Source of the DNA: Fusobacterium sp. JB019 | GTDB lineage: Bacteria; Fusobacteriota; Fusobacteriia; Fusobacteriales; Fusobacteriaceae | DNA: 64,000 nucleotides | NCBI GenBank assembly: GCA_030673965.1 | Contig: JAUTCN010000011.1 | Span: 1 to 64,000 of the forward strand | Direction of reading: 5' to 3' | Part shown: positions 1 through 64,000 of the stretch, piece after piece | How positions within the stretch are numbered: the stretch's first letter is position 1 | How the letters are laid out: each line of letters begins with the position of its first letter | Position numbers and translations under genes: made by a program | The notes under the pieces: generated by a model | What the model saw: the letters and a program-made list of their open reading frames with translations, nothing else | Database searches by the model: none | What the model was told of the DNA's origin: nothing

Positions 1-43
1 TTACTGTGTAGTATCAAGTGTTGAATGAAAAAAAATTAATAAT

Positions 44-161
44 GATTGGCAAGAATAGCTATGAGGGTACACCTAGTAACATACCGAACCTAGAAGTTAA
101 GCTCATAAACGCTGAAAGTACTTGGGGGGCAGCCCTCTGGGAGGATAAGAACTTGCCAATC
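44..161 (+). rRNA. rrf: 5S ribosomal RNA
   Basis: The 5' and 3' ends are complementary (ATTGGCAAG at 45-53 with CTTGCCAAT at 152-160), which is helix I of 5S rRNA. The interior contains the conserved loop sequence ACCGAACCTAGAAGTTAAGC and a GGGNGG-type 3' region. It is followed 12 bases later by a tRNA, as is usual at the end of an rRNA operon. The first 43 bases of the window are probably the 23S-5S spacer. The exact ends are estimated from the terminal helix. Confidence 0.93.
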
Positions 162-173
162 TTTAATATAAAT

Positions 174-249
174 GCTTCTTTAGCTCAGTTGGTAGAGCGC
201 ACGACTGTTAATCGTGTTGTCGTTGGTTCAAGTCCAACAAGAAGCGCCA
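174..249 (+). tRNA. tRNA-Asn (GTT)
   Basis: A complete cloverleaf can be drawn. The acceptor stem is GCTTCTT (174-180) with AAGAAGC (239-245), the D arm contains AGCTCAGTTGGTAGAGC, the anticodon loop carries GTT, the T arm contains GGTTCAAGTCC, and the CCA end is encoded at 247-249. It sits just behind the 5S gene and is likely cotranscribed with the rRNA operon. Confidence 0.97.
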
Positions 250-258
250 TATGAATTC

Positions 259-290
259 AAAGCAATCTATTAGATTGCTTTTTTTATTTT
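259..290 (+). terminator. intrinsic terminator of the rRNA/tRNA operon
   Basis: An AAGCAATC / GATTGCTT stem with a short loop is followed by a run of T. It lies 10 bases after tRNA-Asn and ends the rRNA operon before a new promoter at 313. Confidence 0.9.
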
Positions 291-312
291 GGATAAAAAA
301 ATTAAAAAAAAC

Positions 313-341
313 TTGACATATATGTAAATAAAAGGTATAAT
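313..341 (+). promoter_or_regulatory. strong sigma70 promoter for rpmG-tRNA-Trp-secE-nusG
   Basis: The -35 is TTGACA (313-318) and the -10 is TATAAT (336-341), separated by exactly 17 bp, so this is a consensus housekeeping promoter. The leader of about 100 nt downstream contains a small hairpin (CCATAC at 385-390 with GTATGG at 398-403). Its function is not known to me. Confidence 0.88.
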
Positions 342-445
342 CTTTTAGTCTTAATTAAACTAGAATCATTTAAAAACTCTATTACCATACAAATTAGGTA
401 TGGGAGGATTAGAAATTATCCGATAAGTAAATGGAGGTGTATGAG

Positions 446-598
446 TTGAGAGTAAATATTCAATTAGAATGTACAGAATGTAAAAGAAGAAATTATAGTA
501 CTTCAAAAAATAAGAAAAATACTACAGAAAGATTAGAATTAAAGAAGTATTGTAAATGGTGTAACAAAGAAACATTACACAAAGAAACTAAAAAATAA
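446..598 (+). CDS. rpmG: 50S ribosomal protein L33
   Basis: This 50-residue protein starts [17 protein letters not shown] and carries two CxxC pairs (C9/C12 and C36/C39), the zinc-ribbon form of L33. The start is a TTG codon preceded by a strong Shine-Dalgarno sequence, GGAGGTG at 433-439. The upstream ATG at 441 is out of frame and meets a stop at once. L33 is a small basic protein of the large ribosomal subunit near the E site. The position just before tRNA-Trp, secE and nusG is the common bacterial order. Zinc-containing L33 copies are often paired with a zinc-independent paralogue elsewhere, which cannot be judged from this window. Confidence 0.95.
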
Positions 599-630
599 GA
601 TTTAAAGAAAGTTAATAGTTATCAACATGC

Positions 631-706
631 AGGTCAATGGCTCAATTGGTAGAGCATCGGTCTCCAAAACCGAGGGTTGGGGGTTCGAGTCCCTCTTGAC
701 CTGCCA
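631..706 (+). tRNA. tRNA-Trp (CCA)
   Basis: The acceptor stem is AGGTCAA (631-637) with TTGACCT (696-702). The anticodon loop CTCCAAA carries CCA, the T arm reads GGTTCGAGTCC, and the 3' CCA is encoded at 704-706. It lies between rpmG and secE, a conserved location for this tRNA, and is probably processed from the rpmG-secE-nusG transcript. Confidence 0.97.
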
Positions 707-737
707 TTTTTATTAAATATAAAAAGGTGGAAAAACT

Positions 738-923
738 ATGAAATTGTTGAGGAATGTAAAAATGGAATACTCAAAAGTGGAGTGGCCTAGAAAAAAAGCT
801 ATAAAGCATGCTACTGCGTGGGTTGTGGCTATGAGTGTTTTATTAAGCATATATTTGGGAGTTTTTGATATGGTTGCTTTAAGACTTTTAAAGATACTTG
901 TATCTCTATTTGGAGGTCAATAG
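738..923 (+). CDS. secE: preprotein translocase subunit SecE
   Basis: The 61-residue protein has the short bacterial SecE form: an N-terminal amphipathic segment with the conserved VEWPRKKA motif (residues 14-21) followed by one transmembrane helix (about residues 27-54). SecE clamps the SecY channel in the inner membrane. A GGTGG ribosome-binding site precedes the ATG. The stop is immediately followed by nusG, and secE-nusG is an almost universal pair. Confidence 0.97.
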   Translation: MKLLRNVKMEYSKVEWPRKKAIKHATAWVVAMSVLLSIYLGVFDMVALRLLKILVSLFGGQ

Positions 924-924
924 A

Positions 925-1527
925 ATGAAAACAGTTGTAGAAAAAAAATGGTTTATGATACATACTTATTCAGGGTATGAAAAAAAAGTAAAAACTGATT
1001 TAGAGCAAAAAATAGAGGCTTTATCAATGGACGAAATCGTTACTGATATTTTGGTTCCAGAAGAACAATCAGTTGAGCTAAGAAGAGGAAAAAAGAAAAT
1101 TATTAGCAGAAAATTATTTCCTGGATATGTAATGTTGAATATGTATACTACAAGAGAAGAGAGTGAAGAAGGAATTAATTATAAGGTTGATTCTGATGCT
1201 TGGTATATAATCAGAAATACTAATGGTGTTACTGGTTTCGTAGGTGTGGGATCAGATCCTATTCCTATGGAAGATGAAGAAGTAGAAAATATATTCAGAG
1301 TTATAGGATATAGCTTAGAAAATAGTGAAAATGAAGATTCAGAATTAGTTGCCGTAGACTTTGAGTTAGGAGATTATGTAGTTCTTTTAGATGGAGGATT
1401 CATAAATCAAAAAGGAAAAGTTGCAGAAATTAATCTAGAAAATAAAAAAGTTAAAGTAATGGTAGAGATGTTCGGAAGAATGACTCCAGTAGAAGTCAAC
1501 ATTACTGATGTTAAAAAAGAGGATTAG
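925..1527 (+). CDS. nusG: transcription termination/antitermination factor NusG
   Basis: The start chosen is ATG 925 (MKTVVEKKWF), which has a GGAGG site at 912-916. An in-frame ATG at 898 lies inside secE and would add nine unrelated residues. The 200-residue product has the NGN domain (WFMIHTYSGYEKKVK at the N-terminus; FPGYVMLNM near residue 70) and a C-terminal KOW domain (FELGDYVVLLDGGF to about residue 195). NusG binds the RNA polymerase clamp and links transcription with ribosomes or Rho. An acidic linker of about 30 residues, rich in Glu and Asp, separates the domains. Confidence 0.97.
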   Translation: MKTVVEKKWFMIHTYSGYEKKVKTDLEQKIEALSMDEIVTDILVPEEQSVELRRGKKKIISRKLFPGYVMLNMYTTREESEEGINYKVDSDAWYIIRNTNGVTGFVGVGSDPIPMEDEEVENIFRVIGYSLENSENEDSELVAVDFELGDYVVLLDGGFINQKGKVAEINLENKKVKVMVEMFGRMTPVEVNITDVKKED

Positions 1528-1542
1528 ATTATATTCTAATCT

Positions 1543-1569
1543 AGTGGGAGAAAAATCATTAGTACCACA
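1543..1569 (+). promoter_or_regulatory. putative ribosomal protein L1 binding site upstream of rplK
   Basis: The intergenic RNA AGTGGGAG....CATTAGTACCACA can form a stem with an asymmetric internal loop, resembling the L1 site of 23S rRNA that many bacteria copy into the L11-L1 leader for feedback control. A closely similar element recurs at 2041-2068 before rplA. The autoregulatory role is inferred from the family. Confidence 0.5.
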
Positions 1570-1593
1570 ACATTTTGGAGGTGTAATAAAGAA

Positions 1594-2019
1594 ATGGCAA
1601 AAGAAGTTATTCAAATAATTAAGTTACAATTACCTGCAGGTAAAGCAAATCCTGCACCACCAGTTGGACCAGCATTAGGGCAACATGGTGTAAATATAAT
1701 GGAGTTTTGTAAAGCGTTTAACGCAAAAACTCAAGATAAATCAGGATGGATAATTCCAGTAGAAATATCTGTTTATAATGATAGATCATTCACATTTATC
1801 ATGAAAACTCCACCTGCATCAGATTTATTAAAAAAAGCAGCTGGGATATCAAAAGCAGCTGGAAATTCTTTAACAGAAGTAGCTGGAACTATAAATAAAG
1901 AAAAATTAAAAGAAGTAGCAGAAACTAAAATGCCTGATTTAAATGCAGGATCAATAGAAGCTGCAATGAAAATAATAGCTGGATCAGCAAGATCTATGGG
2001 AATAAAAATAGAAGATTAA
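1594..2019 (+). CDS. rplK: 50S ribosomal protein L11
   Basis: The 141-residue protein matches L11 over its full length. The N-terminal domain contains [20 protein letters not shown] (residues 10-29) and the C-terminal rRNA-binding domain ends in [19 protein letters not shown]11 with L10/L12 builds the GTPase-associated centre of the large subunit. A GGAGGTG ribosome-binding site is present at 1577-1583. It is cotranscribed with nusG upstream and rplA downstream. Confidence 0.98.
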
Positions 2020-2040
2020 TCTTAATCTTTTGGTATATTA

Positions 2041-2068
2041 AGTGGTAGGATAAAATCCATTGACCACA
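2041..2068 (+). promoter_or_regulatory. second putative L1 binding site upstream of rplA
   Basis: The sequence AGTGGTAGG....CCATTGACCACA closely repeats the element at 1543-1569, with GTGG and CCAC forming the outer stem. It lies 20 bases before the rplA start. Two copies may let L1 repress translation of each cistron; this is inference. Confidence 0.45.
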
Positions 2069-2087
2069 GAAGGAGGAAATTTAAAAG

Positions 2088-2795
2088 ATGGCAAAACATA
2101 GAGGAAAAAAATATATAGAAGCTGCTAAACTAGTAGATAGCGCGAAATTATATGATGTGAAAGAAGCATTAGAAACTGTAGTTAAGACTAAAACAGCAAA
2201 CTTTTTAGAAACTGTAGAAGTTGCTTTAAGATTAGGGGTAGATCCTAGACATGCAAGTCAACAAATAAGAGGAACAGTTGTTTTACCTCATGGGACTGGA
2301 AAAAATGTTAAGATACTAGCTATTACTCAAGGTGAAAATATAGATAAAGCATTAGAAGCAGGAGCAGATTATGCAGGTGCAGAAGAGTATATCGAAAAAA
2401 TCCAACAAGGTTGGTTAGATTTTGATATCGTAATCGCAACTCCAGATATGATGCCTAAATTAGGAAGATTAGGAAGAATATTAGGAACTAAAGGATTAAT
2501 GCCAAATCCTAAATCAGGAACAGTTACTCCTAATATTGCAGGAGCAGTTTCAGAATTTAAAAAAGGTAAGTTAGCTTTTAGAGTAGATAAATTAGGATCT
2601 ATTCATGTTCCGATAGGAAAAGTTAATTTTGATGATGAAAAGATATATGAAAACTTTAAAACATTTATGGCAGAAATAATTAGATTAAAGCCAGCAGATG
2701 CTAAAGGACAATATTTAAAAACAGTAGCAGTTTCATTAACTATGGGACCTGGGCTTAAATTAGATCCAGCTTTATTAGTTAAAGAAATAGGATAA
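2088..2795 (+). CDS. rplA: 50S ribosomal protein L1
   Basis: At 235 residues it has the usual length. The protein starts MAKHRGKKY and contains the diagnostic segment [20 protein letters not shown] (about residues 126-145), followed by the conserved C-terminal half. L1 forms the mobile stalk near the ribosomal E site and represses its own operon by binding the leader mRNA. A GGAGG site lies at 2072-2076. It is the last gene before a new promoter at 2810. Confidence 0.98.
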
Positions 2796-2809
2796 AAATA
2801 AAAAAACTC

Positions 2810-2838
2810 TTGAAAAATAATAAAGGATAGAGTATAAT
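2810..2838 (+). promoter_or_regulatory. promoter of the rplJL operon
   Basis: TTGAAA (2810-2815) and TATAAT (2833-2838) are separated by 17 bp. It begins the leader that ends in the attenuator-like hairpin at 2953-2993. Confidence 0.85.
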
Positions 2839-2844
2839 AGATTG

Positions 2845-2993
2845 TTGGATAAAAATTTAATATAAATCCAAACTAAAGACAGTGGGTAATTAAGAAAGTA
2901 AATCCTACCGAGGTTGGAATCAGGTATTCATAGACCTCATTGCAAGATTACAACCTTCGTTCCACGTTATAATGGTACGAAGGTATTTTTTTT
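2845..2993 (+). promoter_or_regulatory. ribosomal protein L10 leader with terminator-like hairpin
   Basis: The roughly 150-nt leader between the promoter and rplJ has the familiar L10-leader layout. Conserved single-stranded blocks lie around 2880-2915 (AGTGGGTAA, AAATCCTACCGAGG), then CATTGCAAGATTACAACC, and then a hairpin with arms CCTTCGT (2954-2960) and ACGAAGG (2977-2983) followed by a T run. In firmicutes this RNA binds L10(L12)4 and promotes termination. Here the role is inferred from position and architecture. Confidence 0.8.
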
Positions 2994-3014
2994 AGAAAGA
3001 GGAGGTGAAATGAA

Positions 3015-3521
3015 GTGGCAAATCAAGCTAAAAAAGAAGCAGTAGCATTACTTGTTGAAAAAATAAAAAGAGCGCAATCTATAGTTCTTGTTGACTATGA
3101 AGGAATAAAAGTTAAAGAAGAAACTCAACTTAGAAAATCTTTAAGAGAATCTGGTGGAGAATATTTAGTAGCTAAAAATAGATTATTTAAAATAGCTCTT
3201 AAAGAAGCAGGAGTTGAAGATTCTTTTGATGATATATTAGAAGGAACTACTTCATTTGCATTTGGATATGATGATGTTGTAGCGCCAGCTAAAGTTATGC
3301 ATGAAGTATCTAAAGCAAATGCAAAGGCAAAAATATTTAATATTAAAGGTGGATATTTAACAGGAAACAGAGTTTCTGTTGAGGAAGTACTAGAATTAGC
3401 AACTTTACCATCAAGAGACGAACTATTGTCTATGGTATTAAATGGAATGTTAGGACCAGTAAGAAAACTTGCTTACGGTGTAGTAGCATTAGCAGATAAA
3501 AAAGAAGAATCTGCAGAATAA
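3015..3521 (+). CDS. rplJ: 50S ribosomal protein L10
   Basis: The 168-residue protein starts at GTG 3015 ([10 protein letters not shown]) behind a GGAGGTGA ribosome-binding site at 3001-3008. The L10 core [12 protein letters not shown] (about residues 22-33) and the C-terminal helix that anchors L7/L12 dimers are recognisable. L10 is the base of the L12 stalk. It is followed by rplL and preceded by its own regulatory leader. Confidence 0.97.
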
Positions 3522-3564
3522 TAAAATAAAATTAATAATAAAAAATATTAGGAGGAAAATTAAA

Positions 3565-3930
3565 ATGGCATTTAATAAAGAGCAATTTATAGCTGACTTA
3601 GAAGCTATGTCAGTATTAGAATTAAGAGAATTAGTTACTACTCTTGAAGATCACTTTGGAGTAACAGCAGCAGCTCCAGTAGCAGTAGCAGCAGCAGGAG
3701 GAGCAGCAGCAGCAGAAGAAAAAACTGAATTTAACATAGAGTTAGTTTCAGCAGGAGCTAAAAAAATAGGAGTTATTAAAGAAATCAGAGGAATAACTGG
3801 TTTAGGATTAAAAGATGCAAAAGCATTAGCAGATAATGGTGGAATGATTAAAGAAGCTGTATCTAAAGAAGAAGCAGAAGAAATTAAAACTAAATTAGAA
3901 GCTGCTGGAGCAACAGTAGAAGTTAAATAG
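3565..3930 (+). CDS. rplL: 50S ribosomal protein L7/L12
   Basis: The 121-residue protein has the three-part L12 design: an N-terminal dimerisation helix ([16 protein letters not shown]), an Ala/Val-rich hinge (residues 34-51), and a C-terminal factor-binding domain ([20 protein letters not shown] and [12 protein letters not shown]). It recruits translation factors to the ribosome as a multimer on L10. A strong terminator follows at 3968. Confidence 0.98.
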
Positions 3931-3967
3931 TTTAAATCAATACATAAATTTTGTACAAAAAAAAAGA

Positions 3968-3996
3968 AATAGGCACTCAGGAAGAGTGCCTATTTT
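3968..3996 (+). terminator. intrinsic terminator after rplL
   Basis: A strong stem (AATAGGCACTC with GAGTGCCTATT) is followed by a T-rich tail. It probably acts as a partial terminator between rplJL and rpoBC, because I saw no clear consensus promoter in the 120 bases before rpoB. Confidence 0.88.
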
Positions 3997-4122
3997 AATC
4001 ATCTTTACAATAAAGTTATGTTTAATTTTTTAGTAGTTGATACTTAATCTTTTGAAATTATAGGTATTTTTTATTTTCAAAAGGTTAGGTATTGACATTA
4101 AAAGTTGAAGGAGTGTGAGTAA

Positions 4123-7100
4123 ATGGGGAAACTCGTTGAAAGATTTAATTATGGAAAAATACAAGAAAGAGGAGTAATGCCTCACTTCCTTGAATTCCAA
4201 TTGAATTCTTATGAAGATTTTATTCAATCAAAAAATAATCCACTATCAAGAGAAGATAAAGGGTTAGAATCTGCTTTTAGAGAAGTATTTCCAATAGATT
4301 CTTCTAATGGAGATATCCAATTAGATTATATCTCATATGAATTACATGATGCTGAACCACCTTTGAATAACGAATTAGAGTGTAAAAAAAGAGGGAAAAC
4401 ATATTCAGCTTCATTAAAAGTAAGATTAAGATTAACAAATAAAAAAAGTGGAAATGAGATACAAGAAAGTTTAGTTTATTTTGGTGAAGTACCATTAATG
4501 ACACCAAGAGGAACATTTATAATAAATGGAGCAGAAAGAGTAGTTGTATCACAGTTACATAGATCTCCAGGGGTTTCTTTTGATAAGGATGTAAACTTAC
4601 AAATAGGGAAAGACTTATTTGTAGGGAAAATTATTCCTTATAAAGGAACTTGGTTAGAGTTTGAAACTGATAAAAATGATTTTTTAAATGTTAAGATTGA
4701 TAGAAAGAAAAAAGTATTGGCTACAGTGTTTTTAAAAGCTATTGATTTCTTTAATACAAACGAAGAAATAATGGATCAGTTTTTAGAAACTAAAGAATTA
4801 GACTTAACAACTTATTATGAAGAATATAAAGATAAACAAGAATTAGTAGATGCTTTAAGAGCAGAAATAGAAGGAAGTTTTTTAAAAGAAGATGTTTTAA
4901 ATGAAGAAGATGGAGAATTTATAGGAGAAGCTCAAAGTTATATAAATGAAGAGCTTATCTTAAATTTAATAGAAAATAAAGTTTTAAATATTATTATATA
5001 TAAAGTTACTCCTAGAGAAAAAGTATTGGCAAACAGTTTATTAAATGATACAACAGTTTCAAAAGAAGAAGCAGTAACTGAAGTTTTTAAAAAATTAAGA
5101 CCAGGAGATTTAGTAACAGTAGATTCAGCTAAATCATTAATAAGACAAATGTTCTTTAATCCACAAAGATATGATTTAGAACCAGTTGGTAGATATAAAC
5201 TTAATAAAAGATTAGGTTTAGATATCGATTCTGAAGAGGTTTTATTAACTAAAAGTGATATCACGAGAACTGTTGAAGTAATTATGGATTTATTTAATGG
5301 AGAAGGACATACTGACGACATTGATAATTTATGTAATAGAAGAATTAGAGGGGTAGGAGAATTACTTCTAATGCAAATAAGAACAGGATTAACAAAAATG
5401 TCTAAAATGGTCAAAGAAAAAATGACAATACAAGATTCAGAAACTTTATCGTCTCAATCTTTATTAAATACTAGACCATTAAATGCCTTGATATTAGATT
5501 TCTTTGGATCAGGACAATTATCTCAATTTATGGATCAATCAAATCCACTAGCTGAGTTAACTCATAAAAGAAGAATATCAGCTTTAGGACCAGGAGGACT
5601 TTCAAGAGAGAGAGCAGGGTTCGAAGTTAGAGACGTTCATGATTCACATTATGGTAGAGTTTGTCCAATAGAGACTCCAGAGGGACCAAATATCGGATTG
5701 ATTGGATCACTAGCTATATATGCAAAAGTAAATAGTTATGGTTTTATAGAAACTCCATTTGTAAAAATTGAAAATGGTGTAGCTCAATTTGATAAAGTTG
5801 TTTATTTGGCTGCAGATGAAGAAGACGGATTATTTATAGCGCAAGCAGATACAGAAATTTCTGAAAACGGAGAACTAGTAGGAGAGGTAACTTGTAGATT
5901 TGGTCATGAGATAGTTCAAATTTCAGGACAGAAGGTAGATTATTTAGATGTATCTCCTAAACAAGTTGTATCGGTTTCAGCTGGTTTAATACCATTCTTA
6001 GAACACGATGATGCGAACCGTGCACTAATGGGATCAAACATGCAAAGACAAGCAGTTCCTCTTCTTAGAACAGAAGCTCCTTATGTAGGAACTGGACTAG
6101 AAAGAAAAGTAGCTGTTGATTCTGGAGCAGTTGTAATAAGTGAAGTAGAAGGAACAGTTTCTTATGTAGACGCAAATTTAATCAAGATTATGTCTAACGA
6201 GGGAATAGAATATTCATACAAACTATTAAATCATGAAAGATCAAACCAGGCAATGTGTTTACATCAAAAACCAATAGTAGATTTAGGGGAAAAGGTAAAA
6301 AAAGGAACAGTAATTGCTGATGGACCAGCTACTAAAGGTGGAGATTTGGCGTTAGGTAGAAATATACTTATGGCATTCATGCCTTGGGAAGGATATAACT
6401 ACGAGGATGCGATTTTAATATCTGAAAGATTAAGAAAAGATGATGTATTTACATCAATTCATATAGAAGAGTACGAAATAGAAGCTAGAAATACTAAATT
6501 AGGTGACGAAGAAATAACAAGAGAAATTCCAAATGTTTCAGAAGAAGCTTTAAAGAACTTAGATGCTAATGGAGTAATAGTTGTTGGAGCTGAAGTTGAA
6601 GCTGGAGATATTTTAGTTGGAAAAACAGCACCTAAAGGAGAAACAGAGCCTCCTGCAGAAGAAAAATTGTTAAGAGCTATTTTTGGAGAAAAAGCAAGAG
6701 ATGTAAGGGATACTTCTTTAAAAATGCCTCATGGTTCAAAAGGAACAGTTGTTGAAGTTTTAGAATTATCTAGAGCAAATGGAGATGATTTAAAAGCTGG
6801 AGTAAATAAAGTTATAAGAGTTTTTGTAGCTGAAAAGAGAAAAATAACTGTTGGGGATAAAATGTCGGGACGTCATGGAAATAAAGGGGTTGTATCTAGA
6901 GTTTTACCAGCTGAAGATATGCCATTCTTAGAAGATGGAACACATTTAGATGTAGTTTTAAATCCACTAGGAGTTCCATCTCGTATGAATATAGGGCAGG
7001 TACTTGAGGTACATTTAGGACTAGCTTTACAAAATATTCCAGACAGAGATAAAAGATATATTGCAACACCAGTTTTTGATGGTGCGACTGAAATGGAAAT

Positions 7101-7647
7101 AAAAGATCGTTTAGAAAAGTCAGGATATCCTAGAAGTGGAAAAGTAACACTTTATGATGGAAGAAATGGAGAAGCTTTCGATAACCAAGTTACAGTAGGA
7201 ATAATGTATATGTTAAAACTACATCATTTGGTAGAAGATAAAATGCATGCGAGAGCAATAGGACCTTACTCTTTAGTTACTCAACAACCATTGGGAGGAA
7301 AAGCTCAATTTGGTGGACAAAGATTAGGAGAAATGGAAGTATGGGCTTTAGAAGCTTATGGAGCATCAAATATATTACAAGAAATGCTTACAGTTAAATC
7401 AGACGATATAAATGGAAGAACAAAAACTTATGAAGCTATAGTAAAAGGTGAAGATATGCCAGAGGCAGATTTACCAGAATCATTTAAAGTTTTATTAAAA
7501 GAATTTAGAGCTATAGCACTTGATATAGAGTTATTTGATAAAGAAGGAAATATTATAAATGTTGATGAGGATCACAATAAAGAAGAAACAATTACAGAAT
7601 TTTCTTTAAGCTCTTTAGAAGAAAGAGAAGAGTCGGCAGAAAAATAA
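4123..7647 (+). CDS. rpoB: DNA-directed RNA polymerase beta subunit
   Basis: The 1174-residue protein is the full beta subunit. Visible landmarks are the protrusion and fork regions, the rifampicin-pocket segment (GQLSQFMDQ, then [13 protein letters not shown]), the KPLGEK-like downstream lobe, and the C-terminal segment [24 protein letters not shown] broken by the usual conserved spacing. Residues equivalent to E. coli Q513, D516, H526, R529 and S531 are unchanged; position 509 is Gly instead of Ser. It catalyses transcription together with rpoC downstream and omega at 13194. The ribosome-binding site is GGAG at 4110-4113. Confidence 0.98.
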
Positions 7648-7726
7648 AATAATTTATCAATTATAATTTAGATAATAATATAAAGTGTAAAAACTTTATC
7701 TCGATTAAGGAGGCATAACATTTAAT

Positions 7727-10700
7727 ATGGGAATAAAAAGTTTTGAAAAAATAAGAATAAAACTTGCTTCGCCTGAAAAAATTTATGAATGGTCTCATGG
7801 AGAAATAACAAAACCAGAGACAATAAACTATAGAACATTAAATCCTGAAATGGATGGTCTATTCTGTGAAAGAATATTTGGACCAAGTAAAGATTGGGAA
7901 TGTGCTTGTGGAAAATATAAAAGAATGAGATATAAAGGTCTTGTTTGTGAAAAATGTGGGGTAGAAGTAACTAAATCTAAAGTTAGAAGAGAGAGAATGG
8001 GGCATATAGCATTAGCTGCCCCAGTATCTCATATTTGGTATTCAAAAGGGACACCAAATAAGATGGCGTTAGTATTAGGGATTTCACCTAAAGAATTAGA
8101 ATCTGTACTTTATTTTGCTAGATATGTAGTTATAAAAAGTTCAGAAGAATCTTTACCAGTAGGTAAGATTTTAAACGAAAAAGAATACAAATTATTTAAA
8201 CAAATGTACAAAAGTGCATTTGAAGCTAAAATGGGTGCAGAAGCGATATTAAGTTTATTAGAGAGTTTAGACTTAAATGGAATAAAAGAAAATTTAGAAA
8301 AAGATTTAGAAGAAGTTACTTCTAGCCAAAAGAGAAAAAAAGTAGCCAAAAGATTAAAAATTGTTAGAGACTTTTTGGAATCAGGAAATAAACCTGCTTG
8401 GATGATACTAAAAAATGTACCAGTTATACCAGCTGATTTAAGACCAATGGTTCAATTAGACGGTGGAAGATTTGCAACTTCAGATCTTAATGATTTATAT
8501 AGAAGAGTTATTAATAGGAATAACAGACTTAAAAAGTTATTAGAAATTAAAGCTCCTGAAATAGTTGTGAAAAATGAAAAAAGAATGCTTCAAGAAGCTG
8601 TAGATGCTCTTATAGATAACGGAAGAAGAGGAAAACCTGTTGTTGCACAAAATAATAGAGAATTAAAATCATTATCAGATATGCTTAAAGGAAAGCAAGG
8701 AAGATTTAGACAAAATCTATTAGGTAAAAGGGTAGACTATTCGGCAAGATCAGTTATTGTTGTGGGACCATCTCTAAAAATGAATCAATGTGGAATACCT
8801 AAAAAAATGGCTTTAGAACTATATAAACCATTTATAATGAGAGAATTAGTAAAAAGAGAGTTAGCAACTAACATAAAAACAGCTAAAAAACTAGTTGAAG
8901 AAGCAGATGATAAAGTATGGGATGTAATAGAAGATGTAATAAAAGGACATCCAGTATTATTAAACAGAGCCCCAACTTTACATAGATTATCAATTCAAGC
9001 TTTTGAGCCAGTGTTAATTGAAGGAAAAGCTATAAGATTACATCCATTAGTATGTTCAGCATTTAATGCGGATTTTGATGGAGACCAAATGGCGGTACAT
9101 CTAGTATTATCTCCAGAAGCTATAATGGAAGCAAAATTATTGATGTTAGCTCCAAATAATATAATTTCTCCTTCAAATGGGCAACCAATAGCAGTACCAG
9201 GACAAGACATGGTTATGGGATGTTTCTATATGACAAAAGATAGACCTGGATGTAAAGGTGAAGGAAAACAATTTTCAAATAAAGCTCAAGCTTTAACTGC
9301 TTATGAAAATGGAGTTGTAGTAACTCACTCTATTATAAAAGTTAGAATGGGAGATAAATTAGTAACAACTACTCCAGGAAGAGTTTTATTTGCAGAAATA
9401 TTACCAGAAGAAATAAGAAATTATACTCAAACTTATGGTAAAGGTCCTTTAAAAAAATTAATAGCAGATTTATATGATAAATTTGGATTTACAGTAACTG
9501 CAGAGATAATAAATAAAGTTAAAAACTTTGGATATCATTATTCTACATTTGCAGGGGTTTCAGTAGGGATAGAAGATTTAGAAATTCCAGAAACTAAAAA
9601 AGCAATTTTAGAAAAAGCAGATGATGATATAACAAATATAGACCAAGAATATAAAGATGGAAAAATTATAAACGAAGAAAGATATAGAAAAACTATATCT
9701 GTTTGGGCAAAAGCTACTGAAGATGTAACTAATGCGATGATGAATGGACTAGATGAGTTCAACCCAGTTTATATGATGGCGACTTCAGGAGCCAGAGGAT
9801 CAGTTCAACAAATGAGACAATTAGCAGCTATGAGAGGAAATATGGCCGATACTAGAGGTAGAATCATAGAAGTACCAATTAAGGCAAACTTCCGTGAAGG
9901 ACTAACAGTATTAGAATTTTTCATGTCTTCACATGGAGCAAGAAAAGGGTTAGCAGATACAGCTCTAAGAACAGCCGATTCAGGATATTTAACAAGAAGA
10001 TTGGTTGATATTTCACATGAGGTTATAGTTAATGCAGAAGATTGTGGAACTCATGAAGGAATTGAAGTATCTGACCTAATTTCTGAAGGAAAAGTTATAG
10101 AAACTTTAGCAGAAAGAATAAATGGAAGAGTTTTAGCAGAAGATTTAGTAGTAGATAAAGAAGTAATAGCTTCTAGAAATACATTAATAAATAAAGAATT
10201 AATTGCTAAAATTCAAGAGTTAGAAATAAAGAAAATAAAAATAAGATCACCTTTAACTTGTTCTTTAGAAAAAGGTGTATGTAAAAAATGTTATGGAATG
10301 GATTTATCTAATCATCAAGAAGTTTTAGAAGGGGAAGCAGTTGGAGTTATAGCAGCTCAGTCAATTGGGGAACCAGGAACTCAGCTTACAATGAGAACAT
10401 TCCATACAGGTGGAGTAGCTATGGCAACAGCTTCAGCAACTACTAAGAAAGCTGAAAATAGTGGTATAGCTAAATTTAAAGATGTAAAAATATTAGTTAA
10501 CGAGAATGGAGATGAAATTGTTGTAAGTCAGTCAGCAAAAGTTTCTATTGAAAATAATGATCATGAAATTCCGTCAGGATCTATATTAAGAGTAAAAGAT
10601 GGTGCACAACTTCAAAAGGGTGATATATTAGCAGATGTTAATCCATATCACATTCCTATTATCTGTGATCAAGATGGTGAAGTTGCTTTTAAAGAGATTA

Positions 10701-11674
10701 CTGTAAAAGAAAATTATGATGAAAAATATGGTGTTACAGAATATCTAGCAGTAAAACCAGTTGAATCAGGAGATAGTAACCCAAGATTATTAATTTTAGA
10801 TGATAATAAAGAAGTAAAATCTAGTTATCCAATTCCATTTGGAGCTTATATGATGGTACATGAAGGTGAAAAAGTAAGAAGTGGTCAAGTAATTGCTAAA
10901 CTTATAAAAGAAGGGGAAGGAACTAAGGATATCACTGGTGGTCTTCCAAGAGTACAAGAATTATTTGAAGCAAGAAATCCTAAAGGAAAAGCTTTATTAA
11001 CTGAAATTGATGGTAAAGTTGAGATAACTAATAAAAAGAAAAAAGGAATGAGAATTCTATTAGTTAGAGATGTTAGTAATAGTGAAGTATTTAAAGAATA
11101 CTTAGTTTCAGTAGGAGATCACTTAGTTGTAACTGATGGTATGTTAGTAAAATCTGGTGATAAAATAACTGATGGAGCAATTTCTCCTTATGATGTACTA
11201 AACATAAAAGGATTAGTAGCAGCTGAACAATTTATACTTGAGTCAGTTCAACAAGTGTATAGAGATCAAGGTGTTACAGTAAATGATAAACATATAGAGA
11301 TTATCGTAAAACAAATGTTTAAAAAAGTAAGAATTCTTAATTCAGGTTCTTCACTATTATTAGAAGACGAAGTAGTTGAGAAGAGAATTGTTGATTTAGA
11401 AAATGAAGCATTAAAAGCAGAAAATAAAAAGTTAATTCAGTATGAGCCAGTTATACAAGGGATAACAAAAGCGGCTGTTAATACAGAAAGCTTTATTTCA
11501 GCAGCGTCATTCCAAGAAACAACAAAAGTTCTTTCTAATGCCGCTATAGAAGGAAAAGAAGATTACTTAGAAGGATTAAAAGAAAATGTAATTATAGGTA
11601 AAAAGATTCCAGCAGGAACTGGTTACATAAATTACAAACATATAATTCCTAAGGAAGTAAAAGAAGAACAATAA
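7727..11674 (+). CDS. rpoC: DNA-directed RNA polymerase beta' subunit
   Basis: The 1315-residue protein carries the N-terminal zinc ribbon ([20 protein letters not shown], residues about 64-83), the catalytic Mg-binding motif NADFDGDQ at residues 447-454, and the second zinc site ([11 protein letters not shown] near residue 850), followed by the trigger loop with the [16 protein letters not shown] element. It forms the polymerase active site with RpoB. It starts 79 bases after rpoB and ends at a strong terminator. Confidence 0.98.
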
Positions 11675-11703
11675 AAAATAGGCGACAGTTGTCGCCTATT
11701 TTG
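11675..11703 (+). terminator. intrinsic terminator after rpoC
   Basis: An AAATAGGCGAC / GTCGCCTATTT stem with a 4-base loop begins right at the rpoC stop codon and ends in a T run. Confidence 0.93.
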
Positions 11704-11732
11704 ATATATTATAAAATTAAAGAGGTCACTAT

Positions 11733-12605
11733 ATGAGAAGTATGACAGGGTATTCTAAAATTTCGTATCAAGATTCTAATTTTATTGTTGGTATGGAAAT
11801 AAAAAGTGTTAATAACAAAAATTTAAATTTAAAAGTAAAAATTCCAAATTCTTTAAATTCTTTAGAAAATAAAATAAGATCAATAGTTGGTTCTAGAATA
11901 TCTAGAGGAAGCATTGATTTAAGAATAAGTTTTGAAGATAGAAGAGATATTGAAAATTTATATGAATATGATGAAAAAATATGTGAATCTTATTTAAATG
12001 TTTTAAATAAGATGGAAAAAGATTTAGAAGAAAAATTTTCTAATAAAATAGACTATTTAGTTAATAATTTTAACGTTATAAAAAAGAAAGAACAAAATTC
12101 AAATGACTATGAAGAAATAATAGAAGAGCAACTAAAAGTACTTTTAGATTCTTTTATTTTATTTAAAAAAGAGGAAGGAAATAGATTAAGAGAATATTTT
12201 AAAGAAAGAGTTATCTTTATTGAAAAAAATTTAGAAATAATAAAAAAACATAAAGAAGAAGTAGTTGAAATATATAAAGAAAAATTAGTTAAAAGACTAG
12301 ATAGAATAAAAGAAGAAATTGAATTTTCAGAAAAAGATATACTAAAAGAAATTTTATTATTTACAGATAAAAGTGACATTTCAGAAGAAGTTTCAAGATT
12401 AGAAAGTCATTTAAAACAGCTTCATATTGAACTTAGTTCTAATAGCAAAACAATTGGTAAAAAAATTGATTTTATACTTCAAGAAATGTTTAGAGAACTT
12501 AATACAATGGGAGTTAAATCAAATTCATATGATATATCTAAACTTGTGGTAGAGTGCAAAGCTGAAATAGAAAAAATAAGAGAACAGGCAATGAATATAG
12601 AATAA
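11733..12605 (+). CDS. YicC/YloC family endoribonuclease
   Basis: The 290-residue protein opens with the family signature MRSMTGYSK. It has the conserved EIKSVNNKNLNLKVKIP segment (about residues 27-43) and a C-terminal domain ending in VVECKAEIEKIREQAMNIE. YicC proteins are metal-dependent RNases that act on small RNAs. In many bacteria the gene precedes gmk and rpoZ, exactly as here. The middle third is a long charged helical region. The start has a weak AGAGG site 9 bases upstream. The family call is firm; its RNA targets here are unknown. Confidence 0.92.
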   Translation: MRSMTGYSKISYQDSNFIVGMEIKSVNNKNLNLKVKIPNSLNSLENKIRSIVGSRISRGSIDLRISFEDRRDIENLYEYDEKICESYLNVLNKMEKDLEEKFSNKIDYLVNNFNVIKKKEQNSNDYEEIIEEQLKVLLDSFILFKKEEGNRLREYFKERVIFIEKNLEIIKKHKEEVVEIYKEKLVKRLDRIKEEIEFSEKDILKEILLFTDKSDISEEVSRLESHLKQLHIELSSNSKTIGKKIDFILQEMFRELNTMGVKSNSYDISKLVVECKAEIEKIREQAMNIE

Positions 12606-12630
12606 TTATAATTATTAAGGAGATATTAAA

Positions 12631-13185
12631 ATGACAAAGGGAAATTTATTTGTAGTTTCGGGACCAAGTGGTGCTGGGAAATCAACAATATGCAGACTTG
12701 TTAGAAAAATGCTAAAAATAAATTTAGCAACGTCAGCTACAACAAGGAAGCCTAGGAAAGGTGAAGTTAATGGAGTTGATTATTACTTTTTATCTATTGA
12801 AGAATTTGAAGAAAAATTAAAAAATGGAGATTTTTTAGAATATGCTAAGGTTCATGAAAATTATTATGGAACTTTGAAGTCAGAAGTAGAAAATAGATTA
12901 TCAAACGGAGAAAATGTTATACTAGAAATAGATGTTCAAGGAGGACTTCAAGTTAAAGAAGTTTATCCCCAAGCAAATATGATATTTTTCAAAACTCCGA
13001 CTTTAAAAGAATTAGAAAAAAGGCTGAGAGGGAGAAAAACTGATGATGAAGGGACTATTCAATTAAGATTGAAAAATTCATTAAAAGAATTAGAATTTGA
13101 AGAAAAGTATGATATCTCAATAATAAATTATACAGTTGAAAAATCTTGTGAAGAATTAATTAATATAATTAAAGGGAAAAATTAG
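12631..13185 (+). CDS. gmk: guanylate kinase
   Basis: The 184-residue protein has the P-loop GPSGAGKST (residues 11-19), the GMP-binding segment [19 protein letters not shown] (residues 35-53) and the IDVQGGLQV strand-loop. It phosphorylates GMP or dGMP to the diphosphate. It sits between yicC and rpoZ, and the stop overlaps the ribosome-binding site of rpoZ. Confidence 0.97.
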
Positions 13186-13193
13186 GAGGAACA

Positions 13194-13409
13194 ATGAAAA
13201 CAGCAGTAGTTTATGATCAACTTTTAAATAAAATAGAAAATAAATATATTCTAACAATAGTTGCAGGAAAAAGAATGAGAGATTTAAATAAAGGAAATCC
13301 AGCATTAGTAAAAACTAGTAAAAAAGCTAATTTAATGACAAAAGTATTTAAAGAAATCTTAGAAGATAAAATAACTTTTGGGAAAGAAGAAATTGAACAA
13401 GAAGATTAA
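13194..13409 (+). CDS. rpoZ: DNA-directed RNA polymerase omega subunit
   Basis: This 71-residue protein has the omega core YDQLLNKIENKYILTIVAGKR (written here to show residues 8 to 28 in part), followed by NPALVKTSKKAN. Omega wraps the C-terminal tail of beta' and aids assembly. The ATG lies 8 bases after the gmk stop with a GGAGG site between them. Its 3' end overlaps the start of the next gene by about 17 bases, implying translational coupling. Confidence 0.93.
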   Translation: MKTAVVYDQLLNKIENKYILTIVAGKRMRDLNKGNPALVKTSKKANLMTKVFKEILEDKITFGKEEIEQED

Positions 13410-14373
13410 GAATACTTTAGTTTTTTTATTACTAGTTACTTTATGCGGATGCGGAAAGTCTGTAGAAAAAATAAGTGAACAGAGATTTTTATTTGGAACT
13501 TATATTAATATTGTGATTTATTCAAACAATAAATCACAGGCGAAGAAGTCAATAAATTTAGCTTTTGAAAAAATAAGTGATATTGATGAAAGATATAACA
13601 GTAAAAATAAAAACTCAGCCATATATAAAATAAACACCTCTACAAATAAAATTGTTAATATAGATTTAGAGTTTCAAGATATTTTAAAAAAAATTAAAGA
13701 AGTATATGAAGAAAGTGATAGAAAATATGATGTTACAATTTCTCCTTTGCTAGAACTTTGGGGATTTGGACAAAACGATAGAACAACAGTTCCTACAAAA
13801 CAAGAGATAAAAAAAGCATTAGAGTTTGTAGATTTTTCAAATGTTATAGTTGAAAATAATCATTTAAAATATTTAGCTAAAACAAAAGAAATGGATACAG
13901 GTTCTTTTCTAAAAGGATATGCTATTTTAAAAGCAAAAGAGCTATTAGAAAAAAGAGGTGAAAAGCATGTGTTTATAACCTCTATATCAAGCATAACAAC
14001 AATAGGAACAAAAATTAAAAATAAACCTTGGAGAGTAGGAATTCAAGATCCTTTTGATTTGAGTAAGACACTAGGAATAGTTGAATTATCAGGAAAATCA
14101 TTAGGTGTTAGTGGAGATTATCAAACTTATATAGAAATAAATGGTAAAAAGTATCATCATATTATGGACAATAAAACAGGTTATCCAATTAGAGATAAAA
14201 AATTAGTAGCTGTAATTTGTAATTCATCTTTTTTAGCTGACATATATTCAACAGCTTTGTTTTTAATGCCTGAAAATAAAGCATTTCAACTTGCAAAGGA
14301 AAAAGGTTTAGAAGTTTTAATTGTAAAGAGAGATGGAACAATATCAAAAACAGAAAATTTTATACTAAAATAA
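13393..14373 (+). CDS. divergent ApbE-like lipoprotein (FMN transferase family)
   Basis: The protein starts best at TTG 13393 (MNKKIKNTLVF), behind AAAGAAG, inside the end of rpoZ; an in-frame TTG at 13378 is the alternative. A lipoprotein signal (LLLVTLCGC) is followed by an ApbE fold: FGTYINIVIYS, then SFLKGYA, then HHIMDNKTGYP and the C-terminal ADIYSTALF. Typical ApbE proteins attach FMN to Thr in Rnf/Nqr subunits outside the membrane. Here two FAD-binding motifs are changed: the usual GGIAKGYA reads TGSFLKGYA, and the usual N-GGD-I strand reads ITSISSITTIG. It may therefore be an altered or non-canonical member. Confidence 0.75.
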   Translation: MNKKIKNTLVFLLLVTLCGCGKSVEKISEQRFLFGTYINIVIYSNNKSQAKKSINLAFEKISDIDERYNSKNKNSAIYKINTSTNKIVNIDLEFQDILKKIKEVYEESDRKYDVTISPLLELWGFGQNDRTTVPTKQEIKKALEFVDFSNVIVENNHLKYLAKTKEMDTGSFLKGYAILKAKELLEKRGEKHVFITSISSITTIGTKIKNKPWRVGIQDPFDLSKTLGIVELSGKSLGVSGDYQTYIEINGKKYHHIMDNKTGYPIRDKKLVAVICNSSFLADIYSTALFLMPENKAFQLAKEKGLEVLIVKRDGTISKTENFILK

Positions 14374-14381
14374 GAAAATAC

Positions 14382-14410
14382 TTGAAATAAAAGAAATAAA
14401 CTAATATAAT
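14382..14410 (+). promoter_or_regulatory. promoter of hppA
   Basis: TTGAAA (14382-14387) and TATAAT (14405-14410) are separated by 17 bp, 37 bases before the hppA start. The start has a GGGGGG-rich ribosome-binding site. Confidence 0.85.
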
Positions 14411-14446
14411 ACAATGGAACACAACAAAATAAGGGGGGGTTAAAAG

Positions 14447-16450
14447 ATGGAACAAATTATGTATTTAGGAATAGGAGCAGGAATACTAGCATTATTAGCA
14501 GCATTTTTCTATTCAAAGAAAGTTGAAAGTTATGAAATTAACATTCCAAGGGTAGCTGAAATAACAGAAGCAATTAGAGAAGGAGCAATGGCTTTTTTAA
14601 CTGCTGAATATAAGATTTTAGTATGGTTTGTTATAGGGGTAGCACTAGCTTTAGGATTCTTTATTTCTGTTAACACAGCAATTGCATTTATACTTGGAGC
14701 AATCACTTCTGCTTTAGCAGGAAACGTAGGAATGAGAATAGCGACAAAGGCAAATGGAAGAACATCTGTAGCAGCTAAAGAAGGTGGCTTAGCAAAAGCA
14801 CTTGATGTAGCTTTCTCAGGAGGAGCTGTAATGGGTCTTTCTGTTGTTGGTTTAGGAATGTTAATGTTATCTATTCTAATATTAGTTATGGGAAGAGATT
14901 TAGCCTCTTTCACAGATATAACTGGTTTTGGAATGGGAGCTTCTTCAATAGCATTATTTGCAAGAGTTGGTGGTGGAATATACACTAAAGCTGCAGATGT
15001 TGGAGCTGACTTAGTTGGTAAAGTAGAAGCAGGAATACCAGAAGATGATCCTAGAAATCCAGCAACAATAGCTGATAATGTTGGAGACAATGTTGGAGAC
15101 GTTGCAGGAATGGGAGCTGACTTATTTGAATCATATGTAGGATCAATAATAGCAGCTATAACAATTGGATTTACAATGCCAGAAAATACACTTAATTACG
15201 CATTTGCGCCGATTTTAATTTCCGCTTTAGGAATTATAGGATCAATAATAGCAACATTTACAGTAAAGACAAATGATCCTAATAAAGTTCATGCTAAATT
15301 AGAAGGTGGAACTAGAATAGCTGGGTTATTAACAATAATAGCCTCTTATGGAGTCGTTTCAATGTTAGGTTTAGAAATAGGAGTATTCTATGCTATTGTT
15401 GCAGGATTAGTTGCAGGATTAATAATAGCTTACTTTACAGGAATATATACTGATACAGGAAAAAAAGCAGTAAACAGAATATCAGATGCAGCAGCAACAG
15501 GAGCAGCAACAGCTATAATAGAAGGATTAGCTGTTGGAATGGAATCAACAGTAGCTCCTATAATTACAATAGCAGCAGCTATATTGGTAGCCTTTAAAGC
15601 AGCTGGATTATATGGAATAGCAATAGCAGCAGTAGGAATGTTAGCAACAACAGGAATGGTAGTGGCAGTAGATGCTTATGGTCCAGTAGCAGATAATGCT
15701 GGTGGAATTGCTGAGATGTCAGAACTTCCTGAAGAAGTTAGAGAATGTACAGATAAACTAGATGCAGTAGGAAATTCAACAGCAGCAGTAGGAAAAGGAT
15801 TTGCAGTTGGATCAGCAGCACTTACAGCATTATCTTTGTTTGCTGCATATAGAGCGGCAGTAGTGGCTCAGAGTGGAAAGCCATTAGCAATAGATGTAAC
15901 TAATCCCGATGTAATTGTAGGATTATTTATTGGTGGAATGCTAACTTTCTTATTCTCAGCTTTAACAATGACAGCAGTAGGAAAAGCAGCTATGGAAATG
16001 GTTGAAGAAGTTAGAAGACAATTTAGAGAAATGCCAGGAATTATGGAGAAAAAAGTAAAACCTGATTATAGAAGATGTGTTGAAATTTCGACACATTCAT
16101 CACTAAAACAAATGATTTTACCTGGAGTTTTAGCTCTAGTAGCACCAATTATAGTAGGACTTTGGTCAGTGGAAGCATTAGGAGGATTACTTGCAGGAGC
16201 ATTGGTAACAGGAATCTTAATGGCAATAATGATGGCCAATGCAGGTGGAGCTTGGGATAATGGTAAAAAACAAATTGAAGGTGGCTATAAAGGTGATTCT
16301 AAAGGGTCTGATAGACATAAAGCAGCAGTTGTTGGAGATACAGTTGGAGATCCATTCAAGGATACTTCAGGTCCAGCATTGAATATATTAATAAAATTAA
16401 TGACTATAGTATCATTAGTATTAGTACCATTATTTGTAAAATTTATGTAA
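14447..16450 (+). CDS. hppA: K+-dependent membrane-bound pyrophosphatase (Na+ and/or H+ pump)
   Basis: The 667-residue polytopic protein has the catalytic signatures of membrane pyrophosphatases: [11 protein letters not shown] (about residues 184-194), [17 protein letters not shown] (about 209-225) and the C-terminal [14 protein letters not shown]. The K+-dependence determinant reads [10 protein letters not shown] (residues 442-451): Ala446 and Gly449 occupy the positions that are Lys and Thr in K+-independent enzymes. K+-dependent enzymes are often Na+ pumps, which would suit a Na+-based energy economy; the ion cannot be fixed by eye. It uses PPi from biosynthesis to energise the inner membrane. 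It is monocistronic between its own promoter and terminator. Confidence 0.95.
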
Positions 16451-16469
16451 ATTTTAAATAATAAGAAAA

Positions 16470-16508
16470 TAAAGAGTTACTAAAATATTATTTTAGTAAC
16501 TCTTTTTA
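16470..16508 (+). terminator. intrinsic terminator after hppA
   Basis: A perfect 16-bp stem (16471-16486 with 16490-16505) with a 3-base loop is followed by a T run. Confidence 0.93.
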
Positions 16509-16565
16509 ATATAGAAAAAAAAAGGTATATATGATAGAATTTAATAGATTGGAAGGAGGGATATA

Positions 16566-17264
16566 TTGGAAAAGAAAACAGAAATCCCAAAACATATAGC
16601 AATAATAATGGATGGAAATGGTAGATGGGCTAAAGAAAAAAATAAACCTAGAGTTTTTGGACATAAAGCAGGAGCAGAAACTTTAAGAAAAATTGTAACA
16701 CATTCAAAAAAAATAGGAGTTAAATATTTAACAGTGTATGCTTTTTCAACAGAAAATTGGAAGAGATCAAAAGAAGAAGTGGAAGCGTTAATGTTATTAT
16801 TTAAAGCATATATAAGTTCAGAAAGAAAAACTTTATTAAAAAATAAAATTAGATTTGTAGTTTCAGGAAGAAAAGAAGGAGTGAGCGATTCTTTGTTAAA
16901 AGCAATAGATTCACTTGAAAAAGTAACATCGAAAGATTATGAGATGACTTTAAATATTGCATTTAATTATGGAGGGAGAGCTGAGATTATAGATGCATTT
17001 AATAAAGCAACTATTTTAGGAGAAAAAATAACAGAAGAAAATTTTCATAAATTTTTATATCATCAGTTTCCTGATCCAGAATTATTAATAAGGACAAGTG
17101 GGGAGTTTAGAATATCTAATTTTTTATTGTGGCAATTAGCTTATTCAGAAATATACGTAACAAATATTTATTGGCCTGATTTTGCAGAAAAAGACTTAGA
17201 TAAGGCAATAGAGAACTTTAATAAAAGAGAGAGAAGATTCGGAGGGAGATTAGATGCTAAATAG
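16566..17264 (+). CDS. uppS: isoprenyl transferase (undecaprenyl diphosphate synthase)
   Basis: The 232-residue protein has the cis-prenyltransferase signature HIAIIMDGNGRWA (catalytic Asp in DGNGRWA), then TVYAFSTENWKRS and the C-terminal PDPELLIRTSGEFRISNFL block. It condenses isopentenyl diphosphate onto FPP to make the C55 carrier for wall and LPS synthesis. The start is TTG 16566 behind GGAAGGAGGG. It overlaps cdsA by 11 bases and heads the uppS-cdsA-dxr-tmk-rseP cluster. Confidence 0.96.
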   Translation: MEKKTEIPKHIAIIMDGNGRWAKEKNKPRVFGHKAGAETLRKIVTHSKKIGVKYLTVYAFSTENWKRSKEEVEALMLLFKAYISSERKTLLKNKIRFVVSGRKEGVSDSLLKAIDSLEKVTSKDYEMTLNIAFNYGGRAEIIDAFNKATILGEKITEENFHKFLYHQFPDPELLIRTSGEFRISNFLLWQLAYSEIYVTNIYWPDFAEKDLDKAIENFNKRERRFGGRLDAK

Positions 17265-18069
17265 AATATTAGTAGCAATATTAGGAATACCTTTGCTAAT
17301 ATATATTTTTTATATGGGAGGACTTCCTTTATTAGTATTTACAAATGGGATTATTGGAATTGGTTTATATGAATTTTATAAAATGGCAGAAGATTTTGGA
17401 AATAAGCCATATTTAAAAATTGGAATTTTAACAGGACTTACAATTCCAAATTTGATTTATTTTTTGAGCCCTTCAGAAAGTAGTTTAATATTATTTTTAC
17501 CACTAGTTTTTTTGTTTATATTATTGATGGCTTTGAGAGTAATAAAAAATGAAATAGAAAATACTAGTAGAGATATAGGGATAACTATTTTAGGGATATT
17601 TTATGTGTCAATACTATTTAGTCATATATTGTTGTTAGGAAAAATGCTAAATGGTGGAAAATTGATTTTATTGATTCAAGCTGCTGTATGGGTATGCGAT
17701 AGTGCTGCTTATTTTGTAGGAATGAATTTTGGAAGAAAATTTTTTAAAGAAGGATTTTCAATAATTAGTCCTAAAAAATCTAAAGAAGGTGCTATTGGGG
17801 GAATAATATTTACAATGATAGCAGTAATAATATTAAATAATCAGTTTAATATTATTAAGGGAAATATATTTCTAATATTATTGTTAGGATTAATAATCAG
17901 TATTGTAGCTCAGATTGGAGATTTAGCAGAATCTATGTTTAAAAGAGAATTTAAAATAAAAGATTCTGGTAAATTATTAGGAGAACATGGAGGAATTTTA
18001 GATAGGTTTGATAGTATGATATTTGTTCTGCCTGTTGTTTATAATTTATTGAAAATATTTATCTATTAG
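17254..18069 (+). CDS. cdsA: phosphatidate cytidylyltransferase
   Basis: The 271-residue membrane protein has about seven or eight transmembrane segments and the C-terminal CDP-diglyceride synthetase signature ([12 protein letters not shown] near residue 170, then [21 protein letters not shown] and [11 protein letters not shown]). It makes CDP-diacylglycerol, the precursor of all phospholipids. It is translationally coupled to uppS by overlap and lies 10 bases before dxr. Confidence 0.95.
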
Positions 18070-18079
18070 GAAGGAAGTT

Positions 18080-19231
18080 ATGAAGAAAATAGTTATATTA
18101 GGATCTACAGGTAGCATTGGAACTAATGCTTTGGAGATTATTAGAAATAAAAAAGAAGAATTTAAAATATTAGCTTTGAGTGGACATGGAAATTATAAGT
18201 TATTAATAAAGCAAATAGAAGAATTTTCTCCTAAATATGTTTCTATTGGAACTGAAGAGGGATATGAAGAAATAAAGAAAAAATTTCCTCAATTAAAGGT
18301 ATTTATAGGAAGAGAAGGATTGAAAAAATTAGGACAGTTAATAGAAACTGATATTATTTTAGTAGCAGTTACAGGAGCTATAGGGATAGAGGCAACAGTT
18401 GAAGCAATAAAGTTAGAGAAGAGAATAGCTTTAGCGAATAAAGAAACTATGGTTGCTGGAGGAAGCTATATTAATAAATTATTAAAAAAATATTCTAAAG
18501 CGGAAATTATTCCTGTTGATAGTGAACATTCAGCAATATTTCAATCTTTATTATCTGGTAAAAAAAGGGATGTAAAAAATATAATTATAACTGCAAGCGG
18601 AGGAACTTTTAGAGGAAAAAGTAAGAAAAATTTAGAAAATATAAAAGTATCTGAAGCATTGAAGCATCCAAATTGGTCTATGGGAAGAAAAATAACTATA
18701 GATTCTTCTACTTTAGTTAATAAGGGATTAGAAGTTATTGAAGCACATGAATTATTTGGAATAGATTATGAAAATATAAAAGTAATGGTTCATCCAGAAA
18801 GTATAGTTCATTCTATGGTTGAATTTAACGATGGAGCTATAATAGGACAATTTGGTGTTACAGATATGAAACTTCCAATTCAATTAGCTTTTACATATCC
18901 AGATAGAGAAGAAAGTCCAGCTTTAAAATCTTTAGATTTATTAAAAATAAAAAAATTAACTTTTGAAGAGCCAGATAGAGAAGTTTTTAAAGGATTAGAT
19001 TTAGCTTATAAGGCTGGGAAAATAGGAGGTTCTATGCCTACTGTTTTAAATGCTGCAAATGAGGTAGCAGTTGAATTATTTTTAAATGAGAAAATTAAAT
19101 TTTTGGAAATATATAATATAATAGAAGAAGCAATGGATAATCATATAGTAGAAAAGATAGATAATTTAGAAAATATTTTAAGAATAGACTCAATTACAAG
19201 AGAATGGGTTTATAAAAAATTTGGAAAATAA
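18080..19231 (+). CDS. dxr: 1-deoxy-D-xylulose 5-phosphate reductoisomerase
   Basis: The 383-residue protein opens with the NADPH-binding loop [13 protein letters not shown]. It has the metal/substrate segments [10 protein letters not shown] and [32 protein letters not shown] (conserved core near residues 195-226, cited in part). It catalyses the committed step of the MEP isoprenoid route and so feeds UppS upstream. An AGGAAGG site precedes the ATG. Confidence 0.97.
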
Positions 19232-19243
19232 AGAGGTTAATTC

Positions 19244-19924
19244 ATGGGGAAAATTATAGTTATAGAAGGAACGGATTCAAGCGGAAAAGAAACTCAAACA
19301 CAAGAATTATATAAGAAATTAAAAGAAGAAGGATATAATGTAAGGAAATTAACTTTTCCAAATTATGAAAGTCCTGCCTGTGAACCAGTAAAAATGTATT
19401 TAGCTGGAGAATTTGGGAAAACAGCTCTAGATGTGAATCCTTATCCTATTTCAACAATGTTTGCAATAGACAGATACGCTTCTTTTAAAAAAGATTGGGA
19501 AAAATTTTATAAAGAAGGTGGTATAATAATAACGGATAGATATGTTCAATCTAATATGATTCATCAAGGATCTAAAATAGAAAATAAAAAATTAAAAACT
19601 GATTATATCCAGTGGTTAGAAGATTTAGAATTTAATAAAATTGGTATTCCTCGAGCAGATTTAGTTATTTTTATAAATATGCCTTTAAAGTTTGCAAGAA
19701 AATTAATGGCTAAAAGAAATAATAAAATTACTGGAGAAAAAGAAAAAGATATTCATGAAAAAGATGAGTTTTACATGGAAAAGTCTTATATAAATGCGTG
19801 TGAAATATCAAAAGTTAGAAAATGGAAAGAAATAAAATGTGAAAAAGAAAATAAATTAAAAACTATAGAAGAAATATCAAAGGATATATATCATGTTGTA
19901 AAAACTGAAGTTTTTGGAGGCTAA
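19244..19924 (+). CDS. tmk: thymidylate kinase (dTMP kinase)
   Basis: The 226-residue protein has the P-loop EGTDSSGKETQ (residues 8-18), the nucleotide-binding DRYVQSNMIHQG motif and an Arg-rich LID-like region (KLMAKRNNK). It converts dTMP to dTDP. It is inserted between dxr and rseP, which are adjacent in many other bacteria, and its stop abuts the rseP start. Confidence 0.9.
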   Translation: MGKIIVIEGTDSSGKETQTQELYKKLKEEGYNVRKLTFPNYESPACEPVKMYLAGEFGKTALDVNPYPISTMFAIDRYASFKKDWEKFYKEGGIIITDRYVQSNMIHQGSKIENKKLKTDYIQWLEDLEFNKIGIPRADLVIFINMPLKFARKLMAKRNNKITGEKEKDIHEKDEFYMEKSYINACEISKVRKWKEIKCEKENKLKTIEEISKDIYHVVKTEVFGG

Positions 19925-20950
19925 ATGAAGATAATAATTTCTCTTATTGTATTGGGGATAGTAATAATAATACATGAATTAGGTCATTTTTTAAGTGCTA
20001 AAATTTTTAAAATTCCAGTTTCTGAGTTTTCAATCGGTATGGGACCGGAGGTTTATACGTATAGTGGTGATAAAACAAAATATGCCTTTAGAGCTATTCC
20101 TATAGGAGGATATGTTAACATAAGAGGAATGGAAAAAGACGATGATATTGAAAATGGTTTTAATAAAAGAAATCCTTTTGTGAGATTAATAGTTTTAGTT
20201 GCAGGGGTTTTTATGAATTTTTTACTAGCATATTTTATTTTATTTGGAATGTTTTATTCTACTGGGGAAGTTATTTTAAATGATAAACCAATTGTAGGAA
20301 AAGTTTTAGAAAGAAAATCAGATTATAGCAACCCTCTGAAGGTAAATGATAAGATTTTAGAAATAAATAATAAAAAAATAGAAAAATGGACAGATATAAA
20401 GGAAACTATTTATAATATTGAAGATAAAAATAAAGTTTTAGATGTTTTAATTATAAGAGAAAATGAAGAAAAACAGCTTCAGATAAAATTAGAAAAAAAT
20501 GATAAAAATAAGGAGTATTATTTAGGTATAATTCCACAATATACAATTAGAAAGAATGGAGTTATAAAAACTTCAAAACTAGCTTTAGAAGGATTCGGAG
20601 AAACATTTAAACAAATTTTTATAGGATTTGAAAAGTTATTTAAAGGTGAAGTAAATAAAAAGGAAATAAGTGGTCCTATTGGAATAATAAATATAGTGGG
20701 AGAAGCAAGCCAAGCTGGGGTGGCGTCTTTGTTGTGGTTAGTGGCAATATTGTCTATAAATATAGGGATATTTAATTTGTTACCTTTTCCAGCTTTAGAT
20801 GGTGGAAGAATAATTTTTGTTCTTTTAGAATTAATTGGAATAAAAATAGATAAGGAAAAAGAAGAAAGTATTCATAAAATAGGAATAATAATATTATTTC
20901 TTCTAATAATATTTGTTACAACAAATGATTTTTTTAATTTGGGAAAGTAA
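19925..20950 (+). CDS. rseP: RIP metalloprotease RseP (site-2 protease family)
   Basis: The 341-residue membrane protein has the zinc-binding HELGH motif (residues 18-22) in the first transmembrane segment. It also has a single PDZ domain (about residues 110-200) and the second active-site motif NLLPFPALDGGR (about residues 281-292). Family members cut transmembrane regulators and leftover signal peptides. The position at the end of the uppS-cdsA-dxr cluster is conserved. Its substrate here is unknown. Confidence 0.94.
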   Translation: MKIIISLIVLGIVIIIHELGHFLSAKIFKIPVSEFSIGMGPEVYTYSGDKTKYAFRAIPIGGYVNIRGMEKDDDIENGFNKRNPFVRLIVLVAGVFMNFLLAYFILFGMFYSTGEVILNDKPIVGKVLERKSDYSNPLKVNDKILEINNKKIEKWTDIKETIYNIEDKNKVLDVLIIRENEEKQLQIKLEKNDKNKEYYLGIIPQYTIRKNGVIKTSKLALEGFGETFKQIFIGFEKLFKGEVNKKEISGPIGIINIVGEASQAGVASLLWLVAILSINIGIFNLLPFPALDGGRIIFVLLELIGIKIDKEKEESIHKIGIIILFLLIIFVTTNDFFNLGK

Positions 20951-21025
20951 AAAATATTTTTAAAAGGTAATAGAAGAAATTAGAACGCATCATAATAAAA
21001 ATAGTACATTTTTCAAATAAAAGTC

Positions 21026-21054
21026 TTGAAAAAATACAGAATATCTATTATAAT
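21026..21054 (+). promoter_or_regulatory. promoter of the AAA+ regulator-foldase operon
   Basis: TTGAAA (21026-21031) and TATAAT (21049-21054) are separated by 17 bp. A GGAGG ribosome-binding site lies at 21080-21084, before the ATG at 21089. Confidence 0.85.
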
Positions 21055-21088
21055 ACAGATAAGAATATAAATAAAATAGGAGGTCGAT

Positions 21089-22474
21089 ATGAAAAAGTCG
21101 ATTTTAGCGATATCAGAAAGAAAAGAAGTATTGAAAGAAATAAGAAAAGAACTTTTAAAGTATTATGAAGTTATAACATTTAATAATTTATTAGATGGCT
21201 TAGATATGTTGAGAGAAAGTGATTTCGATATAGTTTTATTAGATCAATACTTAACTTGGTTTAATTTTGCAGATGCTAAGAAAAAGTTAAATGGTGTAGG
21301 AAAAGAGTTTGTGACAATAGGATTAATTGATGAAGAAACAGAAGAGATTTTAGAAGAGTTAAACAAAGCTAAAATTTATAGTTATGCCTTAAAACCTGTA
21401 AAAGGAGAAGAAATAGTTAAGCTAATTAAGCCTGCTATTGAAAATGTTGATAATATAAAAAAATATAAAAAATTAAAAGAAAAAGTTAGTGAATTAGAAG
21501 AACAAAAAGAGATAGTAGGACAGTCTTCTAAAATTAAAGAAGTAAAGGGGAAAATAGACAAAATGGCATCTACAGATTTACCTATACTAATAACAGGTGA
21601 AGCAGGTGTAGGAAAAACATTAGTAGCTAGAGAAATTTATAAGAAAAGCGATAGAAGAAGAAAAGATTATATAACTATAAATTGTGGAACTATGACAAGT
21701 GAAAATTTAGAAAGAGAACTTTTTGGATATGATAGAGGAGCTTTTTCTGGAGCAATTTCATCAAAAAAAGGAGTTTTAGAAGAGCTTGATGGCGGAACTT
21801 TATTTTTAGATGAAATAGCAGGAATTGAAACTAAAATTCAATCAAAAATATTAAGAGTAATAGAATATGGTGAATATAAAAAAGTTGGAGGGACTAGATC
21901 TAAAAGAACAGATGTGAGATTTATAGTTTCTACAGATAAAGATTTAAGAGAAGAAGTTGAAAAGGGTAAATTTAGAAAAGATTTATATCATAGATTAACA
22001 GGATTTAAGGTAGAAGTACCACCTTTAAGAGAAAGAAAAGAAGATATACCTTTATTAGCTAATTATTTTATAAATGGAATAGCTAAAGATTTAAATAAAT
22101 CAATACCAGTTCTTTCAGGAGAAGTAATGAAGTATTTAATGGAGTATTCTTTCCCTGGAAATATAAGAGAATTAAGAAATATGTTAGAAAGAATGATAAT
22201 ATTATCTGATGATAAAATTATAGGAATAGAAAATTTACCATTAGAAATAAAAATGAAATCAGATACAGTTGAAAATAAAACTGTAACAGGATTAGGACCT
22301 CTTAAAGAGATACTAGAAAAAGAGATCTTCAGTTTAGATGAAGTTGAAAAAGTAGTTATTGCAATGGCTTTACAAAGAACAAGATGGAATAAACAAGAGA
22401 CAGCTAAAATATTAGGAATAGGTAGAACAACTTTATATGAAAAAATAAGAAAATATAAATTAGATGACAAGTAA
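21089..22474 (+). CDS. NtrC-type AAA+ transcriptional regulator with degenerate receiver
   Basis: The 461-residue protein has three parts. The N-terminal receiver (1-120) keeps the phospho-acceptor Asp52 and Lys102 but lacks the usual acidic pair (ISE at 8-10). The AAA+ domain has Walker A GEAGVGKT (170-177), Walker B FLDE (239-242) and arginine-finger-like RKDLYHRL. The C-terminal Fis-type HTH has KQETAKILGIGRTTLYEKI. The sigma54-contact loop reads GAFSGA (217-222) instead of GAFTGA. No cognate kinase gene is nearby. The gene shares an operon with the foldase at 22490, 15 bases downstream, suggesting envelope-related control; that is inference. Confidence 0.85.
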   Translation: MKKSILAISERKEVLKEIRKELLKYYEVITFNNLLDGLDMLRESDFDIVLLDQYLTWFNFADAKKKLNGVGKEFVTIGLIDEETEEILEELNKAKIYSYALKPVKGEEIVKLIKPAIENVDNIKKYKKLKEKVSELEEQKEIVGQSSKIKEVKGKIDKMASTDLPILITGEAGVGKTLVAREIYKKSDRRRKDYITINCGTMTSENLERELFGYDRGAFSGAISSKKGVLEELDGGTLFLDEIAGIETKIQSKILRVIEYGEYKKVGGTRSKRTDVRFIVSTDKDLREEVEKGKFRKDLYHRLTGFKVEVPPLRERKEDIPLLANYFINGIAKDLNKSIPVLSGEVMKYLMEYSFPGNIRELRNMLERMIILSDDKIIGIENLPLEIKMKSDTVENKTVTGLGPLKEILEKEIFSLDEVEKVVIAMALQRTRWNKQETAKILGIGRTTLYEKIRKYKLDDK

Positions 22475-22489
22475 AAAGAGGAGATACTA

Positions 22490-24199
22490 ATGGCTATAAG
22501 AAAATTTAGAAAAAAAATGAAGTTGATAACTTATATAATAACAATAGCATTTGTAGTTTCATCATTGGCTCTTTATATAATGACTCAAATGAATTATTCA
22601 AAGACAAAAAATTATGCCTTTAAATTAAACGGAAATAAAGTAAGTATGAATACTATTGCTAGAAATAAATATATGATATCAAGAGGTAATGGAGTTAAAA
22701 TTGAAGAAAAAGTATATGAAATATTAGCATTAGATAAAACTATTGAGGAGGAATTAACGCAACAACTAGCAGATGATTTAAAGATTAAAATATCTAAAAA
22801 AGAAATAAATAAAGAATATTTTAAAGTTGAAAATAGTGTTAAGGATAAAGATCAGTTCAATAGAATGCTTAGAGCTCAAGGTTATACAAAAGCTTCTTTA
22901 AAAAAAGAAATAGCTAAAAGTTTAAGGGCAATGAAAGTAATAGAGTATTATGTAAGTAATGCTAAAATACCTAAAGAAGATATTTTAGCTATATATAATG
23001 AAAATAAAAACACAGTTTTCCAAGGAAAGAGTTTAAAAGAAGTGGAATCTGAGATAGAAAAATCATTATTAAAAGAAAAGGGCAATGAAGATTATTTAAA
23101 AGCAGTTTATGAGATGAAGCAAACTATGAAGATTGCAGATATCAGAGAACAAATTAAAGATAATTTTGAAAAGCTACAGTTAGAAAAATCTGGAGTTAAG
23201 TTTTCTAATGTAGAATATGATAAAGTTCTTTTAGGGTTTATTAATAGTGGAGAAAAGGAAGTTCAAGCTAGAGAAAAGGCAGAAAAATATTTAAATACTC
23301 AAGCAAAATTACTTAATTTAGCAAAAGAATATAAAGTTGACATTGAAGATGAATTACCTCTTGATTTAAAAGTAAGAGAGGCATATAAAGATGTATTCAA
23401 AAAAGTAAAAGAGAATGTAACATATACAGAAAAAGATTTAAGAAATTATTTTAAAGAAAATAGCAGTAATTATGACATTTACGCTTCAGTAAATTCATAT
23501 ATAGCTGAATTAGACATACAACCTTCTTTATTAGATAAAGAAACGACTCAAGCTGAAGCAGAAAAGATATTAAAAGAAGTAAATAAAGATAATTTTGCAG
23601 AAATTGCAAAGAAAAAATCAGAAGGTCCAAGTGCTCCAAGAGGTGGAGATTTAGGAACTTTTTCAAAACAAACTATGGTAAAAGAGTTCTCGGACGCAGT
23701 ATTTAAAGGGAAAGTCGGAGAGGTATATCCAAAAGTAGTAAACACAATTTTTGGTTCTCATATAATTTATATAGCTGAAAGAAATGATGAAGCAGGTACA
23801 GCAAGAGCAAGTCATATATTAATAAAACCAAAAATTTCAGAAGCTACGCAATTAGAATATTTAAAAACAGCTAAAGAAGCTGTAAATAAAATATCAGCTG
23901 AAGATATTAAATTTACAGATTTACCAAAAGATAAATATAAAGTAAATTCTTTATATAAAGGTATAAATGAGGCAGGTTATATACCAGGATTAGAGTTTAA
24001 TGAAAAATTAGTAAAAGAAATATATAAAAGTCCATTAAATAAAGTTTCATATAAAAAAATAAATGAGAAAATATATATATTCAAAAAAATAAAAGAAACA
24101 CCTTTTAAGAAAGCTAAATATAATGATGTTAAATCTTTAGTCAAAGAAGATTATATAGTTAAAACAGCTATGGGAACATTAAAAGAAAAGCTAAAATAA
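22490..24199 (+). CDS. membrane-anchored PpiC-type peptidyl-prolyl isomerase (PpiD/SurA-like)
   Basis: The 569-residue protein begins with a basic N-terminus and one transmembrane anchor (about residues 13-33). A SurA_N-like helical region follows. The parvulin domain includes AEIAKKKSEGPSAPRGGDLG and ends in FGSHIIYIAER (about residues 355-430). A further rotamase-like stretch begins with ARASHILIKP. Such proteins help fold exported or outer-membrane proteins. It is cotranscribed with the AAA+ regulator upstream and ends at a terminator. Confidence 0.86.
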   Translation: MAIRKFRKKMKLITYIITIAFVVSSLALYIMTQMNYSKTKNYAFKLNGNKVSMNTIARNKYMISRGNGVKIEEKVYEILALDKTIEEELTQQLADDLKIKISKKEINKEYFKVENSVKDKDQFNRMLRAQGYTKASLKKEIAKSLRAMKVIEYYVSNAKIPKEDILAIYNENKNTVFQGKSLKEVESEIEKSLLKEKGNEDYLKAVYEMKQTMKIADIREQIKDNFEKLQLEKSGVKFSNVEYDKVLLGFINSGEKEVQAREKAEKYLNTQAKLLNLAKEYKVDIEDELPLDLKVREAYKDVFKKVKENVTYTEKDLRNYFKENSSNYDIYASVNSYIAELDIQPSLLDKETTQAEAEKILKEVNKDNFAEIAKKKSEGPSAPRGGDLGTFSKQTMVKEFSDAVFKGKVGEVYPKVVNTIFGSHIIYIAERNDEAGTARASHILIKPKISEATQLEYLKTAKEAVNKISAEDIKFTDLPKDKYKVNSLYKGINEAGYIPGLEFNEKLVKEIYKSPLNKVSYKKINEKIYIFKKIKETPFKKAKYNDVKSLVKEDYIVKTAMGTLKEKLK

Positions 24200-24210
24200 A
24201 AGAGCAAAAG

Positions 24211-24240
24211 AAAAGGATAGTAATATCTATCCTTTTTTTA
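24211..24240 (+). terminator. intrinsic terminator after the foldase gene
   Basis: An AAAAGGATAG / CTATCCTTTT stem with a 6-base loop is followed by a T run. Confidence 0.9.
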
Positions 24241-24250
24241 AGCAAAAAAA

Positions 24251-24279
24251 TTGCGCTTTTTTAAAAAATGTAATATACT
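24251..24279 (+). promoter_or_regulatory. promoter of the dnaG-rpoD operon
   Basis: A TTGCGC (24251-24256) and TATACT (24274-24279) pair is separated by 17 bp, 61 bases before the dnaG start. The -35 is weak, so the assignment is moderate. Confidence 0.6.
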
Positions 24280-24339
24280 TAATAGCAGCAAAAAAATTTT
24301 AAAATAAGATTTATTTAAGATAAAGTTGGAGTTAAATTA

Positions 24340-26145
24340 ATGAAATATTATTCGGAAGATATTGATAAACTTATTGAGGAATTAAAAATAGAAGATGTTA
24401 TTGGAGATATAGTACCTTTAAAGAAAACAGGTGCTAATTATAAAGGAATATGTCCTTTTCATCCAGATACTAATCCTTCTTTTGTAGTAAGTCCGGCTAA
24501 AAAAATATGTAAATGTTTTGTTTGTGGGGCGGGAGGAAATGTAATAAAATTCTATTCTATGTATTATAAAATATCTTTTGAAGAATCTGTAGAGGCTCTT
24601 TCAAAGAAGTATAATATTCCTTTAAGAGTTTATTCTAGAAATAAAAATAGAGTTGAAAAAAATGAAAAGTATTATAAAATAATGAAAAGTGCTCATGAAT
24701 TTTATCAAGATAAAATATTTGAAAATGAAGGACAAGTTGCTTTAGAATATTTATCTAATAGAGGGGTAAATCCTAAAATTATTAAAGATAATATGTTAGG
24801 TTACGCTCCTAGCTCATGGGATAACCTTTATGATTTTTTAATAAAAAAAGGCTATAATAAAAAAGATATAATAACTTTAGGACTAGGAAAGCAGGGAGAA
24901 AAAGGAACTTATGATACTTTTAGAAATAGAGTAATTTTTCCAATTTATTCTATCAAAGGAGATATAATTGCTTTTGGTGGTAGGAGTTTAGAAAATAAAA
25001 AAGAAGTTCCTAAATATATAAATTCTTCAGATACTCCTATATTTAAAAAAGGTAAGAATTTATATGGGATAAAAAACAGAGGAAATATATTAAAAAAGAA
25101 AAATTATGCATTACTTATGGAAGGATATATGGATGTCCTTTCAGCTCATAGTTATGGCTTTGATGTAGCATTAGCTTCATTAGGGACAGCCTTTACCTAT
25201 GATCAAGGAACGCTTTTAAAAAAATATACTAAAAATGTAATCCTATGCTTAGATATGGATAATGCAGGACAAATGGCTACAGAGAAGACAGCATTTATAT
25301 TAAAAAATTTAGGTTTTAATATAAGAGTCTTAAAATTAGATAACGCCAAAGATCCTGATGAATTTCTAAATAAATTTGGTAAAGAAGCATTTTTAAAGGC
25401 TGTTAAAAACTCCTTAGAAATTTTTGATTTTTTATTTGAGATATATTCCAAAGAGTATGATTTGTCAAATATAATGTCAAAGGAAAAGTTTTTAGCTAGG
25501 TTTAAAGAATTTTTTAAAAATGTTGAATCAGTTTTAGAAAGAAATCTATATTTAGATAGGTTGTCTAAGATTTTAGATATTGATAAAAGAATATTAGAAG
25601 AAGTGTTGATAAAGAAGAATAATTTTGTAGAATTGAAAAATAGTGAAGAAATTTTTTCAAAAAGAGTTCAAAGTAAACGAGAAAAAGTAAGTCATTTAGA
25701 GGAGCTTACAATAGAATTAATTTTAGCTAAAGTAGAATATTATAAATATTTTAAAGATAAAAAAGTGGAGTCTACTTTATGTAAAAAATTATTTTATTAT
25801 TTAGAAGATAAAAGCAGTAATGGGGAAGATATGAATTTTCAAGATTTAAGAGAATTTTTTAAGTCTCCAGATATTACTGTGGAAGAAAAAGAAGAGATTT
25901 TTATGTTTAATTGCCGTTCTATAGAATTTTCAAATAAAGAAAAATTAGAAGAAAATTTAAAAGAAATATATAAATCTTGGTTTGTTAAAGAAATAAAAGA
26001 ATCTCAAAAAATAAGAAAAAATATAATAATGACAACTAAATTGAAAAAGATAGAATCTAATTTATATGAAGATATGAAGTTTGAAAATCTTTTAGCAGAA
26101 TATGATAAATTTAAAAAAATTTTAATAGAGAATGATGTATTATAG
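24340..26145 (+). CDS. dnaG: DNA primase
   Basis: The 601-residue protein has the N-terminal CHC2 zinc ribbon (CPFHPDTNPSF, then CKCFVCGAGGNVI, about residues 38-68). It also has the Toprim core (LLMEGYMDVLSAHSYGF and LCLDMDNAGQ, about residues 257-310) and a divergent C-terminal helicase-interaction region. It makes RNA primers at the replication fork. The stop is followed 15 bases later by rpoD, the classic macromolecular-synthesis pairing. Confidence 0.97.
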   Translation: MKYYSEDIDKLIEELKIEDVIGDIVPLKKTGANYKGICPFHPDTNPSFVVSPAKKICKCFVCGAGGNVIKFYSMYYKISFEESVEALSKKYNIPLRVYSRNKNRVEKNEKYYKIMKSAHEFYQDKIFENEGQVALEYLSNRGVNPKIIKDNMLGYAPSSWDNLYDFLIKKGYNKKDIITLGLGKQGEKGTYDTFRNRVIFPIYSIKGDIIAFGGRSLENKKEVPKYINSSDTPIFKKGKNLYGIKNRGNILKKKNYALLMEGYMDVLSAHSYGFDVALASLGTAFTYDQGTLLKKYTKNVILCLDMDNAGQMATEKTAFILKNLGFNIRVLKLDNAKDPDEFLNKFGKEAFLKAVKNSLEIFDFLFEIYSKEYDLSNIMSKEKFLARFKEFFKNVESVLERNLYLDRLSKILDIDKRILEEVLIKKNNFVELKNSEEIFSKRVQSKREKVSHLEELTIELILAKVEYYKYFKDKKVESTLCKKLFYYLEDKSSNGEDMNFQDLREFFKSPDITVEEKEEIFMFNCRSIEFSNKEKLEENLKEIYKSWFVKEIKESQKIRKNIIMTTKLKKIESNLYEDMKFENLLAEYDKFKKILIENDVL

Positions 26146-26160
26146 AGGAGGCTCACTAAA

Positions 26161-27408
26161 ATGAAAGAGTTGAAAGAACTTGTAAAAAATGAGAAAGTTT
26201 TAATTCTTCTCCGTAAAGCTATGAAAGATAATCTAGTTACTTATGAAGAAATTAATAGAGAATTAAAAGAAGAATTATCTCTTGAAAATATAAAACGTTT
26301 GATAGAAGGGATGATAGATCAAGGTATTGAAATAATCAAAGAGGAAGATTTAAAAACAAAAGAGAGATTAAAAAAAGCTATTAAAAAAGAAAAAAAAGAT
26401 AAAAAAGAAAAGAGTTTAAAGGCAGAAAAAAGTTCAAGAAAAAGTACAACAGATATGAAAGAATTTGAAGATGCTGAATTTAAAGATTTAAGTGCAAATG
26501 AATTAGAAGATATGGAAGAGTATGCAAAGGAAGATGCAGCTTCTTATGAAGCATATATTGCAAGTTTATCTACTGCTATGGGAGTAGACGAACCAATTAA
26601 AATGTACTTAAGAGAAATAGGACAAATACCATTATTAACTCATGCAGAAGAGATTGATTATGCTAAGAGAGCTTATGAAGGGGACGACTATGCAGTAAAA
26701 CAACTAGTAGAAGCAAACTTAAGATTAGTTGTAAGTATAGCTAAAAAGCATACTAATAGAGGTTTAAAACTACTTGATTTAATTCAAGAAGGAAATATAG
26801 GATTGATGAAAGCAGTAGAAAAATTTGAATATACTAAGGGATATAAATTTTCTACATATGCAACTTGGTGGATAAGGCAAGCAATAACTAGAGCTATAGC
26901 AGACCAAGGAAGAACAATAAGAATTCCAGTTCATATGATTGAAACTATAAATAAGATAAAAAAAGAAGCAAGAATATATTTGCAAGAAACAGGAAGAGAT
27001 GCAACAGCTGAAGTTTTAGCTAATAGGTTAGGAATGGAAGTAGAAAAAGTTAAAGCTATACAAGAAATGAATCAAGATCCAATTTCACTTGAAACTCCAG
27101 TAGGTAGTGAAGAAGATAGTGAATTAGGAGATTTTGTTGAAGATAATAAAATGTTAACTCCGTACGAAGAAACTAATAGAGTTTTGTTAAGAGAACAATT
27201 AGATGAAGTTTTAGATAGTTTAAACAGTAGAGAAAAACAGGTTTTAAGATATAGATATGGACTTGATGATGGGGCTCCAAAGACTTTAGAAGAAGTTGGG
27301 AAAATCTTTAAAGTAACTAGAGAAAGAATAAGACAAATTGAAGTTAAAGCTCTTAGAAAATTAAGACATCCAAGCAGAAGAAAGAAATTAGAAGATTTTA
27401 AAAAATAG
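26161..27408 (+). CDS. rpoD: RNA polymerase sigma factor RpoD (primary sigma70)
   Basis: The 415-residue protein has a short region 1.1 and an acidic/basic linker. Region 1.2/2 includes [16 protein letters not shown], then [15 protein letters not shown], then [18 protein letters not shown] and [14 protein letters not shown]. Region 4 carries [17 protein letters not shown]. It directs polymerase to promoters of the TTGACA/TATAAT type seen throughout this window. It follows dnaG. A small terminator overlaps its stop codon and separates it from a sigma-like paralogue. Confidence 0.98.
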
Positions 27409-27428
27409 GAGCGAATAGCTCCTATTTT
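27402..27428 (+). terminator. terminator/attenuator overlapping the rpoD stop
   Basis: An 11-bp stem (AAAATAGGAGC with GCTCCTATTTT, 5-base loop) includes the rpoD stop codon. It probably lowers transcription into the downstream sigma-like gene, which has no obvious promoter of its own in the 24 bases that follow. Confidence 0.75.
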
Positions 27429-27452
27429 GGATAATAATAAAGAGGAGAAAAA

Positions 27453-28226
27453 ATGTTAATAGAAAATTTTAGTAAACTAGTAAGTAGAAAATACAAGGAT
27501 GATTTTAATTTTGATAAATTTATAACTGAAAATTCTGATTTTAAATTTGAATTTGAAAGAGAAGATGATTCTTTAACTTATGATGGAGAGTTAAAAGCAA
27601 GTGACTATAGTGAAGTTTTAGAATATTTTGAAGATATAAGTTTGAATGAAGCGTTATCAAAGGAAGAATTAATAGAAGCTTTAAAAGAAAAGAATGAAGA
27701 AAATAAAGGAAAGTTACTTTTAGATAATATTTCTGAAATAGCATTAATCTCTTTATATTTTTGTAGAAAAGGTATAGAATATTTAGAGCTTACACAAGAG
27801 GGAATAATAGGACTTTTAAAGGGAATAGAAAATTATTCTGTAGAAAAAGGAGATTTAAAAGGATATTTAAGAAAATGGATAGCTAGAGAAATTTCAATTT
27901 ATATTGAAGATAGATTTTTACAATTAAAAGCTGAATTTAAATATTATTTAGAAAATACAGAGAAAGAAGAATTAAATTTAACTGATGAAGAGATAGATAA
28001 AAAATTAGATGAATTAGATGAGCTAATGATAGAAGATGTTCCTTTTACTGTTAGTGATTTAGAGATAAATATATTAAGTTTATATTTTGGATTTAATAAA
28101 AGTAAAAGATTTTCTATGTATGAAATTGAAGAAGAATTAGAATTAGGAAAAGATAAGGGTGAAGAAAAATTTTATGGAATACTAATTAGATTGTCAACAG
28201 CTGATGGAGGGATGTTTTTATTATGA
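27453..28226 (+). CDS. degenerate sigma70-like protein downstream of rpoD
   Basis: This 257-residue acidic protein is not a canonical sigma factor, but two segments line up with RpoD next door. Residues 112-154 (LTQEGIIGLLKGIENYS, then GYLRKWIAREISIYIEDR) mirror region 2.1-2.4 ([17 protein letters not shown], then [14 protein letters not shown]). Residues 201-247 (SDLEINILSLYFGF and then MYEIEEELELG) mirror region 4. The aromatic melting residues and the basic recognition helix of region 4.2 are not preserved. The ATG of nif3 overlaps its stop (ATGA), implying coupling. It may bind core polymerase without normal promoter recognition; its function is unknown. Confidence 0.65.
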   Translation: MLIENFSKLVSRKYKDDFNFDKFITENSDFKFEFEREDDSLTYDGELKASDYSEVLEYFEDISLNEALSKEELIEALKEKNEENKGKLLLDNISEIALISLYFCRKGIEYLELTQEGIIGLLKGIENYSVEKGDLKGYLRKWIAREISIYIEDRFLQLKAEFKYYLENTEKEELNLTDEEIDKKLDELDELMIEDVPFTVSDLEINILSLYFGFNKSKRFSMYEIEEELELGKDKGEEKFYGILIRLSTADGGMFLL

Positions 28227-29011
28227 GACTATCAAAAATAATAAAACTATTAGAAGAAAAGTTTCCTGTTAAAAATGCAGAAGAATGGGATAATGTAGGT
28301 TTATTAGTTGGGGATAGAAAACAAGAAATAAAAAAACTTCAAATTTCTTTAGATATAACAGAAAAAGTTATTGAAAAAGCGATAGAAGAAAAAGTAGATT
28401 TAATAATTTCCCATCATCCTTTTATTTTTGGATCAATAAAAAAAATTAATACAGATTCTTTGGTTGGAAGAAAAATATTAAAACTTATTTCAAATAACAT
28501 CAGTGTGTATACATTACACACTAATTTAGATGCTTCATTAGGTGGACTTAATGATTTACTTGCTGAAAAATTAAAACTTACTGATGGGAAGATTATTGAC
28601 TCCAAAATAGATGGAGAAGAAATTTCAGGAATAGGAAGATATTTTAGAATGGAGAGTAAAATTAAATTAACAAAATTTATAGAAAATTTAAAATTTTTAT
28701 TATCATTGGAAAATGTAATTGTTTCAGGAAAAACTATAGAAACAAAAAAAATTTCTAAAATAGCTATAGTAAATGGAAGCGGAAGTAATTATTGGAGAAA
28801 AGCTAAATCAATGGGAGCAGAAGTTTTAATTACAGGAGATTTAAAATACCATGAAGCCTTGGATGCTAAGGAAGAAGGATTAATAATGATTGACATAGGT
28901 CATTATGAAAGCGAAAGATTTTTTTATGAAATATTAGCAAAAGAATTAAAAGGGATTGAGCAATTAAAAATAAATATTTATAATGATGAAGAAGTTTTAA
29001 AAATTTATTAA
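28223..29011 (+). CDS. Nif3-like dinuclear metal centre protein (YbgI/YqfO family)
   Basis: The 262-residue protein has the family motifs AEEWDNVGLLVGD (residues 19-31), ISHHPFIFG with the metal-binding histidines (about residues 63-71), YTLHTNLDAS and the C-terminal DIGHYESERF. Members bind two metal ions; some annotations call them GTP cyclohydrolase I type 2, but the physiological reaction is not settled. The start overlaps the stop of the sigma-like gene by four bases. The rpoD-nif3 neighbourhood is seen in other bacteria. Confidence 0.9.
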   Translation: MRLSKIIKLLEEKFPVKNAEEWDNVGLLVGDRKQEIKKLQISLDITEKVIEKAIEEKVDLIISHHPFIFGSIKKINTDSLVGRKILKLISNNISVYTLHTNLDASLGGLNDLLAEKLKLTDGKIIDSKIDGEEISGIGRYFRMESKIKLTKFIENLKFLLSLENVIVSGKTIETKKISKIAIVNGSGSNYWRKAKSMGAEVLITGDLKYHEALDAKEEGLIMIDIGHYESERFFYEILAKELKGIEQLKINIYNDEEVLKIY

Positions 29012-29024
29012 AAAAGGAGAAAAA

Positions 29025-29456
29025 ATGTTCAGGTTAGTAGTTTTATTTTTGATGGTAAACATATTATCCTTTGGTAAAATAGAGGATGGATTAAATTTAT
29101 TAAAGTTAAAAGAGAAAAGAAGAATAGAAAAATTGGTTACAAAAATAGAAAATAAAAAAGATGTGGTTATCTATATAAAAACAGTTAATGGAGAAGAAAG
29201 TATTCAATTAGAAAATCCTCAAAAAACAATAATGGTTATTGTTCAAAAAATTAATAATGATAAAATAGCTTCAGAATTAAAATTTACAGAAGACTTAAGG
29301 ATGGAAGAAAAAGAACATGATTTAAACTTAATTTTAACTGATAATAAAGATTATATATTTGATAAAAAATATGAAGATTATTTTGAAAATTTGTTAATTG
29401 GGATAAATAAATTGATAGATATTTCAAAAAAAGAAGAAAAAGTTACAGACAAATAA
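29025..29456 (+). CDS. small secreted protein, possibly TPM-domain related
   Basis: The 143-residue protein begins with a signal peptide (MFRLVVLFLMVNILSFG, cleavage near residue 17). The mature part has a predicted alternating strand/helix pattern: DVVIYIKTVNGEES, then IMVIVQKINND, then LNLILTDNKDYIF, then a C-terminal helix. This layout recalls TPM (Psb32/TLP18.3) domains of secreted acid-phosphatase-like proteins, but without their full motifs. It lies 13 bases after nif3 with a GGAG site and closes the operon. I cannot give it a firm function. Confidence 0.5.
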   Translation: MFRLVVLFLMVNILSFGKIEDGLNLLKLKEKRRIEKLVTKIENKKDVVIYIKTVNGEESIQLENPQKTIMVIVQKINNDKIASELKFTEDLRMEEKEHDLNLILTDNKDYIFDKKYEDYFENLLIGINKLIDISKKEEKVTDK

Positions 29457-29480
29457 ATGAATTTGTGATAAAATAATTAA

Positions 29481-29816
29481 GGTTTGGGTATTACAGTTGG
29501 TTGCTTGAATTTATTCAAGAGGAAAGTCCGGGCTCCATAGAGCAAGAGGGTAGCTAACGGCTACTGAAAGTAATTTTAAGGAAAGTGCCACAGAAAATAA
29601 ACCGCCGTAAGGTAAGGGTGAAAAGGTGGTGTAAGAGACCACCAGTTTTTTAGGAGACTGAAAAAGCTTGGTAAACCCCCTTTGGAGCAAGACTAAGAAG
29701 TAAAGGTTAAGGGCTGCTCGTCCATCTTTCGAGGTAAGTCGCTAGATCTTTTAAGCAATTGAAAGAGTAGATAAATTATCAACAAAAACAAAACCCGGCT
29801 TATGTAATGCCCGCCA
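29481..29816 (+). ncRNA. rnpB: RNase P RNA (bacterial type A)
   Basis: The universally conserved P4-region segment GAGGAAAGTCCGGGCTCC is present at 29519-29536. CACAGAAAATAAACCGCC lies near 29590, AGGGTGAAAAGGTGG near 29615, and the 3' closing segment ACCCGGCTTATG near 29793. The ends pair as helix P1: GGGTATTACA (29486-29495) with TGTAATGCCC (29803-29812). An extended -10 (TGATAAAAT, 29466-29474) lies just upstream, giving a start near 29481. It is the catalytic RNA that matures tRNA 5' ends. Exact ends are estimates. Confidence 0.95.
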
Positions 29817-29835
29817 ATTAATAAAATAATTTAAA

Positions 29836-29868
29836 ATCGTTAATCAAAAATAAGATTAACGATTTTTT
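29836..29868 (+). terminator. intrinsic terminator of rnpB
   Basis: An AATCGTTAATC / GATTAACGATT stem is followed by eight T residues. Confidence 0.93.
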
Positions 29869-29870
29869 TT

Positions 29871-29888
29871 ATGTTGCATAGGCAACAT
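29871..29888 (+). promoter_or_regulatory. HcpR-type (Crp/Fnr family) operator upstream of hcp
   Basis: The perfect palindrome ATGTTGC-ATAG-GCAACAT is centred at 29879.5. A -10 box TATAAT lies at 29909-29914, so a start near 29921 would place the operator at about -41.5, the class II activation position of Crp/Fnr proteins. A near-identical site precedes the ferredoxin gene at 32460-32477. No good -35 box is needed in such promoters, and none is seen. Confidence 0.75.
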
Positions 29889-29962
29889 AAAAAAGGAAGA
29901 GAATAGTATATAATTAATCGAATCACTTAAGAAAGCAACTATATATTAGGAGGATGAAATTA

Positions 29963-31594
29963 ATGAAAAATAAAATGTTTTGTTGGCAATGTCAGGAGAC
30001 TGCAGGGAATAAGGGGTGTACAATGTCAGGAGTTTGTGGAAAAACTTCAGAAGTATCGTGGCTTCAAGATTTATTAGTTTATGTAACAAAAGGTTTATCA
30101 GAAGTAGCGATAAAGATAAGAGAAGAAGGAAAAGAAGTTTCAAGAGAAGTGAATCATATGATTTCTTTGAATATGTTTGCTACAATAACAAATGCAAATT
30201 TTGATGATGAAGCTATAAAAGATAAGATAGAAAAGACTATAGAGTTAAAAGATCAATTATTAGAAAATTTAGAAAATAAAGAAAAATTATCAAAAGCTTC
30301 TTTAGTAAATATAAAAAGAAGTGAATATGATATTAAAAATAAAGAAATAGGTATATTAGCAACTGAAGATGAAGATATTAGAAGTTTGAGAGAGCTAATT
30401 ACTTATGGTATTAAAGGATTAGCAGCTTATTTAAAACATGCAAATGTTTTGGAAAAGAATAGTGAAGAAATAGATAAATTTATGCAAAAAGCTTTGGCAA
30501 ACACATTAGATGATAGCTTAACAATTGAGGAATTAATAGCCTTAACTTTAGAAACAGGAAAATTTGGAGTAGATGGAATGGCGTTACTTGATTCTGCTAA
30601 TACAACTGCTTATGGAAACCCTGAAATAACAGAAGTTAATATTGGAGTTAGATCAAATCCAGGTATACTTGTTTCAGGTCATGATTTAAAAGATTTAGAA
30701 ATGTTATTAGATCAAACTAAAGGAACAGGAATTGATGTTTACACTCATTCAGAAATGTTACCAGCTCATTATTATCCAAAATTTAAAAAATATGAAAATT
30801 TTGCAGGAAATTATGGAAATGCTTGGTGGAAGCAAAAAGAAGAATTCGAATCATTTAATGGACCAATTCTTATGACAACAAATTGTATAGTTCCTCCAAA
30901 TGTATCATATAAAAATAAACTTTTTACAACAGGAGCATCAGGATTCCCAGGATGTAAACATATTGCAGGAAAAATCGGAGAAGACAAAGATTTTTCAGAA
31001 ATTATAGAAATGGCTAAAAATTCTTTGCCTCCAAAAGAAATAGAAACAGGAAAAATAATAGGAGGTTTTGCTCATAATCAAGTATTAGCATTAGGAGATA
31101 AAATAGTAGAAGCTGTTAATAGTGGAGCTATTAAAAAGTTTGTTGTAATGGCGGGCTGTGATGGAAGGGCTAAATCAAGAAATTATTATACAGATTTTGC
31201 AAAGGCATTACCTAAAGATGCAGTAATCTTAACTGCCGGTTGTGCTAAGTATAAATACAATAAATTAGATTTAGGAGATATTGGTGGGATACCAAGAGTT
31301 TTAGATGCAGGACAATGTAATGATTCTTATTCTTTAGCAGTAATAGCTTTAAAATTAAAAGAAATTTTTGGATTAGATGATATAAACAAACTTCCAATAA
31401 TTTATAATATTGCATGGTATGAGCAAAAAGCTGTAATAGTTTTATTAGCTTTACTTTACTTAGGAGTTAAGAATATTCATTTAGGTCCAACATTACCAGC
31501 ATTTTTATCACCAAATGTAGTAAATGTATTAGTTAATAATTTTAAAATAGCGGGAATAGGAACAGTTGAAGAAGATATAAAATTGTTTTTTTAA
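29963..31594 (+). CDS. hcp: hydroxylamine reductase / hybrid-cluster protein
   Basis: The start chosen is ATG 29963, 9 bases after AGGAGG; the in-frame ATG at 29954 touches the ribosome-binding site. The 543-residue protein has the N-terminal cluster motif C7-x2-C10-x8-C19-x5-C25 of the anaerobe-type enzymes. It also has the hybrid-cluster ligands in [30 protein letters not shown] and AGCAKYKYN. Hcp removes reactive nitrogen species (NO or hydroxylamine). It stands with a ferredoxin and a Crp/Fnr-type regulator, the known hcp-frdX-hcpR group, and has a matching operator upstream. Confidence 0.96.
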
Positions 31595-31605
31595 ACTTAA
31601 AATTT

Positions 31606-31640
31606 AAAAAAAGCAGAGTTTATTTAAACTCTGCTTTTTT
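31606..31640 (+). terminator. intrinsic terminator after hcp
   Basis: An AAAAAGCAGAGTTT / AAACTCTGCTTTTT stem ends in a T run. Confidence 0.9.
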
Positions 31641-31661
31641 AATTCTTTATAAGAAATTAAA

Positions 31662-31697
31662 GTAAAAAAATTCCTTTAGATACAATCTAAAGGAATT
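31662..31697 (-). terminator. intrinsic terminator of the ferredoxin gene
   Basis: AATTCCTTTAGA (31669-31680) pairs with TCTAAAGGAATT (31686-31697). Read on the minus strand it is followed by a run of T, ending the ferredoxin transcript that converges on hcp. Confidence 0.88.
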
Positions 31698-31706
31698 AAA
31701 TGTTAT

Positions 31707-32405
31707 TTAATCATTAAGGATTTTTCCATCATTTGAAATAGTTACAATTTGCCAAGGAATAAATTTACCACTTTCTTTAAGAGCTATTTTACTAGCATTT
31801 TCAATTCCTCCACAACAAGGAACTTCCATTCTTATAACAGTAACAGATTTAATATTATTATTTTTAATGATTGCAGTTAATTTTTCACTGTAATCAATCA
31901 TATCTAATTTAGGACATCCAATTATGGTAACTTTATTTTTCATAAACTCGTTATGAAAATTAGCATAAGCATAAGCAGTACAGTCAGCGGCAATCAATAA
32001 GTTAGCATTGTCAAAATAAGGAGCATTGATAGGAACTAATTTAATTTGAACTGGCCATTGTCTTAATTGACTCTTAGGTTTAGCTGACTCAGTAATTATG
32101 TTATCTTCTTCTTGTAGTAAAGATTTTGCTAAAGTACCAGGGCATACAAAAGGTTTTTCATTTAAAGCTTTTTTTTGATTTTCTAAAACAGCTTCTTCAT
32201 CATAAGCTTTAGCCTCTCTTTCTTCAAAGGAAATAGCATTGACAGGACAACTTGGTAAACAATCTCCTAATCCATCGCAATAATCATCTCTAATTAACTT
32301 AGCTTTTCCATTGATCATAGCAATAGCTCCTTCGTGACAAGCTTTCACACATAATCCACATCCATTACATTTTTCTTCATCTATTTTTATAATTTTTCTA
32401 ATCAT
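31707..32405 (-). CDS. 4Fe-4S ferredoxin, FrdX-like partner of Hcp
   Basis: The 232-residue protein has an N-terminal ferredoxin domain with C13-x2-C16-x2-C19-x3-C23 and a second motif C43-x5-C49-x3-C53-P in which the middle Cys position is Leu46 (CDGLGDC form). A C-terminal domain of about 150 residues follows, with further cysteines (AADCTAY, IIGCPKLD, VPCCGGIE). It probably passes electrons to Hcp. The promoter carries the same palindrome as hcp. The ribosome-binding site GGAGG precedes ATG 32405. Confidence 0.85.
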   Translation of the reverse strand: MIRKIIKIDEEKCNGCGLCVKACHEGAIAMINGKAKLIRDDYCDGLGDCLPSCPVNAISFEEREAKAYDEEAVLENQKKALNEKPFVCPGTLAKSLLQEEDNIITESAKPKSQLRQWPVQIKLVPINAPYFDNANLLIAADCTAYAYANFHNEFMKNKVTIIGCPKLDMIDYSEKLTAIIKNNNIKSVTVIRMEVPCCGGIENASKIALKESGKFIPWQIVTISNDGKILND

Positions 32406-32459
32406 AATATATCCTCCTTAAACTTTATAATATATTTTAAAACTTTTTAATAAAAAAAT

Positions 32460-32477
32460 ACGTTGCTTATGCAACAT
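32460..32477 (-). promoter_or_regulatory. HcpR-type operator upstream of the ferredoxin gene
   Basis: On the minus strand the site reads ATGTTGC-ATAA-GCAACGT, centred at 32468.5, with one arm mismatch against the hcp site. A TAAAAT box at 32434-32439 lies 32 bp from the operator centre, the same distance as at hcp. This again places the site at -41.5. It abuts the stop codon of the regulator gene. Confidence 0.72.
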
Positions 32478-33145
32478 TAGTATTTTTTTATTAAGGTGAA
32501 TTGATTATTTTTAAAGTTAATTAAATTTTCTTCTTGCATTTTACTAAGTTCTCTAGAAAGTGCAGTTCTTTCAATAGATAAATAATCTGCTAATTCTTGA
32601 CGATTGAAATTAATTTTAAAGGAGTTGCTTTCGTATTTAAAGGCACAGGTTGAAAGATAAGAAAATATTTTTTCTCTAACTGATTTTTTAGTAATATGTT
32701 CTATTTTTTCAGTTAACAATATGCTTTTTTTGGTTACAATAGAAAACATATTTAAAATAAGTTTTTTATTATAAGATTCTAAAATTTCTTTTGAATCAAA
32801 TATTTTTTTGAAATCAAAAAATAAAATTTCACTTTTTTTTGAAATCTCAACATTGATATTTGGATTTTTATTCTTTTGAAAATTCATAACCTCTCCAAAA
32901 ATATTTCCAGAATTTAATTGAGTAAGAATTGTTCTGTTGCCCCAGAAATCTTCTTTGATAACATTAGCGTTTCCAGAAATAACTAGTCCTATTCTATCAA
33001 TTGGTTTCCCAAGTTCATAAACTAAATTATTTTTTTCAAAGGTTTGTTTTTTTGCATTTAAATCTTTTAGAGATTTTTCTATTTCCTCAATTGTTAAATT
33101 TTTAAATAATTTAGTTTTTTTTAAAAAAATTAATGTTTCTTTCAT
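32477..33145 (-). CDS. Crp/Fnr family transcriptional regulator, HcpR-like
   Basis: The 222-residue protein has an N-terminal cyclic-nucleotide-binding-like beta-barrel (about residues 8-120; GNANVIKEDFWGNRTIL and GNIFGEVMNF), a long dimerisation helix, and a C-terminal winged helix with RQELADYLSIERTALSREL (about residues 178-196). It lacks the N-terminal Fe-S cysteines of FNR. In other anaerobes HcpR activates hcp and the frdX ferredoxin in response to nitrosative stress. Both genes are next door here with matching palindromes, so the assignment to this role is strong. Confidence 0.82.
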   Translation of the reverse strand: MKETLIFLKKTKLFKNLTIEEIEKSLKDLNAKKQTFEKNNLVYELGKPIDRIGLVISGNANVIKEDFWGNRTILTQLNSGNIFGEVMNFQKNKNPNINVEISKKSEILFFDFKKIFDSKEILESYNKKLILNMFSIVTKKSILLTEKIEHITKKSVREKIFSYLSTCAFKYESNSFKINFNRQELADYLSIERTALSRELSKMQEENLINFKNNQFTLIKKY

Positions 33146-33231
33146 ATGGTCTCCTTTTGTATTCGTTAATTAAATTTTACCTTGAATATGCAATAAAAAC
33201 AATAAATAAAATTAAAAAAATATAGATTTTA

Positions 33232-33240
33232 TGATATAAT
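33232..33240 (+). promoter_or_regulatory. extended -10 promoter of the purine permease gene
   Basis: TGATATAAT at 33232-33240 is an extended -10 element, with only a weak TTAAAA at the -35 position (33212-33217). I saw no purine riboswitch in the 54-base leader. Confidence 0.55.
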
Positions 33241-33294
33241 GGAGCGTATGTTCTGAAATAAGATTATAAAATTTTTTAATATAAAGGAGAAAAA

Positions 33295-34593
33295 ATGAAA
33301 AAAAGTTTTTTGGAGAAACATTTTAAGATTTTAGAAAGAGGAAGTACTATAAAGACTGAAATAGGTGCAGGGGTAACAACATTTATGACAATGGCCTATA
33401 TATTAATAGTTCATCCTATGATAATGAAAAGTGCAGGAATGCCAGTGGAATCAGTATTTACAGTAACTGCACTTATGGGATGTGTAATAACTTTATTAAT
33501 GGGATTATATGCTAATTTACCCTTTGCATTAGCACCGGCAATGGGAACAAATGCATTTTTTTCAATAACTTTAGTTGCAACAGGAGCTGTTACTTGGCAA
33601 CAAGGTTTAGCAATGAATTTTATATCAGGTATAGTATTTTTAATATTATCAATGTTTGGATTTAGAGAACTTATAGTAAAGTTTCTTCCTAAAAGTTTAA
33701 AATTAGGTATAGGAGCAGTTGTTGGAATATTCTTAATAGAATTAGGATTTAAATCAGGAGGAATATTTCAAATAACAGATAATGGTTTAGCTTTAGGAGA
33801 TTTAACAAACGAAGTAGCTATAGTTTCTATAATTGGTATAATTATAACTTCTGCTTTAGTTGCAAATAAAGTAAAATGCGATATGCTTGTAGGTATTTTT
33901 ATAACAACATTAATAGGAATTCCTTTTGGAGTAACTCATCTTCCTGATAGTTTTATATCTTTACCAGCTTCAATAAAACCAATTGCTTTTCGTTTAGATT
34001 TTACAGATATGTTAAGTATAAAAGTATTACCTATTTTATTTGTTTTTTTTGTGGGAGATTTCTTTTCAACGTTAGGAACTCTTTTGGGAGTTTCAGAAAA
34101 AGCAGGGTTATTAGATGAAAATGGAGATTTACCAGATATACAAAAACCATTTTTAGTAGATGCTCTAGGAACAGTTACAGGAGCTTTACTTGGGACAACG
34201 ACAATAACAACATTTATTGAATCAGCAGCAGGGGTAGGAGCAGGTGGTAAGACAGGTTTAACAGCAATAACAACAGGAATTTTATTTTTCTTTGCTTTAT
34301 TCTTTAGTCCAATTGCTTTATTAATACCTGCAGCAGCTACAGCTCCAGTATTGATAATTATGGGGATTATAATGCTTGGTTGCATGAAAAATGTTGATTA
34401 TGAAGATTTTACAGAATTTTTTCCAGTATTTTTTATGATTGTTTTTACAGCTTTTACAAATAGTATTTCTAATGGTGTTGGAGCTGGAATAATTTCTTAT
34501 GTTTTAATTAAAGTTGGAACGAGAAGACATAAAGAAGTTGGAATTGGATTATATATATTGGCATTAATAATGGTATTTTATTTTATAAATTAA
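33295..34593 (+). CDS. NCS2 family purine permease (AzgA-type)
   Basis: The 432-residue protein has 12 to 14 hydrophobic segments. The AzgA/PbuG-type signatures are TEIGAGVTTFMTMAYILIVHP (cited in part, near residue 20), then APAMGTNAFFS, and in the second half VTGALLGTTTITTFIESAAGVGAGG. These transporters import adenine, guanine or hypoxanthine with protons or Na+. The substrate is not decidable by eye. It is monocistronic and converges on the propionate pathway operon across a shared terminator. Confidence 0.9.
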   Translation: MKKSFLEKHFKILERGSTIKTEIGAGVTTFMTMAYILIVHPMIMKSAGMPVESVFTVTALMGCVITLLMGLYANLPFALAPAMGTNAFFSITLVATGAVTWQQGLAMNFISGIVFLILSMFGFRELIVKFLPKSLKLGIGAVVGIFLIELGFKSGGIFQITDNGLALGDLTNEVAIVSIIGIIITSALVANKVKCDMLVGIFITTLIGIPFGVTHLPDSFISLPASIKPIAFRLDFTDMLSIKVLPILFVFFVGDFFSTLGTLLGVSEKAGLLDENGDLPDIQKPFLVDALGTVTGALLGTTTITTFIESAAGVGAGGKTGLTAITTGILFFFALFFSPIALLIPAAATAPVLIIMGIIMLGCMKNVDYEDFTEFFPVFFMIVFTAFTNSISNGVGAGIISYVLIKVGTRRHKEVGIGLYILALIMVFYFIN

Positions 34594-34601
34594 AAATAAT
34601 A

Positions 34602-34634
34602 AAAATATCCTCTAAGTATTTAGAGGATATTTTT
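34602..34634. terminator. bidirectional terminator between the permease and pct
   Basis: An AAAATATCCTCTA / TAGAGGATATTTT stem has A and T runs on both sides and separates two converging transcription units. Confidence 0.9.
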
Positions 34635-34663
34635 TATAATATAGGGTAATTCTACGAATTTAA

Positions 34664-36226
34664 TTATCTATCATTTTTAAGGCCCATAGGTTTATCTTGG
34701 AATATTCTAGAATCCATTAATTTTAAATCTTTAGCTATTAATGGTTTAAAATCCATTAAATCTAAAATATCTTTTTGTAAATCTACTCCAGGAGCTATTT
34801 CAATCAAAGTAAATCCTTCTTTTCTTAATTCAAATACAGCTCTTTCAGTTACATAGAAAACTGGTTGACCAACTTTTCTAGCATAATCTCCAGAGAAAGT
34901 TATTTGTTGAACAGTATCTACAAATTTTTTCTTAGCACCTTCTTTTAATATTTTTAATTCTCCATTAGCAACTTCTACTTTAAGACCTTTTGCAGTAAAA
35001 GTTCCACAGAAAACAACTTTTTTAGCATTTTGGCTGATACTAACAAATCCACCACATCCAGATATATTAGTTCCAAATTTACTTACATTTAAATTTCCAT
35101 GTTTATCTGCTTGAGCCAATCCTAAGAAAGCAATATCAAGTCCACCACCATCATAAAAATCAAATTGATAAGGTTGATCTATAATGGCATCAGCATTAAT
35201 AGAGGTACCGAATCTCATTCCTGATTGAGGCATTCCACCAATAGGTCCAGATTCAACAGTTAAAACCATATAATCACTTATTTGTTCTTCTGTTGCAACA
35301 GCAGAAACATATTCAGGAACTCCTATTCCTAAATTACCAATACTTCCTTTTTCAATTTCCATAGTTGCTCTTCTAGCAATAACTTTTTTAGCGTTTAATT
35401 CCATAGGTTTAATATGAGAATTAGCACTAAATATTATATTCCCTGCTAATTCAGGCTCATATTGAATATCGTAAACTTGTTGTTTTAAATGAGGTTCTTC
35501 AACTTCAACAACATAATCAACGTAGATTCCAGGTATTTTAACTAATTTAGGATCTAAACTACCGGTTTTTACTATTTTATCTACTTGAACAATAACCTTA
35601 CCTCCACAGTTGTGAACAGCTTGAGCAATGGAAATACATTCTGTAGTAACTCCTTCTTTTTCTAAAGAAATATTTCCTCTTTCATCAGCAAGACTTCCTT
35701 TGATAAGTCCAATATCAAATTTCATAGGTTCGTAGAAAAGTTTTTCTTGACCATTGATATTTACTAGTTTAACTATATCTTCTGTGGTAACATCATTTAA
35801 TCTACCACCTTCTATTCTAGGATCAGCAAAAGTATTTAATCCAACGTGCGTAAAAGTTCCTACTTTTCCTCCAGCAACATCTCTTAACATATGGCAAAGA
35901 GCTCCTTGAGGTACGTTATAAGCTTGAATCTTATTGTTTCTAATTAATTCTCCTAATTTTGGAGCTTTATTAAAATGTCCAGCAACTACTTTTCTTAATA
36001 AGCCTTCATGAGCTACGTGATTAACAGATCTATCTTTTCCATCTCCTTGTCCAGCAGCATAGAATAAAGTTAAATCTTTAGGTGCTTTTGTTTCTAAAAA
36101 TCTTTCTTCTAAAGCAACTTCTAGTCCTTCAGGATTACTACATCCTACAAAACCAGAAGTAACTATTGTATCATTGTTATTTATTACATTTACAGCTTCT
36201 CTAAGAGAAACAAAATTTGTGATCAT
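34664..36226 (-). CDS. pct: propionate (acyl-CoA:carboxylate) CoA-transferase
   Basis: The 520-residue protein is a full-length family I CoA-transferase with fused alpha and beta halves. The catalytic Glu325 lies in VESGPIGGMPQSG, at the place of Glu324 in the Pct of Clostridium propionicum. The N-terminal half has GFVGCSNPEGLE. It would move CoA from propionyl- or acetyl-CoA to lactate, giving lactoyl-CoA. It is the last gene of the minus-strand operon with the acyl-CoA dehydrogenase, EtfAB and a lactate permease, and faces the dehydratase genes. The ribosome-binding site is GGAGG. Confidence 0.9.
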   Translation of the reverse strand: MITNFVSLREAVNVINNNDTIVTSGFVGCSNPEGLEVALEERFLETKAPKDLTLFYAAGQGDGKDRSVNHVAHEGLLRKVVAGHFNKAPKLGELIRNNKIQAYNVPQGALCHMLRDVAGGKVGTFTHVGLNTFADPRIEGGRLNDVTTEDIVKLVNINGQEKLFYEPMKFDIGLIKGSLADERGNISLEKEGVTTECISIAQAVHNCGGKVIVQVDKIVKTGSLDPKLVKIPGIYVDYVVEVEEPHLKQQVYDIQYEPELAGNIIFSANSHIKPMELNAKKVIARRATMEIEKGSIGNLGIGVPEYVSAVATEEQISDYMVLTVESGPIGGMPQSGMRFGTSINADAIIDQPYQFDFYDGGGLDIAFLGLAQADKHGNLNVSKFGTNISGCGGFVSISQNAKKVVFCGTFTAKGLKVEVANGELKILKEGAKKKFVDTVQQITFSGDYARKVGQPVFYVTERAVFELRKEGFTLIEIAPGVDLQKDILDLMDFKPLIAKDLKLMDSRIFQDKPMGLKNDR

Positions 36227-36240
36227 AAAATTTCCTCCTT

Positions 36241-37821
36241 TTATTTAAGTATAACAGGTAATAGTGGGAACAAAATATAAGAATAAATTAATGCAAGAGA
36301 AATATAAACTATCCAAAGAAAAGTAATTGGTTTAGCAACTCTTCTCATGACTAATCCTTCAGAATTTTGCATATTAACAGTTGCACATACAGCAACAACA
36401 TTGTTAGGACAAATCATATTTCCTAAAGCTCCTCCTGCGTTTTGAGCACCGAGAACTGCAGGTAAATTAAGATTTAAAATTTTAACAGCTTCATAATGCA
36501 TTGGAGCAAACATTATATTTGATCCTGTTGTAGTTCCAGTAACAAAAGATCCTAAAGATCCAATAAAAACAGCTATTCCAGGATAAAGCATTCCAGTATG
36601 AATTGCTAAGAAAGTTGCAATAATATGAAGCATTCCAGTAACTTTCATTAAATTAGCCATAGATAGTAAGGCTGACATAGCAATTAAAGCTCCTGAAACA
36701 TTATGAAATGCCTCGTTTGCATATGCTAAAAAATTATTAGTAGATTTTAAAATCATAGATCCAACGAAACAAACAAATAAGATTGTAGTTCCAATCCAGA
36801 TTGAAAAACCTAAATGTAAAAACCAACTTGGAGCAAAAAAACGAACAAGAGGAAGTAAAATTAGAAGAAGTAAATATGTGCTCATTGCAGTTATAGGTTT
36901 CATATTATTTTCTTCTGTTTTTTCTTCAAGAGTTATTTTAAATAAATCTTTAACAATAGTCTTTTTGTTAAAAGTTTTAATGTAAAATATAGCTCCAAAT
37001 AGAGAGAAGATACCAGCACAAATAGTAGGGAATTCTGCTCCTACAAAAGAACCAATTATTACTAAAGAGATTCCATAGCAAAACCCAACCATTAAAGAAA
37101 AATAACAGATATCTTTATCAAAACATTTTTTTCCCCAAAGGACAGAAAGAACTATAAAAGGGGCGATTAAAGCTCCCCAAAAATGGATTAATCCTGTAAT
37201 CATAGAAATATTTAATATAGTAGCATGCACATCTATAGAAGTTGGAATTGTATTATTTGCAATATAAGGAATATGAGCTATAAGATTTTTAAGTTCATTT
37301 ATTCCTACGCTGGATAAAAAAGGAGTAAAACCTCCAATAGTTGTAAAACCAGCAGCTCCTAGGGATGCAGCTATTCCATTAAAAATAAGTGAAGCAATAG
37401 CAGCATCTAAAGCAGGTATTCCCAAAATCATTAGAAAGGGAGCAGCAATAGCAGCAGGAGTTCCAGCTCCAGCAACCCCTTCCAAGAATCCACCAAAACA
37501 AAATCCTATAATAATAACTTGTTTCCGTTTGTCCGTAGTTAAATTTGCGATACATTCTTTAATTTTATTCATTGCTCCAGTTCTAATTAGCATACTTAAT
37601 ACTAAAAAGGCAGACCAAATCATATACACCATCTTAAAACCATCTATAATACCTTTTTTTGTCTGAGTGAAAAGAATTTCACTTGCTGTGTTAAAAAGAA
37701 AATAAGATATTATTAACGTGTAAATAATTGCGAAAATAGAAACCCATTTAGCTGGTTTTTTAAGACCCACAATACCAATTAATATAATTAGTAATGGTGT
37801 TAAAGATAAAAATAATTTCAT
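36241..37821 (-). CDS. lctP: L-lactate permease family transporter
   Basis: The 526-residue protein has about 12 to 14 hydrophobic segments and LctP signatures: GFCFGGFLEGVAGAGTPAAI (residues about 107-126), then LGAAGFTTIGGFTPF, and the C-terminal AQNAGGALGNMICPNNVVA. LctP proteins carry lactate (and glycolate) with protons. It lies 14 bases downstream of etfA and 14 bases upstream of pct, so the operon supplies its own substrate. This position is the strongest clue that the pathway uses lactate. Confidence 0.92.
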   Translation of the reverse strand: MKLFLSLTPLLIILIGIVGLKKPAKWVSIFAIIYTLIISYFLFNTASEILFTQTKKGIIDGFKMVYMIWSAFLVLSMLIRTGAMNKIKECIANLTTDKRKQVIIIGFCFGGFLEGVAGAGTPAAIAAPFLMILGIPALDAAIASLIFNGIAASLGAAGFTTIGGFTPFLSSVGINELKNLIAHIPYIANNTIPTSIDVHATILNISMITGLIHFWGALIAPFIVLSVLWGKKCFDKDICYFSLMVGFCYGISLVIIGSFVGAEFPTICAGIFSLFGAIFYIKTFNKKTIVKDLFKITLEEKTEENNMKPITAMSTYLLLLILLPLVRFFAPSWFLHLGFSIWIGTTILFVCFVGSMILKSTNNFLAYANEAFHNVSGALIAMSALLSMANLMKVTGMLHIIATFLAIHTGMLYPGIAVFIGSLGSFVTGTTTGSNIMFAPMHYEAVKILNLNLPAVLGAQNAGGALGNMICPNNVVAVCATVNMQNSEGLVMRRVAKPITFLWIVYISLALIYSYILFPLLPVILK

Positions 37822-37835
37822 AAATTACCTCCGTT

Positions 37836-38819
37836 TTATAGATTATTAAAATAAGTAATTAATTTAGGAATTATTTCAAATAAATCTCCAACGATACCTA
37901 AGTCAGAGTATTTAAAAATTTCAGCATTGGGGTTATTGTTGATAGAAATGATGTGTCTAGCTTGTTTAACTCCAGCTACATGTTGCATAGCTCCAGATAG
38001 TCCAATAGCAATGTAAAGATCAGGCTTTATAATTTTTCCAGTTTGTCCAATTTTTTCATACTCAGGTCTCCAACCATGATCGACTACAGATCTAGTTACC
38101 CCTATACCAGCTCCTAAAATATTAGCCAAATTTTCAATTAATTGAAAATTTTCAGGATTTTGAATACCTTTTCCCACTCCAATAACAATTTTAGAAGTTT
38201 CTAAAGGATATTTTTTTTGTTTTTTCAAAACTCGATCTTTCAATTCATATAAAATGTTTTCGTCCGATTCATAGTTTATGAAATTAACAGGTATATCATT
38301 ATATTTTTTGTGATTAATTTTCCAAGGTTCATTTTTGTTAATATTATTATTAAAGATGCAGACAAGATTTTTTAAATTATAGATACTTTTTTCTAATGCT
38401 TTAGTTCCATAAACTAATCTCTGAAAAATTATTTGATTATTTTTAAGAAGAAAGGATGAAATATTAGGAATATAATCAAAGTCTAATTTTTCAGCTAAAT
38501 AAGGAGCAATATCTAATTCAAAAAGGCTGTTTCCCATGATAATCATATCAATGTTTAAGTCTTTTTTTAGAGCAGTTAATATATTGGATATTTTGGTAGG
38601 ATAAATATAAGAGTTATCTTTATTTGTTATAAAAAAAATCTTTTTTATATTCCAGTCTTTTAAATTTTCTTTTAAATTTATTAATGATTCAGAATAAAGA
38701 GAAACTAGATAAATATTAGCATTGGTATTTATAGTTAGGTTAGAAGCTATATTTAAAAGTTCTTTAGAATAATCACTTAAATGATTATTTTTTTGATTTA
38801 AATAAATTAATGTATTCAT
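37836..38819 (-). CDS. etfA: electron transfer flavoprotein alpha subunit, divergent
   Basis: The 327-residue protein has a poorly conserved N-terminal half and a clear FAD-binding C-terminal half: GVGKGIQNPENF, then GAGIGVTRSVVDHGW, then IGQTGKIIKPDLYIAIGLSG and GIVGDLFEI. It pairs with EtfB and passes electrons to or from the acyl-CoA dehydrogenase encoded upstream. Its start overlaps the 3' end of etfB by 35 bases, indicating coupled translation. It is more divergent than housekeeping EtfA proteins, with a Lys/Asn-rich insert near residues 150-200. Confidence 0.9.
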   Translation of the reverse strand: MNTLIYLNQKNNHLSDYSKELLNIASNLTINTNANIYLVSLYSESLINLKENLKDWNIKKIFFITNKDNSYIYPTKISNILTALKKDLNIDMIIMGNSLFELDIAPYLAEKLDFDYIPNISSFLLKNNQIIFQRLVYGTKALEKSIYNLKNLVCIFNNNINKNEPWKINHKKYNDIPVNFINYESDENILYELKDRVLKKQKKYPLETSKIVIGVGKGIQNPENFQLIENLANILGAGIGVTRSVVDHGWRPEYEKIGQTGKIIKPDLYIAIGLSGAMQHVAGVKQARHIISINNNPNAEIFKYSDLGIVGDLFEIIPKLITYFNNL

Positions 38820-39552
38820 ATAATCCTCCGTTTAAACCCCATTCATCTAAATAATTTGAGATTTTTTTAACAGCTTTATCAGAATCAATATCTTTATAAA
38901 TTTTATTTTGACGTTTGACATTATAAACTTTTAATTTTAAATAAAGATCGTTTTTATTTTTGTCGTAATAACTTAAAGAAATAGGTTTGCTATTGATAGA
39001 CATAATGTCATTAATAGATGGATATTTAGGTTCATAAACATTTTTTCTAAAAGAAATTATACAAGGTAAGTTTATGGAAAGTTTTTCTAAAAAATCATCA
39101 GTTTCTTTTTTACAAATCAACTTATTATTAGAATATTGAATGTCTAAACAATGACTAATTAGAGGAATATCTAGTAAGCTACTTATCCTATAAGGAATCT
39201 CTCCTCTTGGATTATTAACATCTTGATCTCCTGTTAAAATTAAATCAAATGCTCCTTGTTTTTTGATTTCTTCAGCAAGAATAGATGCGACATCTTTAGG
39301 ATTATTTCCATTAAATACAATAAGATTACCAGAAGTACCTCCCAACCCTAAACAAGTTTTTAAACAATATAAGTTATTAGACTTTGAAATCATAAATATA
39401 ATAATTTCAGAATCTTCAGTATTTTTTATTTTGGAAGCTTTTTGTATGGCAAATTCATCATAAGGGTTTAGAATCTTTTTTTCATCAATATTTTCAAGTG
39501 TTAAATTTTCATTTGTAGGGAAAGTTTCATTTGCAATAACGATTATCTTCAT
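38785..39552 (-). CDS. etfB: electron transfer flavoprotein beta subunit, divergent
   Basis: The 255-residue protein keeps the EtfB layout (LNPYDEFAIQKA near residue 30, ILTGDQDVNNPRGEIPYRIS near residue 105, and KYPSINDIMSINSKPI near residue 170). Usual motifs are altered, for example the VKQVPDT-type start and the DGDTAQVGP-type AMP loop. It forms the Etf heterodimer with the overlapping etfA product. In the acrylate pathway the Etf serves acryloyl-CoA reductase. The call rests on the pairing with etfA plus the conserved spacing of blocks. Confidence 0.85.
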   Translation of the reverse strand: MKIIVIANETFPTNENLTLENIDEKKILNPYDEFAIQKASKIKNTEDSEIIIFMISKSNNLYCLKTCLGLGGTSGNLIVFNGNNPKDVASILAEEIKKQGAFDLILTGDQDVNNPRGEIPYRISSLLDIPLISHCLDIQYSNNKLICKKETDDFLEKLSINLPCIISFRKNVYEPKYPSINDIMSINSKPISLSYYDKNKNDLYLKLKVYNVKRQNKIYKDIDSDKAVKKISNYLDEWGLNGGLYEYINLFKSKK

Positions 39553-39613
39553 AAAAACTCCTTATATAAAGTCAAAGAGAAATAGTAGAACTATTTCTCT
39601 TTGAAAAATTAAC

Positions 39614-40765
39614 TTATCTTAAGATAGCACCAGAGATAACTAATTTTTGAATTTCATTAGTTCCTTCATAGATTTGAGTGATTTTAGCATCTCTCATCAT
39701 TCTTTCAACAGGATGATCCATAGTAAATCCTGTACCACCTAATACTTGTACAGCTTCAGTGGTAACTTCCATAGCTGTATTTGTAGCAGTTAGTTTAGCA
39801 ACAGCAGCAGGAATAGAATAAGGTAAATGCTCATCTTTAGACCAAGCAGCTTTTAAAGTAACAGCTTGAGCAGATTCTATTTTGTTATACATATCAGCTA
39901 ATTTAAATGCAATAACTTGAAGTTTAGAAATAGGTTTTCCAAATTGAACTCTTTCTTTAGCATAATTTAAAGCATATTCGTAGGCTCCTTTAGCAATACC
40001 AACTGCATGAGCAGCAACTCCAATTCTTCCACAATCAAGAGTAGCCATAGCTATTTTGAATCCTTTTCCTTCTTGTCCTAATAAGTTTTCAGCAGGAACT
40101 TCTAAATTTTCCATTTCAATAACATTTTGAACAGAAGCTCTTATTCCCATTTTAGCTTCTCTTTTAATAAATTTGATTCCAGGGAAATTTTTAGGTTCAA
40201 CTATAAATGCACTTATTCCTTTTGTTCCTAATTCAGGATTAGTCATTGCAAACACAACTATAACATCTGCAAATTCTCCATTAGTTGTAAAACATTTAGT
40301 TCCATTTAATATATATTTATCTCCTTTTTTAACTGCAGTACATTGGCTAGCACTAGCATCACTACCAGCACAAGGTTCAGTTAAACCAAAGGCTGCAATG
40401 TATTCTCCAGAACATAATTTAGGAAGATATTTTTGTTTTTGTTCTTCGTTACCAAAATTATATATAGGCCCAGTTCCTAAAGAAATATGAACAGAATAAG
40501 AAATACCAAGTGAAGCATCTACTTTATTAAGTTCAAAACCAGCTAAAGCATATTCAAGATACCCAAGTCCAGCTCCTCCATATTTTTTATCGTAAGGAAT
40601 TCCCATTAAACCTAACTTACCCATTTTTTTTAATAAATCTCTAGTTGCTAAGAAATCTCCATTAATATCTCTTTCTTTAGATCCTGGAGCAACTTCATTT
40701 AAAGAAAAGTCTTTTACCATTTGGCAAATACGTTCTTGTTCTTCAGTAAATTTTAAACTGTACAT
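39614..40765 (-). CDS. acyl-CoA dehydrogenase, probable acryloyl-CoA reductase (propionyl-CoA dehydrogenase)
   Basis: The start chosen is ATG 40765 (MYSLKFTEEQ), behind GGGGTG; an in-frame GTG at 40774 is less well placed. The 383-residue flavoprotein has FGLTEPCAGSDASA, then KCFTTNGEFADV, and the catalytic Glu367 in YEGTNEIQ, the same number as in short-chain butyryl-CoA dehydrogenases. It would reduce acryloyl-CoA to propionyl-CoA with electrons from EtfAB. It is the first gene of the operon etfB-etfA-lctP-pct. Butyryl-CoA dehydrogenase activity is the alternative; the neighbours favour acryloyl-CoA. Confidence 0.88.
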   Translation of the reverse strand: MYSLKFTEEQERICQMVKDFSLNEVAPGSKERDINGDFLATRDLLKKMGKLGLMGIPYDKKYGGAGLGYLEYALAGFELNKVDASLGISYSVHISLGTGPIYNFGNEEQKQKYLPKLCSGEYIAAFGLTEPCAGSDASASQCTAVKKGDKYILNGTKCFTTNGEFADVIVVFAMTNPELGTKGISAFIVEPKNFPGIKFIKREAKMGIRASVQNVIEMENLEVPAENLLGQEGKGFKIAMATLDCGRIGVAAHAVGIAKGAYEYALNYAKERVQFGKPISKLQVIAFKLADMYNKIESAQAVTLKAAWSKDEHLPYSIPAAVAKLTATNTAMEVTTEAVQVLGGTGFTMDHPVERMMRDAKITQIYEGTNEIQKLVISGAILR

Positions 40766-40813
40766 AAATAACACCCCTTTTATATTTTATTAGTAAAATT
40801 TAGGCTTTAAAAA

Positions 40814-40842
40814 ATTAAAACATTTAAAGCGTCTTTACACAA
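40814..40842 (-). promoter_or_regulatory. promoter of the acyl-CoA dehydrogenase-pct operon
   Basis: On the minus strand, TTGTGT (40837-40842) and TTTAAT (40814-40819) are separated by 17 bp, and TG precedes the -10 as an extended element. The boxes are poor, as expected for an activated promoter. The repeats at 40866-40900 lie just upstream. Confidence 0.5.
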
Positions 40843-40865
40843 AAATCATATAGTTTTTTAAGGGG

Positions 40866-40900
40866 TTATTCAAGTGAATAAACATGAATATAGTTGAATA
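40866..40900. promoter_or_regulatory. TGAATA repeat array, putative activator binding site
   Basis: TTATTCA-AG-TGAATAA (40866-40881) is a perfect palindrome. The TGAATA half-site then recurs at 40885-40890 and 40895-40900, giving three direct copies spaced exactly 10 bp, one helical turn. Relative to the inferred start near 40807 the array covers about -60 to -93, upstream of the -35, which suits an activator. The 494-residue regulator encoded next door is the natural candidate. Confidence 0.55.
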
Positions 40901-40936
40901 AAAAAAAGCACTAAGATATTTAAATACCTTAGTGCT
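40899..40936 (-). terminator. intrinsic terminator of the HTH regulator gene
   Basis: AGCACTAAG (40907-40915) pairs with CTTAGTGCT (40928-40936). On the minus strand a T run follows, just after the regulator stop codon. Confidence 0.88.
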
Positions 40937-40943
40937 ATATTCA

Positions 40944-42428
40944 TTAAGAGTGCAGATTCATTATTTTTAGTATCATATGATTGTATTTGTTCCATGAAGC
41001 TTCTATTTCTTCAGGAGAGAATTCTTTGGAAACTTCAGAAGTTTTAAGCTTGTCAAAGACAAGATTAATATGTCTAATTGTGGAATAATTATTAACAGTA
41101 CTTAAAAAATCTTCTTTAGTTTCTGAAAGTAAAGCAACATTTTTTAAAAAGACACTATCTTTATTGCAAAATACAGACATTTTAAAGTCCAAATAATCTA
41201 AATTTAATAAATTATCATCAATAACATAAATTTTTATTCTAGGATTACTTTTAAGAACACTAATAAAATAATTATAATGTTCTAATATTTCTTCAGGAGT
41301 CATTTTATATTTAACGTTCATAAAATAAATAGTTTTTTCCTGAAAATATTTTAAAATAGAAGATTTAAATACAAAGAAATTAATAGAAGCTTGTTCAAAC
41401 ATTTCATTCCAAGTAATCATTAAATCTTGCATACTTATTAATTCTCTTTTTGGAAAATTATTTTTTAAAGCATAGTTAAGTATATTTTGAATGATATTTT
41501 GTGGTATTAAAAATTCAAATCCGCTTGTAAGTAAGAAATTAAAATTATCATGAGTGTAGAAATTAGTTCTATAGGCTTTTCTTATTAAGGAGTTATGATC
41601 TTTTATTGAAAATATTCTATTTAAAGAATTCATAGATTTGCTAAGAGTAGACAAAAGTTTCTTTACTTTGTATTTGTTCGTTGTAGAAATTAAAGTTTCA
41701 AATTGTCCTTCGTTATTAAGAGAATAAAGAAAAGATATTTTATCTTTAATAACTATAGTATTTAAGTTTTCAAAATAAGAGCTATTATAAAGTTCAAAAT
41801 TTATATTTATAAATTGATTTAAAATCATATATATTTTTTTTATGTTTTTAATAGCATTATCATCGTCAGCTAAAAGGTGAATTCCAAGATAAATTTTTAT
41901 TTTTAAACTTTCAGGTTTCATTTTGGAAAGTAGAGAAATTATGTAGAGGCAGTCGATTGTTGTAATGTCTAAAGTCATATAAAATTCCAAGGTGTGATTA
42001 GCTTCATTTATTTGTTGTCTTAAAATTGTACTTAAAAATGATTTGATTTGAGTGTTTTCAATTAAAAAAACATCTGGAGTTTCCTTTTCTTCATGAGAAG
42101 AACATTCTAAATAAGAACTGTTTAATAAATTGTAAATCTTATCCCCTAATATTTTAGAGTTTATTGAAAAATTTTTTCTGGGTTTTTCAATATTGAATTT
42201 ATTGAAAAATTGATTTTCCTTATTCAGGCTGAGTATTTCAGAAGAAACTAAATCCGAAATTTTTTCATTTATTTCTTTAATTGATTTAGAGCTTGGAAGC
42301 TTAACTCCGTTACACCATTTGCTAATATAAGACACATCGTAACCCAAGTGATTTCCTAATATTAAAAACTTAACCTCAGAAAAAGTTAATAGATTTCTAA
42401 GGGTACTTCCATAATTTTTTTTTCCCAT
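40944..42428 (-). CDS. large HTH regulator of unknown family between the propionate operons
   Basis: I do not recognise a named family for this 494-residue protein. Residues about 10-55 look like a helix-turn-helix (FLILGNHLGYDVSYISKWCN, followed by GVKLPSSKSIKEI). The remaining 430 residues are soluble, Asn/Lys/Phe-rich and without transmembrane segments or a domain I can name; they could sense a ligand and oligomerise. The gene lies between two divergent operons of one pathway and next to a repeat array, so a role as their regulator is likely. It is transcribed in the same direction as the dehydrogenase operon but separated from it by a terminator. Confidence 0.6.
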   Translation of the reverse strand: MGKKNYGSTLRNLLTFSEVKFLILGNHLGYDVSYISKWCNGVKLPSSKSIKEINEKISDLVSSEILSLNKENQFFNKFNIEKPRKNFSINSKILGDKIYNLLNSSYLECSSHEEKETPDVFLIENTQIKSFLSTILRQQINEANHTLEFYMTLDITTIDCLYIISLLSKMKPESLKIKIYLGIHLLADDDNAIKNIKKIYMILNQFININFELYNSSYFENLNTIVIKDKISFLYSLNNEGQFETLISTTNKYKVKKLLSTLSKSMNSLNRIFSIKDHNSLIRKAYRTNFYTHDNFNFLLTSGFEFLIPQNIIQNILNYALKNNFPKRELISMQDLMITWNEMFEQASINFFVFKSSILKYFQEKTIYFMNVKYKMTPEEILEHYNYFISVLKSNPRIKIYVIDDNLLNLDYLDFKMSVFCNKDSVFLKNVALLSETKEDFLSTVNNYSTIRHINLVFDKLKTSEVSKEFSPEEIEASWNKYNHMILKIMNLHS

Positions 42429-42518
42429 AATCTTGCTCCTTAAACTTTAAATTATATTTTTTAATATATTGTTGAAAATTGATAACCCTATTCCTATAAT
42501 ATATTAAAAAAAAATAAT

Positions 42519-42616
42519 AGTCAACCTAATATCATATATAAAACTAATTGACAAAAAGAAAAGTCAACTAAAGTCAAGAGAAATCATTTTTAAAATTAAT
42601 GTATGAAGAGTATCAT
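42519..42616 (+). promoter_or_regulatory. repeat-bearing control region of the dehydratase operon
   Basis: AGTCAA occurs at 42519-42524, 42562-42567 and 42572-42577, the last two 10 bp apart. The reverse half-site TTGAC lies at 42548-42552. A possible -10, TATCAT (42611-42616), follows with no good -35. The half-sites would sit near -45 to -75, consistent with activation. The motif differs from the TGAATA array on the other side of the regulator gene. Confidence 0.4.
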
Positions 42617-42692
42617 ATAGGTGTAAAAAATAATTTTTTTGTTCTAATGAACTACATAAAAATAATTAAAAAGTTTAAGGAGGAGATTTATA

Positions 42693-43109
42693 ATGAAACC
42701 AATGAGAATGCATCATGTAGGAATAGTTTTACCAACTTTAGAAAAGGCACATTCATATATTGAAAAAATGGGGCTAGATATAGACTACACTGGATATGTA
42801 GAAGCTTATCAAGCTGATTTAATTTTTACAAAATATCCTGATAATAGTAGCCCTATAGAATTTATAATTCCTAGAGCCGGAGTACTTAAAGAATATAATA
42901 AAGGAAAAGGAGGAATAGCTCATTTAGCTTTTGAAGTAGAGGATGTAGAGGCAGTTAGAAAAGAAATGGAAGAAAAGGGATTAGAAATGTTAGAAAAGAA
43001 AGCTGTTACAGGAACAGATGATATAATAGTTAACTTTATGAGACCTAAATTTTCAGAAGGTATACTTACTGAATTCGTTCAAACAGTAGCACCAATAAAA
43101 AGAGATTAA
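42693..43109 (+). CDS. VOC-superfamily protein, methylmalonyl-CoA-epimerase-like
   Basis: The 138-residue protein is a two-module vicinal-oxygen-chelate fold. The four expected metal ligands are visible: His8 in MHHVGIV, Glu56 in IEFIIP, His77 in GIAHLAFEV and Glu127 in LTEFVQ. Methylmalonyl-CoA epimerases of this fold invert the carbon next to a thioester. No mutase or carboxylase for the methylmalonyl route is seen here. Instead the gene heads the 2-hydroxyacyl-CoA dehydratase operon, 22 bases before the activator. A lactoyl-CoA (2-hydroxyacyl-CoA) epimerase role is therefore an attractive inference, because these dehydratases accept only the R form. Confidence 0.78.
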   Translation: MKPMRMHHVGIVLPTLEKAHSYIEKMGLDIDYTGYVEAYQADLIFTKYPDNSSPIEFIIPRAGVLKEYNKGKGGIAHLAFEVEDVEAVRKEMEEKGLEMLEKKAVTGTDDIIVNFMRPKFSEGILTEFVQTVAPIKRD

Positions 43110-43131
43110 TAAGTATTAGTTAGGAGGAAAT

Positions 43132-43926
43132 ATGTGTTATACAGTAGGAGTAGACATTGGGTCATCATCTTCTAAGGCAGTCATTTTAAAAAATGGAAAA
43201 GAAGTTATAGCGACAGACGTTTTACAAGTTGGGATAGGAAGTAAAGGTCCTAAAGTTATACTAGAAAGTGTTTTAAATAAATCCAAAATGGAAAGAAAAG
43301 ACATAGATCAAATTGTTGTAACTGGATATGGTAGATTTACTTTTGATGAAGCAGATAAACAAATAAGTGAAATAAGTTGTCATGCTAAAGGAATTCATTT
43401 TCTAGTGCCAGAAGCAAAGACTGTTATAGATATTGGAGGACAGGATGCAAAGGCGATTAGTTTAAATTCTAAAGGTAAAATAAACCAATTTTTTATGAAT
43501 GATAAATGTGCTGCAGGAACAGGAAGATTTATAACTGTTATGTCAAAAGTTTTAGAAATTCCTTTAGATGAGATGAAAGATTATGATAAAAAAGCAGATG
43601 CTCCAGTTACTGTAAGTAGTACATGCACAGTTTTCGCAGAATCGGAAGTTATATCTCAATTAGCTAAAGGGGCAACAACAGAAAATATAGTAGCAGGTGT
43701 TCATAATTCAGTAGCTCATAAGGTTAGCGGTTTAGCTAAAAGAACTCCATTAGAAGATAATGTAGTTATGTGTGGGGGAGTTGCTAAAAATACAGGAGTT
43801 GTTCGTGCATTAAGAGAAACTTTAAATAGAAATGTAATAGTTGCTCCAAATCCTCAGCTAACAGGAGCTTTAGGAGCTGCAATATATGCCTATGAAGAAA
43901 TTTTAAAGAAAAGGAGAGATGATTAA
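43132..43926 (+). CDS. 2-hydroxyacyl-CoA dehydratase activator (HgdC/LcdC-type ATPase)
   Basis: The 264-residue protein has the actin-like ATPase fold of activators: GVDIGSSSSKAV (phosphate 1 loop), then VIDIGGQDAK, and the C-terminal CGGVAKNTGVVRAL. Cys126 (NDKCAAGTG) and Cys165 (SSTCTVF) are the ligands that hold one [4Fe-4S] cluster between two subunits; they match Cys127 and Cys166 of the Acidaminococcus HgdC. ATP hydrolysis drives a one-electron transfer to the dehydratase. It ends 3 bases before the alpha subunit gene. Confidence 0.95.
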   Translation: MCYTVGVDIGSSSSKAVILKNGKEVIATDVLQVGIGSKGPKVILESVLNKSKMERKDIDQIVVTGYGRFTFDEADKQISEISCHAKGIHFLVPEAKTVIDIGGQDAKAISLNSKGKINQFFMNDKCAAGTGRFITVMSKVLEIPLDEMKDYDKKADAPVTVSSTCTVFAESEVISQLAKGATTENIVAGVHNSVAHKVSGLAKRTPLEDNVVMCGGVAKNTGVVRALRETLNRNVIVAPNPQLTGALGAAIYAYEEILKKRRDD

Positions 43927-43929
43927 GTT

Positions 43930-45189
43930 ATGGATGAGAAAAAAGATATAAAAAATATGAGTGCTAAAGAATTGCTAGCTTATTATCAAGGACAATTAGA
44001 TGAAGAAGCAAGACAAGCCAAAAAAGAGGGACGTTTAGTTTGTTGGTCAGCTTCAGTAGCACCACCAGAATTTTGTGTAGCAATGGATATAGCTATGGTT
44101 TATCCTGAAACTCATGCAGCAGGGATAGGAGCAAGAAAAGGATCATTAGATATGCTAGAAGTAGCCGATCAAAAAGGTTATTCATTAGATATATGTTCTT
44201 ATGCCAGAGTAAATTTAGGTTATATGGAATTATTAAAAGAAAAAGCTTTAACAGGAAAAACTCCAGAAAAATTAAAAAATTCACCCGCAGCAGACGTACC
44301 TTTACCTGATTTAGTTATTACTTGTAATAATATTTGTAACACTTTATTGAAATGGTATGAGAATTTAGCAAAGGAATTAAATATACCATGTATTGTTATA
44401 GATGTACCATTTAATCATACAATGCCAATTCCTCAATATGCTAAAGATTATATAGCATCTCAATTTGAAGAAGCTATAAGTCAATTAGAAGAAATTACAG
44501 GAAAGAAATTTGATTATGACAAATTCTTAGAAGTTCAAAAACAAACTCAGCGTTCAGTAGCTCAATGGAATAGAGTTGCTAAAATGTCTCAATATAAACC
44601 ATCTCCATTAAATTGCTTTGATTTATTTAATTATATGGCTTTAATAGTTTGTGCAAGAAGTAGAGATTGTGCAGAAATAACATTTAAGAAATTTGCAGAT
44701 GAATTAGAAGAAAAATTAGCAAATAAACAATATGCTTTAAAAGGAAATGAAAAGAAAAGAATTACTTGGGAAGGAATTGCAGTTTGGCCTAACCTAGGAC
44801 ATACATTTAAAACACTTAAAAATTTAGGAATTATAATGACAGGATCTGCTTATCCAGGATTATGGAATTTAGAATATACTCCAGGAGATATGAGTTCAAT
44901 GGCAGATGCTTATACTAGAATATATATTAATACTTGCTTAGATAACAGAGCTAAAGTATTAACAGATGTAGTAGAAGGCGGAAAATGTGATGGAGTTCTT
45001 TATCATACAAACAGAAGTTGTAAATTAATGAGTTTCTTGAATTCAGAAACAGCTGAAATAGTTCAAGAAAAAACAGGATTACCATTTACTAGTTTTGATG
45101 GAGACCAAACAGACCCTAGAAATTATTCACCAGCTCAATATGAAACTCGTGTACAAGCATTAGATGAAATAATGAATGAAGAAAATTAA
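43930..45189 (+). CDS. 2-hydroxyacyl-CoA dehydratase alpha subunit, probable lactoyl-CoA dehydratase
   Basis: The 419-residue protein is the larger dehydratase subunit, with conserved segments GRLVCWSASVAPPEFC (about residues 35-50), HAAGIGARKG, SYARVNLGY, VITCNNICNT and DQTDPRNYSPAQ. Several cysteines are available as ligands for the [4Fe-4S] cluster. The complex removes water from (R)-2-hydroxyacyl-CoA by ketyl-radical chemistry. Homologues act on lactoyl-, hydroxyglutaryl- or hydroxyisocaproyl-CoA. Lactoyl-CoA is inferred from the neighbouring lactate permease, CoA-transferase and acyl-CoA dehydrogenase. Confidence 0.9.
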   Translation: MDEKKDIKNMSAKELLAYYQGQLDEEARQAKKEGRLVCWSASVAPPEFCVAMDIAMVYPETHAAGIGARKGSLDMLEVADQKGYSLDICSYARVNLGYMELLKEKALTGKTPEKLKNSPAADVPLPDLVITCNNICNTLLKWYENLAKELNIPCIVIDVPFNHTMPIPQYAKDYIASQFEEAISQLEEITGKKFDYDKFLEVQKQTQRSVAQWNRVAKMSQYKPSPLNCFDLFNYMALIVCARSRDCAEITFKKFADELEEKLANKQYALKGNEKKRITWEGIAVWPNLGHTFKTLKNLGIIMTGSAYPGLWNLEYTPGDMSSMADAYTRIYINTCLDNRAKVLTDVVEGGKCDGVLYHTNRSCKLMSFLNSETAEIVQEKTGLPFTSFDGDQTDPRNYSPAQYETRVQALDEIMNEEN

Positions 45190-45204
45190 GTGGAGGTTAA
45201 AGAT

Positions 45205-46326
45205 ATGGAAGGAAATTTAAAGAAATTTATCGATTTATTTGAACATATAGCATCAAATCCAGTAGAAGCAATAAAAAATCATAAAAAAGAAACAGGAAAA
45301 GGAGCAGTAGGAGTTTTACCAGTATATGCTCCAGAAGAATTAATAGATGCAGCAGGATATTTACCAGTAGGTATTTGGGGTGGACATCATGAAATATCAA
45401 AAGCTAGAACATATTTACCAGCTTTTGCTTGTTCAATCATGCAATCAATTATGGAAATGGAATTAGAAGGAGCTTTTGATAATTTATCAGCTGTTTTAAT
45501 GTCAGTTCCTTGTGATACTTTAAAATGTTTTAGCCAAAAATGGCACGGAAAATGTAAACCTATAATATTTACTCATCCTCAAAACAGAAAAATAAAAGCA
45601 GCTAATTTATTCTTAGAAGAAGAATATAAAATAGTTCGTAGAAAATTAGAAGAAATATTGGATGTTAAAATTACAGATGAAGCTATAAATAAAAGTATAG
45701 AAGTTTATAATGAAAATAGAAAAGTTATGAGAGAATTTACTGAAATAGCAGCAAAATATCCTCAAATAATAGACCCAATAGTTAGACATAATGTTATTAA
45801 ATCAAGATGGTTTATAACTAAAAAACAACATACAGAATATGTTAAAGATTTCATAAAAGAAATTAAAAAATTAAAAGTAGAACCATGGAAAGGTAAGAAA
45901 GTTATTTTAACTGGAATAATGGCAGAACCAAAAGAAGTATTAGAAATAATGAAATCAGAAAATTTTGCAGTTGTTGCAGATGATTTGGCTCAAGAATCTC
46001 GTCAATTTAGAATTGATGTACCTGAAGGAGGAACTCCTTTACAAAGATTAGCAAAATGGTGGCAAGATTTTGACGGATGTGCATTAGCAACAGATCCTAA
46101 AAAAGTAAGAGGACAAATGCTAATAGATATGTGTAAAAAATATGAAGCAGATGCAGTTATAGTATGTATGATGAAATTCTGTGATCCAGAAGAATTTGAT
46201 TACCCAATATATTATAAAGAATTAAATAATGAAAATATAAGAAATATTATGATAGAAATAGATTTAGAGATGACATCTTTTGAACAAATAAAAACAAGAC
46301 TTCAAAGTTTTAATGAAACTTTGTAA
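45205..46326 (+). CDS. 2-hydroxyacyl-CoA dehydratase beta subunit, probable lactoyl-CoA dehydratase
   Basis: The start chosen is ATG 45205 (MEGNLKKFIDLF), about 8 bases after GGAGG; an in-frame GTG at 45190 would include the ribosome-binding site. The 373-residue protein has KGAVGVLPVYAPEELIDAAG (about residues 30-49), then SVPCDTLKCFSQKW and a C-terminal VCMMKFCDPEEFDYP. It pairs with the alpha subunit encoded just upstream. A terminator follows. Its narrow substrate range cannot be read from sequence alone. Confidence 0.9.
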   Translation: MEGNLKKFIDLFEHIASNPVEAIKNHKKETGKGAVGVLPVYAPEELIDAAGYLPVGIWGGHHEISKARTYLPAFACSIMQSIMEMELEGAFDNLSAVLMSVPCDTLKCFSQKWHGKCKPIIFTHPQNRKIKAANLFLEEEYKIVRRKLEEILDVKITDEAINKSIEVYNENRKVMREFTEIAAKYPQIIDPIVRHNVIKSRWFITKKQHTEYVKDFIKEIKKLKVEPWKGKKVILTGIMAEPKEVLEIMKSENFAVVADDLAQESRQFRIDVPEGGTPLQRLAKWWQDFDGCALATDPKKVRGQMLIDMCKKYEADAVIVCMMKFCDPEEFDYPIYYKELNNENIRNIMIEIDLEMTSFEQIKTRLQSFNETL

Positions 46327-46346
46327 AAGATAAAAGGTTAATTTCT

Positions 46347-46392
46347 TAAAAGGCTATAGGCAAATAATTTGTCTGTAGCCTTTTATTTTTTT
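46347..46392 (+). terminator. intrinsic terminator of the dehydratase operon
   Basis: AAAAGGCTATAGGCAAA pairs with TTTGTCTGTAGCCTTTT (two G-U pairs) and is followed by a T run. Confidence 0.88.
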
Positions 46393-46490
46393 GAAAAAAT
46401 ATTAAAAAGAAGTCTATATTTGTATTCTTTAAAACATAATAAAATAAAGACTATAAGTGAAAAAATTAAGGGATCAAGGTTCATATTTTT

Positions 46491-46616
46491 ATGAAAATAG
46501 AAAAAAATACGCCACATACACCATATACGCCACATATGCCATATACGTTTTTGACTTTTTTAGAAAAAGGTTTAAAATATAATTTAGAAGGAAATAAATT
46601 ATATAAAAATATATGA
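46491..46616 (+). CDS. 41-residue ORF with a HTPYTPH repeat, upstream of a rep-like gene
   Basis: The ORF reads MKIEKNTPHTPYTPHMPYT at its start and then a short helix-like tail of 22 residues. The Thr-Pro-His/Tyr stretch comes from an imperfect 18-bp tandem repeat (46508-46525 and 46526-46543). The ribosome-binding site is weak (AAGG near 46476). It ends 14 bases before the rep-like gene and may be a translational leader or small partner of it. Whether it is expressed is uncertain. Confidence 0.45.
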   Translation: MKIEKNTPHTPYTPHMPYTFLTFLEKGLKYNLEGNKLYKNI

Positions 46617-46630
46617 ATTAGGAGGTTATT

Positions 46631-47683
46631 ATGAATCATAGTTTTAATGTAGAGTTAGCAAGAGAATACGGAATAGAAGAAGCAATTCTTATAGAAAATA
46701 TTGCTTTTTGGTTAAGGAAGAATATGACTAATAATAAAAACTATATAGCTGGGAATTACTGGGTATATAATAGTTGTAAATCTTTTAATGAACTTTTTCC
46801 ATATATCAATCCTAAAAAAATTCAAAGGGTATTAGTTAAGTTAGAAAAATTAAATGTTATTAAATCAGGAAGTTTTAATAAAAGATCTTATGATAGAACA
46901 AAATGGTATACTATTGTGAGTATAAAAATAAAAAAACTTTATAATTTAATCACAAGTAATGATTTTACCTCAAAAGCCAATCTGTCCAATGGATATTCTC
47001 AAAATGACAAATGCAAGGAGACAAATTGTCAAATGGAGGAACCTAAAATGTCTAATGGAAGATCTCAATATGTCCAACCTATACCAGATATAAAACCAGT
47101 TAAAAAAACAAATATAAAAACTACTACTGTACAAGAAAGTAAATTAGATAGACCCTTAGATGAACAAAAGATAAAAGATAGTGGTGGTTATCTTGATTCT
47201 AGAAAAAAGGAAATAAGAGCAATTAAAGAAAAATTAAATGATTCTAATTTAAAGTTATTAACTTGTAAAAATATTATGAAGGTCATACTTACTAAAAAAA
47301 TAAGTTTTGAAAGATTTTTAGAAGTTTTCAATTTTGTAAAAATGAATAATAAATCTTCTGGTTTCATCGTTTCTGCTCTAAGGGATAATTATGTCCTAAA
47401 AACTGAGAGCAAATCTAAAGATTCTAATATAAGATCTAAGATTATTGATGATGAAATTATAGCTTCTAGAAAAAAATTAGATAAGGAAAGAAAAGAAATA
47501 GAAAAAGAACTAAATAGAAAAAAGGTCATGGATGATTATTTTAATTCCTTACCTAAAGAAAAGCAAAGAAATATAATGGAGGAAGCTTATACAAAGGCTA
47601 AGAAAGAATATGGATGTATATGGGAAGTTATGGGTAGAACTAAGGTTAAATACGAGATTTTAAAAATGCACCTTTTGCCTTAG
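46631..47683 (+). CDS. phage/plasmid-type replication initiator-like protein
   Basis: The 350-residue protein has an N-terminal winged-helix region (about residues 1-95: FNVELAREYGIEEAILIENI, then YWVYNSCKSFNELFPYINP and KKIQRVLVKLEKLNVI) like those of phage replisome organisers and plasmid Rep proteins. A polar linker and a very basic C-terminal half with a coiled coil (about 270-305) follow. No integrase, other phage gene or clear origin is beside it, so it looks like a solitary remnant or a minimal element between chromosomal operons. A GGAGG ribosome-binding site is present. Confidence 0.65.
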   Translation: MNHSFNVELAREYGIEEAILIENIAFWLRKNMTNNKNYIAGNYWVYNSCKSFNELFPYINPKKIQRVLVKLEKLNVIKSGSFNKRSYDRTKWYTIVSIKIKKLYNLITSNDFTSKANLSNGYSQNDKCKETNCQMEEPKMSNGRSQYVQPIPDIKPVKKTNIKTTTVQESKLDRPLDEQKIKDSGGYLDSRKKEIRAIKEKLNDSNLKLLTCKNIMKVILTKKISFERFLEVFNFVKMNNKSSGFIVSALRDNYVLKTESKSKDSNIRSKIIDDEIIASRKKLDKERKEIEKELNRKKVMDDYFNSLPKEKQRNIMEEAYTKAKKEYGCIWEVMGRTKVKYEILKMHLLP

Positions 47684-47701
47684 TAAGGGGCTAGGTGCAT
47701 T
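47665..47701 (-). terminator. probable terminator of the P-type ATPase gene
   Basis: AATGCACC (47665-47672) pairs with GGTGCATT (47694-47701), with a small inner stem. Read on the minus strand it ends in TTTTT. It overlaps the last codons of the convergent rep-like gene. Confidence 0.5.
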
Positions 47702-47729
47702 AGGATGTTCTTATTTTTAAAAATTAATA

Positions 47730-50333
47730 TTATTTTTTATCATATTTCATATATCTAGCAATTTGAATTATAATTGTAGGAATTAAAGCAAATAGATATA
47801 TAGATGTTAATTGCATTATATTAAGGTTAGCTACTTCAAATAATTTTCCAGCAGTATCATTTAAAAGTAAAAGATTTAAAAGGAAAGTTCCAATTAAGAA
47901 TGCATATACAGAAAACATATTAGATTTAATTTTTAAAGTAAGTAAACTATTTTTTCCTCTACAGTTAAATCCATGGAATAATCTAGCTAAACATAAAGTA
48001 GAAAAAGCCATTGTCATTCCAACTGAAGGGGAAGCTTTTAGACCTAAATGGAAACTAATCATAGTAAATATTCCAATTAGTCCTCCTTCTAAAAGTATTT
48101 TTAATGATAGGTTTTTAGTTAAAATAGGTTCATCTATATCCCTAGGCTTATCTTCTAAAACATTGTTTTTACTTGGTTCCATACCTATAGCAATAGCAGG
48201 TAAACTATCAGTTAAAAGATTTATAAATAAAAGATGAACTGGAGCAAAAGGCATTGGTAAATTAACAGTTGAAGCATATAATACCGCTAGTATTCCAGCC
48301 ATGTTTCCAGAAAGTAAAAATCTAATGGAATTTTTTATATTTGAATAGATATTTCTTCCAGTAGCAATGGCTTTAATAATTGTAGCAAAATTATCATCAG
48401 CTAAAATCATAGAAGCTGCATCTTTAGAAACTTCAGTTCCTGTTATTCCCATAGCAATTCCAATATCAGCCTTCTTTAAAGCAGGAGCATCATTAACTCC
48501 GTCTCCAGTCATAGCACAAATGTTTCCTTTACTTTGCCACATGGAAACAATTCTTATTTTATCTGCAGGAGAAACTCTAGCATACACAGAAATATCTTCA
48601 ATTTCTTTTGCAAATTCTTGATCAGATAAACTAGAAAGTTCAAGACCAGTTAAAGCTTTATCCCCTTCTTTAAAAATTCCAATTTCCTTTGCAATAGCAG
48701 ATGCGGTAATCTTGTGGTCCCCTGTTATCATAATAGGTTTTATTCCAGCTTTAATACAATCAGCAACAGCTTTTTTAGATTCTTTTCTAGGAGGATCAAT
48801 CATAGATATAAGTCCTAAGAAAATAAAATCTTTTTCATCTTCTAAATCAATAGAAGTTTTTGATTTTAAAATTTTATATCCAAAAGCTAAAACTCTAAGT
48901 CCATTATTTGATAAATCAAAATTTGTTTTTTCAATTAAGCTAATATCTTCAGGAGAGATTTCTTTTATTTTATCTTGAGAAAGTATAAACTTTGTTCTTG
49001 TCAAAAGAACATCTAAGGCTCCCTTTGTGATCATTATATTTTCATTATCAATATTACATAAGATACTCATTAATTTTCTATCTGAATCAAATGGAATTTC
49101 AGATAATCTAGGATATTTTTTTCTTAAATCAATTTCTTTTAAATTAAATTTCTTTGCAAGATTAGTTAATGCTGTTTCTGTAGGATCTCCGATTTCATTA
49201 TTAGTACTACTAATGGCATCACTACATAGGCAAGAAAATGTTAATAGTTTATTTTCACTTAAATTTTTAATATCAATAGTTTGATTTGTTTTTAAAGTGC
49301 TGTTAGTAAAAATATTTTTAGCAGTCATTTTATTTTGAGTTAATGTTCCTGTTTTATCAGAACAGATTATAGAGACAGATCCAAGTCCTTCAACAGCTTT
49401 TAATTTTTTTATAATGGCATTTTCCTTTGACATTTTTTGAGTTCCAATAGCAAGAACAATTGTTACTATAGAACTTAAAGCTTCAGGAATAGCAGCAACA
49501 GCTAGTGCAACAGCAAACAATAAAGAATCTAGCATGCTAGTTCCATGATAAATATTAATAGAAAAAACAAAGGCACAAAGGATTAAAATAGCTATTGAAA
49601 GATTTCTTCCAAATTTATCCAAAGATACTTGAAGTGGAGTTATTTTTTCTTCTGTTTGTTTTATTAATTTTGCTATTTTACCAATTTCAGTAGACATTCC
49701 AATGGAAGTTATTAAAATAGTACCTCTTCCATAAGTTACAAGACTTCCAGAAAAAACCATATTTTTTTGATCCCCAATGGATAAGTTTTCTTCTGTTAAA
49801 ACAGTATCTATTTTTTCGATACTTTCAGATTCTCCAGTTAGAGAACTTTCATTAACCATTAAAGAAGAACAATTAAGAACTCTTCCATCAGCAGGAACAA
49901 TATCTCCAGCTTCAAGAATAACAATATCTCCTACTACAACTTCTTTAGATGAAATTTCAAAAATCTCTTTATTTCTAATTACTTTAGCCTTTGGAGAAGA
50001 AAGATTCTTTAAGCTTTCTAAAGAAGCCTCAGCTTTTAAATGTTGAACTGTTCCTAAAATTGCATTCATGGTAATAACAACAAAAATAACAATAGAACTT
50101 TCAATATTTCCAGTAAATATAGATATAAATCCAGCTATGATTAAAACAATTACTAGAAAATCTTTAAATTGAGAAAGAAAAATGGCAAGAAAACTTTTAC
50201 TTTCTCTCTTTTCTAGTTCATTAATCCCGTATTTGTTTTTGCTTTCCTTAATTTCAGTTTGAGATAATCCATCTAGAGTGCTATTAAATTCACTTAGAAT
50301 ATTATCTTTTGTTTTTAAAAAATGTTTAGTCAT
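47730..50333 (-). CDS. P-type cation ATPase (Ca2+/Mn2+-type exporter, riboswitch-controlled)
   Basis: The 867-residue protein is a P2-type ATPase. It has an N-terminal cation-ATPase domain, the actuator motif LTGES, the phosphorylation motif DKTGTLT (Asp326), the hinge MTGDGVNDAPALKKADIG and about ten transmembrane helices with AIPEALSSI in M4 and NLLTDSLPA in M6. By sequence alone it would be called a Ca2+ ATPase. The leader carries a yybP-ykoY-type Mn2+ riboswitch, and related P-type ATPases under that RNA in Lactococcus (YoaB) and Streptococcus are tied to Mn2+ export, so Mn2+ efflux is likely here. Confidence 0.9.
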   Translation of the reverse strand: MTKHFLKTKDNILSEFNSTLDGLSQTEIKESKNKYGINELEKRESKSFLAIFLSQFKDFLVIVLIIAGFISIFTGNIESSIVIFVVITMNAILGTVQHLKAEASLESLKNLSSPKAKVIRNKEIFEISSKEVVVGDIVILEAGDIVPADGRVLNCSSLMVNESSLTGESESIEKIDTVLTEENLSIGDQKNMVFSGSLVTYGRGTILITSIGMSTEIGKIAKLIKQTEEKITPLQVSLDKFGRNLSIAILILCAFVFSINIYHGTSMLDSLLFAVALAVAAIPEALSSIVTIVLAIGTQKMSKENAIIKKLKAVEGLGSVSIICSDKTGTLTQNKMTAKNIFTNSTLKTNQTIDIKNLSENKLLTFSCLCSDAISSTNNEIGDPTETALTNLAKKFNLKEIDLRKKYPRLSEIPFDSDRKLMSILCNIDNENIMITKGALDVLLTRTKFILSQDKIKEISPEDISLIEKTNFDLSNNGLRVLAFGYKILKSKTSIDLEDEKDFIFLGLISMIDPPRKESKKAVADCIKAGIKPIMITGDHKITASAIAKEIGIFKEGDKALTGLELSSLSDQEFAKEIEDISVYARVSPADKIRIVSMWQSKGNICAMTGDGVNDAPALKKADIGIAMGITGTEVSKDAASMILADDNFATIIKAIATGRNIYSNIKNSIRFLLSGNMAGILAVLYASTVNLPMPFAPVHLLFINLLTDSLPAIAIGMEPSKNNVLEDKPRDIDEPILTKNLSLKILLEGGLIGIFTMISFHLGLKASPSVGMTMAFSTLCLARLFHGFNCRGKNSLLTLKIKSNMFSVYAFLIGTFLLNLLLLNDTAGKLFEVANLNIMQLTSIYLFALIPTIIIQIARYMKYDKK

Positions 50334-50349
50334 ATATCCTCCCTAAAAA

Positions 50350-50482
50350 TAAAAAAAGACTTTTAGTATAGCAAAAAAACTATACTAAAAGTCTCGTTAC
50401 TTACTTAACATAAGCTTATAGTACCAGATAAAATAATTATCGAGATTGTTGATACTATAATTAAACTACTCCCTTTTATTAC
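50350..50482 (-). promoter_or_regulatory. yybP-ykoY (Mn2+) riboswitch with overlapping terminator
   Basis: Read on the minus strand, the leader has the family's hallmark blocks in order: AAAAGGGAGTAG, then TATCAACAATC, then TCTGG, and finally GTAACGAGACTTTT. P1 forms between TAAAAG and CTTTTA. The 3' arm of P1 is also the first arm of a 14-bp perfect terminator stem (50358-50371 with 50380-50393), followed by seven T. Mn2+ binding would hold P1 and prevent termination, an ON switch. The assignment is by eye against the known consensus. Confidence 0.85.
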
Positions 50483-50488
50483 AGGTAA

Positions 50489-50517
50489 ATAATATTATAT
50501 TTTATATAATTTGTCAA
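50489..50517 (-). promoter_or_regulatory. promoter of the riboswitch-ATPase transcript
   Basis: On the minus strand, TTGACA (50512-50517) and TATTAT (50489-50494) are separated by 17 bp, so transcription would start near 50482, exactly at the 5' edge of the aptamer. Confidence 0.75.
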
Positions 50518-50519
50518 AC

Positions 50520-50744
50520 TTATTCTTTGTTATTATTTTCATGGATTTTTTTTAAAAATTCATTTCGAACTTTAAAAATAATAGCAAGTAAAATAAAATA
50601 ATGAATAAATTTAAATTTTTGCATTATTTCTGGAAAAAAATAATCTCCAATAACTAAAGTTAAAATCCAAATTAAAAGAATTACGATTAATAAAATTACA
50701 AATTTAAACCAAATTTTCCAAAAAGTATTATTGCTTTCAGTCAT
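50520..50744 (-). CDS. small membrane protein, function unknown
   Basis: The start chosen is ATG 50744 (MTESNNTFWKIWF), with GGAG just upstream; longer in-frame starts run into trpS. The 74-residue protein has two hydrophobic helices (about residues 11-33 and 45-59) and a charged tail. It lies 25 bases after trpS on the same strand, so it is probably cotranscribed. I do not recognise a family. Confidence 0.6.
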   Translation of the reverse strand: MTESNNTFWKIWFKFVILLIVILLIWILTLVIGDYFFPEIMQKFKFIHYFILLAIIFKVRNEFLKKIHENNNKE

Positions 50745-50769
50745 ATTTTTCTCCTTAAATAAATAATTA

Positions 50770-51759
50770 TTATTTATTATATACATTTCCCATAAGACCA
50801 ACTATTTTTTTAGCTTCTGTTAGTTTTTTTCTAGCTATTTCCCTAGCTTTTAAAGCACCTTTTCTAAGAACTTCTTCTACATATTCTGGATTTTTAACAA
50901 GTTCTTCTCTTCTTTCACGAGCATCTTTAAAATATTCTAAAATAGCTTCAAGTAATTCTTTTTTAGCATGTCCATAACCATATCCTCCAGCTTTAAATTT
51001 ATCTCTCATTTCTTGGTACTTTTCTTCAGTTACAAATAATTTATATAATTTAGAAACATTGTTATCAGGATCTTTAGGTTCTTCTAAAGGAGTCGAGTCA
51101 GTTACAATGGACATAACTTGTTTTTTAAGAACTTTTTTTGAGGCAAACATATTTATAGTATTACCATAAGATTTACTCATTTTTTGTCCATCTGTTCCTG
51201 GAACAATAGCAAGACTATCCATAATTAAAGGTTCAGGAAGTTTAAAGAAATCAACATTATATTGTTGATTAAATTTTGCTGCTAAATCTCTAGTCATTTC
51301 AAGATGTTGTTTTTGATCTTTACCAACTGGTACAATATCAGTATCATAAATTAAGATATCTGAAGCCATAAGAATAGGATAAGTAAGAAGTCCAGTATTT
51401 GGGAATAATCCTTTGGCAATTTTATCTTTATAAGAATGTCCTCTTTCCATAAGACCAACAGGTGTTATATTAGAAAGAAACCAAGATAATTCAATATGTT
51501 CTGGAACATCAGATTGTAAAAATAATGTTGATTTTTCAGGATCAAGACCAATTGCTAAATAATCTAAGATAATGTTTTTAGTACTTTCTCTTAGAACTTC
51601 TGGATTAGTAAGAGAAGTAAGAGCATGATAGTCAGCAATAAAATAAAAACCTTCGTATTTTCCTGAGTTTTGATTTTCTATAAATTGTTTCATAGCTCCA
51701 AAATAATTTCCAAGATGTAAAGTTCCACTTGGTTGTATTCCTGATAAACTTCTTTGCAT
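50770..51759 (-). CDS. trpS: tryptophanyl-tRNA synthetase
   Basis: The 329-residue class I synthetase has SGIQPSGTLHLGN (HIGH-type motif, residues 6-18), GLLTYPILMASDIL and VGKDQKQHLE in the catalytic core, and the KMSKS loop in DGQKMSKSYG near residue 195. It charges tRNA-Trp. The start ATG 51759 is clear from the N-terminal motif, yet the only good Shine-Dalgarno (AAAGGAGGGAG) ends about 35 bases upstream, with a small hairpin between. The 250-nt leader encodes a Trp-rich peptide and a terminator, indicating attenuation by charged tRNA-Trp. Confidence 0.97.
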   Translation of the reverse strand: MQRSLSGIQPSGTLHLGNYFGAMKQFIENQNSGKYEGFYFIADYHALTSLTNPEVLRESTKNIILDYLAIGLDPEKSTLFLQSDVPEHIELSWFLSNITPVGLMERGHSYKDKIAKGLFPNTGLLTYPILMASDILIYDTDIVPVGKDQKQHLEMTRDLAAKFNQQYNVDFFKLPEPLIMDSLAIVPGTDGQKMSKSYGNTINMFASKKVLKKQVMSIVTDSTPLEEPKDPDNNVSKLYKLFVTEEKYQEMRDKFKAGGYGYGHAKKELLEAILEYFKDARERREELVKNPEYVEEVLRKGALKAREIARKKLTEAKKIVGLMGNVYNK

Positions 51760-51829
51760 AAAATTTCGCTGTTAAAACTATATATTTTAACAACTCCCTC
51801 CTTTAAAAAATAAAATTGTTTTTTATAAT

Positions 51830-51856
51830 AAAAAAACCTGTGAATGTATCACAGGG
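51830..51856 (-). terminator. attenuator terminator in the trpS leader
   Basis: On the minus strand CCTGTGA (51849-51855) pairs with TCACAGG (51837-51843) and is followed by seven T. It lies about 80 bases downstream of the leader peptide and 70 bases before trpS, so it can stop transcription before the structural gene. Confidence 0.88.
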
Positions 51857-51935
51857 ACTAATGTCAATACTTGTAATACAAATTATTTTAGTGCTTATTA
51901 AAATAGACTTGTATTAAAAATTACAAATCTTAAAA

Positions 51936-51980
51936 TTAATTATTCCACCAACATAAAATTGTATTAACTAACTTATTCAT
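51936..51980 (-). CDS. trpS leader peptide with tandem Trp codons
   Basis: The ORF encodes MNKLVNTILCWWNN and stops. AGGAG lies 6 bases before its ATG, a proper initiation site. Two adjacent TGG codons occur in 14, though Trp is a rare residue. The arrangement of promoter, leader peptide, alternative AATACAA/TTGTATT pairings and terminator is the layout of trpL-type attenuation: ribosome stalling at scarce Trp-tRNA would prevent termination. No T-box signature is present. A leader peptide on trpS rather than on trp biosynthesis genes is unusual. Confidence 0.75.
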   Translation of the reverse strand: MNKLVNTILCWWNN

Positions 51981-52013
51981 AATTAACTCCTAAATCTAAA
52001 TTAAGATAAATAA

Positions 52014-52042
52014 AGTATATCATGATTTTTTTTTATAATCAA
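52014..52042 (-). promoter_or_regulatory. promoter of the trpS leader
   Basis: On the minus strand TTGATT (52037-52042) and TATACT (52014-52019) are separated by 17 bp. A start near 52007 gives the leader peptide a 27-nt 5' untranslated region. Confidence 0.75.
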
Positions 52043-52126
52043 GTTAAAAGTATTGGTTTTAAAAGATTAAAAATATTAAAAAAAGTATGCTATAATTGGT
52101 TTATAATGAAAAAGGAAGGAAAATTT

Positions 52127-53089
52127 ATGAGAGCAACAATAAAAGATATTGCTAATTTAGCTGGAGTATCAGGCTCAACTGTTTCAAGAGCTTTAGCTGA
52201 TGATTCTAGGATTAGTGATAAAACGAAAGAAAAAGTTCAAAAAATAGCAAAGGAATTAAATTATAAACCTAATATAATGGCAAGAGGCTTAGTAAGTAAA
52301 AGAAAAGGAATACTTGGAGTTGTTTTGCCTAAAGCAACCATGGAACTTTTTACAAGTCAATTTTTTATAGAAATTATGCAAGGAATAAGCAAAAGGGCAA
52401 AGGAAAATAATTATTATATTATGTTTGATTTTTGTAAGAGTGATAAAGAGGAATTTGTAAGTACTAAGAAGTTTGTAGAAAGTGGGTTAGTAGACGGAGT
52501 ATGTTTATTATCTTCTAGAGATGAGGATCAAAGTTTGGAATTTTTAAAAAGAAAAAAATTTCCCTTTGTAGTTATAGGGGAACCTATGGAAAAAAAAGAT
52601 ACTTTGTGGGTTGATAATAATAATTTAGAGGCAACTTATAATATTGTAAAAAAATATAAAAATGAAAAAGAGTTAATTTTTGTAGGTGGGAGCAAGCATT
52701 TAATTGTTACCAAAAATAGAGTAAATGGATTTAAAAAAGCATGCAAAGAATTTCATCTAAAGGGAGAAATTATTTTAGGAAATAATTTCTCAATTGAAGA
52801 AGGATATAGATTAGCTAAAAAAATAAAAATAAAAGAAAAATTGGAAAAAATAATAATTTCAGATGATCAATTATTAAAGGGTGTTTTAGAATATTTTGAA
52901 GAGGAACACATATCGAATGTTGAAATAATAAGTTTTAATAAATGTGATGTGAAAGAAGTTTGGAAAAAGAAAGTAAAGACAATAGATATTAAGGCGAGTA
53001 AACTTGGGAGTAAAGCTATTGAATTACTATTATATGGGATAGAAGAAAATATTAATGAAAAAAATGAAATGATAAATATAGAATTTTAG
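52127..53089 (+). CDS. LacI family transcriptional regulator, MalR-like
   Basis: The start chosen is ATG 52127 (MRATIKDIANLAGVS), after GGAAGG; longer in-frame starts add residues without homology to the family. The 320-residue protein has the N-terminal LacI HTH and hinge (ATIKDIANLAGVSGSTVSRA, then NYKPNIMARGL) and a periplasmic-binding-like sensor domain. A matching palindrome lies at 53188. It heads an alpha-glucoside operon, so it is probably a maltose-type repressor. An extended -10, TGCTATAAT, lies at 52088-52096. Confidence 0.9.
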   Translation: MRATIKDIANLAGVSGSTVSRALADDSRISDKTKEKVQKIAKELNYKPNIMARGLVSKRKGILGVVLPKATMELFTSQFFIEIMQGISKRAKENNYYIMFDFCKSDKEEFVSTKKFVESGLVDGVCLLSSRDEDQSLEFLKRKKFPFVVIGEPMEKKDTLWVDNNNLEATYNIVKKYKNEKELIFVGGSKHLIVTKNRVNGFKKACKEFHLKGEIILGNNFSIEEGYRLAKKIKIKEKLEKIIISDDQLLKGVLEYFEEEHISNVEIISFNKCDVKEVWKKKVKTIDIKASKLGSKAIELLLYGIEENINEKNEMINIEF

Positions 53090-53097
53090 GGGGATAA

Positions 53098-53130
53098 AAA
53101 AGTTGCGAATGTATATTTGTAACTTTTTTT
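53098..53130 (+). terminator. weak terminator after the LacI-type regulator
   Basis: AAAAAGTTGCGAAT and ATTTGTAACTTTTT form a stem with G-U pairs, followed by T. It separates the regulator from the catabolic genes. Confidence 0.6.
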
Positions 53131-53140
53131 GTTTTATATA

Positions 53141-53201
53141 TAGACAAGTCAAGGATAAAGTGATACAATAATTATCAAAAGAAGCTATGCAAACGATTGC
53201 A
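53141..53201 (+). promoter_or_regulatory. promoter and LacI/MalR-type operator of the alpha-glucoside operon
   Basis: TAGACA (53141-53146) and TACAAT (53164-53169) are separated by 17 bp. The palindrome TGCAAACGATTGCA (53188-53201) is centred about 18 bases after the expected start, a blocking position. It has the central CG and TGCAA arms typical of LacI-family sites such as those of MalR and CcpA. Confidence 0.78.
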
Positions 53202-53232
53202 CAAAAAAATGAAAGAGTTAAGGAGATAAATT

Positions 53233-54897
53233 ATGTGGTGGAAAGAATTAACAGGATATCAAATTTACCCTAGAAGTTTTAAAGACTCTAATGGAGATGG
53301 AATAGGAGATTTAGGAGGGGTTATAGAAAAATTAGATTACCTAAAAGAATTAGGGATTGATTTAATTTGGATATGTCCTTTTTATAAAAGTCCTAATGAT
53401 GATAATGGATATGATATTAGTGATTATCAAGATATTTCCAAAGAATTTGGAAATATGAAAGATGTAGATAAATTATTAGTAGAAACACATAAAAGAGGAA
53501 TAAAATTAATAATTGATTTAGTTATAAATCATACAAGTGATGAACATCCATGGTTTATTGAATCAAGAGAAAATAAGAATAATCCTAAAAGAGATTGGTA
53601 TATATGGAAAGAAGGCAAAAAAGGAAAAGAACCAAATAACTGGGAAAGTATATTTAAAGGTTCAGCTTGGGAATTAGATAAAAAAACTAAAGAATATTAT
53701 TTACATTTATTTTCAAAAAAACAACCAGATTTAAATTGGGAAAATAAAGAAATGAGACAAGCTATTTATAAAATGATTAATTGGTGGCTAGATAAGGGAA
53801 TCGATGGTTTTAGAGTAGATGCTATTAGTCACATAAAAAAAGAAGATGGATTTCCAGATATGCCTAATCCAAAAAAAGAAAAATATGTAGAATCTTTTGA
53901 TATGCATATGAATAGACCTGGAATTCAAAAATATTTAAAAGAATTAAAGAAAGAAACTTTTGATAAGTATAATATAGTTACAGTTGGAGAAGCTAACGGA
54001 GTAGAAGCAGATAATGCTTCTCAGTGGGTAGGAGAAAAAGATGGAAAATTTAATATGATATTTCAATTTGAGCATTTAAATCTTTGGGATTATGAAAAAG
54101 AACTTAAATTTTCTGCTAGAAATTACAAAAGAATTTTAAATAAATGGCAAGTAGCGTTGGATAAAGATGGTTGGAATGCTTTATTCATAGAAAATCATGA
54201 TATTACAAGAAGTGTATCTAGATGGGGAAATGATAATAAGTATTGGTTAGAATCGGCAAAATCTTTAGGGGTAGCTTATTTTTTACAAAAGGGAACACCT
54301 TTTATTTATCAAGGTCAAGAAATAGGAATGACTAATATAAAATTTAAAGATTTGACTGAGGTAAATGATATTAGAAGTAGAAATGAAGCTAGAGAAAAAT
54401 TAGAATCAGGAATTTCTATGGAAAAGGTTTTAGATTATCTAAATAATACTTCAAGAGATAATTCTAGAACACCTATGCAATGGAATAATAAAAAAAATGC
54501 TGGTTTTACAACTGGGAATCCATGGCTTAAAATAAATGAAAATTACAAAGAAATAAATGTTGAAAGTCAAATGAAAGATAAGGATTCAATATATAATTTT
54601 TATAAAGATTTAATAGAATTAAGAAAAAATTCAAAAACATTAATTTATGGAAAATTTAATTTAATTTTAAAAAATATAGAAGATGTTTTTGCATATTCTA
54701 GAATTTTAGAAGATGAAGAATATTTAATAATTTCTAATTTAAGTGAAAAAATAAAAAAAATAAAGATAAAAGAATATGAGGATAAAGATAAAGAATTGTT
54801 AGTAAGTAATTATAAGGAATCAGACCATTTTTTAGAAAGAATGGTATTAAAACCTTATGAATGTCTTGTATATAAAATAAATAGAAAAAATAAATAA
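53233..54897 (+). CDS. GH13 alpha-glucosidase (oligo-1,6-glucosidase/maltase type)
   Basis: The 554-residue enzyme has the GH13 catalytic triad Asp196 (GFRVDAI), Glu253 (VTVGEAN) and Asp323 (ENHD), plus GDGIGDLGGVIEKLDYL at the N-terminus, as in the oligo-1,6-glucosidase subfamily. It hydrolyses short alpha-glucosides in the cytoplasm (no signal peptide). Trehalose-6-phosphate hydrolases are close relatives, so the exact substrate needs care. It is the first catabolic gene after the operator, followed by the PTS, phosphatase-like and glucokinase genes. Confidence 0.88.
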   Translation: MWWKELTGYQIYPRSFKDSNGDGIGDLGGVIEKLDYLKELGIDLIWICPFYKSPNDDNGYDISDYQDISKEFGNMKDVDKLLVETHKRGIKLIIDLVINHTSDEHPWFIESRENKNNPKRDWYIWKEGKKGKEPNNWESIFKGSAWELDKKTKEYYLHLFSKKQPDLNWENKEMRQAIYKMINWWLDKGIDGFRVDAISHIKKEDGFPDMPNPKKEKYVESFDMHMNRPGIQKYLKELKKETFDKYNIVTVGEANGVEADNASQWVGEKDGKFNMIFQFEHLNLWDYEKELKFSARNYKRILNKWQVALDKDGWNALFIENHDITRSVSRWGNDNKYWLESAKSLGVAYFLQKGTPFIYQGQEIGMTNIKFKDLTEVNDIRSRNEAREKLESGISMEKVLDYLNNTSRDNSRTPMQWNNKKNAGFTTGNPWLKINENYKEINVESQMKDKDSIYNFYKDLIELRKNSKTLIYGKFNLILKNIEDVFAYSRILEDEEYLIISNLSEKIKKIKIKEYEDKDKELLVSNYKESDHFLERMVLKPYECLVYKINRKNK

Positions 54898-54914
54898 AAG
54901 AAGGGGAGAATAGT

Positions 54915-56564
54915 ATGAGTAGAAAAAGTTTAGTGTCTTTTGATTTTTGGCAAAAATTTGGTAAAGCGTTAATAGTTGTTATTGCAGTAATGCCAGCAGC
55001 TGGTTTAATGATTTCTATAGGAAAGTTACTAGGGACTACTTCAATTGGAATAGCAGGAAGAATAATGGAAGATATGGGGTGGGCAATAATTGTTAATTTA
55101 AACATTTTATTTGCTGCTGCCATAGGAGGTTCTTGGGCTAAAGAAAAAGCTGGAGGAGCTTTTGCAGGGGTTTTATCTTTCATATTAATTAATAGAATAA
55201 CAGGAGCTATATTTGGAATAAATAATTCAATGTTACATAGTGCAACTGCAACAGTTCACTCAATAACAGGTCAAGAATTATTAGTTAAGAATTATTTTAC
55301 AACAATATTAGGAGCTCCAGCTTTAAATATGGGAGTTTTCGTAGGGATATTAGCAGGATTTTTAGGAGCAGTTTTATTTAATAAATATCATTCTTTTGAT
55401 AAATTACCTAAATCTTTAGCTTTCTTCAATGGTAAAAGATTTGTACCATTTGTAGTAATATTTGGATCTTTAATAACTGCACTTATTTTATCTGTCATTT
55501 GGCCATTTATCCAATGGGCATTAAATAGTTTTGGTCAATGGATAGCTACTTCAAGAAATACAGCACCAGTAGTTGCACCTTTTGTATATGGAGCTTTAGA
55601 AAGATTGTTATTACCATTTGGTCTTCACCATATGATAACAATACCAATGAATTATACAGAGTTAGGTGGAACTTATACAGTGTTGACAGGAACAGCAGTA
55701 GGAAGTGTTATAGCAGGACAAGATCCTATTTGGCTTGCATGGATAACTGATTTAAATAATTTAAAGGCTTCTGGAGATATGGCAGGTTATCAAAATTTAT
55801 TAAACACAGTTGTTCCTGCTAGATTTAAAGCAGGACAAGTAGTATTATCATTTGCTTCTCTAATGGGAGTAGGGCTTGCAATGTTAAGAAATGTAGATAA
55901 AGATAAAAAGAAAAAGTATGAGACAGTATTTATTTCAGCTATGTTAGCAGTATTTTTAACAGGGGTAACAGAACCGATTGAATTTATGTTTATGTTTGTA
56001 GCTCCAATTTTATATGTTGTTTATGCTCTTCTTACAGGAATGACATTTGCTATAGCAGATATAATACATTTAAGAGTTCATGCTTTTGGATCTTTAGAGT
56101 TAGCTTCTCGTCTTCCTTTAATGGTTAGAGCAGGATTAGTTGGGGATATAATTAATTTCCTTATTGTTTCAGTAGTAGCATTTTTCGTTAATTATCTATT
56201 ATTTAGCTTTATAATTAAGAAATTTGACTTACCAACTCCAGGAAGAAAAGGAAATTATATAGAAGATGAAACAGAAGATGAAAAAGAAAAAATAAAAACT
56301 TCTATCAAAGCAGAGTCTGAAGATGAAAAAATTCCAGTTAGAATAATAGATCTTTTAGGTGGAAGAGAAAATATTTTAGATGTAGATGCTTGTATGACAA
56401 GATTAAGAGTTACTGTTAGAAAAGCTGAAGATGTTCAAGATAAATCAGAATGGAAAAAAACAGGAAGTTTAGGATTGATAGTTAAAGATCAAGGAGTTCA
56501 AGCAATATATGGACCTAAAGCAGATATATTAAAATCTAAAATTATAGATATTTTAGGGAGATAA
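54915..56564 (+). CDS. PTS EIICB component, glucose/maltose family
   Basis: The 549-residue protein has an N-terminal EIIC domain with about ten membrane segments (VIAVMPAAGLMISIGKLLG at the start, PFVYGALERLLLPFGLHH in the middle, TGVTEPIEFMFMF near residue 360) and a C-terminal EIIB domain with phospho-Cys493 in DACMTRLRV. No EIIA domain is present, so EIIA must come from another locus. It imports and phosphorylates a sugar. Context points to maltose or a related alpha-glucoside, as with E. faecalis MalT. Confidence 0.9.
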   Translation: MSRKSLVSFDFWQKFGKALIVVIAVMPAAGLMISIGKLLGTTSIGIAGRIMEDMGWAIIVNLNILFAAAIGGSWAKEKAGGAFAGVLSFILINRITGAIFGINNSMLHSATATVHSITGQELLVKNYFTTILGAPALNMGVFVGILAGFLGAVLFNKYHSFDKLPKSLAFFNGKRFVPFVVIFGSLITALILSVIWPFIQWALNSFGQWIATSRNTAPVVAPFVYGALERLLLPFGLHHMITIPMNYTELGGTYTVLTGTAVGSVIAGQDPIWLAWITDLNNLKASGDMAGYQNLLNTVVPARFKAGQVVLSFASLMGVGLAMLRNVDKDKKKKYETVFISAMLAVFLTGVTEPIEFMFMFVAPILYVVYALLTGMTFAIADIIHLRVHAFGSLELASRLPLMVRAGLVGDIINFLIVSVVAFFVNYLLFSFIIKKFDLPTPGRKGNYIEDETEDEKEKIKTSIKAESEDEKIPVRIIDLLGGRENILDVDACMTRLRVTVRKAEDVQDKSEWKKTGSLGLIVKDQGVQAIYGPKADILKSKIIDILGR

Positions 56565-56566
56565 AG

Positions 56567-57358
56567 ATGAAATTAATGACTTTAAATTGTCATTCATGGC
56601 AAGAAGAGAATCAAAAAGAAAAAATAAAATATTTAGCAAAAGTGATTGTAAAAGAAAAATATGATGTAATTGCTTTACAAGAAGTAAGCCAGTTAAAATC
56701 CTCAAATAAAATAAAAGGAAACATAAAAGAAGATAATTTTATTTATCTTCTTTTATGGGAACTTGAAAAGTTAAATGAGAAATATGATTATAGATGGGAA
56801 TTTAATCATATTGGATATGATATTTATGAAGAAGGAATAGGAATTTTATTTAAAGGAAATATTAAAGAGAAATATGGAGATTTTATAGGGAAAACAAAAG
56901 ACACTAATTTCTGGAAAACAAGAAAATTTGCAATGGTTTCTCTTGAAATAAATAACGAAATAATAGATTTTTATTCTTGTCATATGGGCTGGTGGCAGGA
57001 TGAAGAAAATTCTTTTGAAGAACAAGTGGAAGATTTATTGAAAATTGCAAGAAGTAGAGGAAATAGATATTTTTTAATGGGAGATTTTAATAATGATGCT
57101 AACATAAAGCAAGAGGGCTATGATTATTTAATTTCTAAAGGATTAATTGATACTTTTGAAATATCAAAAAAGAAAGATTCTGGGACAACTGTTAGAGGAG
57201 TTATTGCAGGATGGGAAGATAGAAGTTCAGCTGATAAAAGAATAGATTTAATATTAACTAATGAAGCGTGTTCAGTGAAAGAAAGTGTAGTTGTGTTTAA
57301 TGAAAAAAATTATGAGATAATATCAGATCATTTTGGAGTATCAATAGAGGTTAATTAA
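56567..57358 (+). CDS. EEP-family hydrolase, candidate maltose-6'-phosphate phosphatase
   Basis: The 263-residue protein is an endonuclease/exonuclease/phosphatase fold enzyme: MTLNCHSWQ at the start, ALQEVSQL (metal-binding Glu), YSCHMGWW (His), MGDFNNDAN and the C-terminal ISDHFGVSIEV. It starts 2 bases after the PTS gene. In Enterococcus faecalis the MapP phosphatase of this family removes phosphate from maltose-6'-P made by the PTS. The same gene order, with an alpha-glucosidase and a glucokinase here, makes that role likely. Nuclease activity is the alternative. Confidence 0.75.
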   Translation: MKLMTLNCHSWQEENQKEKIKYLAKVIVKEKYDVIALQEVSQLKSSNKIKGNIKEDNFIYLLLWELEKLNEKYDYRWEFNHIGYDIYEEGIGILFKGNIKEKYGDFIGKTKDTNFWKTRKFAMVSLEINNEIIDFYSCHMGWWQDEENSFEEQVEDLLKIARSRGNRYFLMGDFNNDANIKQEGYDYLISKGLIDTFEISKKKDSGTTVRGVIAGWEDRSSADKRIDLILTNEACSVKESVVVFNEKNYEIISDHFGVSIEVN

Positions 57359-57463
57359 AAAAGTTAAAGATTCATTAAAAATTAAAGGTAATTTATTTGC
57401 TAAAGAAGAAATTATAACCTATAATTTAATTAGAGATTATAAGAAGGAATTAAGGAGGCTTGT

Positions 57464-58414
57464 GTGAAATATATAGCAGGAGTTGATATAGGAGGAACAA
57501 ATACAAAGATAGGATTAGTTAATGAAAAAGGAAACTTAGAAATAACAAAATCAATAAAAACTCTTTCAGAAGAGGGAGTATATAGAACTATGGAAAGAAT
57601 TTGGGGAACTATAGAAGAACTTTTAAAAGAAAAAAATCTAGGAAAAGAAGATATAAAAGGGGTTGGAATGGGAATTCCTGGTCCTGTAAAAAATGAAGAA
57701 ATAGTTGGATTTTTTGCAAATTTTCCTTGGGAAAGAAATTTAAATATTTCTAAAATTTTTGAAGGAATAAGTGGAAAAAAAACTAAGTTAAATAATGATG
57801 TAAATGTAATAGCTTTAGGAGAAGCTGTTTACGGAGCTGGAAAAGGATCTACTTCTAGTGTAACTGTTGCTTTGGGAACAGGAATAGGTGGAGGAATTTT
57901 TGTAAACGGGAAAATAATTTCTGGATTCAGTGGAGCAGGAGGAGAAATAGGACATCTAAAGATAGTAAAAGATGGTAAATTATGTGGTTGTGGTCAAAAA
58001 GGATGTTTTGAAGCCTATGCTTCTGCAACAGGAATAGAAAGAGAAGCTATTTCAAGATTAATGGTGAATAAAAAAAATATGCTATATAAAAAGATTGAAG
58101 GGAATTTAGATAATTTAGAAGCAAAAGAAGTATTTGATTGTGCTAAATTAGGGGATGAATTTTCAATAAGTATAGTTGATTATGAAGCTGAATATCTTGC
58201 AATGGGTATAGGTAATATTTTAAACATAATAAATCCAGAAAAGATAATATTAGGTGGAGGAGTAGCTTTAGCAGGGGATATTCTTTTAAGCAGAGTTAAA
58301 GAAAGATTGGCTAAATATGCTATGCCTGTAACTTTAGAAGAAGAATTTGAAATAGTTTTAGGAAATTTAGGAAATAATGCAGGGATACTTGGAGCTGCAG
58401 CATTGATAAAATAA
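57464..58414 (+). CDS. ROK family glucokinase
   Basis: The 316-residue protein starts at GTG 57464 behind AAGGAGG. It has the ROK ATP-binding motif DIGGTNTKIG (near residue 8), the catalytic LNNDVNVIALGE region, GTGIGGGIF, and the zinc motif CGCGQKGCFE (from residue 174). It would phosphorylate glucose released by the alpha-glucosidase. It ends the maltose-type operon before a strong terminator. The ORF remnant before it is noted separately. Confidence 0.9.
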   Translation: MKYIAGVDIGGTNTKIGLVNEKGNLEITKSIKTLSEEGVYRTMERIWGTIEELLKEKNLGKEDIKGVGMGIPGPVKNEEIVGFFANFPWERNLNISKIFEGISGKKTKLNNDVNVIALGEAVYGAGKGSTSSVTVALGTGIGGGIFVNGKIISGFSGAGGEIGHLKIVKDGKLCGCGQKGCFEAYASATGIEREAISRLMVNKKNMLYKKIEGNLDNLEAKEVFDCAKLGDEFSISIVDYEAEYLAMGIGNILNIINPEKIILGGGVALAGDILLSRVKERLAKYAMPVTLEEEFEIVLGNLGNNAGILGAAALIK

Positions 58415-58430
58415 AAAATAAAATATATTT

Positions 58431-58463
58431 AAGGCTGCAGACTTTTTGTCTGCAGTTTTTTAT
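58431..58463 (+). terminator. intrinsic terminator of the alpha-glucoside operon
   Basis: CTGCAGAC and GTCTGCAG form a GC-rich stem around a T5 loop and are followed by T6. Confidence 0.92.
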
Positions 58464-58521
58464 TGATAAGATTTAATTATTATCTAATAGTAAATGATTA
58501 TTTTATTTTATTTATATCTGG

Positions 58522-58530
58522 TGTTATAAT
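58522..58530 (+). promoter_or_regulatory. extended -10 promoter of the YeiH-type gene
   Basis: TGTTATAAT (58522-58530) is an extended -10 box, 36 bases before the start codon. No consensus -35 is seen. Confidence 0.6.
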
Positions 58531-58565
58531 TTTTTATAAAATAAAATTATAAAAGGAGATATAAA

Positions 58566-59585
58566 ATGAAAGAAAAATTAAAAGGGTTTTATTTATGTTT
58601 ATTAATAGCAGTTCCATCATGGATATTAGGAAAAATGTTTCCAATAATAGGAGGACCTGTAATTTCAATAATATTAGGAATGATAGTTGCTAATTTTATT
58701 AAAGATAAAGCTAGTTATGCTGCAGGAATAAAATTTACTTCTAAGAAAATTTTACAGTATGCAGTAATATTATTAGGGTTTGGATTAAATTTATCTATTA
58801 TTTTAGAAACTGGAAAGCAATCTCTCCCTATAATTATATCAACTATCTCAATATCATTATTAATTTCTTATGTATTACATAAGACTATGAATATTCCCGC
58901 TAAAATATCAACATTAGTAGGGGTAGGATCAAGTATATGTGGTGGTTCAGCCATTGCAGCAACTGCTCCAGTAATAGATGCTGATGATAGTGAAGTAGCT
59001 CAAGCTATATCAGTTATATTCTTTTTTAATGTTATAGCAGCAATATTATTTCCTAATTTAGGATCATTATTAGGATTTAGTCATTTAAATGGAGAAGCTT
59101 TTGGGATTTTCGCAGGAACAGCTATAAATGATACTTCTTCTGTTACTGCAGCAGCGTCAACATGGGATAGTATGTATGCTTTAGGAAGTTCAACTTTGGA
59201 TAAAGCAGTGACTGTAAAATTAACAAGGACATTAGCAATAATACCTATAACTGTATGTTTAGGATTTATTAGAACACAAAAAGAAAAAGGAAAGGGTAAA
59301 AAAATAAAATGGTTAGAAGTTTTTCCAATGTTTATAATATATTTTGTGATAGCGTCAATAATAACAACTGTATGTGAAAAAATGGGAGTTTCATCTACTG
59401 TATTTCTTCCTATAAAAGCTTTAAGCAAATTTTTTATTGTACTTGCAATGGGAGCTATAGGATTGAATACAAATATAGTGAAACTTATAAAAACAGGTGG
59501 AAAACCAATTCTTATGGGATTATGTTGCTGGATAGGAATAACAGGAGTAAGTTTAGTTATGCAACATGTATTAGGAGTTTGGTAA
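58566..59585 (+). CDS. YeiH/UPF0324 family putative sulfate exporter
   Basis: The 339-residue protein has about ten transmembrane helices and the family segments ILGFGLNLS-like (VILLGFGLNLS, near residue 68), VGVGSSICGGSAIAATAPVI (about 118-137), FFFNVIAAILFP and AINDTSSVTAAAS. The family is named after a proposed sulfate or cysteine-degradation export role, but the substrate is not established. It stands alone between its own promoter and the murE gene. Confidence 0.85.
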   Translation: MKEKLKGFYLCLLIAVPSWILGKMFPIIGGPVISIILGMIVANFIKDKASYAAGIKFTSKKILQYAVILLGFGLNLSIILETGKQSLPIIISTISISLLISYVLHKTMNIPAKISTLVGVGSSICGGSAIAATAPVIDADDSEVAQAISVIFFFNVIAAILFPNLGSLLGFSHLNGEAFGIFAGTAINDTSSVTAAASTWDSMYALGSSTLDKAVTVKLTRTLAIIPITVCLGFIRTQKEKGKGKKIKWLEVFPMFIIYFVIASIITTVCEKMGVSSTVFLPIKALSKFFIVLAMGAIGLNTNIVKLIKTGGKPILMGLCCWIGITGVSLVMQHVLGVW

Positions 59586-59666
59586 AATAAAGATTCAATT
59601 TTTATGAATATTTTAGCAATAAAGATTATTGAAAATAAGTTTATTAAATGAAATTTTAAGAATATT

Positions 59667-59675
59667 TGGTATAAT
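59667..59675 (+). promoter_or_regulatory. extended -10 promoter of murE
   Basis: TGGTATAAT (59667-59675) is an extended -10 box, 76 bases before the murE start codon. The -35 is poor. Confidence 0.6.
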
Positions 59676-59750
59676 ATATTGAGGGATGGACAAAAGTATT
59701 TATTTAATATAGAATTTGAAGTATAAAACCAAATATTAGGAGAGTAGTTT

Positions 59751-61193
59751 ATGAATATAAAAAAGATATTTTCAGAAGTAGAATATAAGGTATTACAATG
59801 TGTAAATAAAGAAATTTTATCGAAAAATATAGAATATGATTCAAGAAAAATAAATGAAGGAGATATATTTGTTGCTTTAGAAGGAAGCATTGTAGATGGG
59901 CATGACTATATAGAAAAAGCAATAGAATTAGGAGCTAAAACAATAATAGTTTCAAAAGAAGTTCCTATGAAGGAGAATATAAATTATTTTTTAGTTGATA
60001 ATTTAAGAACAAAGTTACCTTTTATAGCTTCAAATTTTTATGATTATCCTCAAGATAAATTAAAGATAATAGGTGTAACAGGAACCAATGGAAAAACAAC
60101 AACAACTTATATATTAGAAACTATGTTAGGAGAAAAAAACATAGCAAGAATAGGAACAGTTGAATATAAGATAGGAGAAGAAGTTATAGAGGCTCCTAAT
60201 ACTACTCCAGAATCATTAGACTTAGTTAAATTTTGTAAAAAAGCAGTAGAAAAAAATATAAAATATTTAATCATGGAAGTTAGTTCTCATGGATTGAGTA
60301 TTGGTAGAGTTGATATGCTTAAATTTGATGTTGGAATATTTACTAATTTAACTCCAGAACATTTAGACTATCATAAAACTATGGAAAATTATTATTTAGC
60401 AAAAAGAAAAATGTTTGATTTATTAAAAAATAAAAATAATTCAGTAATTAATGGTGACGATGAGTATGGAGTTAAATATTTAGGTTATACAAAGGGTATT
60501 TCTTATGGATTAAAAAATTCAGATATTACAGGAAATATTAAAAAAATCTCAAGACATGGACAAGAAGTTAGTATAAATATACTTGGAAATCATTATGATG
60601 TAACTTTAAATATATTAGGAAGGTATAATCTTTATAATTTACTTGGAGCTATAGGAGGAGCAAAATTATTAGGACTATCAGATGAGGAAATAATAGATAA
60701 AATTCATAAAATTAAAGGTGCCCCAGGAAGATTTGAAAATGTAAAAATTGATGCAGACTTTACAGCAATAGTTGATTATGCTCATACTGGAGATGCTCTT
60801 GAAAATATTTTAAAGAGTATTAATGAGTTTAAACTAAATAAAGTGATAACTGTTTTTGGTTGTGGAGGGGATAGAGATAAAACTAAAAGACCAATAATGG
60901 GGGAAATAGCAGAAAATAATAGTGATATAATAGTAGTAACTTCAGATAATCCAAGAACTGAAAAACCAGAAGAAATAGTAAAAGATATTATTACTGGATT
61001 AAAAAAAGATAATCATATTATTGAAGTTGATAGAGAAAAAGCTATCTTTAAAGCAGTAGAAATAGCAAAAAAAGATGATATAATCTTAGTAGCAGGAAAA
61101 GGACATGAAGATTATCAAATATTAGGAAGAAGTAAAATACATTTTGATGATAGAGAAAAAATAATAAAGGCAGTAGAAATTTTGAAAAAATAA
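59751..61193 (+). CDS. murE: UDP-N-acetylmuramoyl-tripeptide synthetase MurE
   Basis: The 480-residue ligase has YDSRKINEGDIFVALEG at the UDP-binding N-terminus, the P-loop GVTGTNGKTTT (about residue 110), and the C-terminal residue-selection motif DNPR in TSDNPRTEKP. DNPR is the signature of enzymes adding meso-diaminopimelate. In fusobacteria the same motif serves meso-lanthionine or diaminopimelate in the peptidoglycan stem. It adds the third amino acid in the cytoplasm. It has its own promoter and is not in a dcw cluster here. Confidence 0.95.
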   Translation: MNIKKIFSEVEYKVLQCVNKEILSKNIEYDSRKINEGDIFVALEGSIVDGHDYIEKAIELGAKTIIVSKEVPMKENINYFLVDNLRTKLPFIASNFYDYPQDKLKIIGVTGTNGKTTTTYILETMLGEKNIARIGTVEYKIGEEVIEAPNTTPESLDLVKFCKKAVEKNIKYLIMEVSSHGLSIGRVDMLKFDVGIFTNLTPEHLDYHKTMENYYLAKRKMFDLLKNKNNSVINGDDEYGVKYLGYTKGISYGLKNSDITGNIKKISRHGQEVSINILGNHYDVTLNILGRYNLYNLLGAIGGAKLLGLSDEEIIDKIHKIKGAPGRFENVKIDADFTAIVDYAHTGDALENILKSINEFKLNKVITVFGCGGDRDKTKRPIMGEIAENNSDIIVVTSDNPRTEKPEEIVKDIITGLKKDNHIIEVDREKAIFKAVEIAKKDDIILVAGKGHEDYQILGRSKIHFDDREKIIKAVEILKK

Positions 61194-61200
61194 ATTATAT

Positions 61201-61228
61201 TTGACTTATATGAAAATTAATTTATAAT
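61201..61228 (+). promoter_or_regulatory. promoter of kdsA
   Basis: TTGACT (61201-61206) and TATAAT (61223-61228) are separated by 16 bp, 49 bases before the kdsA start. Confidence 0.75.
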
Positions 61229-61277
61229 ATTTAAGTAAGAGAATAGTTTAATTAATTATTGATATGAAAGGAAAAAT

Positions 61278-62120
61278 ATGATAAATAAATTAGAAAAAAC
61301 AAGAGAGATACAAGTTAAAGATTTTAAAATAGGGGGAAAGCAAAGGTTTACACTTATTGCAGGTCCTTGTGCTATAGAAAATGAAGAAATGTCATTGATG
61401 GTAGCAAAAAAAATAAAAGAAATTTGTGATAAATTAGGAATAAATTATGTTTTCAAATCTTCTTTTGATAAGGCGAATCGTTCCTCAATTCATTCTTATA
61501 GAGGAGTAGGATTAGAAGAGGGGCTTAGAATATTAAAAAAAGTAAAAACTGAAGTAGGAGTTCCTGTAATAACTGATATACATGAACCTTGGCAATGTGA
61601 AGAAGTTGCTAAAGTGGTTGATATGCTTCAAATTCCAGCTTTTTTATGTAGGCAAACAGATTTAATAGTAGCTGCAGGGAAAACAGGATTACCAGTTAAT
61701 GTGAAAAAAGGTCAATTTTTAGCTCCTTGGGATATGAAAAATGTTGTCACTAAAATGGATGAAATAGGAAATCAAAAATTATTATTAACAGAAAGAGGAA
61801 ATGTTTTTGGATACAATAATTTTGTAGTAGATATGAGAGGACTTTTAGAAATGAGGAAATTAGGAGTTCCAGTAGTTTTTGATGCTACTCATTCAGTGCA
61901 AATACCAGGAGGGCTTTCAAGTTGCTCTGGTGGAAATAGAGACTATGTATTTCCTTTGATGAAGGCAGCTCTATCAATAGGAGTAGATGCAATATTTGCA
62001 GAAGTTCATCCTGATCCAGATAAAGCTCCATGTGATGGTCCAAATATGCTTTATTTAGATGATTTAGAAGAGGTGTTGAACATAGCTATCAAATTAGATG
62101 ATATAGCAAAAGAATTATAA
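61278..62120 (+). CDS. kdsA: 3-deoxy-8-phosphooctulonate synthase (Kdo-8-P synthase)
   Basis: The 280-residue protein has [10 protein letters not shown] (Cys31), [44 protein letters not shown] and the C-terminal [16 protein letters not shown]. Cys31 in place of the Asn of E. coli KdsA marks the metal-dependent class. It joins PEP and arabinose-5-phosphate in the Kdo pathway, showing that the organism makes LPS and has an outer membrane. It is monocistronic and converges on an RND pump gene across a shared terminator. Confidence 0.95.
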
Positions 62121-62124
62121 ATTG

Positions 62125-62160
62125 AAAAGTTCACATCATGATAATGATGTGAACTTTTTT
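62125..62160. terminator. bidirectional terminator between kdsA and the RND pump gene
   Basis: A perfect 15-bp stem (62125-62139 with 62144-62158) with a 4-base loop and T run follows kdsA. The convergent RND gene ends at 62160, right at its edge. Confidence 0.9.
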
Positions 62161-64000
62161 TATTTTCTGTAAGTAATAAGATAAAGAACTGGGAAAATAA
62201 ACAATGTTAGTATTGTAGAAGCGAATAATCCAAATATTATTGTAGCTGCCATATCTCCGTATAAAGGATCTCTAAGAAGAGGAATCATCCCAAATATAGT
62301 AGTTACAGCTGCAAGACCTACAGCACGAATTCTACTTACTGAAGAATCAATAACAGCTATCTCTGGTTCTTTTTTTAGACCATTTATTTGGAAATTAATT
62401 TCATCCATAAGAACAACAATATTTTTAATCATTATTCCAGATAAAGCTATTAATCCGACGGCGGACATAAATCCAAATGATTTTCCTGTTATCAATAAGC
62501 CAGGAGCAATTCCTATTAAGGCAAGAGGAATCATTAAAAATATAAGACCTGCTATTTTTACACTTGCAAAAAGTAATACACAAATGGTAAACATTATGAC
62601 TACAGGGAAAGGAACAGAATTAACTAGAGCCTTTGTATTTTTCATTTGTTCGAAGAAAAGTCCTCCCCAATGTGCAGAATAGTCTTTAGGTAAAGTTATA
62701 TTTTCAATATCTTTTTTCATTAGATTTCTAATTTTATCAGGATTTGTTCCAATAGGAACGTCGCATTGAACTTTAATGGTTCTAATTCTATTTTTTCTCC
62801 ATATTTGATTGTTTTCAAATTCTAAACGAGAGTTTTTAATAATTGATCCTAGAGGTTGAGCTTTTCCAATTAATCCCCAAATAGGAGTCTTTTCTATATT
62901 TGAAAGTTCTCCATATTGCTTTTCTTTAAGTACAACCGCCTTAAGAGAATCTTCATCTTTTATTTTTCCAATAGGCATTCCATTTGAACTTCTTATTAAT
63001 GAAGTAGTGACATCAAAGGGAGTGATTGCTACTTTTTTAGCATTTATTTGAGAAAAATCACCTTTCCAAGTTAAGACTTTATTTCTCCAATTAGTTCTAA
63101 CATTTAATGCTCCAGGAGTATTTTTCATAATTGTTATAGCTTTTTGTGAAAGATCTCTTAAAATTTTAGGATCTGGTCCAGAAAATTCATATTCAATAGG
63201 ATATTCTACAGCAGTTCCATTTGGATATTTTTTAATACTTACCATTACTCCAGGTAAATTTTTATTGGAAAAATTAAGGATACTGCTAGCTATTTTGTCT
63301 AATTCTTTTAATTTTTTAATACTTACTATAAGTTCTCCAAATGAAGAATTAGGAGCTTCAGGAATAGTAGATACATAATATCTTGCAGGAGATGCTCCAA
63401 TAGTTGCAGTAACATTTTTAATTCTTTTATCTTCCATTAAAAAATTATTTAATTTTAAACTAGCATCTTCAATTACTTTTATTTTAGTTCCTTCAGGGCA
63501 CCATAGGTTAACAGTAAATCCTTTTTTATTTGAATCAGGGAAAAAAGATTTAGGAATAAAAGCTAGTAAAAATATAGAAAATAAAAGACTACAGAAGACA
63601 ATAGTTATTGTAATTTTTTTATACTTTATTAATAATTCTAATGTTTTTCGTGCTTTATCATAGAATTTTATTTCTTTTTTTGAAGGTTTTTTTAAATCTT
63701 TTTTCGTTAAGAAAACTTTACAATAAGCTGGAGTTTGAGTTAAGCAAAGAGCCCAACTTAAAATCAAAGAAATTCCAATTACCCAGAAACAAGATCCAAC
63801 ATATTCTCCCATATAAGTAGGCATTAGATAAGCTGGTAAAAATGCTAGTACTGCAATTAAGGTAGCTCCCAAAAGAGGAATCGCAGGTTTTTTGGTTGCA
63901 TTTTCTAGGGATACTTCAATACCTAAATTTTTATTTAAGTTAACAAGAGTATTATCAACAATGACAATGGAATTATCAACAAGCATTCCCATGGCAATGA
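62160..64000 (-). CDS. RND family efflux transporter, C-terminal part (runs off the window)
   Basis: About 612 residues are visible and the frame stays open through the right edge (codons for Ile-Ala precede MGMLVDNSIVIVDN), so the N-terminal third is missing from the window. The visible part has the charged TM4 signature MGMLVDN, a periplasmic porter loop, and the second membrane half ending in ATIIFGLFASTILTLFIFP. It is the inner-membrane pump of an AcrB/MexB-type tripartite system. Membrane-fusion and outer-membrane genes, if adjacent, lie beyond the edge. Confidence 0.92.
   Translation of the reverse strand, partial: IAMGMLVDNSIVIVDNTLVNLNKNLGIEVSLENATKKPAIPLLGATLIAVLAFLPAYLMPTYMGEYVGSCFWVIGISLILSWALCLTQTPAYCKVFLTKKDLKKPSKKEIKFYDKARKTLELLIKYKKITITIVFCSLLFSIFLLAFIPKSFFPDSNKKGFTVNLWCPEGTKIKVIEDASLKLNNFLMEDKRIKNVTATIGASPARYYVSTIPEAPNSSFGELIVSIKKLKELDKIASSILNFSNKNLPGVMVSIKKYPNGTAVEYPIEYEFSGPDPKILRDLSQKAITIMKNTPGALNVRTNWRNKVLTWKGDFSQINAKKVAITPFDVTTSLIRSSNGMPIGKIKDEDSLKAVVLKEKQYGELSNIEKTPIWGLIGKAQPLGSIIKNSRLEFENNQIWRKNRIRTIKVQCDVPIGTNPDKIRNLMKKDIENITLPKDYSAHWGGLFFEQMKNTKALVNSVPFPVVIMFTICVLLFASVKIAGLIFLMIPLALIGIAPGLLITGKSFGFMSAVGLIALSGIMIKNIVVLMDEINFQINGLKKEPEIAVIDSSVSRIRAVGLAAVTTIFGMIPLLRDPLYGDMAATIIFGLFASTILTLFIFPVLYLITYRK

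Follow-up and report, generated by a model that had tools for sequence, protein, structure and literature searches.

A fusobacterial LapB in an acrylate-pathway gene cluster, a predicted lactoyl-CoA epimerase

The closest described counterpart of the protein analyzed here comes from Coprococcus catus GD/7, in which Sheridan et al. 2022 (PMC8914356) reported a lactate-induced gene cluster, lapABCDEF, and named the product of lapB (GD-7_01095), a homologue of methylmalonyl-CoA epimerase (MCE), a "putative lactoyl-CoA epimerase". The same study listed a log2 change of -11.8 for this gene (fructose v lactate), noted lapB homologues in Megasphaera elsdenii, and found lapB to be absent from Anaerotignum propionicum, which is unable to use L-lactate (PMC8914356). 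The assignment was repeated in a 2022 review (PMC11406415). A. neopropionicum, which has no annotated racemase, grows on D- and not on L-lactate (PMC9205015), and among Fusobacterium species the acrylate pathway turned up in just one in a survey of genomes (PMC9403272). In the openly accessible literature, we found no enzymatic test of lactoyl-CoA epimerase activity, and no papers under the alternative names lactyl-CoA epimerase and lactoyl-CoA racemase.

We analyzed a 64,000-nucleotide stretch of DNA from Fusobacterium sp. JB019 (hereafter, the window), in which an intact open reading frame with an ATG start encodes a LapB homologue. An earlier note on this DNA had placed the gene at the head of an operon with a 2-hydroxyacyl-CoA dehydratase and its activator, and the arrangement was borne out: lapB, activase, dehydratase A and dehydratase B follow one another with intergenic gaps of 22, 3 and 0 bp, after which comes a terminator-like hairpin.

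42677..42685, + strand: ribosome-binding site AAGGAGGAG of lapB, strong, read from the sequence
42693..43109, + strand: lapB, 138-aa VOC-fold protein, predicted lactoyl-CoA (2-hydroxyacyl-CoA) epimerase
43132..43926, + strand: 2-hydroxyacyl-CoA dehydratase activase (ATPase); TIGR00241 274.7 bits, above cut-off
43930..45189, + strand: 2-hydroxyacyl-CoA dehydratase subunit A; PF06050 1e-69
45190..46326, + strand: 2-hydroxyacyl-CoA dehydratase subunit B; PF06050 6e-82
46347..46385, + strand: terminator-like hairpin at the operon end, 18-pair stem then T7

The lapB orthologue of a sister species is 95% identical (dN 0.022, dS 0.253), and the gene is under purifying selection. The dehydratase subunits matched no curated substrate-specific model above cut-off: subunit A reached 449 bits against the HadB equivalog model (cut-off 750), which thus does not call it a 2-hydroxyisocaproyl-CoA enzyme, and subunit B reached 504 bits against the HadC model (cut-off 700). 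Across from lapB, the opposite strand carries a second group of genes.

40944..42428, - strand: 494-aa divergent protein, candidate regulator of the cluster; HTH_3 E 0.038, below cut-off
39614..40774, - strand: acryloyl-CoA reductase candidate (acyl-CoA dehydrogenase, AcrC-like); NF042972 439 bits, cut-off 640
38785..39552, - strand: divergent electron transfer flavoprotein (Etf), beta type; NF040731 79 bits, below cut-off
37836..38819, - strand: divergent electron transfer flavoprotein, alpha type; NF042970 (AcrA) 122 bits, C-terminal part only
36241..37821, - strand: lactate permease family transporter; PF02652 1e-75
34664..36226, - strand: CoA-transferase (propionate/lactate CoA-transferase candidate); PF01144 2e-27

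Taken together, the predicted functions on both strands add up to the gene set that one would expect of an acrylate pathway converting lactate to propionate. The 494-aa protein matched no Pfam family above threshold, with a weak HTH as its sole signal; a homologue lies near lapB in 20 of the 33 loci described below, across Bacillota and Fusobacteriota, and the protein is a probable regulator of the lap cluster. It is a candidate lactate-responsive regulator of an undescribed type. The Etf pair beside AcrC (37836-39552, - strand) is very divergent (AcrA 122 versus 600 bits, AcrB 67 versus 475 bits), whereas AcrC itself is 87-97% identical to the copies in related genomes.

The window encodes the combination that defines LapB in C. 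catus, namely an MCE homologue together with a lactate CoA-transferase, a three-gene 2-hydroxyacyl-CoA dehydratase set and a lactate permease. It differs from the C. catus lap cluster in that its CoA-transferase, permease, AcrC and Etf genes are found on the other strand, across the divergent regulator candidate. A Lachnospiraceae locus displays the published lapABCDEF order, and its LapB is 72% identical to that of the window. Our assignment of the window LapB as a putative orthologue of C. catus LapB rests on gene order and on the description of the latter as an MCE homologue. The earlier note had offered the lactoyl-CoA assignment as filling a gap in the acrylate pathway; this proposal was already in print for C. 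catus LapB (PMC8914356), so the note had rediscovered a published prediction. New here are a paralogue test, an active-site comparison, the absence of the lactate racemase LarA and, in Megasphaera, forms with two fused domains.

For the genomic context of lapB, we compiled 33 loci, 31 from named genomes and 2 from a separate genome search. Represented among the 31 are Clostridium homopropionicum, Anaerotignum lactatifermentans, several Megasphaera, Anaeroglobus, Peptoniphilus indolicus, Fusobacterium sp., Intestinimonas and a Myxococcota MAG, and several of these taxa are known lactate-to-propionate fermenters. LapB is rare in the class of Clostridium homopropionicum, where it occurred in 3 of 391 sampled genomes; MCE occurred in 20 of 196. 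A CoA-transferase, activase, dehydratase or lactate permease was encoded within 8 kb of lapB in 32 of the 33 loci, the sole locus without such neighbors being a 4-kb contig. Individually, the CoA-transferase was a neighbor in 30/33 loci, the activase and dehydratase A in 26/33 each, and the permease in 16/33. The check for lapB beside lcd-like genes elsewhere thus came out positive: in acrylate-pathway bacteria, lapB has lcd-like, CoA-transferase or lactate permease genes in its vicinity. In loci of the Anaerotignum/Tyzzerella type, lapB sits beside a permease (53-56% identical to that of the window), usually with a CoA-transferase too, and no dehydratase is nearby. Such an arrangement favors a reaction on lactoyl-CoA itself over an accessory role to the dehydratase, and it fits an enzyme that acts between lactate uptake or activation and dehydration.

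Some loci displayed further features. In the MAG, assigned to Deltaproteobacteria/Myxococcota, lapB carries an insertion near residue 107 and is grouped with CoA-transferase, AcrC, dehydratase and activase genes, and the presence of this cluster outside Bacillota and Fusobacteriota suggests horizontal transfer. In Fusobacterium sp. S17M_Sa_57, genes for a D-type lactate dehydrogenase, an acyl-CoA dehydrogenase and Etf adjoin the lap cluster, so that a single locus holds lactate genes of both the oxidative and the reductive type. Seven loci of Megasphaera and Anaeroglobus encode a tandem double LapB in a single frame of 313-323 aa, with the four metal ligands (see below) kept in both domains, and Clostridium sp. 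ZS2-4 carries two separate lapB genes in tandem.

From these neighborhoods and the protein comparisons below, we conclude that LapB is probably a metal-dependent lactoyl-CoA epimerase. The reading of the earlier note is thereby supported as a prediction, given the separation from MCEs, the linkage to lactate genes and the lack of mutase and LarA. The alternative that survives best, which we nevertheless consider unlikely, is a 2-hydroxyacyl-CoA epimerase that acts chiefly on the thioester of some other acid, e.g., 2-hydroxybutyryl-CoA from threonine, with lactoyl-CoA as a secondary substrate. Lactoyl-CoA dehydratases also accept (R)-2-hydroxybutyryl-CoA (Hofmeister and Buckel 1992, as cited in PMC10053330), and the dehydratase subunits of the window are assigned to no particular substrate by the curated models. 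Against such a role, however, speak the linkage to a lactate permease, which is directly adjacent to lapB in the Anaerotignum type, and the induction of C. catus lapB by lactate (PMC8914356).

The predicted stereochemistry of lactate use in this genome points to where such an enzyme would be needed. Family profile searches of the 22-contig assembly (99% complete) found no LarA lactate racemase (PF09861), an absence that the earlier note had singled out for checking, and no LutB-type L-lactate dehydrogenase. NAD-dependent L-lactate dehydrogenases are present. An L-lactate dehydrogenase gene is part of a block that recurs as an inverted repeat at both ends of contig C5 (1-7544 and ~197356-204459), which may be a true duplication or may have arisen in the assembly. 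Contig C10 carries a cluster of permease, GlcD-type FAD dehydrogenase, acyl-CoA dehydrogenase and EtfBA genes, which is similar to the lct cluster of Anaerobutyricum (PMC8914356) but lacks its racemase gene. By analogy with characterized relatives, the C10 dehydrogenase would be D-specific and the dehydratase R-specific, the latter assumed from the A. propionicum enzyme. If both specificities hold, a racemising step is needed between L-lactate and both branches, and LapB would be the visible candidate for that step.

LapB is not simply a replacement for LarA. Among 24 genomes with LapB, we sought and did not find a clean lapB/larA complementarity, as 11 of the 24 encode a LarA-family protein above cut-off. 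Together with the lactate racemase activity and genes reported for Megasphaera elsdenii (PMC10819428), this indicates that the presence of LapB does not preclude that of LarA, or the reverse.

At the protein level, LapB matched Pfam Glyoxalase_4 (PF13669) with an E value of 7e-20 and 71.7 bits (gathering threshold 27), which places it in the VOC superfamily. Its AlphaFold2 model (pLDDT 92) gave Z scores of up to 18.1 against VOC structures, and the closest superpositions were those with MCE-type structures (Z 17-18, rmsd ~2 Å, 22-25% identity). The four metal ligands of the MCE fold that had been read from the sequence, His8, Glu56, His77 and Glu127, indeed align with the MCE ligands and are invariant in 42/42 relatives. 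At the second ligand position, the MCEs of Streptomyces and Mycobacterium have Gln and the human, Bacillus and clostridial MCEs have Glu, so that Glu56 gives LapB the second-ligand type of the latter group. At the site of Glu43 of the Streptomyces MCE, a residue that is mutated in PDB entries 6xbr and 6xbs, Gln-type MCEs have Glu, and Glu-type enzymes have an aliphatic residue or Thr: Leu43 in LapB, and V, I or T in human, Bacillus and clostridial MCEs. Since these MCEs also do without Glu43, the position fails to separate LapB from MCE. Asp42 of LapB was considered as the counterpart of Streptomyces Glu43 and rejected, as the alignment places Leu43 there instead. The comparison suggests that proton transfer in Glu-type enzymes falls to the ligand glutamates, as it does in glyoxalase I.

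The four-ligand pattern is common to bacterial glyoxalase I, and clostridial glyoxalase structures superposed on LapB at Z 15.6. On these grounds, LapB could be a VOC enzyme of detoxification, similar to glyoxalase I or of another kind, that shields the pathway, e.g., from reactive acryloyl-CoA or from methylglyoxal. We consider this very improbable, however, as the glyoxalase I models NF050074 and TIGR00068 gave 26.1 and 22.4 bits (cut-offs 165 and 120), MCE-type structures fit better, and lapB is tightly linked to permease, CoA-transferase and dehydratase genes and not to stress genes. A little less probable still is that LapB serves the dehydratase without catalysis of its own, as a partner or in assembly. 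The proximity of the activase, which lies within 1 kb of lapB in 24/33 loci, would agree with such a role, but the full ligand set is invariant in all 42 copies, the Anaerotignum-type loci have no dehydratase near lapB, and the A. propionicum dehydratase works without LapB (PMC8914356).

The comparison with MCE gave the clearest separation. Against the MCE model TIGR03081, LapB scored 60.3 bits, well below the cut-off of 114.95. In a tree of 64 proteins, LapB and MCE formed separate clades (supports 83/93 and 92/95, one change each), with an arbitrary root and with long branches between the two groups that call for long-branch caution. Identity was 67% within LapB and 69% within MCE, versus 28% (at most 35%) between them, and 22 positions are fixed differently in the two families, while the four ligands are kept in both. 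The earlier note had seen no methylmalonyl-CoA mutase in the window; this absence extends to the whole genome by profile search (PF01642), so that the outcome that would have spoken against its reading, a mutase elsewhere together with tight clustering among MCEs, was not observed. The mutase is likewise missing from 22 of the 23 other genomes with LapB, i.e., from 23/24 in all. The exception, Dethiosulfatibacter aminovorans, provides an internal paralogue control: of its two MCEs that exceed the cut-off, the first immediately follows genes for a mutase, the B12 subunit of that mutase and a MeaB-type protein, and the second is grouped with a B12 subunit, a MeaB-type gene and a decarboxylase, whereas its third copy is a sub-threshold LapB in a cluster of CoA-transferase, LapB, activase and dehydratase. 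The true MCEs of Fusobacteriaceae also lie in mutase-decarboxylase clusters. That LapB is a true MCE, to which its nearest solved structures and shared ligands might point, is therefore the least credible reading, and by every test available LapB is not an MCE.

Gene order, fold, ligand conservation, the separation from MCE and the absence of mutase, LarA and LutB are observations of this analysis, and the substrate, stereochemistry, metal and proton-transfer steps of the following scheme are inferred. The CoA-transferase would load CoA onto L-lactate, and LapB would bind the resulting (S)-lactoyl-CoA, whose thioester oxygen and alpha-hydroxyl would both coordinate a divalent metal liganded by His8, Glu56, His77 and Glu127. 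Either Glu127 or Glu56 would abstract the alpha-proton, leaving an enediolate bound to the metal, and reprotonation of this intermediate on the opposite face would yield (R)-lactoyl-CoA. The activated dehydratase would then convert this product to acryloyl-CoA, and AcrC-Etf would reduce the latter to propionyl-CoA. Lactoyl-CoA is, at its alpha-carbon, a far weaker acid than methylmalonyl-CoA, and a match in fold is thus no guarantee of the reaction. This objection is partly answered by glyoxalase I, a member of the same superfamily, which passes through a metal-bound enediolate on the route to a lactoyl thioester.

Much more tentatively, LapB might constitute a distinct class of enzymes that epimerise 2-hydroxyacyl-CoA thioesters by a glyoxalase I-like enediolate mechanism on an MCE scaffold. 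In bacteria without larA, among them Fusobacterium sp. JB019, it might provide the sole step that racemises lactate, feeding both the propionate branch and, through CoA transfer back, the D-lactate-oxidising branch; we hold this wider proposal to be possible and rather doubtful. If the lactoyl-CoA epimerase assignment is true, it would explain how acrylate-pathway bacteria with a D-only dehydratase use L-lactate without recourse to the nickel-dependent racemase. A gene with similarity to methylmalonyl-CoA epimerase would receive an EC number, and annotation of propionate pathways would no longer count lapB as evidence of the succinate route. The assignment would also help to predict which gut bacteria are able to clear L-lactate, and would offer engineers a stereochemical switch for lactoyl-CoA.

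Set against the known systems, LapB resembles MCE (TIGR03081; 1jc4, 6wfh, 3rmu, 3oa4) in its fold (Z 15-18), its four ligand positions and, presumably, its acyl-CoA class of substrate, but it forms a clade of its own at 28% identity, below the TIGR03081 cut-off and without linkage to a mutase, and it differs from the Streptomyces MCE in having Glu at ligand 2 and Leu at the Glu43 position. With glyoxalase I (lactoylglutathione lyase), it shares the VOC fold and the four metal ligand positions, but it scores far below the curated models, and no link to glutathione or methylglyoxal genes was seen. LarA, a nickel-pincer enzyme that acts on free lactate and is unrelated to LapB, would serve the same physiological purpose, the interconversion of L- and D-lactate. 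With C. catus LapB, finally, the window protein shares the proposed reaction itself, and the sequence comparisons support it, as a prediction, as a new fusobacterial member of this already proposed family.

Follow-up and report, generated by a model that had tools for sequence, protein, structure and literature searches.

A putative tandem-Trp leader-peptide attenuator before trpS of Fusobacterium sp. JB019 and its likeness to a leader layout with exchangeable codon runs

The his attenuator of enterobacteria has six segments, alternating sets of helices and a codon run in its leader, and Vecchione and Sello have reportedly worked on Streptomyces trpS1. Published accounts, as far as their available text goes, describe leader-peptide attenuators of trpS and leuS in Streptomyces and of pheST in gamma-proteobacteria (PMC1262725), the cysS attenuator uORFC-8-2 in Rhodobacterales (PMC8632094) and His leader peptides before hisZ and hisS paralogs in bacilli (PMC2965389). 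The trpB motif (RF04312; SRC-39-1) is presented, in the available text of PMC11109978, as a strong candidate for a riboswitch, with over 900 representatives known from Firmicutes and Fusobacteria and located most commonly before an amino-acid-type ABC transporter, and a classic attenuator was not ruled out by its authors.

The locus compared here with these systems lies upstream of trpS in the window, i.e. the whole stretch of 64,000 nt from Fusobacterium sp. JB019 (genome G000) that was analysed. A first-pass annotation of the window had named a promoter, an AGGAG, the MNKLVNTILCWWNN ORF with TGG TGG, AATACAA/TTGTATT repeats and a terminator, all of which were present at their places on the minus strand. 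These elements and the pairing segments distinguished in this work are as follows.

52014..52042, minus strand: sigma-70-like promoter TTGATT-17-TATACT (TTGATT 52042-52037, 17 nt, TATACT 52019-52014); from sequence
51987..51991, minus strand: Shine-Dalgarno sequence AGGAG of the leader ORF; from sequence
51936..51980, minus strand: leader ORF MNKLVNTILCWWNN followed by a stop codon; from sequence, the tandem Trp codons being kept in relatives
51945..51950, minus strand: regulatory codons TGG TGG; from sequence
51959..51966, minus strand: segment A (TAATACAA), within the ORF, with C as its possible partner if ribosome-free; from helices and footprint
51922..51930, minus strand: segment B1 (AGATTTGTA), partner of B2; from helices, footprint and shuffles
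51905..51916, minus strand: segment B2 (TAATACAAGTCT), whose 3' part pairs with B1 and 5' part with C; from helices
51872..51881, minus strand: segment C (TTGTATTACA), partner of A, B2 or D; from helices and folds
51845..51853, minus strand: segment D (TGTGATACA), overlapping the 5' arm of the terminator, antiterminator partner of C; from helices, folds and shuffles
51830..51855, minus strand: intrinsic terminator (D:E) CCTGTGA-TACAT-TCACAGG at 51855-51837 with a T-run to 51830; -9.7 kcal/mol
50770..51759, minus strand: trpS, tryptophan--tRNA ligase; NCBIfam TIGR00233, 308 bits, cutoff 176.75

The terminator ended 70 nt 5' of the trpS start (51759).

The stretch upstream of trpS was examined in 58 of 61 Fusobacteriaceae genomes, no trpS having been found in the remaining three; a script scanned 600 nt, or as far as the contig end, in 55 of the 58, and about 330 nt were read by eye in G017, G035 and G051. 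A search for the TGGTGG pattern across genomes was dropped as too unspecific. A short ORF with neighbouring Trp codons, its start about 190-230 nt 5' of trpS, was present in 10 of the 58 genomes, which belonged to four genera: g1 (G000, G005 and G002), g14 (G030 and G037), g5 (G010) and g12 (G028, G039, G035 and G017). Against conservation stands the window's own genus, where four of the seven g1 genomes were without the leader (by eye). Promoter and terminator (CCTGTGA..TCACAGG) remained in G003 and G006 with the middle missing, and the promoter alone remained before trpS in G001 and G004 (by eye). In G006 and G003 (L005 and L006) the terminator stood close behind the trpS promoter with leader and switch absent, i.e. 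as a relic terminator.

The leaders of g1, g14 and g5 (class II) had their stop codon one or two residues past the Trp pair and a spacer of 79-91 nt before the terminator, and the promoter of the G002 leader (L009) was similar to that of the window (TTGATA...TATACT). In an eleventh genome, G019 (g14), TGA replaced the first TGG of the pair (L114) and the spacer measured 101 nt. With a Trp codon lost and the terminator weakened, this attenuator is seemingly decaying in both parts. The g12 leaders comprised 22 residues with a GTG start and WWW or WW, and resembled trpE leaders (FTWWWK); G048 (g12) was without the leader ORF of its relatives, the downstream part still being there. trpA was found in 10 of the 11 genomes with a trpS leader (G019 counted) vs five of the 47 others (Fisher 6e-7, for genomes that are not independent of one another).

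Five helices, A:C, B1:B2, B2:C, C:D (antiterminator) and D:E (terminator), could be drawn in all seven class II leaders, and the window leader had the order leader ORF, stop, B1, B2, C, D, E together with these helices (arms picked by eye). The antiterminator of the window was computed as 9 bp between 51880-51872 and 51853-51845, and the copy TAATACAA in the ORF, at -207, paired with C at 8/8 positions. The shortest helices were C:D of G037 (5 bp, then a bulge) and B1:B2 of G010 (5 bp). One terminator position was unpaired in G019, whose terminator was the weakest of the seven (-5.8 vs -9.7 to -15.6 kcal/mol).

Ribosome geometry was derived from an assumed footprint of 15 nt on each side of the first base of the P-site codon. 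With the first Trp codon in the A site, A was fully covered (8/8 nt in the window) and B1 uncovered in all six intact leaders, and a ribosome at the stop codon covered 4-5 nt of B1 in the same six; in G019, B1 was uncovered by the ribosome at the stop.

Minimum-energy folding, a further check named in the first-pass annotation, agreed with this arrangement in part. In folds of the stalled state before E emerges, B1:B2 and C:D formed together in all six intact leaders, for G000, G002, G037 and G010 when the A site held the first Trp codon, but for G005 and G030 only when it held the second. For the stop-codon state, again before E emerges, B2:C was the minimum in four of the six leaders (G000, G005, G030 and G037) but not in G002 and G010. 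Ribosome-free folds had A:C in the minimum for G005, G030 and G037, and in G002 alongside C:D; those of G000 and G010 favoured C:D over A:C, which makes the role of A in the window doubtful and slightly lowers confidence in the attenuator reading. When E was included, D of the six intact leaders had hardly any partner but E, whatever the state; the choice must therefore be kinetic, made while RNA polymerase is still moving.

Pairing was also compared with 300 spacer shuffles per leader, with p values combined by Fisher's method over the four non-sister leaders G000, G002, G030 and G010. The spacer:D duplex (combined p=2.9e-5), the hairpin after the stop codon (combined p=2.7e-5) and the pairing of A with the spacer (combined p=3.6e-3) all exceeded the shuffles. 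The switch, taken as the difference between the stalled and stop states, gave a combined p=5.4e-3 that was carried by G030 and G000, with G005 also low; singly it was not significant in G002, G037 and G010 (0.32-0.45).

Tandem Trp codons could be a product of composition, the locus then being an ordinary terminator that follows a promoter and an ORF present by chance. The sequence is AT-rich, and short ORFs with adjacent Trp codons occur at random: there were six in the window on both strands, and 33 in 388 kb of strand, nine of them with an SD-like sequence (this pool being the window and L166-L183, both strands, trpE leaders included), so that a single such ORF means little alone. The window leader was nevertheless judged to be above chance, since the same arrangement stood about 190-230 nt before trpS in four genera and the spacer exceeded its shuffles. 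Together with the antiterminator, the hairpin and the ribosome geometry, this makes a chance ORF very improbable.

Charged tRNA could also be sensed through direct binding of uncharged tRNA-Trp to the trpS leader, as in a T-box, and T-boxes do occur in Fusobacteriaceae. One was found in the window genome itself, directly before trpE (G000:C2:400391-400662; L154 and L166; 95.5 bits, cutoff 93), with TGG at the specifier place (by eye); other Fusobacteriaceae T-boxes whose surroundings were viewed stood before apparent asparagine or aspartate genes (by eye). The available text of PMC2494555 gives no T-boxes for its two Fusobacteria/Thermotogae genomes. At trpS, in agreement with the first-pass annotation, which had seen no T-box motif there, the window leader (L003) had no Rfam match at gathering thresholds or at E≤0.1, so a T-box can be set aside almost entirely for this gene; the gammaproteobacterial Trp leader of Rfam likewise gave no match. 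The trpE region was taken from 13 of the 17 trpA-bearing genomes besides G000. That of G017 ended at the contig end, and the 186 nt visible before G005 trpE held neither leader nor T-box. In all of the 11 other genomes, from genera g3, g5, g7, g9, g12 and g14, trpE was preceded by a WW or WWW leader and a terminator (L168-L174 and L179-L182; terminators by eye).

The features of the window leader point to a switch in which C, when bound by B2 (or A), would leave D free for E, and transcription would end before trpS. When Trp-tRNA is short, the ribosome would stall at TGG TGG, covering A and leaving B1 free; B1 would hold B2, C would pair with D, no terminator would form and trpS would be transcribed. 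When Trp-tRNA is plentiful, the ribosome would reach the stop codon and cover part of B1, B2 would take C and transcription would stop. With the WW leader and terminator conserved and the antiterminator, which had escaped the first-pass annotation, now named, the ribosome-stalling attenuator proposed there is still the best explanation, and the window trpS leader very probably senses charged tRNA-Trp and attenuates transcription by way of the ribosome. What is observed are the parts with their complementarity, conservation and geometry; from the Shine-Dalgarno sequence and the conservation we infer translation of the leader, and the model predicts stalling, a choice between helices during transcription, a role for A and a response to Trp.

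The earlier label 'trpL-like' is not strictly apt, because six segments (A, B1, B2, C, D and E) are needed, which brings the arrangement nearer to the his attenuator than to the four-segment trp topology. The likeness to the his attenuator lies in the six segments, the alternating helices and the leader codon run; unlike in that attenuator, A of the trpS leader pairs with C around B1:B2, and not with B1, and the codons vary among loci.

The suggestion that this might be an undescribed solution on a synthetase gene has to be narrowed, as synthetase attenuators are known in Streptomyces, gamma-proteobacteria and Rhodobacterales and the leader is not isolated, resembling a widespread layout with swappable codons. 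As here, the leader codons of Streptomyces trpS and leuS, of pheST (PMC1262725) and of cysS (PMC8632094) are, in the available text, those for the synthetase's own amino acid. Unlike those systems, which as described there belong to other lineages, the present layout is common to synthetase, transporter and biosynthesis genes. Among the literature matches listed, with most subscription journals outside coverage, none described such leaders in Fusobacteriota or reclassified the trpB motif.

A model (R1) was built from the seven class II trpS leaders, the window leader included, so that its match at the window leader is by construction. At E≤0.01 across the 61 Fusobacteriaceae genomes it returned its seven leaders and three places not at trpS: two before an NSS symporter, with leaders ending FWWWP (PF00209 for L226), and one before an AGCS symporter, with the leader KINTTSYYYYYRT (TIGR00835 for L228). 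Matches of Rfam manA-II on L226 and L227 (35.5 and 33.1 bits; cutoff 100) were judged to be chance matches. R1 reached E<0.05 at one (L288, 0.019) of 19 loci from the wider family described below; because R1 is this weak there, trpS leaders are tied to that family by a second model (R2), by the layout and by the three non-trpS matches of R1.

The core of the layout overlaps the trpB motif. As far as the available text of PMC11109978 shows, its P1 corresponds to B2:C and its P2 to the terminator D:E, and its antiterminator lies in the right shoulder of P1, as in trpS leaders; that text leaves a leader ORF and B1 unmentioned, and the trpS leader has both. RF04312 matched the G010 trpS leader weakly (37 bits, cutoff 59), did not match the window trpS leader and gave nothing at E≤2 at the trpS leaders of G030, G002 and G005. 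At E≤0.05 it matched in 55 of 149 genomes, 47 of them among the 61 Fusobacteriaceae, with none over cutoff, and weak matches also occurred in three of 14 control genomes.

Leaders at these places were scored by a rule, set after the sequences had been seen, that asked for an SD, 7-40 codons, a stop codon within 45 nt 5' of the motif and at least two Trp, three His, three Tyr, four Tyr plus Phe or three Pro codons. It was passed at 25 of 30 automatically fetched RF04312 loci, all in Fusobacteriaceae, vs 43 of 3706 control positions (1.2 %) in the same loci. Among the five misses, weaker leaders were present at L241 (one Trp), L244 and L252 (two Pro each, before PutP-type genes) and L249 (two His), and there was none at L258. 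Seventeen of 20 hand-chosen further places passed, vs 25 of 1078 control positions; one of those that passed, L278, looks like a chance ORF (B1:B2 p=0.425).

For a second class, taken to be Bacilli, G148 was used as the Firmicutes centre because of its 28 T-boxes. RF04312 at E≤0.001 gave 21 places in 19 of 398 genomes of this class, 11 of them over cutoff. Ten of these 11 had an SD-led leader directly upstream with at least two Trp codons, typically ending TWQNWRR before the stop, and the eleventh had a leader with one Trp (MIQLFYSIQVKMNHRWQSRHRRVV). Over all 21 places the rule was passed at 14, vs 66 of 2662 control positions (2.5 %); the misses included L291 and L293 (one Trp each), L292 (a Tyr/Phe ORF without a recognised SD) and L294, L295 and L297 (none). 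The matches without a run-bearing leader, L258, L267, L271 and L277 in Fusobacteriaceae and L294, L295 and L297 in the Bacilli set, are probably chance matches.

B1:B2 pairing, taken between the 5' arm of P1 and the stretch that separates it from the leader stop, exceeded mononucleotide shuffles with Fisher p values of 1e-33 for 42 fusobacterial leaders and 8e-15 for 14 other leaders, values that are not true probabilities because the members are related; singly, 13 of the 42 and one of the 14 were not below 0.05.

Model R2 was built from 21 hand-chosen fusobacterial leaders, none of them at trpS, and at E≤0.001 it found 122 places in 53 of the 61 genomes (counted from the table). Forty-six of its places were newly read (40 hand-chosen, six automatic), and 44 had an SD-led ORF at the expected place with at least two codons for one amino acid; the other two, before homoserine dehydrogenase and O-acetylhomoserine sulfhydrylase, had Met-rich ORFs without a recognised SD. 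The codon run varied with the downstream gene (genes not scanned were named by eye). The leaders of thrS, asnA, metG, tyrS, hisZ and putP had runs of Thr, Asn, Met, Tyr, His and Pro, respectively. Met runs also preceded metN, homoserine dehydrogenase and O-acetylhomoserine sulfhydrylase, a His run a polar amino-acid binding protein, and Tyr runs AGCS and a TrpX-like protein. Trp runs stood before TrpX and an NSS symporter, a Thr/Ile run before aspartate-semialdehyde dehydrogenase and a mixed aromatic one before DAHP synthase. The leader WQSWYF of L368 precedes a binding protein of ambiguous substrate. L337 and L357 (in G019 and G030) carried the leader MFRLTITTTIIIM with a terminator, and in the 400 nt downstream of them the script found no start of a large ORF.

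Twenty downstream proteins were scanned with NCBIfam. Eleven scored over the curated cutoff of an amino-acid-related family, and the run fitted in all 11 (L235, L244, L254, L260, L279, L338, L340, L343, L350, L358 and L359). Seven more had an amino-acid-specific best name below cutoff; five of these fitted (three hisZ, one MetN and one truncated PutP), and two did not fit or were ambiguous, namely L296 (Tyr/Phe leader, TrpX-like) and L229 (His leader, best name a Lys/Arg/Orn binding protein, HisJ lower). The family name of L266 (AGCS) does not point to any amino acid, and for L341 no family was returned at the NCBIfam threshold. The leader L289 (His run; hisZ as best name, below cutoff) is probably one of the hisZ His leaders of bacilli, which likewise have a leader ORF with a His run before hisZ, and which the available text of PMC2965389 describes for that gene family only, without a link to other amino acids.

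In the 21-sequence alignment, B1:B2 and D:E were paired in 93.9 % of cells, with double changes at 12 of 18 pairs, and B2:C, C:D and A:C in 89.2, 85.7 and 86.7 %, respectively; when partners were slid by 1-3 columns, at most 52.3 % were paired. Shuffle controls of the alignment were strong for B1:B2/D:E and for B2:C. They were weaker for C:D, where 13 of 500 shuffles equalled the observed pairing and 20 of 500 had as many doubly changed pairs, and for the double changes of A:C (16 of 500), whose conservation may partly reflect the codons because most rows are His leaders with A overlapping the His codons. B1 was free at the stall and at least six of its eight columns were covered at the stop in 21/21 leaders, a set to which Thr, Asn and Met leaders do not belong; in the Asn and Met leaders that were read, the ORF extended some 13-22 nt further, into B1.

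These observations can be weighed against the published reading of the trpB motif, in which P1 (B2:C) would bind an amino acid or a relative, P2 would be the terminator and the ORFs would be incidental. For this ligand-binding riboswitch, as the available text of PMC11109978 has it, speak its standing as a strong candidate and the covariation of P1 and the terminator. Against it, SD-led codon-run ORFs stood directly 5' of the motif far above the control frequencies given above in both classes, the codon run varied with the gene on a constant RNA layout, and B1, which lies outside the published model, paired with the 5' arm of P1 better than shuffles. A riboswitch is an improbable reading of the trpS leader.

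An arrest peptide requires a fixed sequence. In a TnaC-like arrest by free tryptophan, which would act with the opposite sign, the Trp in the leader peptide would have its place; the leader peptides have little in common apart from their codon runs, and leaders of similar layout have His, Tyr, Pro, Thr, Asn or Met there instead, so that such an arrest is very unlikely.

Our reading, made from sequence comparison and in which we have considerable confidence as a whole, is that trpB-motif RNAs are ribosome-mediated attenuators with the motif as the 3' part, and that one RNA layout would serve, both in Fusobacteriaceae and in the class taken to be Bacilli, as a general amino-acid sensor whose specificity can be exchanged. 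The ribosome would read whichever run is present, be it Trp, His, Tyr, Pro, Thr, Asn, Met, Thr/Ile or mixed aromatic, and A, B2 and D, as copies of a single short sequence, would compete for their one partner C.

The window leader stands at some distance from this family. Four R2 places lie in the window genome: one precedes a polar amino-acid binding protein (His run), one hisZ (His), and two are copies before a putP-type gene (NPMVP). Genome-wide at E≤0.001, no trpS leader was among the 122 places. In searches of 175 kb, R2 found the trpS leaders of G030, G010 and G037 (34-36 bits, E=0.0025-0.0044), G002 (31 bits, E=0.014) and G019 (E=0.75); those of G005 and the window were not found, the latter being absent at E≤1 window-wide. 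A targeted unfiltered search of 601 nt placed R2 on the window leader at its exact place (20 bits, E=0.004). A third model (R3), built from five trpS leaders without G000 and G005, gave the window leader 19.2 bits (E=0.33), ranked below two other places in the window, and so did not confirm it. The window trpS leader closely resembles the swappable-codon family and probably belongs to it as a divergent member; common descent is plausible, and the leader would work like the wider family whether or not the two share descent.

If correct, this reclassifies, in a testable way, an orphan riboswitch candidate of which over 900 representatives are reported, and a search for its ligand may therefore be misdirected. 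Attenuation by codon runs would then extend to Fusobacteriota, and a single architecture would serve at least seven amino acids, as a leader-peptide counterpart of the T-box in which mainly the codons differ between genes. The window genome may sense tRNA-Trp in two ways, by the leader peptide of trpS and the T-box of trpE. Where the family of a transporter does not by itself reveal the substrate, the codon run gives a hint, namely Trp for the NSS symporter and Tyr for AGCS symporters.

Some further features of the trpS surroundings were recorded. The Shine-Dalgarno sequence of trpS lies about 36 nt 5' of its ATG, with a hairpin GTTAAAA..TTTTAAC in between (window 51804-51760, minus strand), and G005 has GCTAAAT..ATTTAGC at the same place, a compensated change that suggests a conserved hairpin by which the Shine-Dalgarno spacing would be shortened. 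On the plus strand, at 52022-56564, there are a divergent LacI-type regulator, an alpha-amylase-family hydrolase and PTS genes (by eye), which have their promoter region in common with trpS. The trpS neighbourhood of G002 contains a purine riboswitch (81.5 bits, L009:3195-3296).
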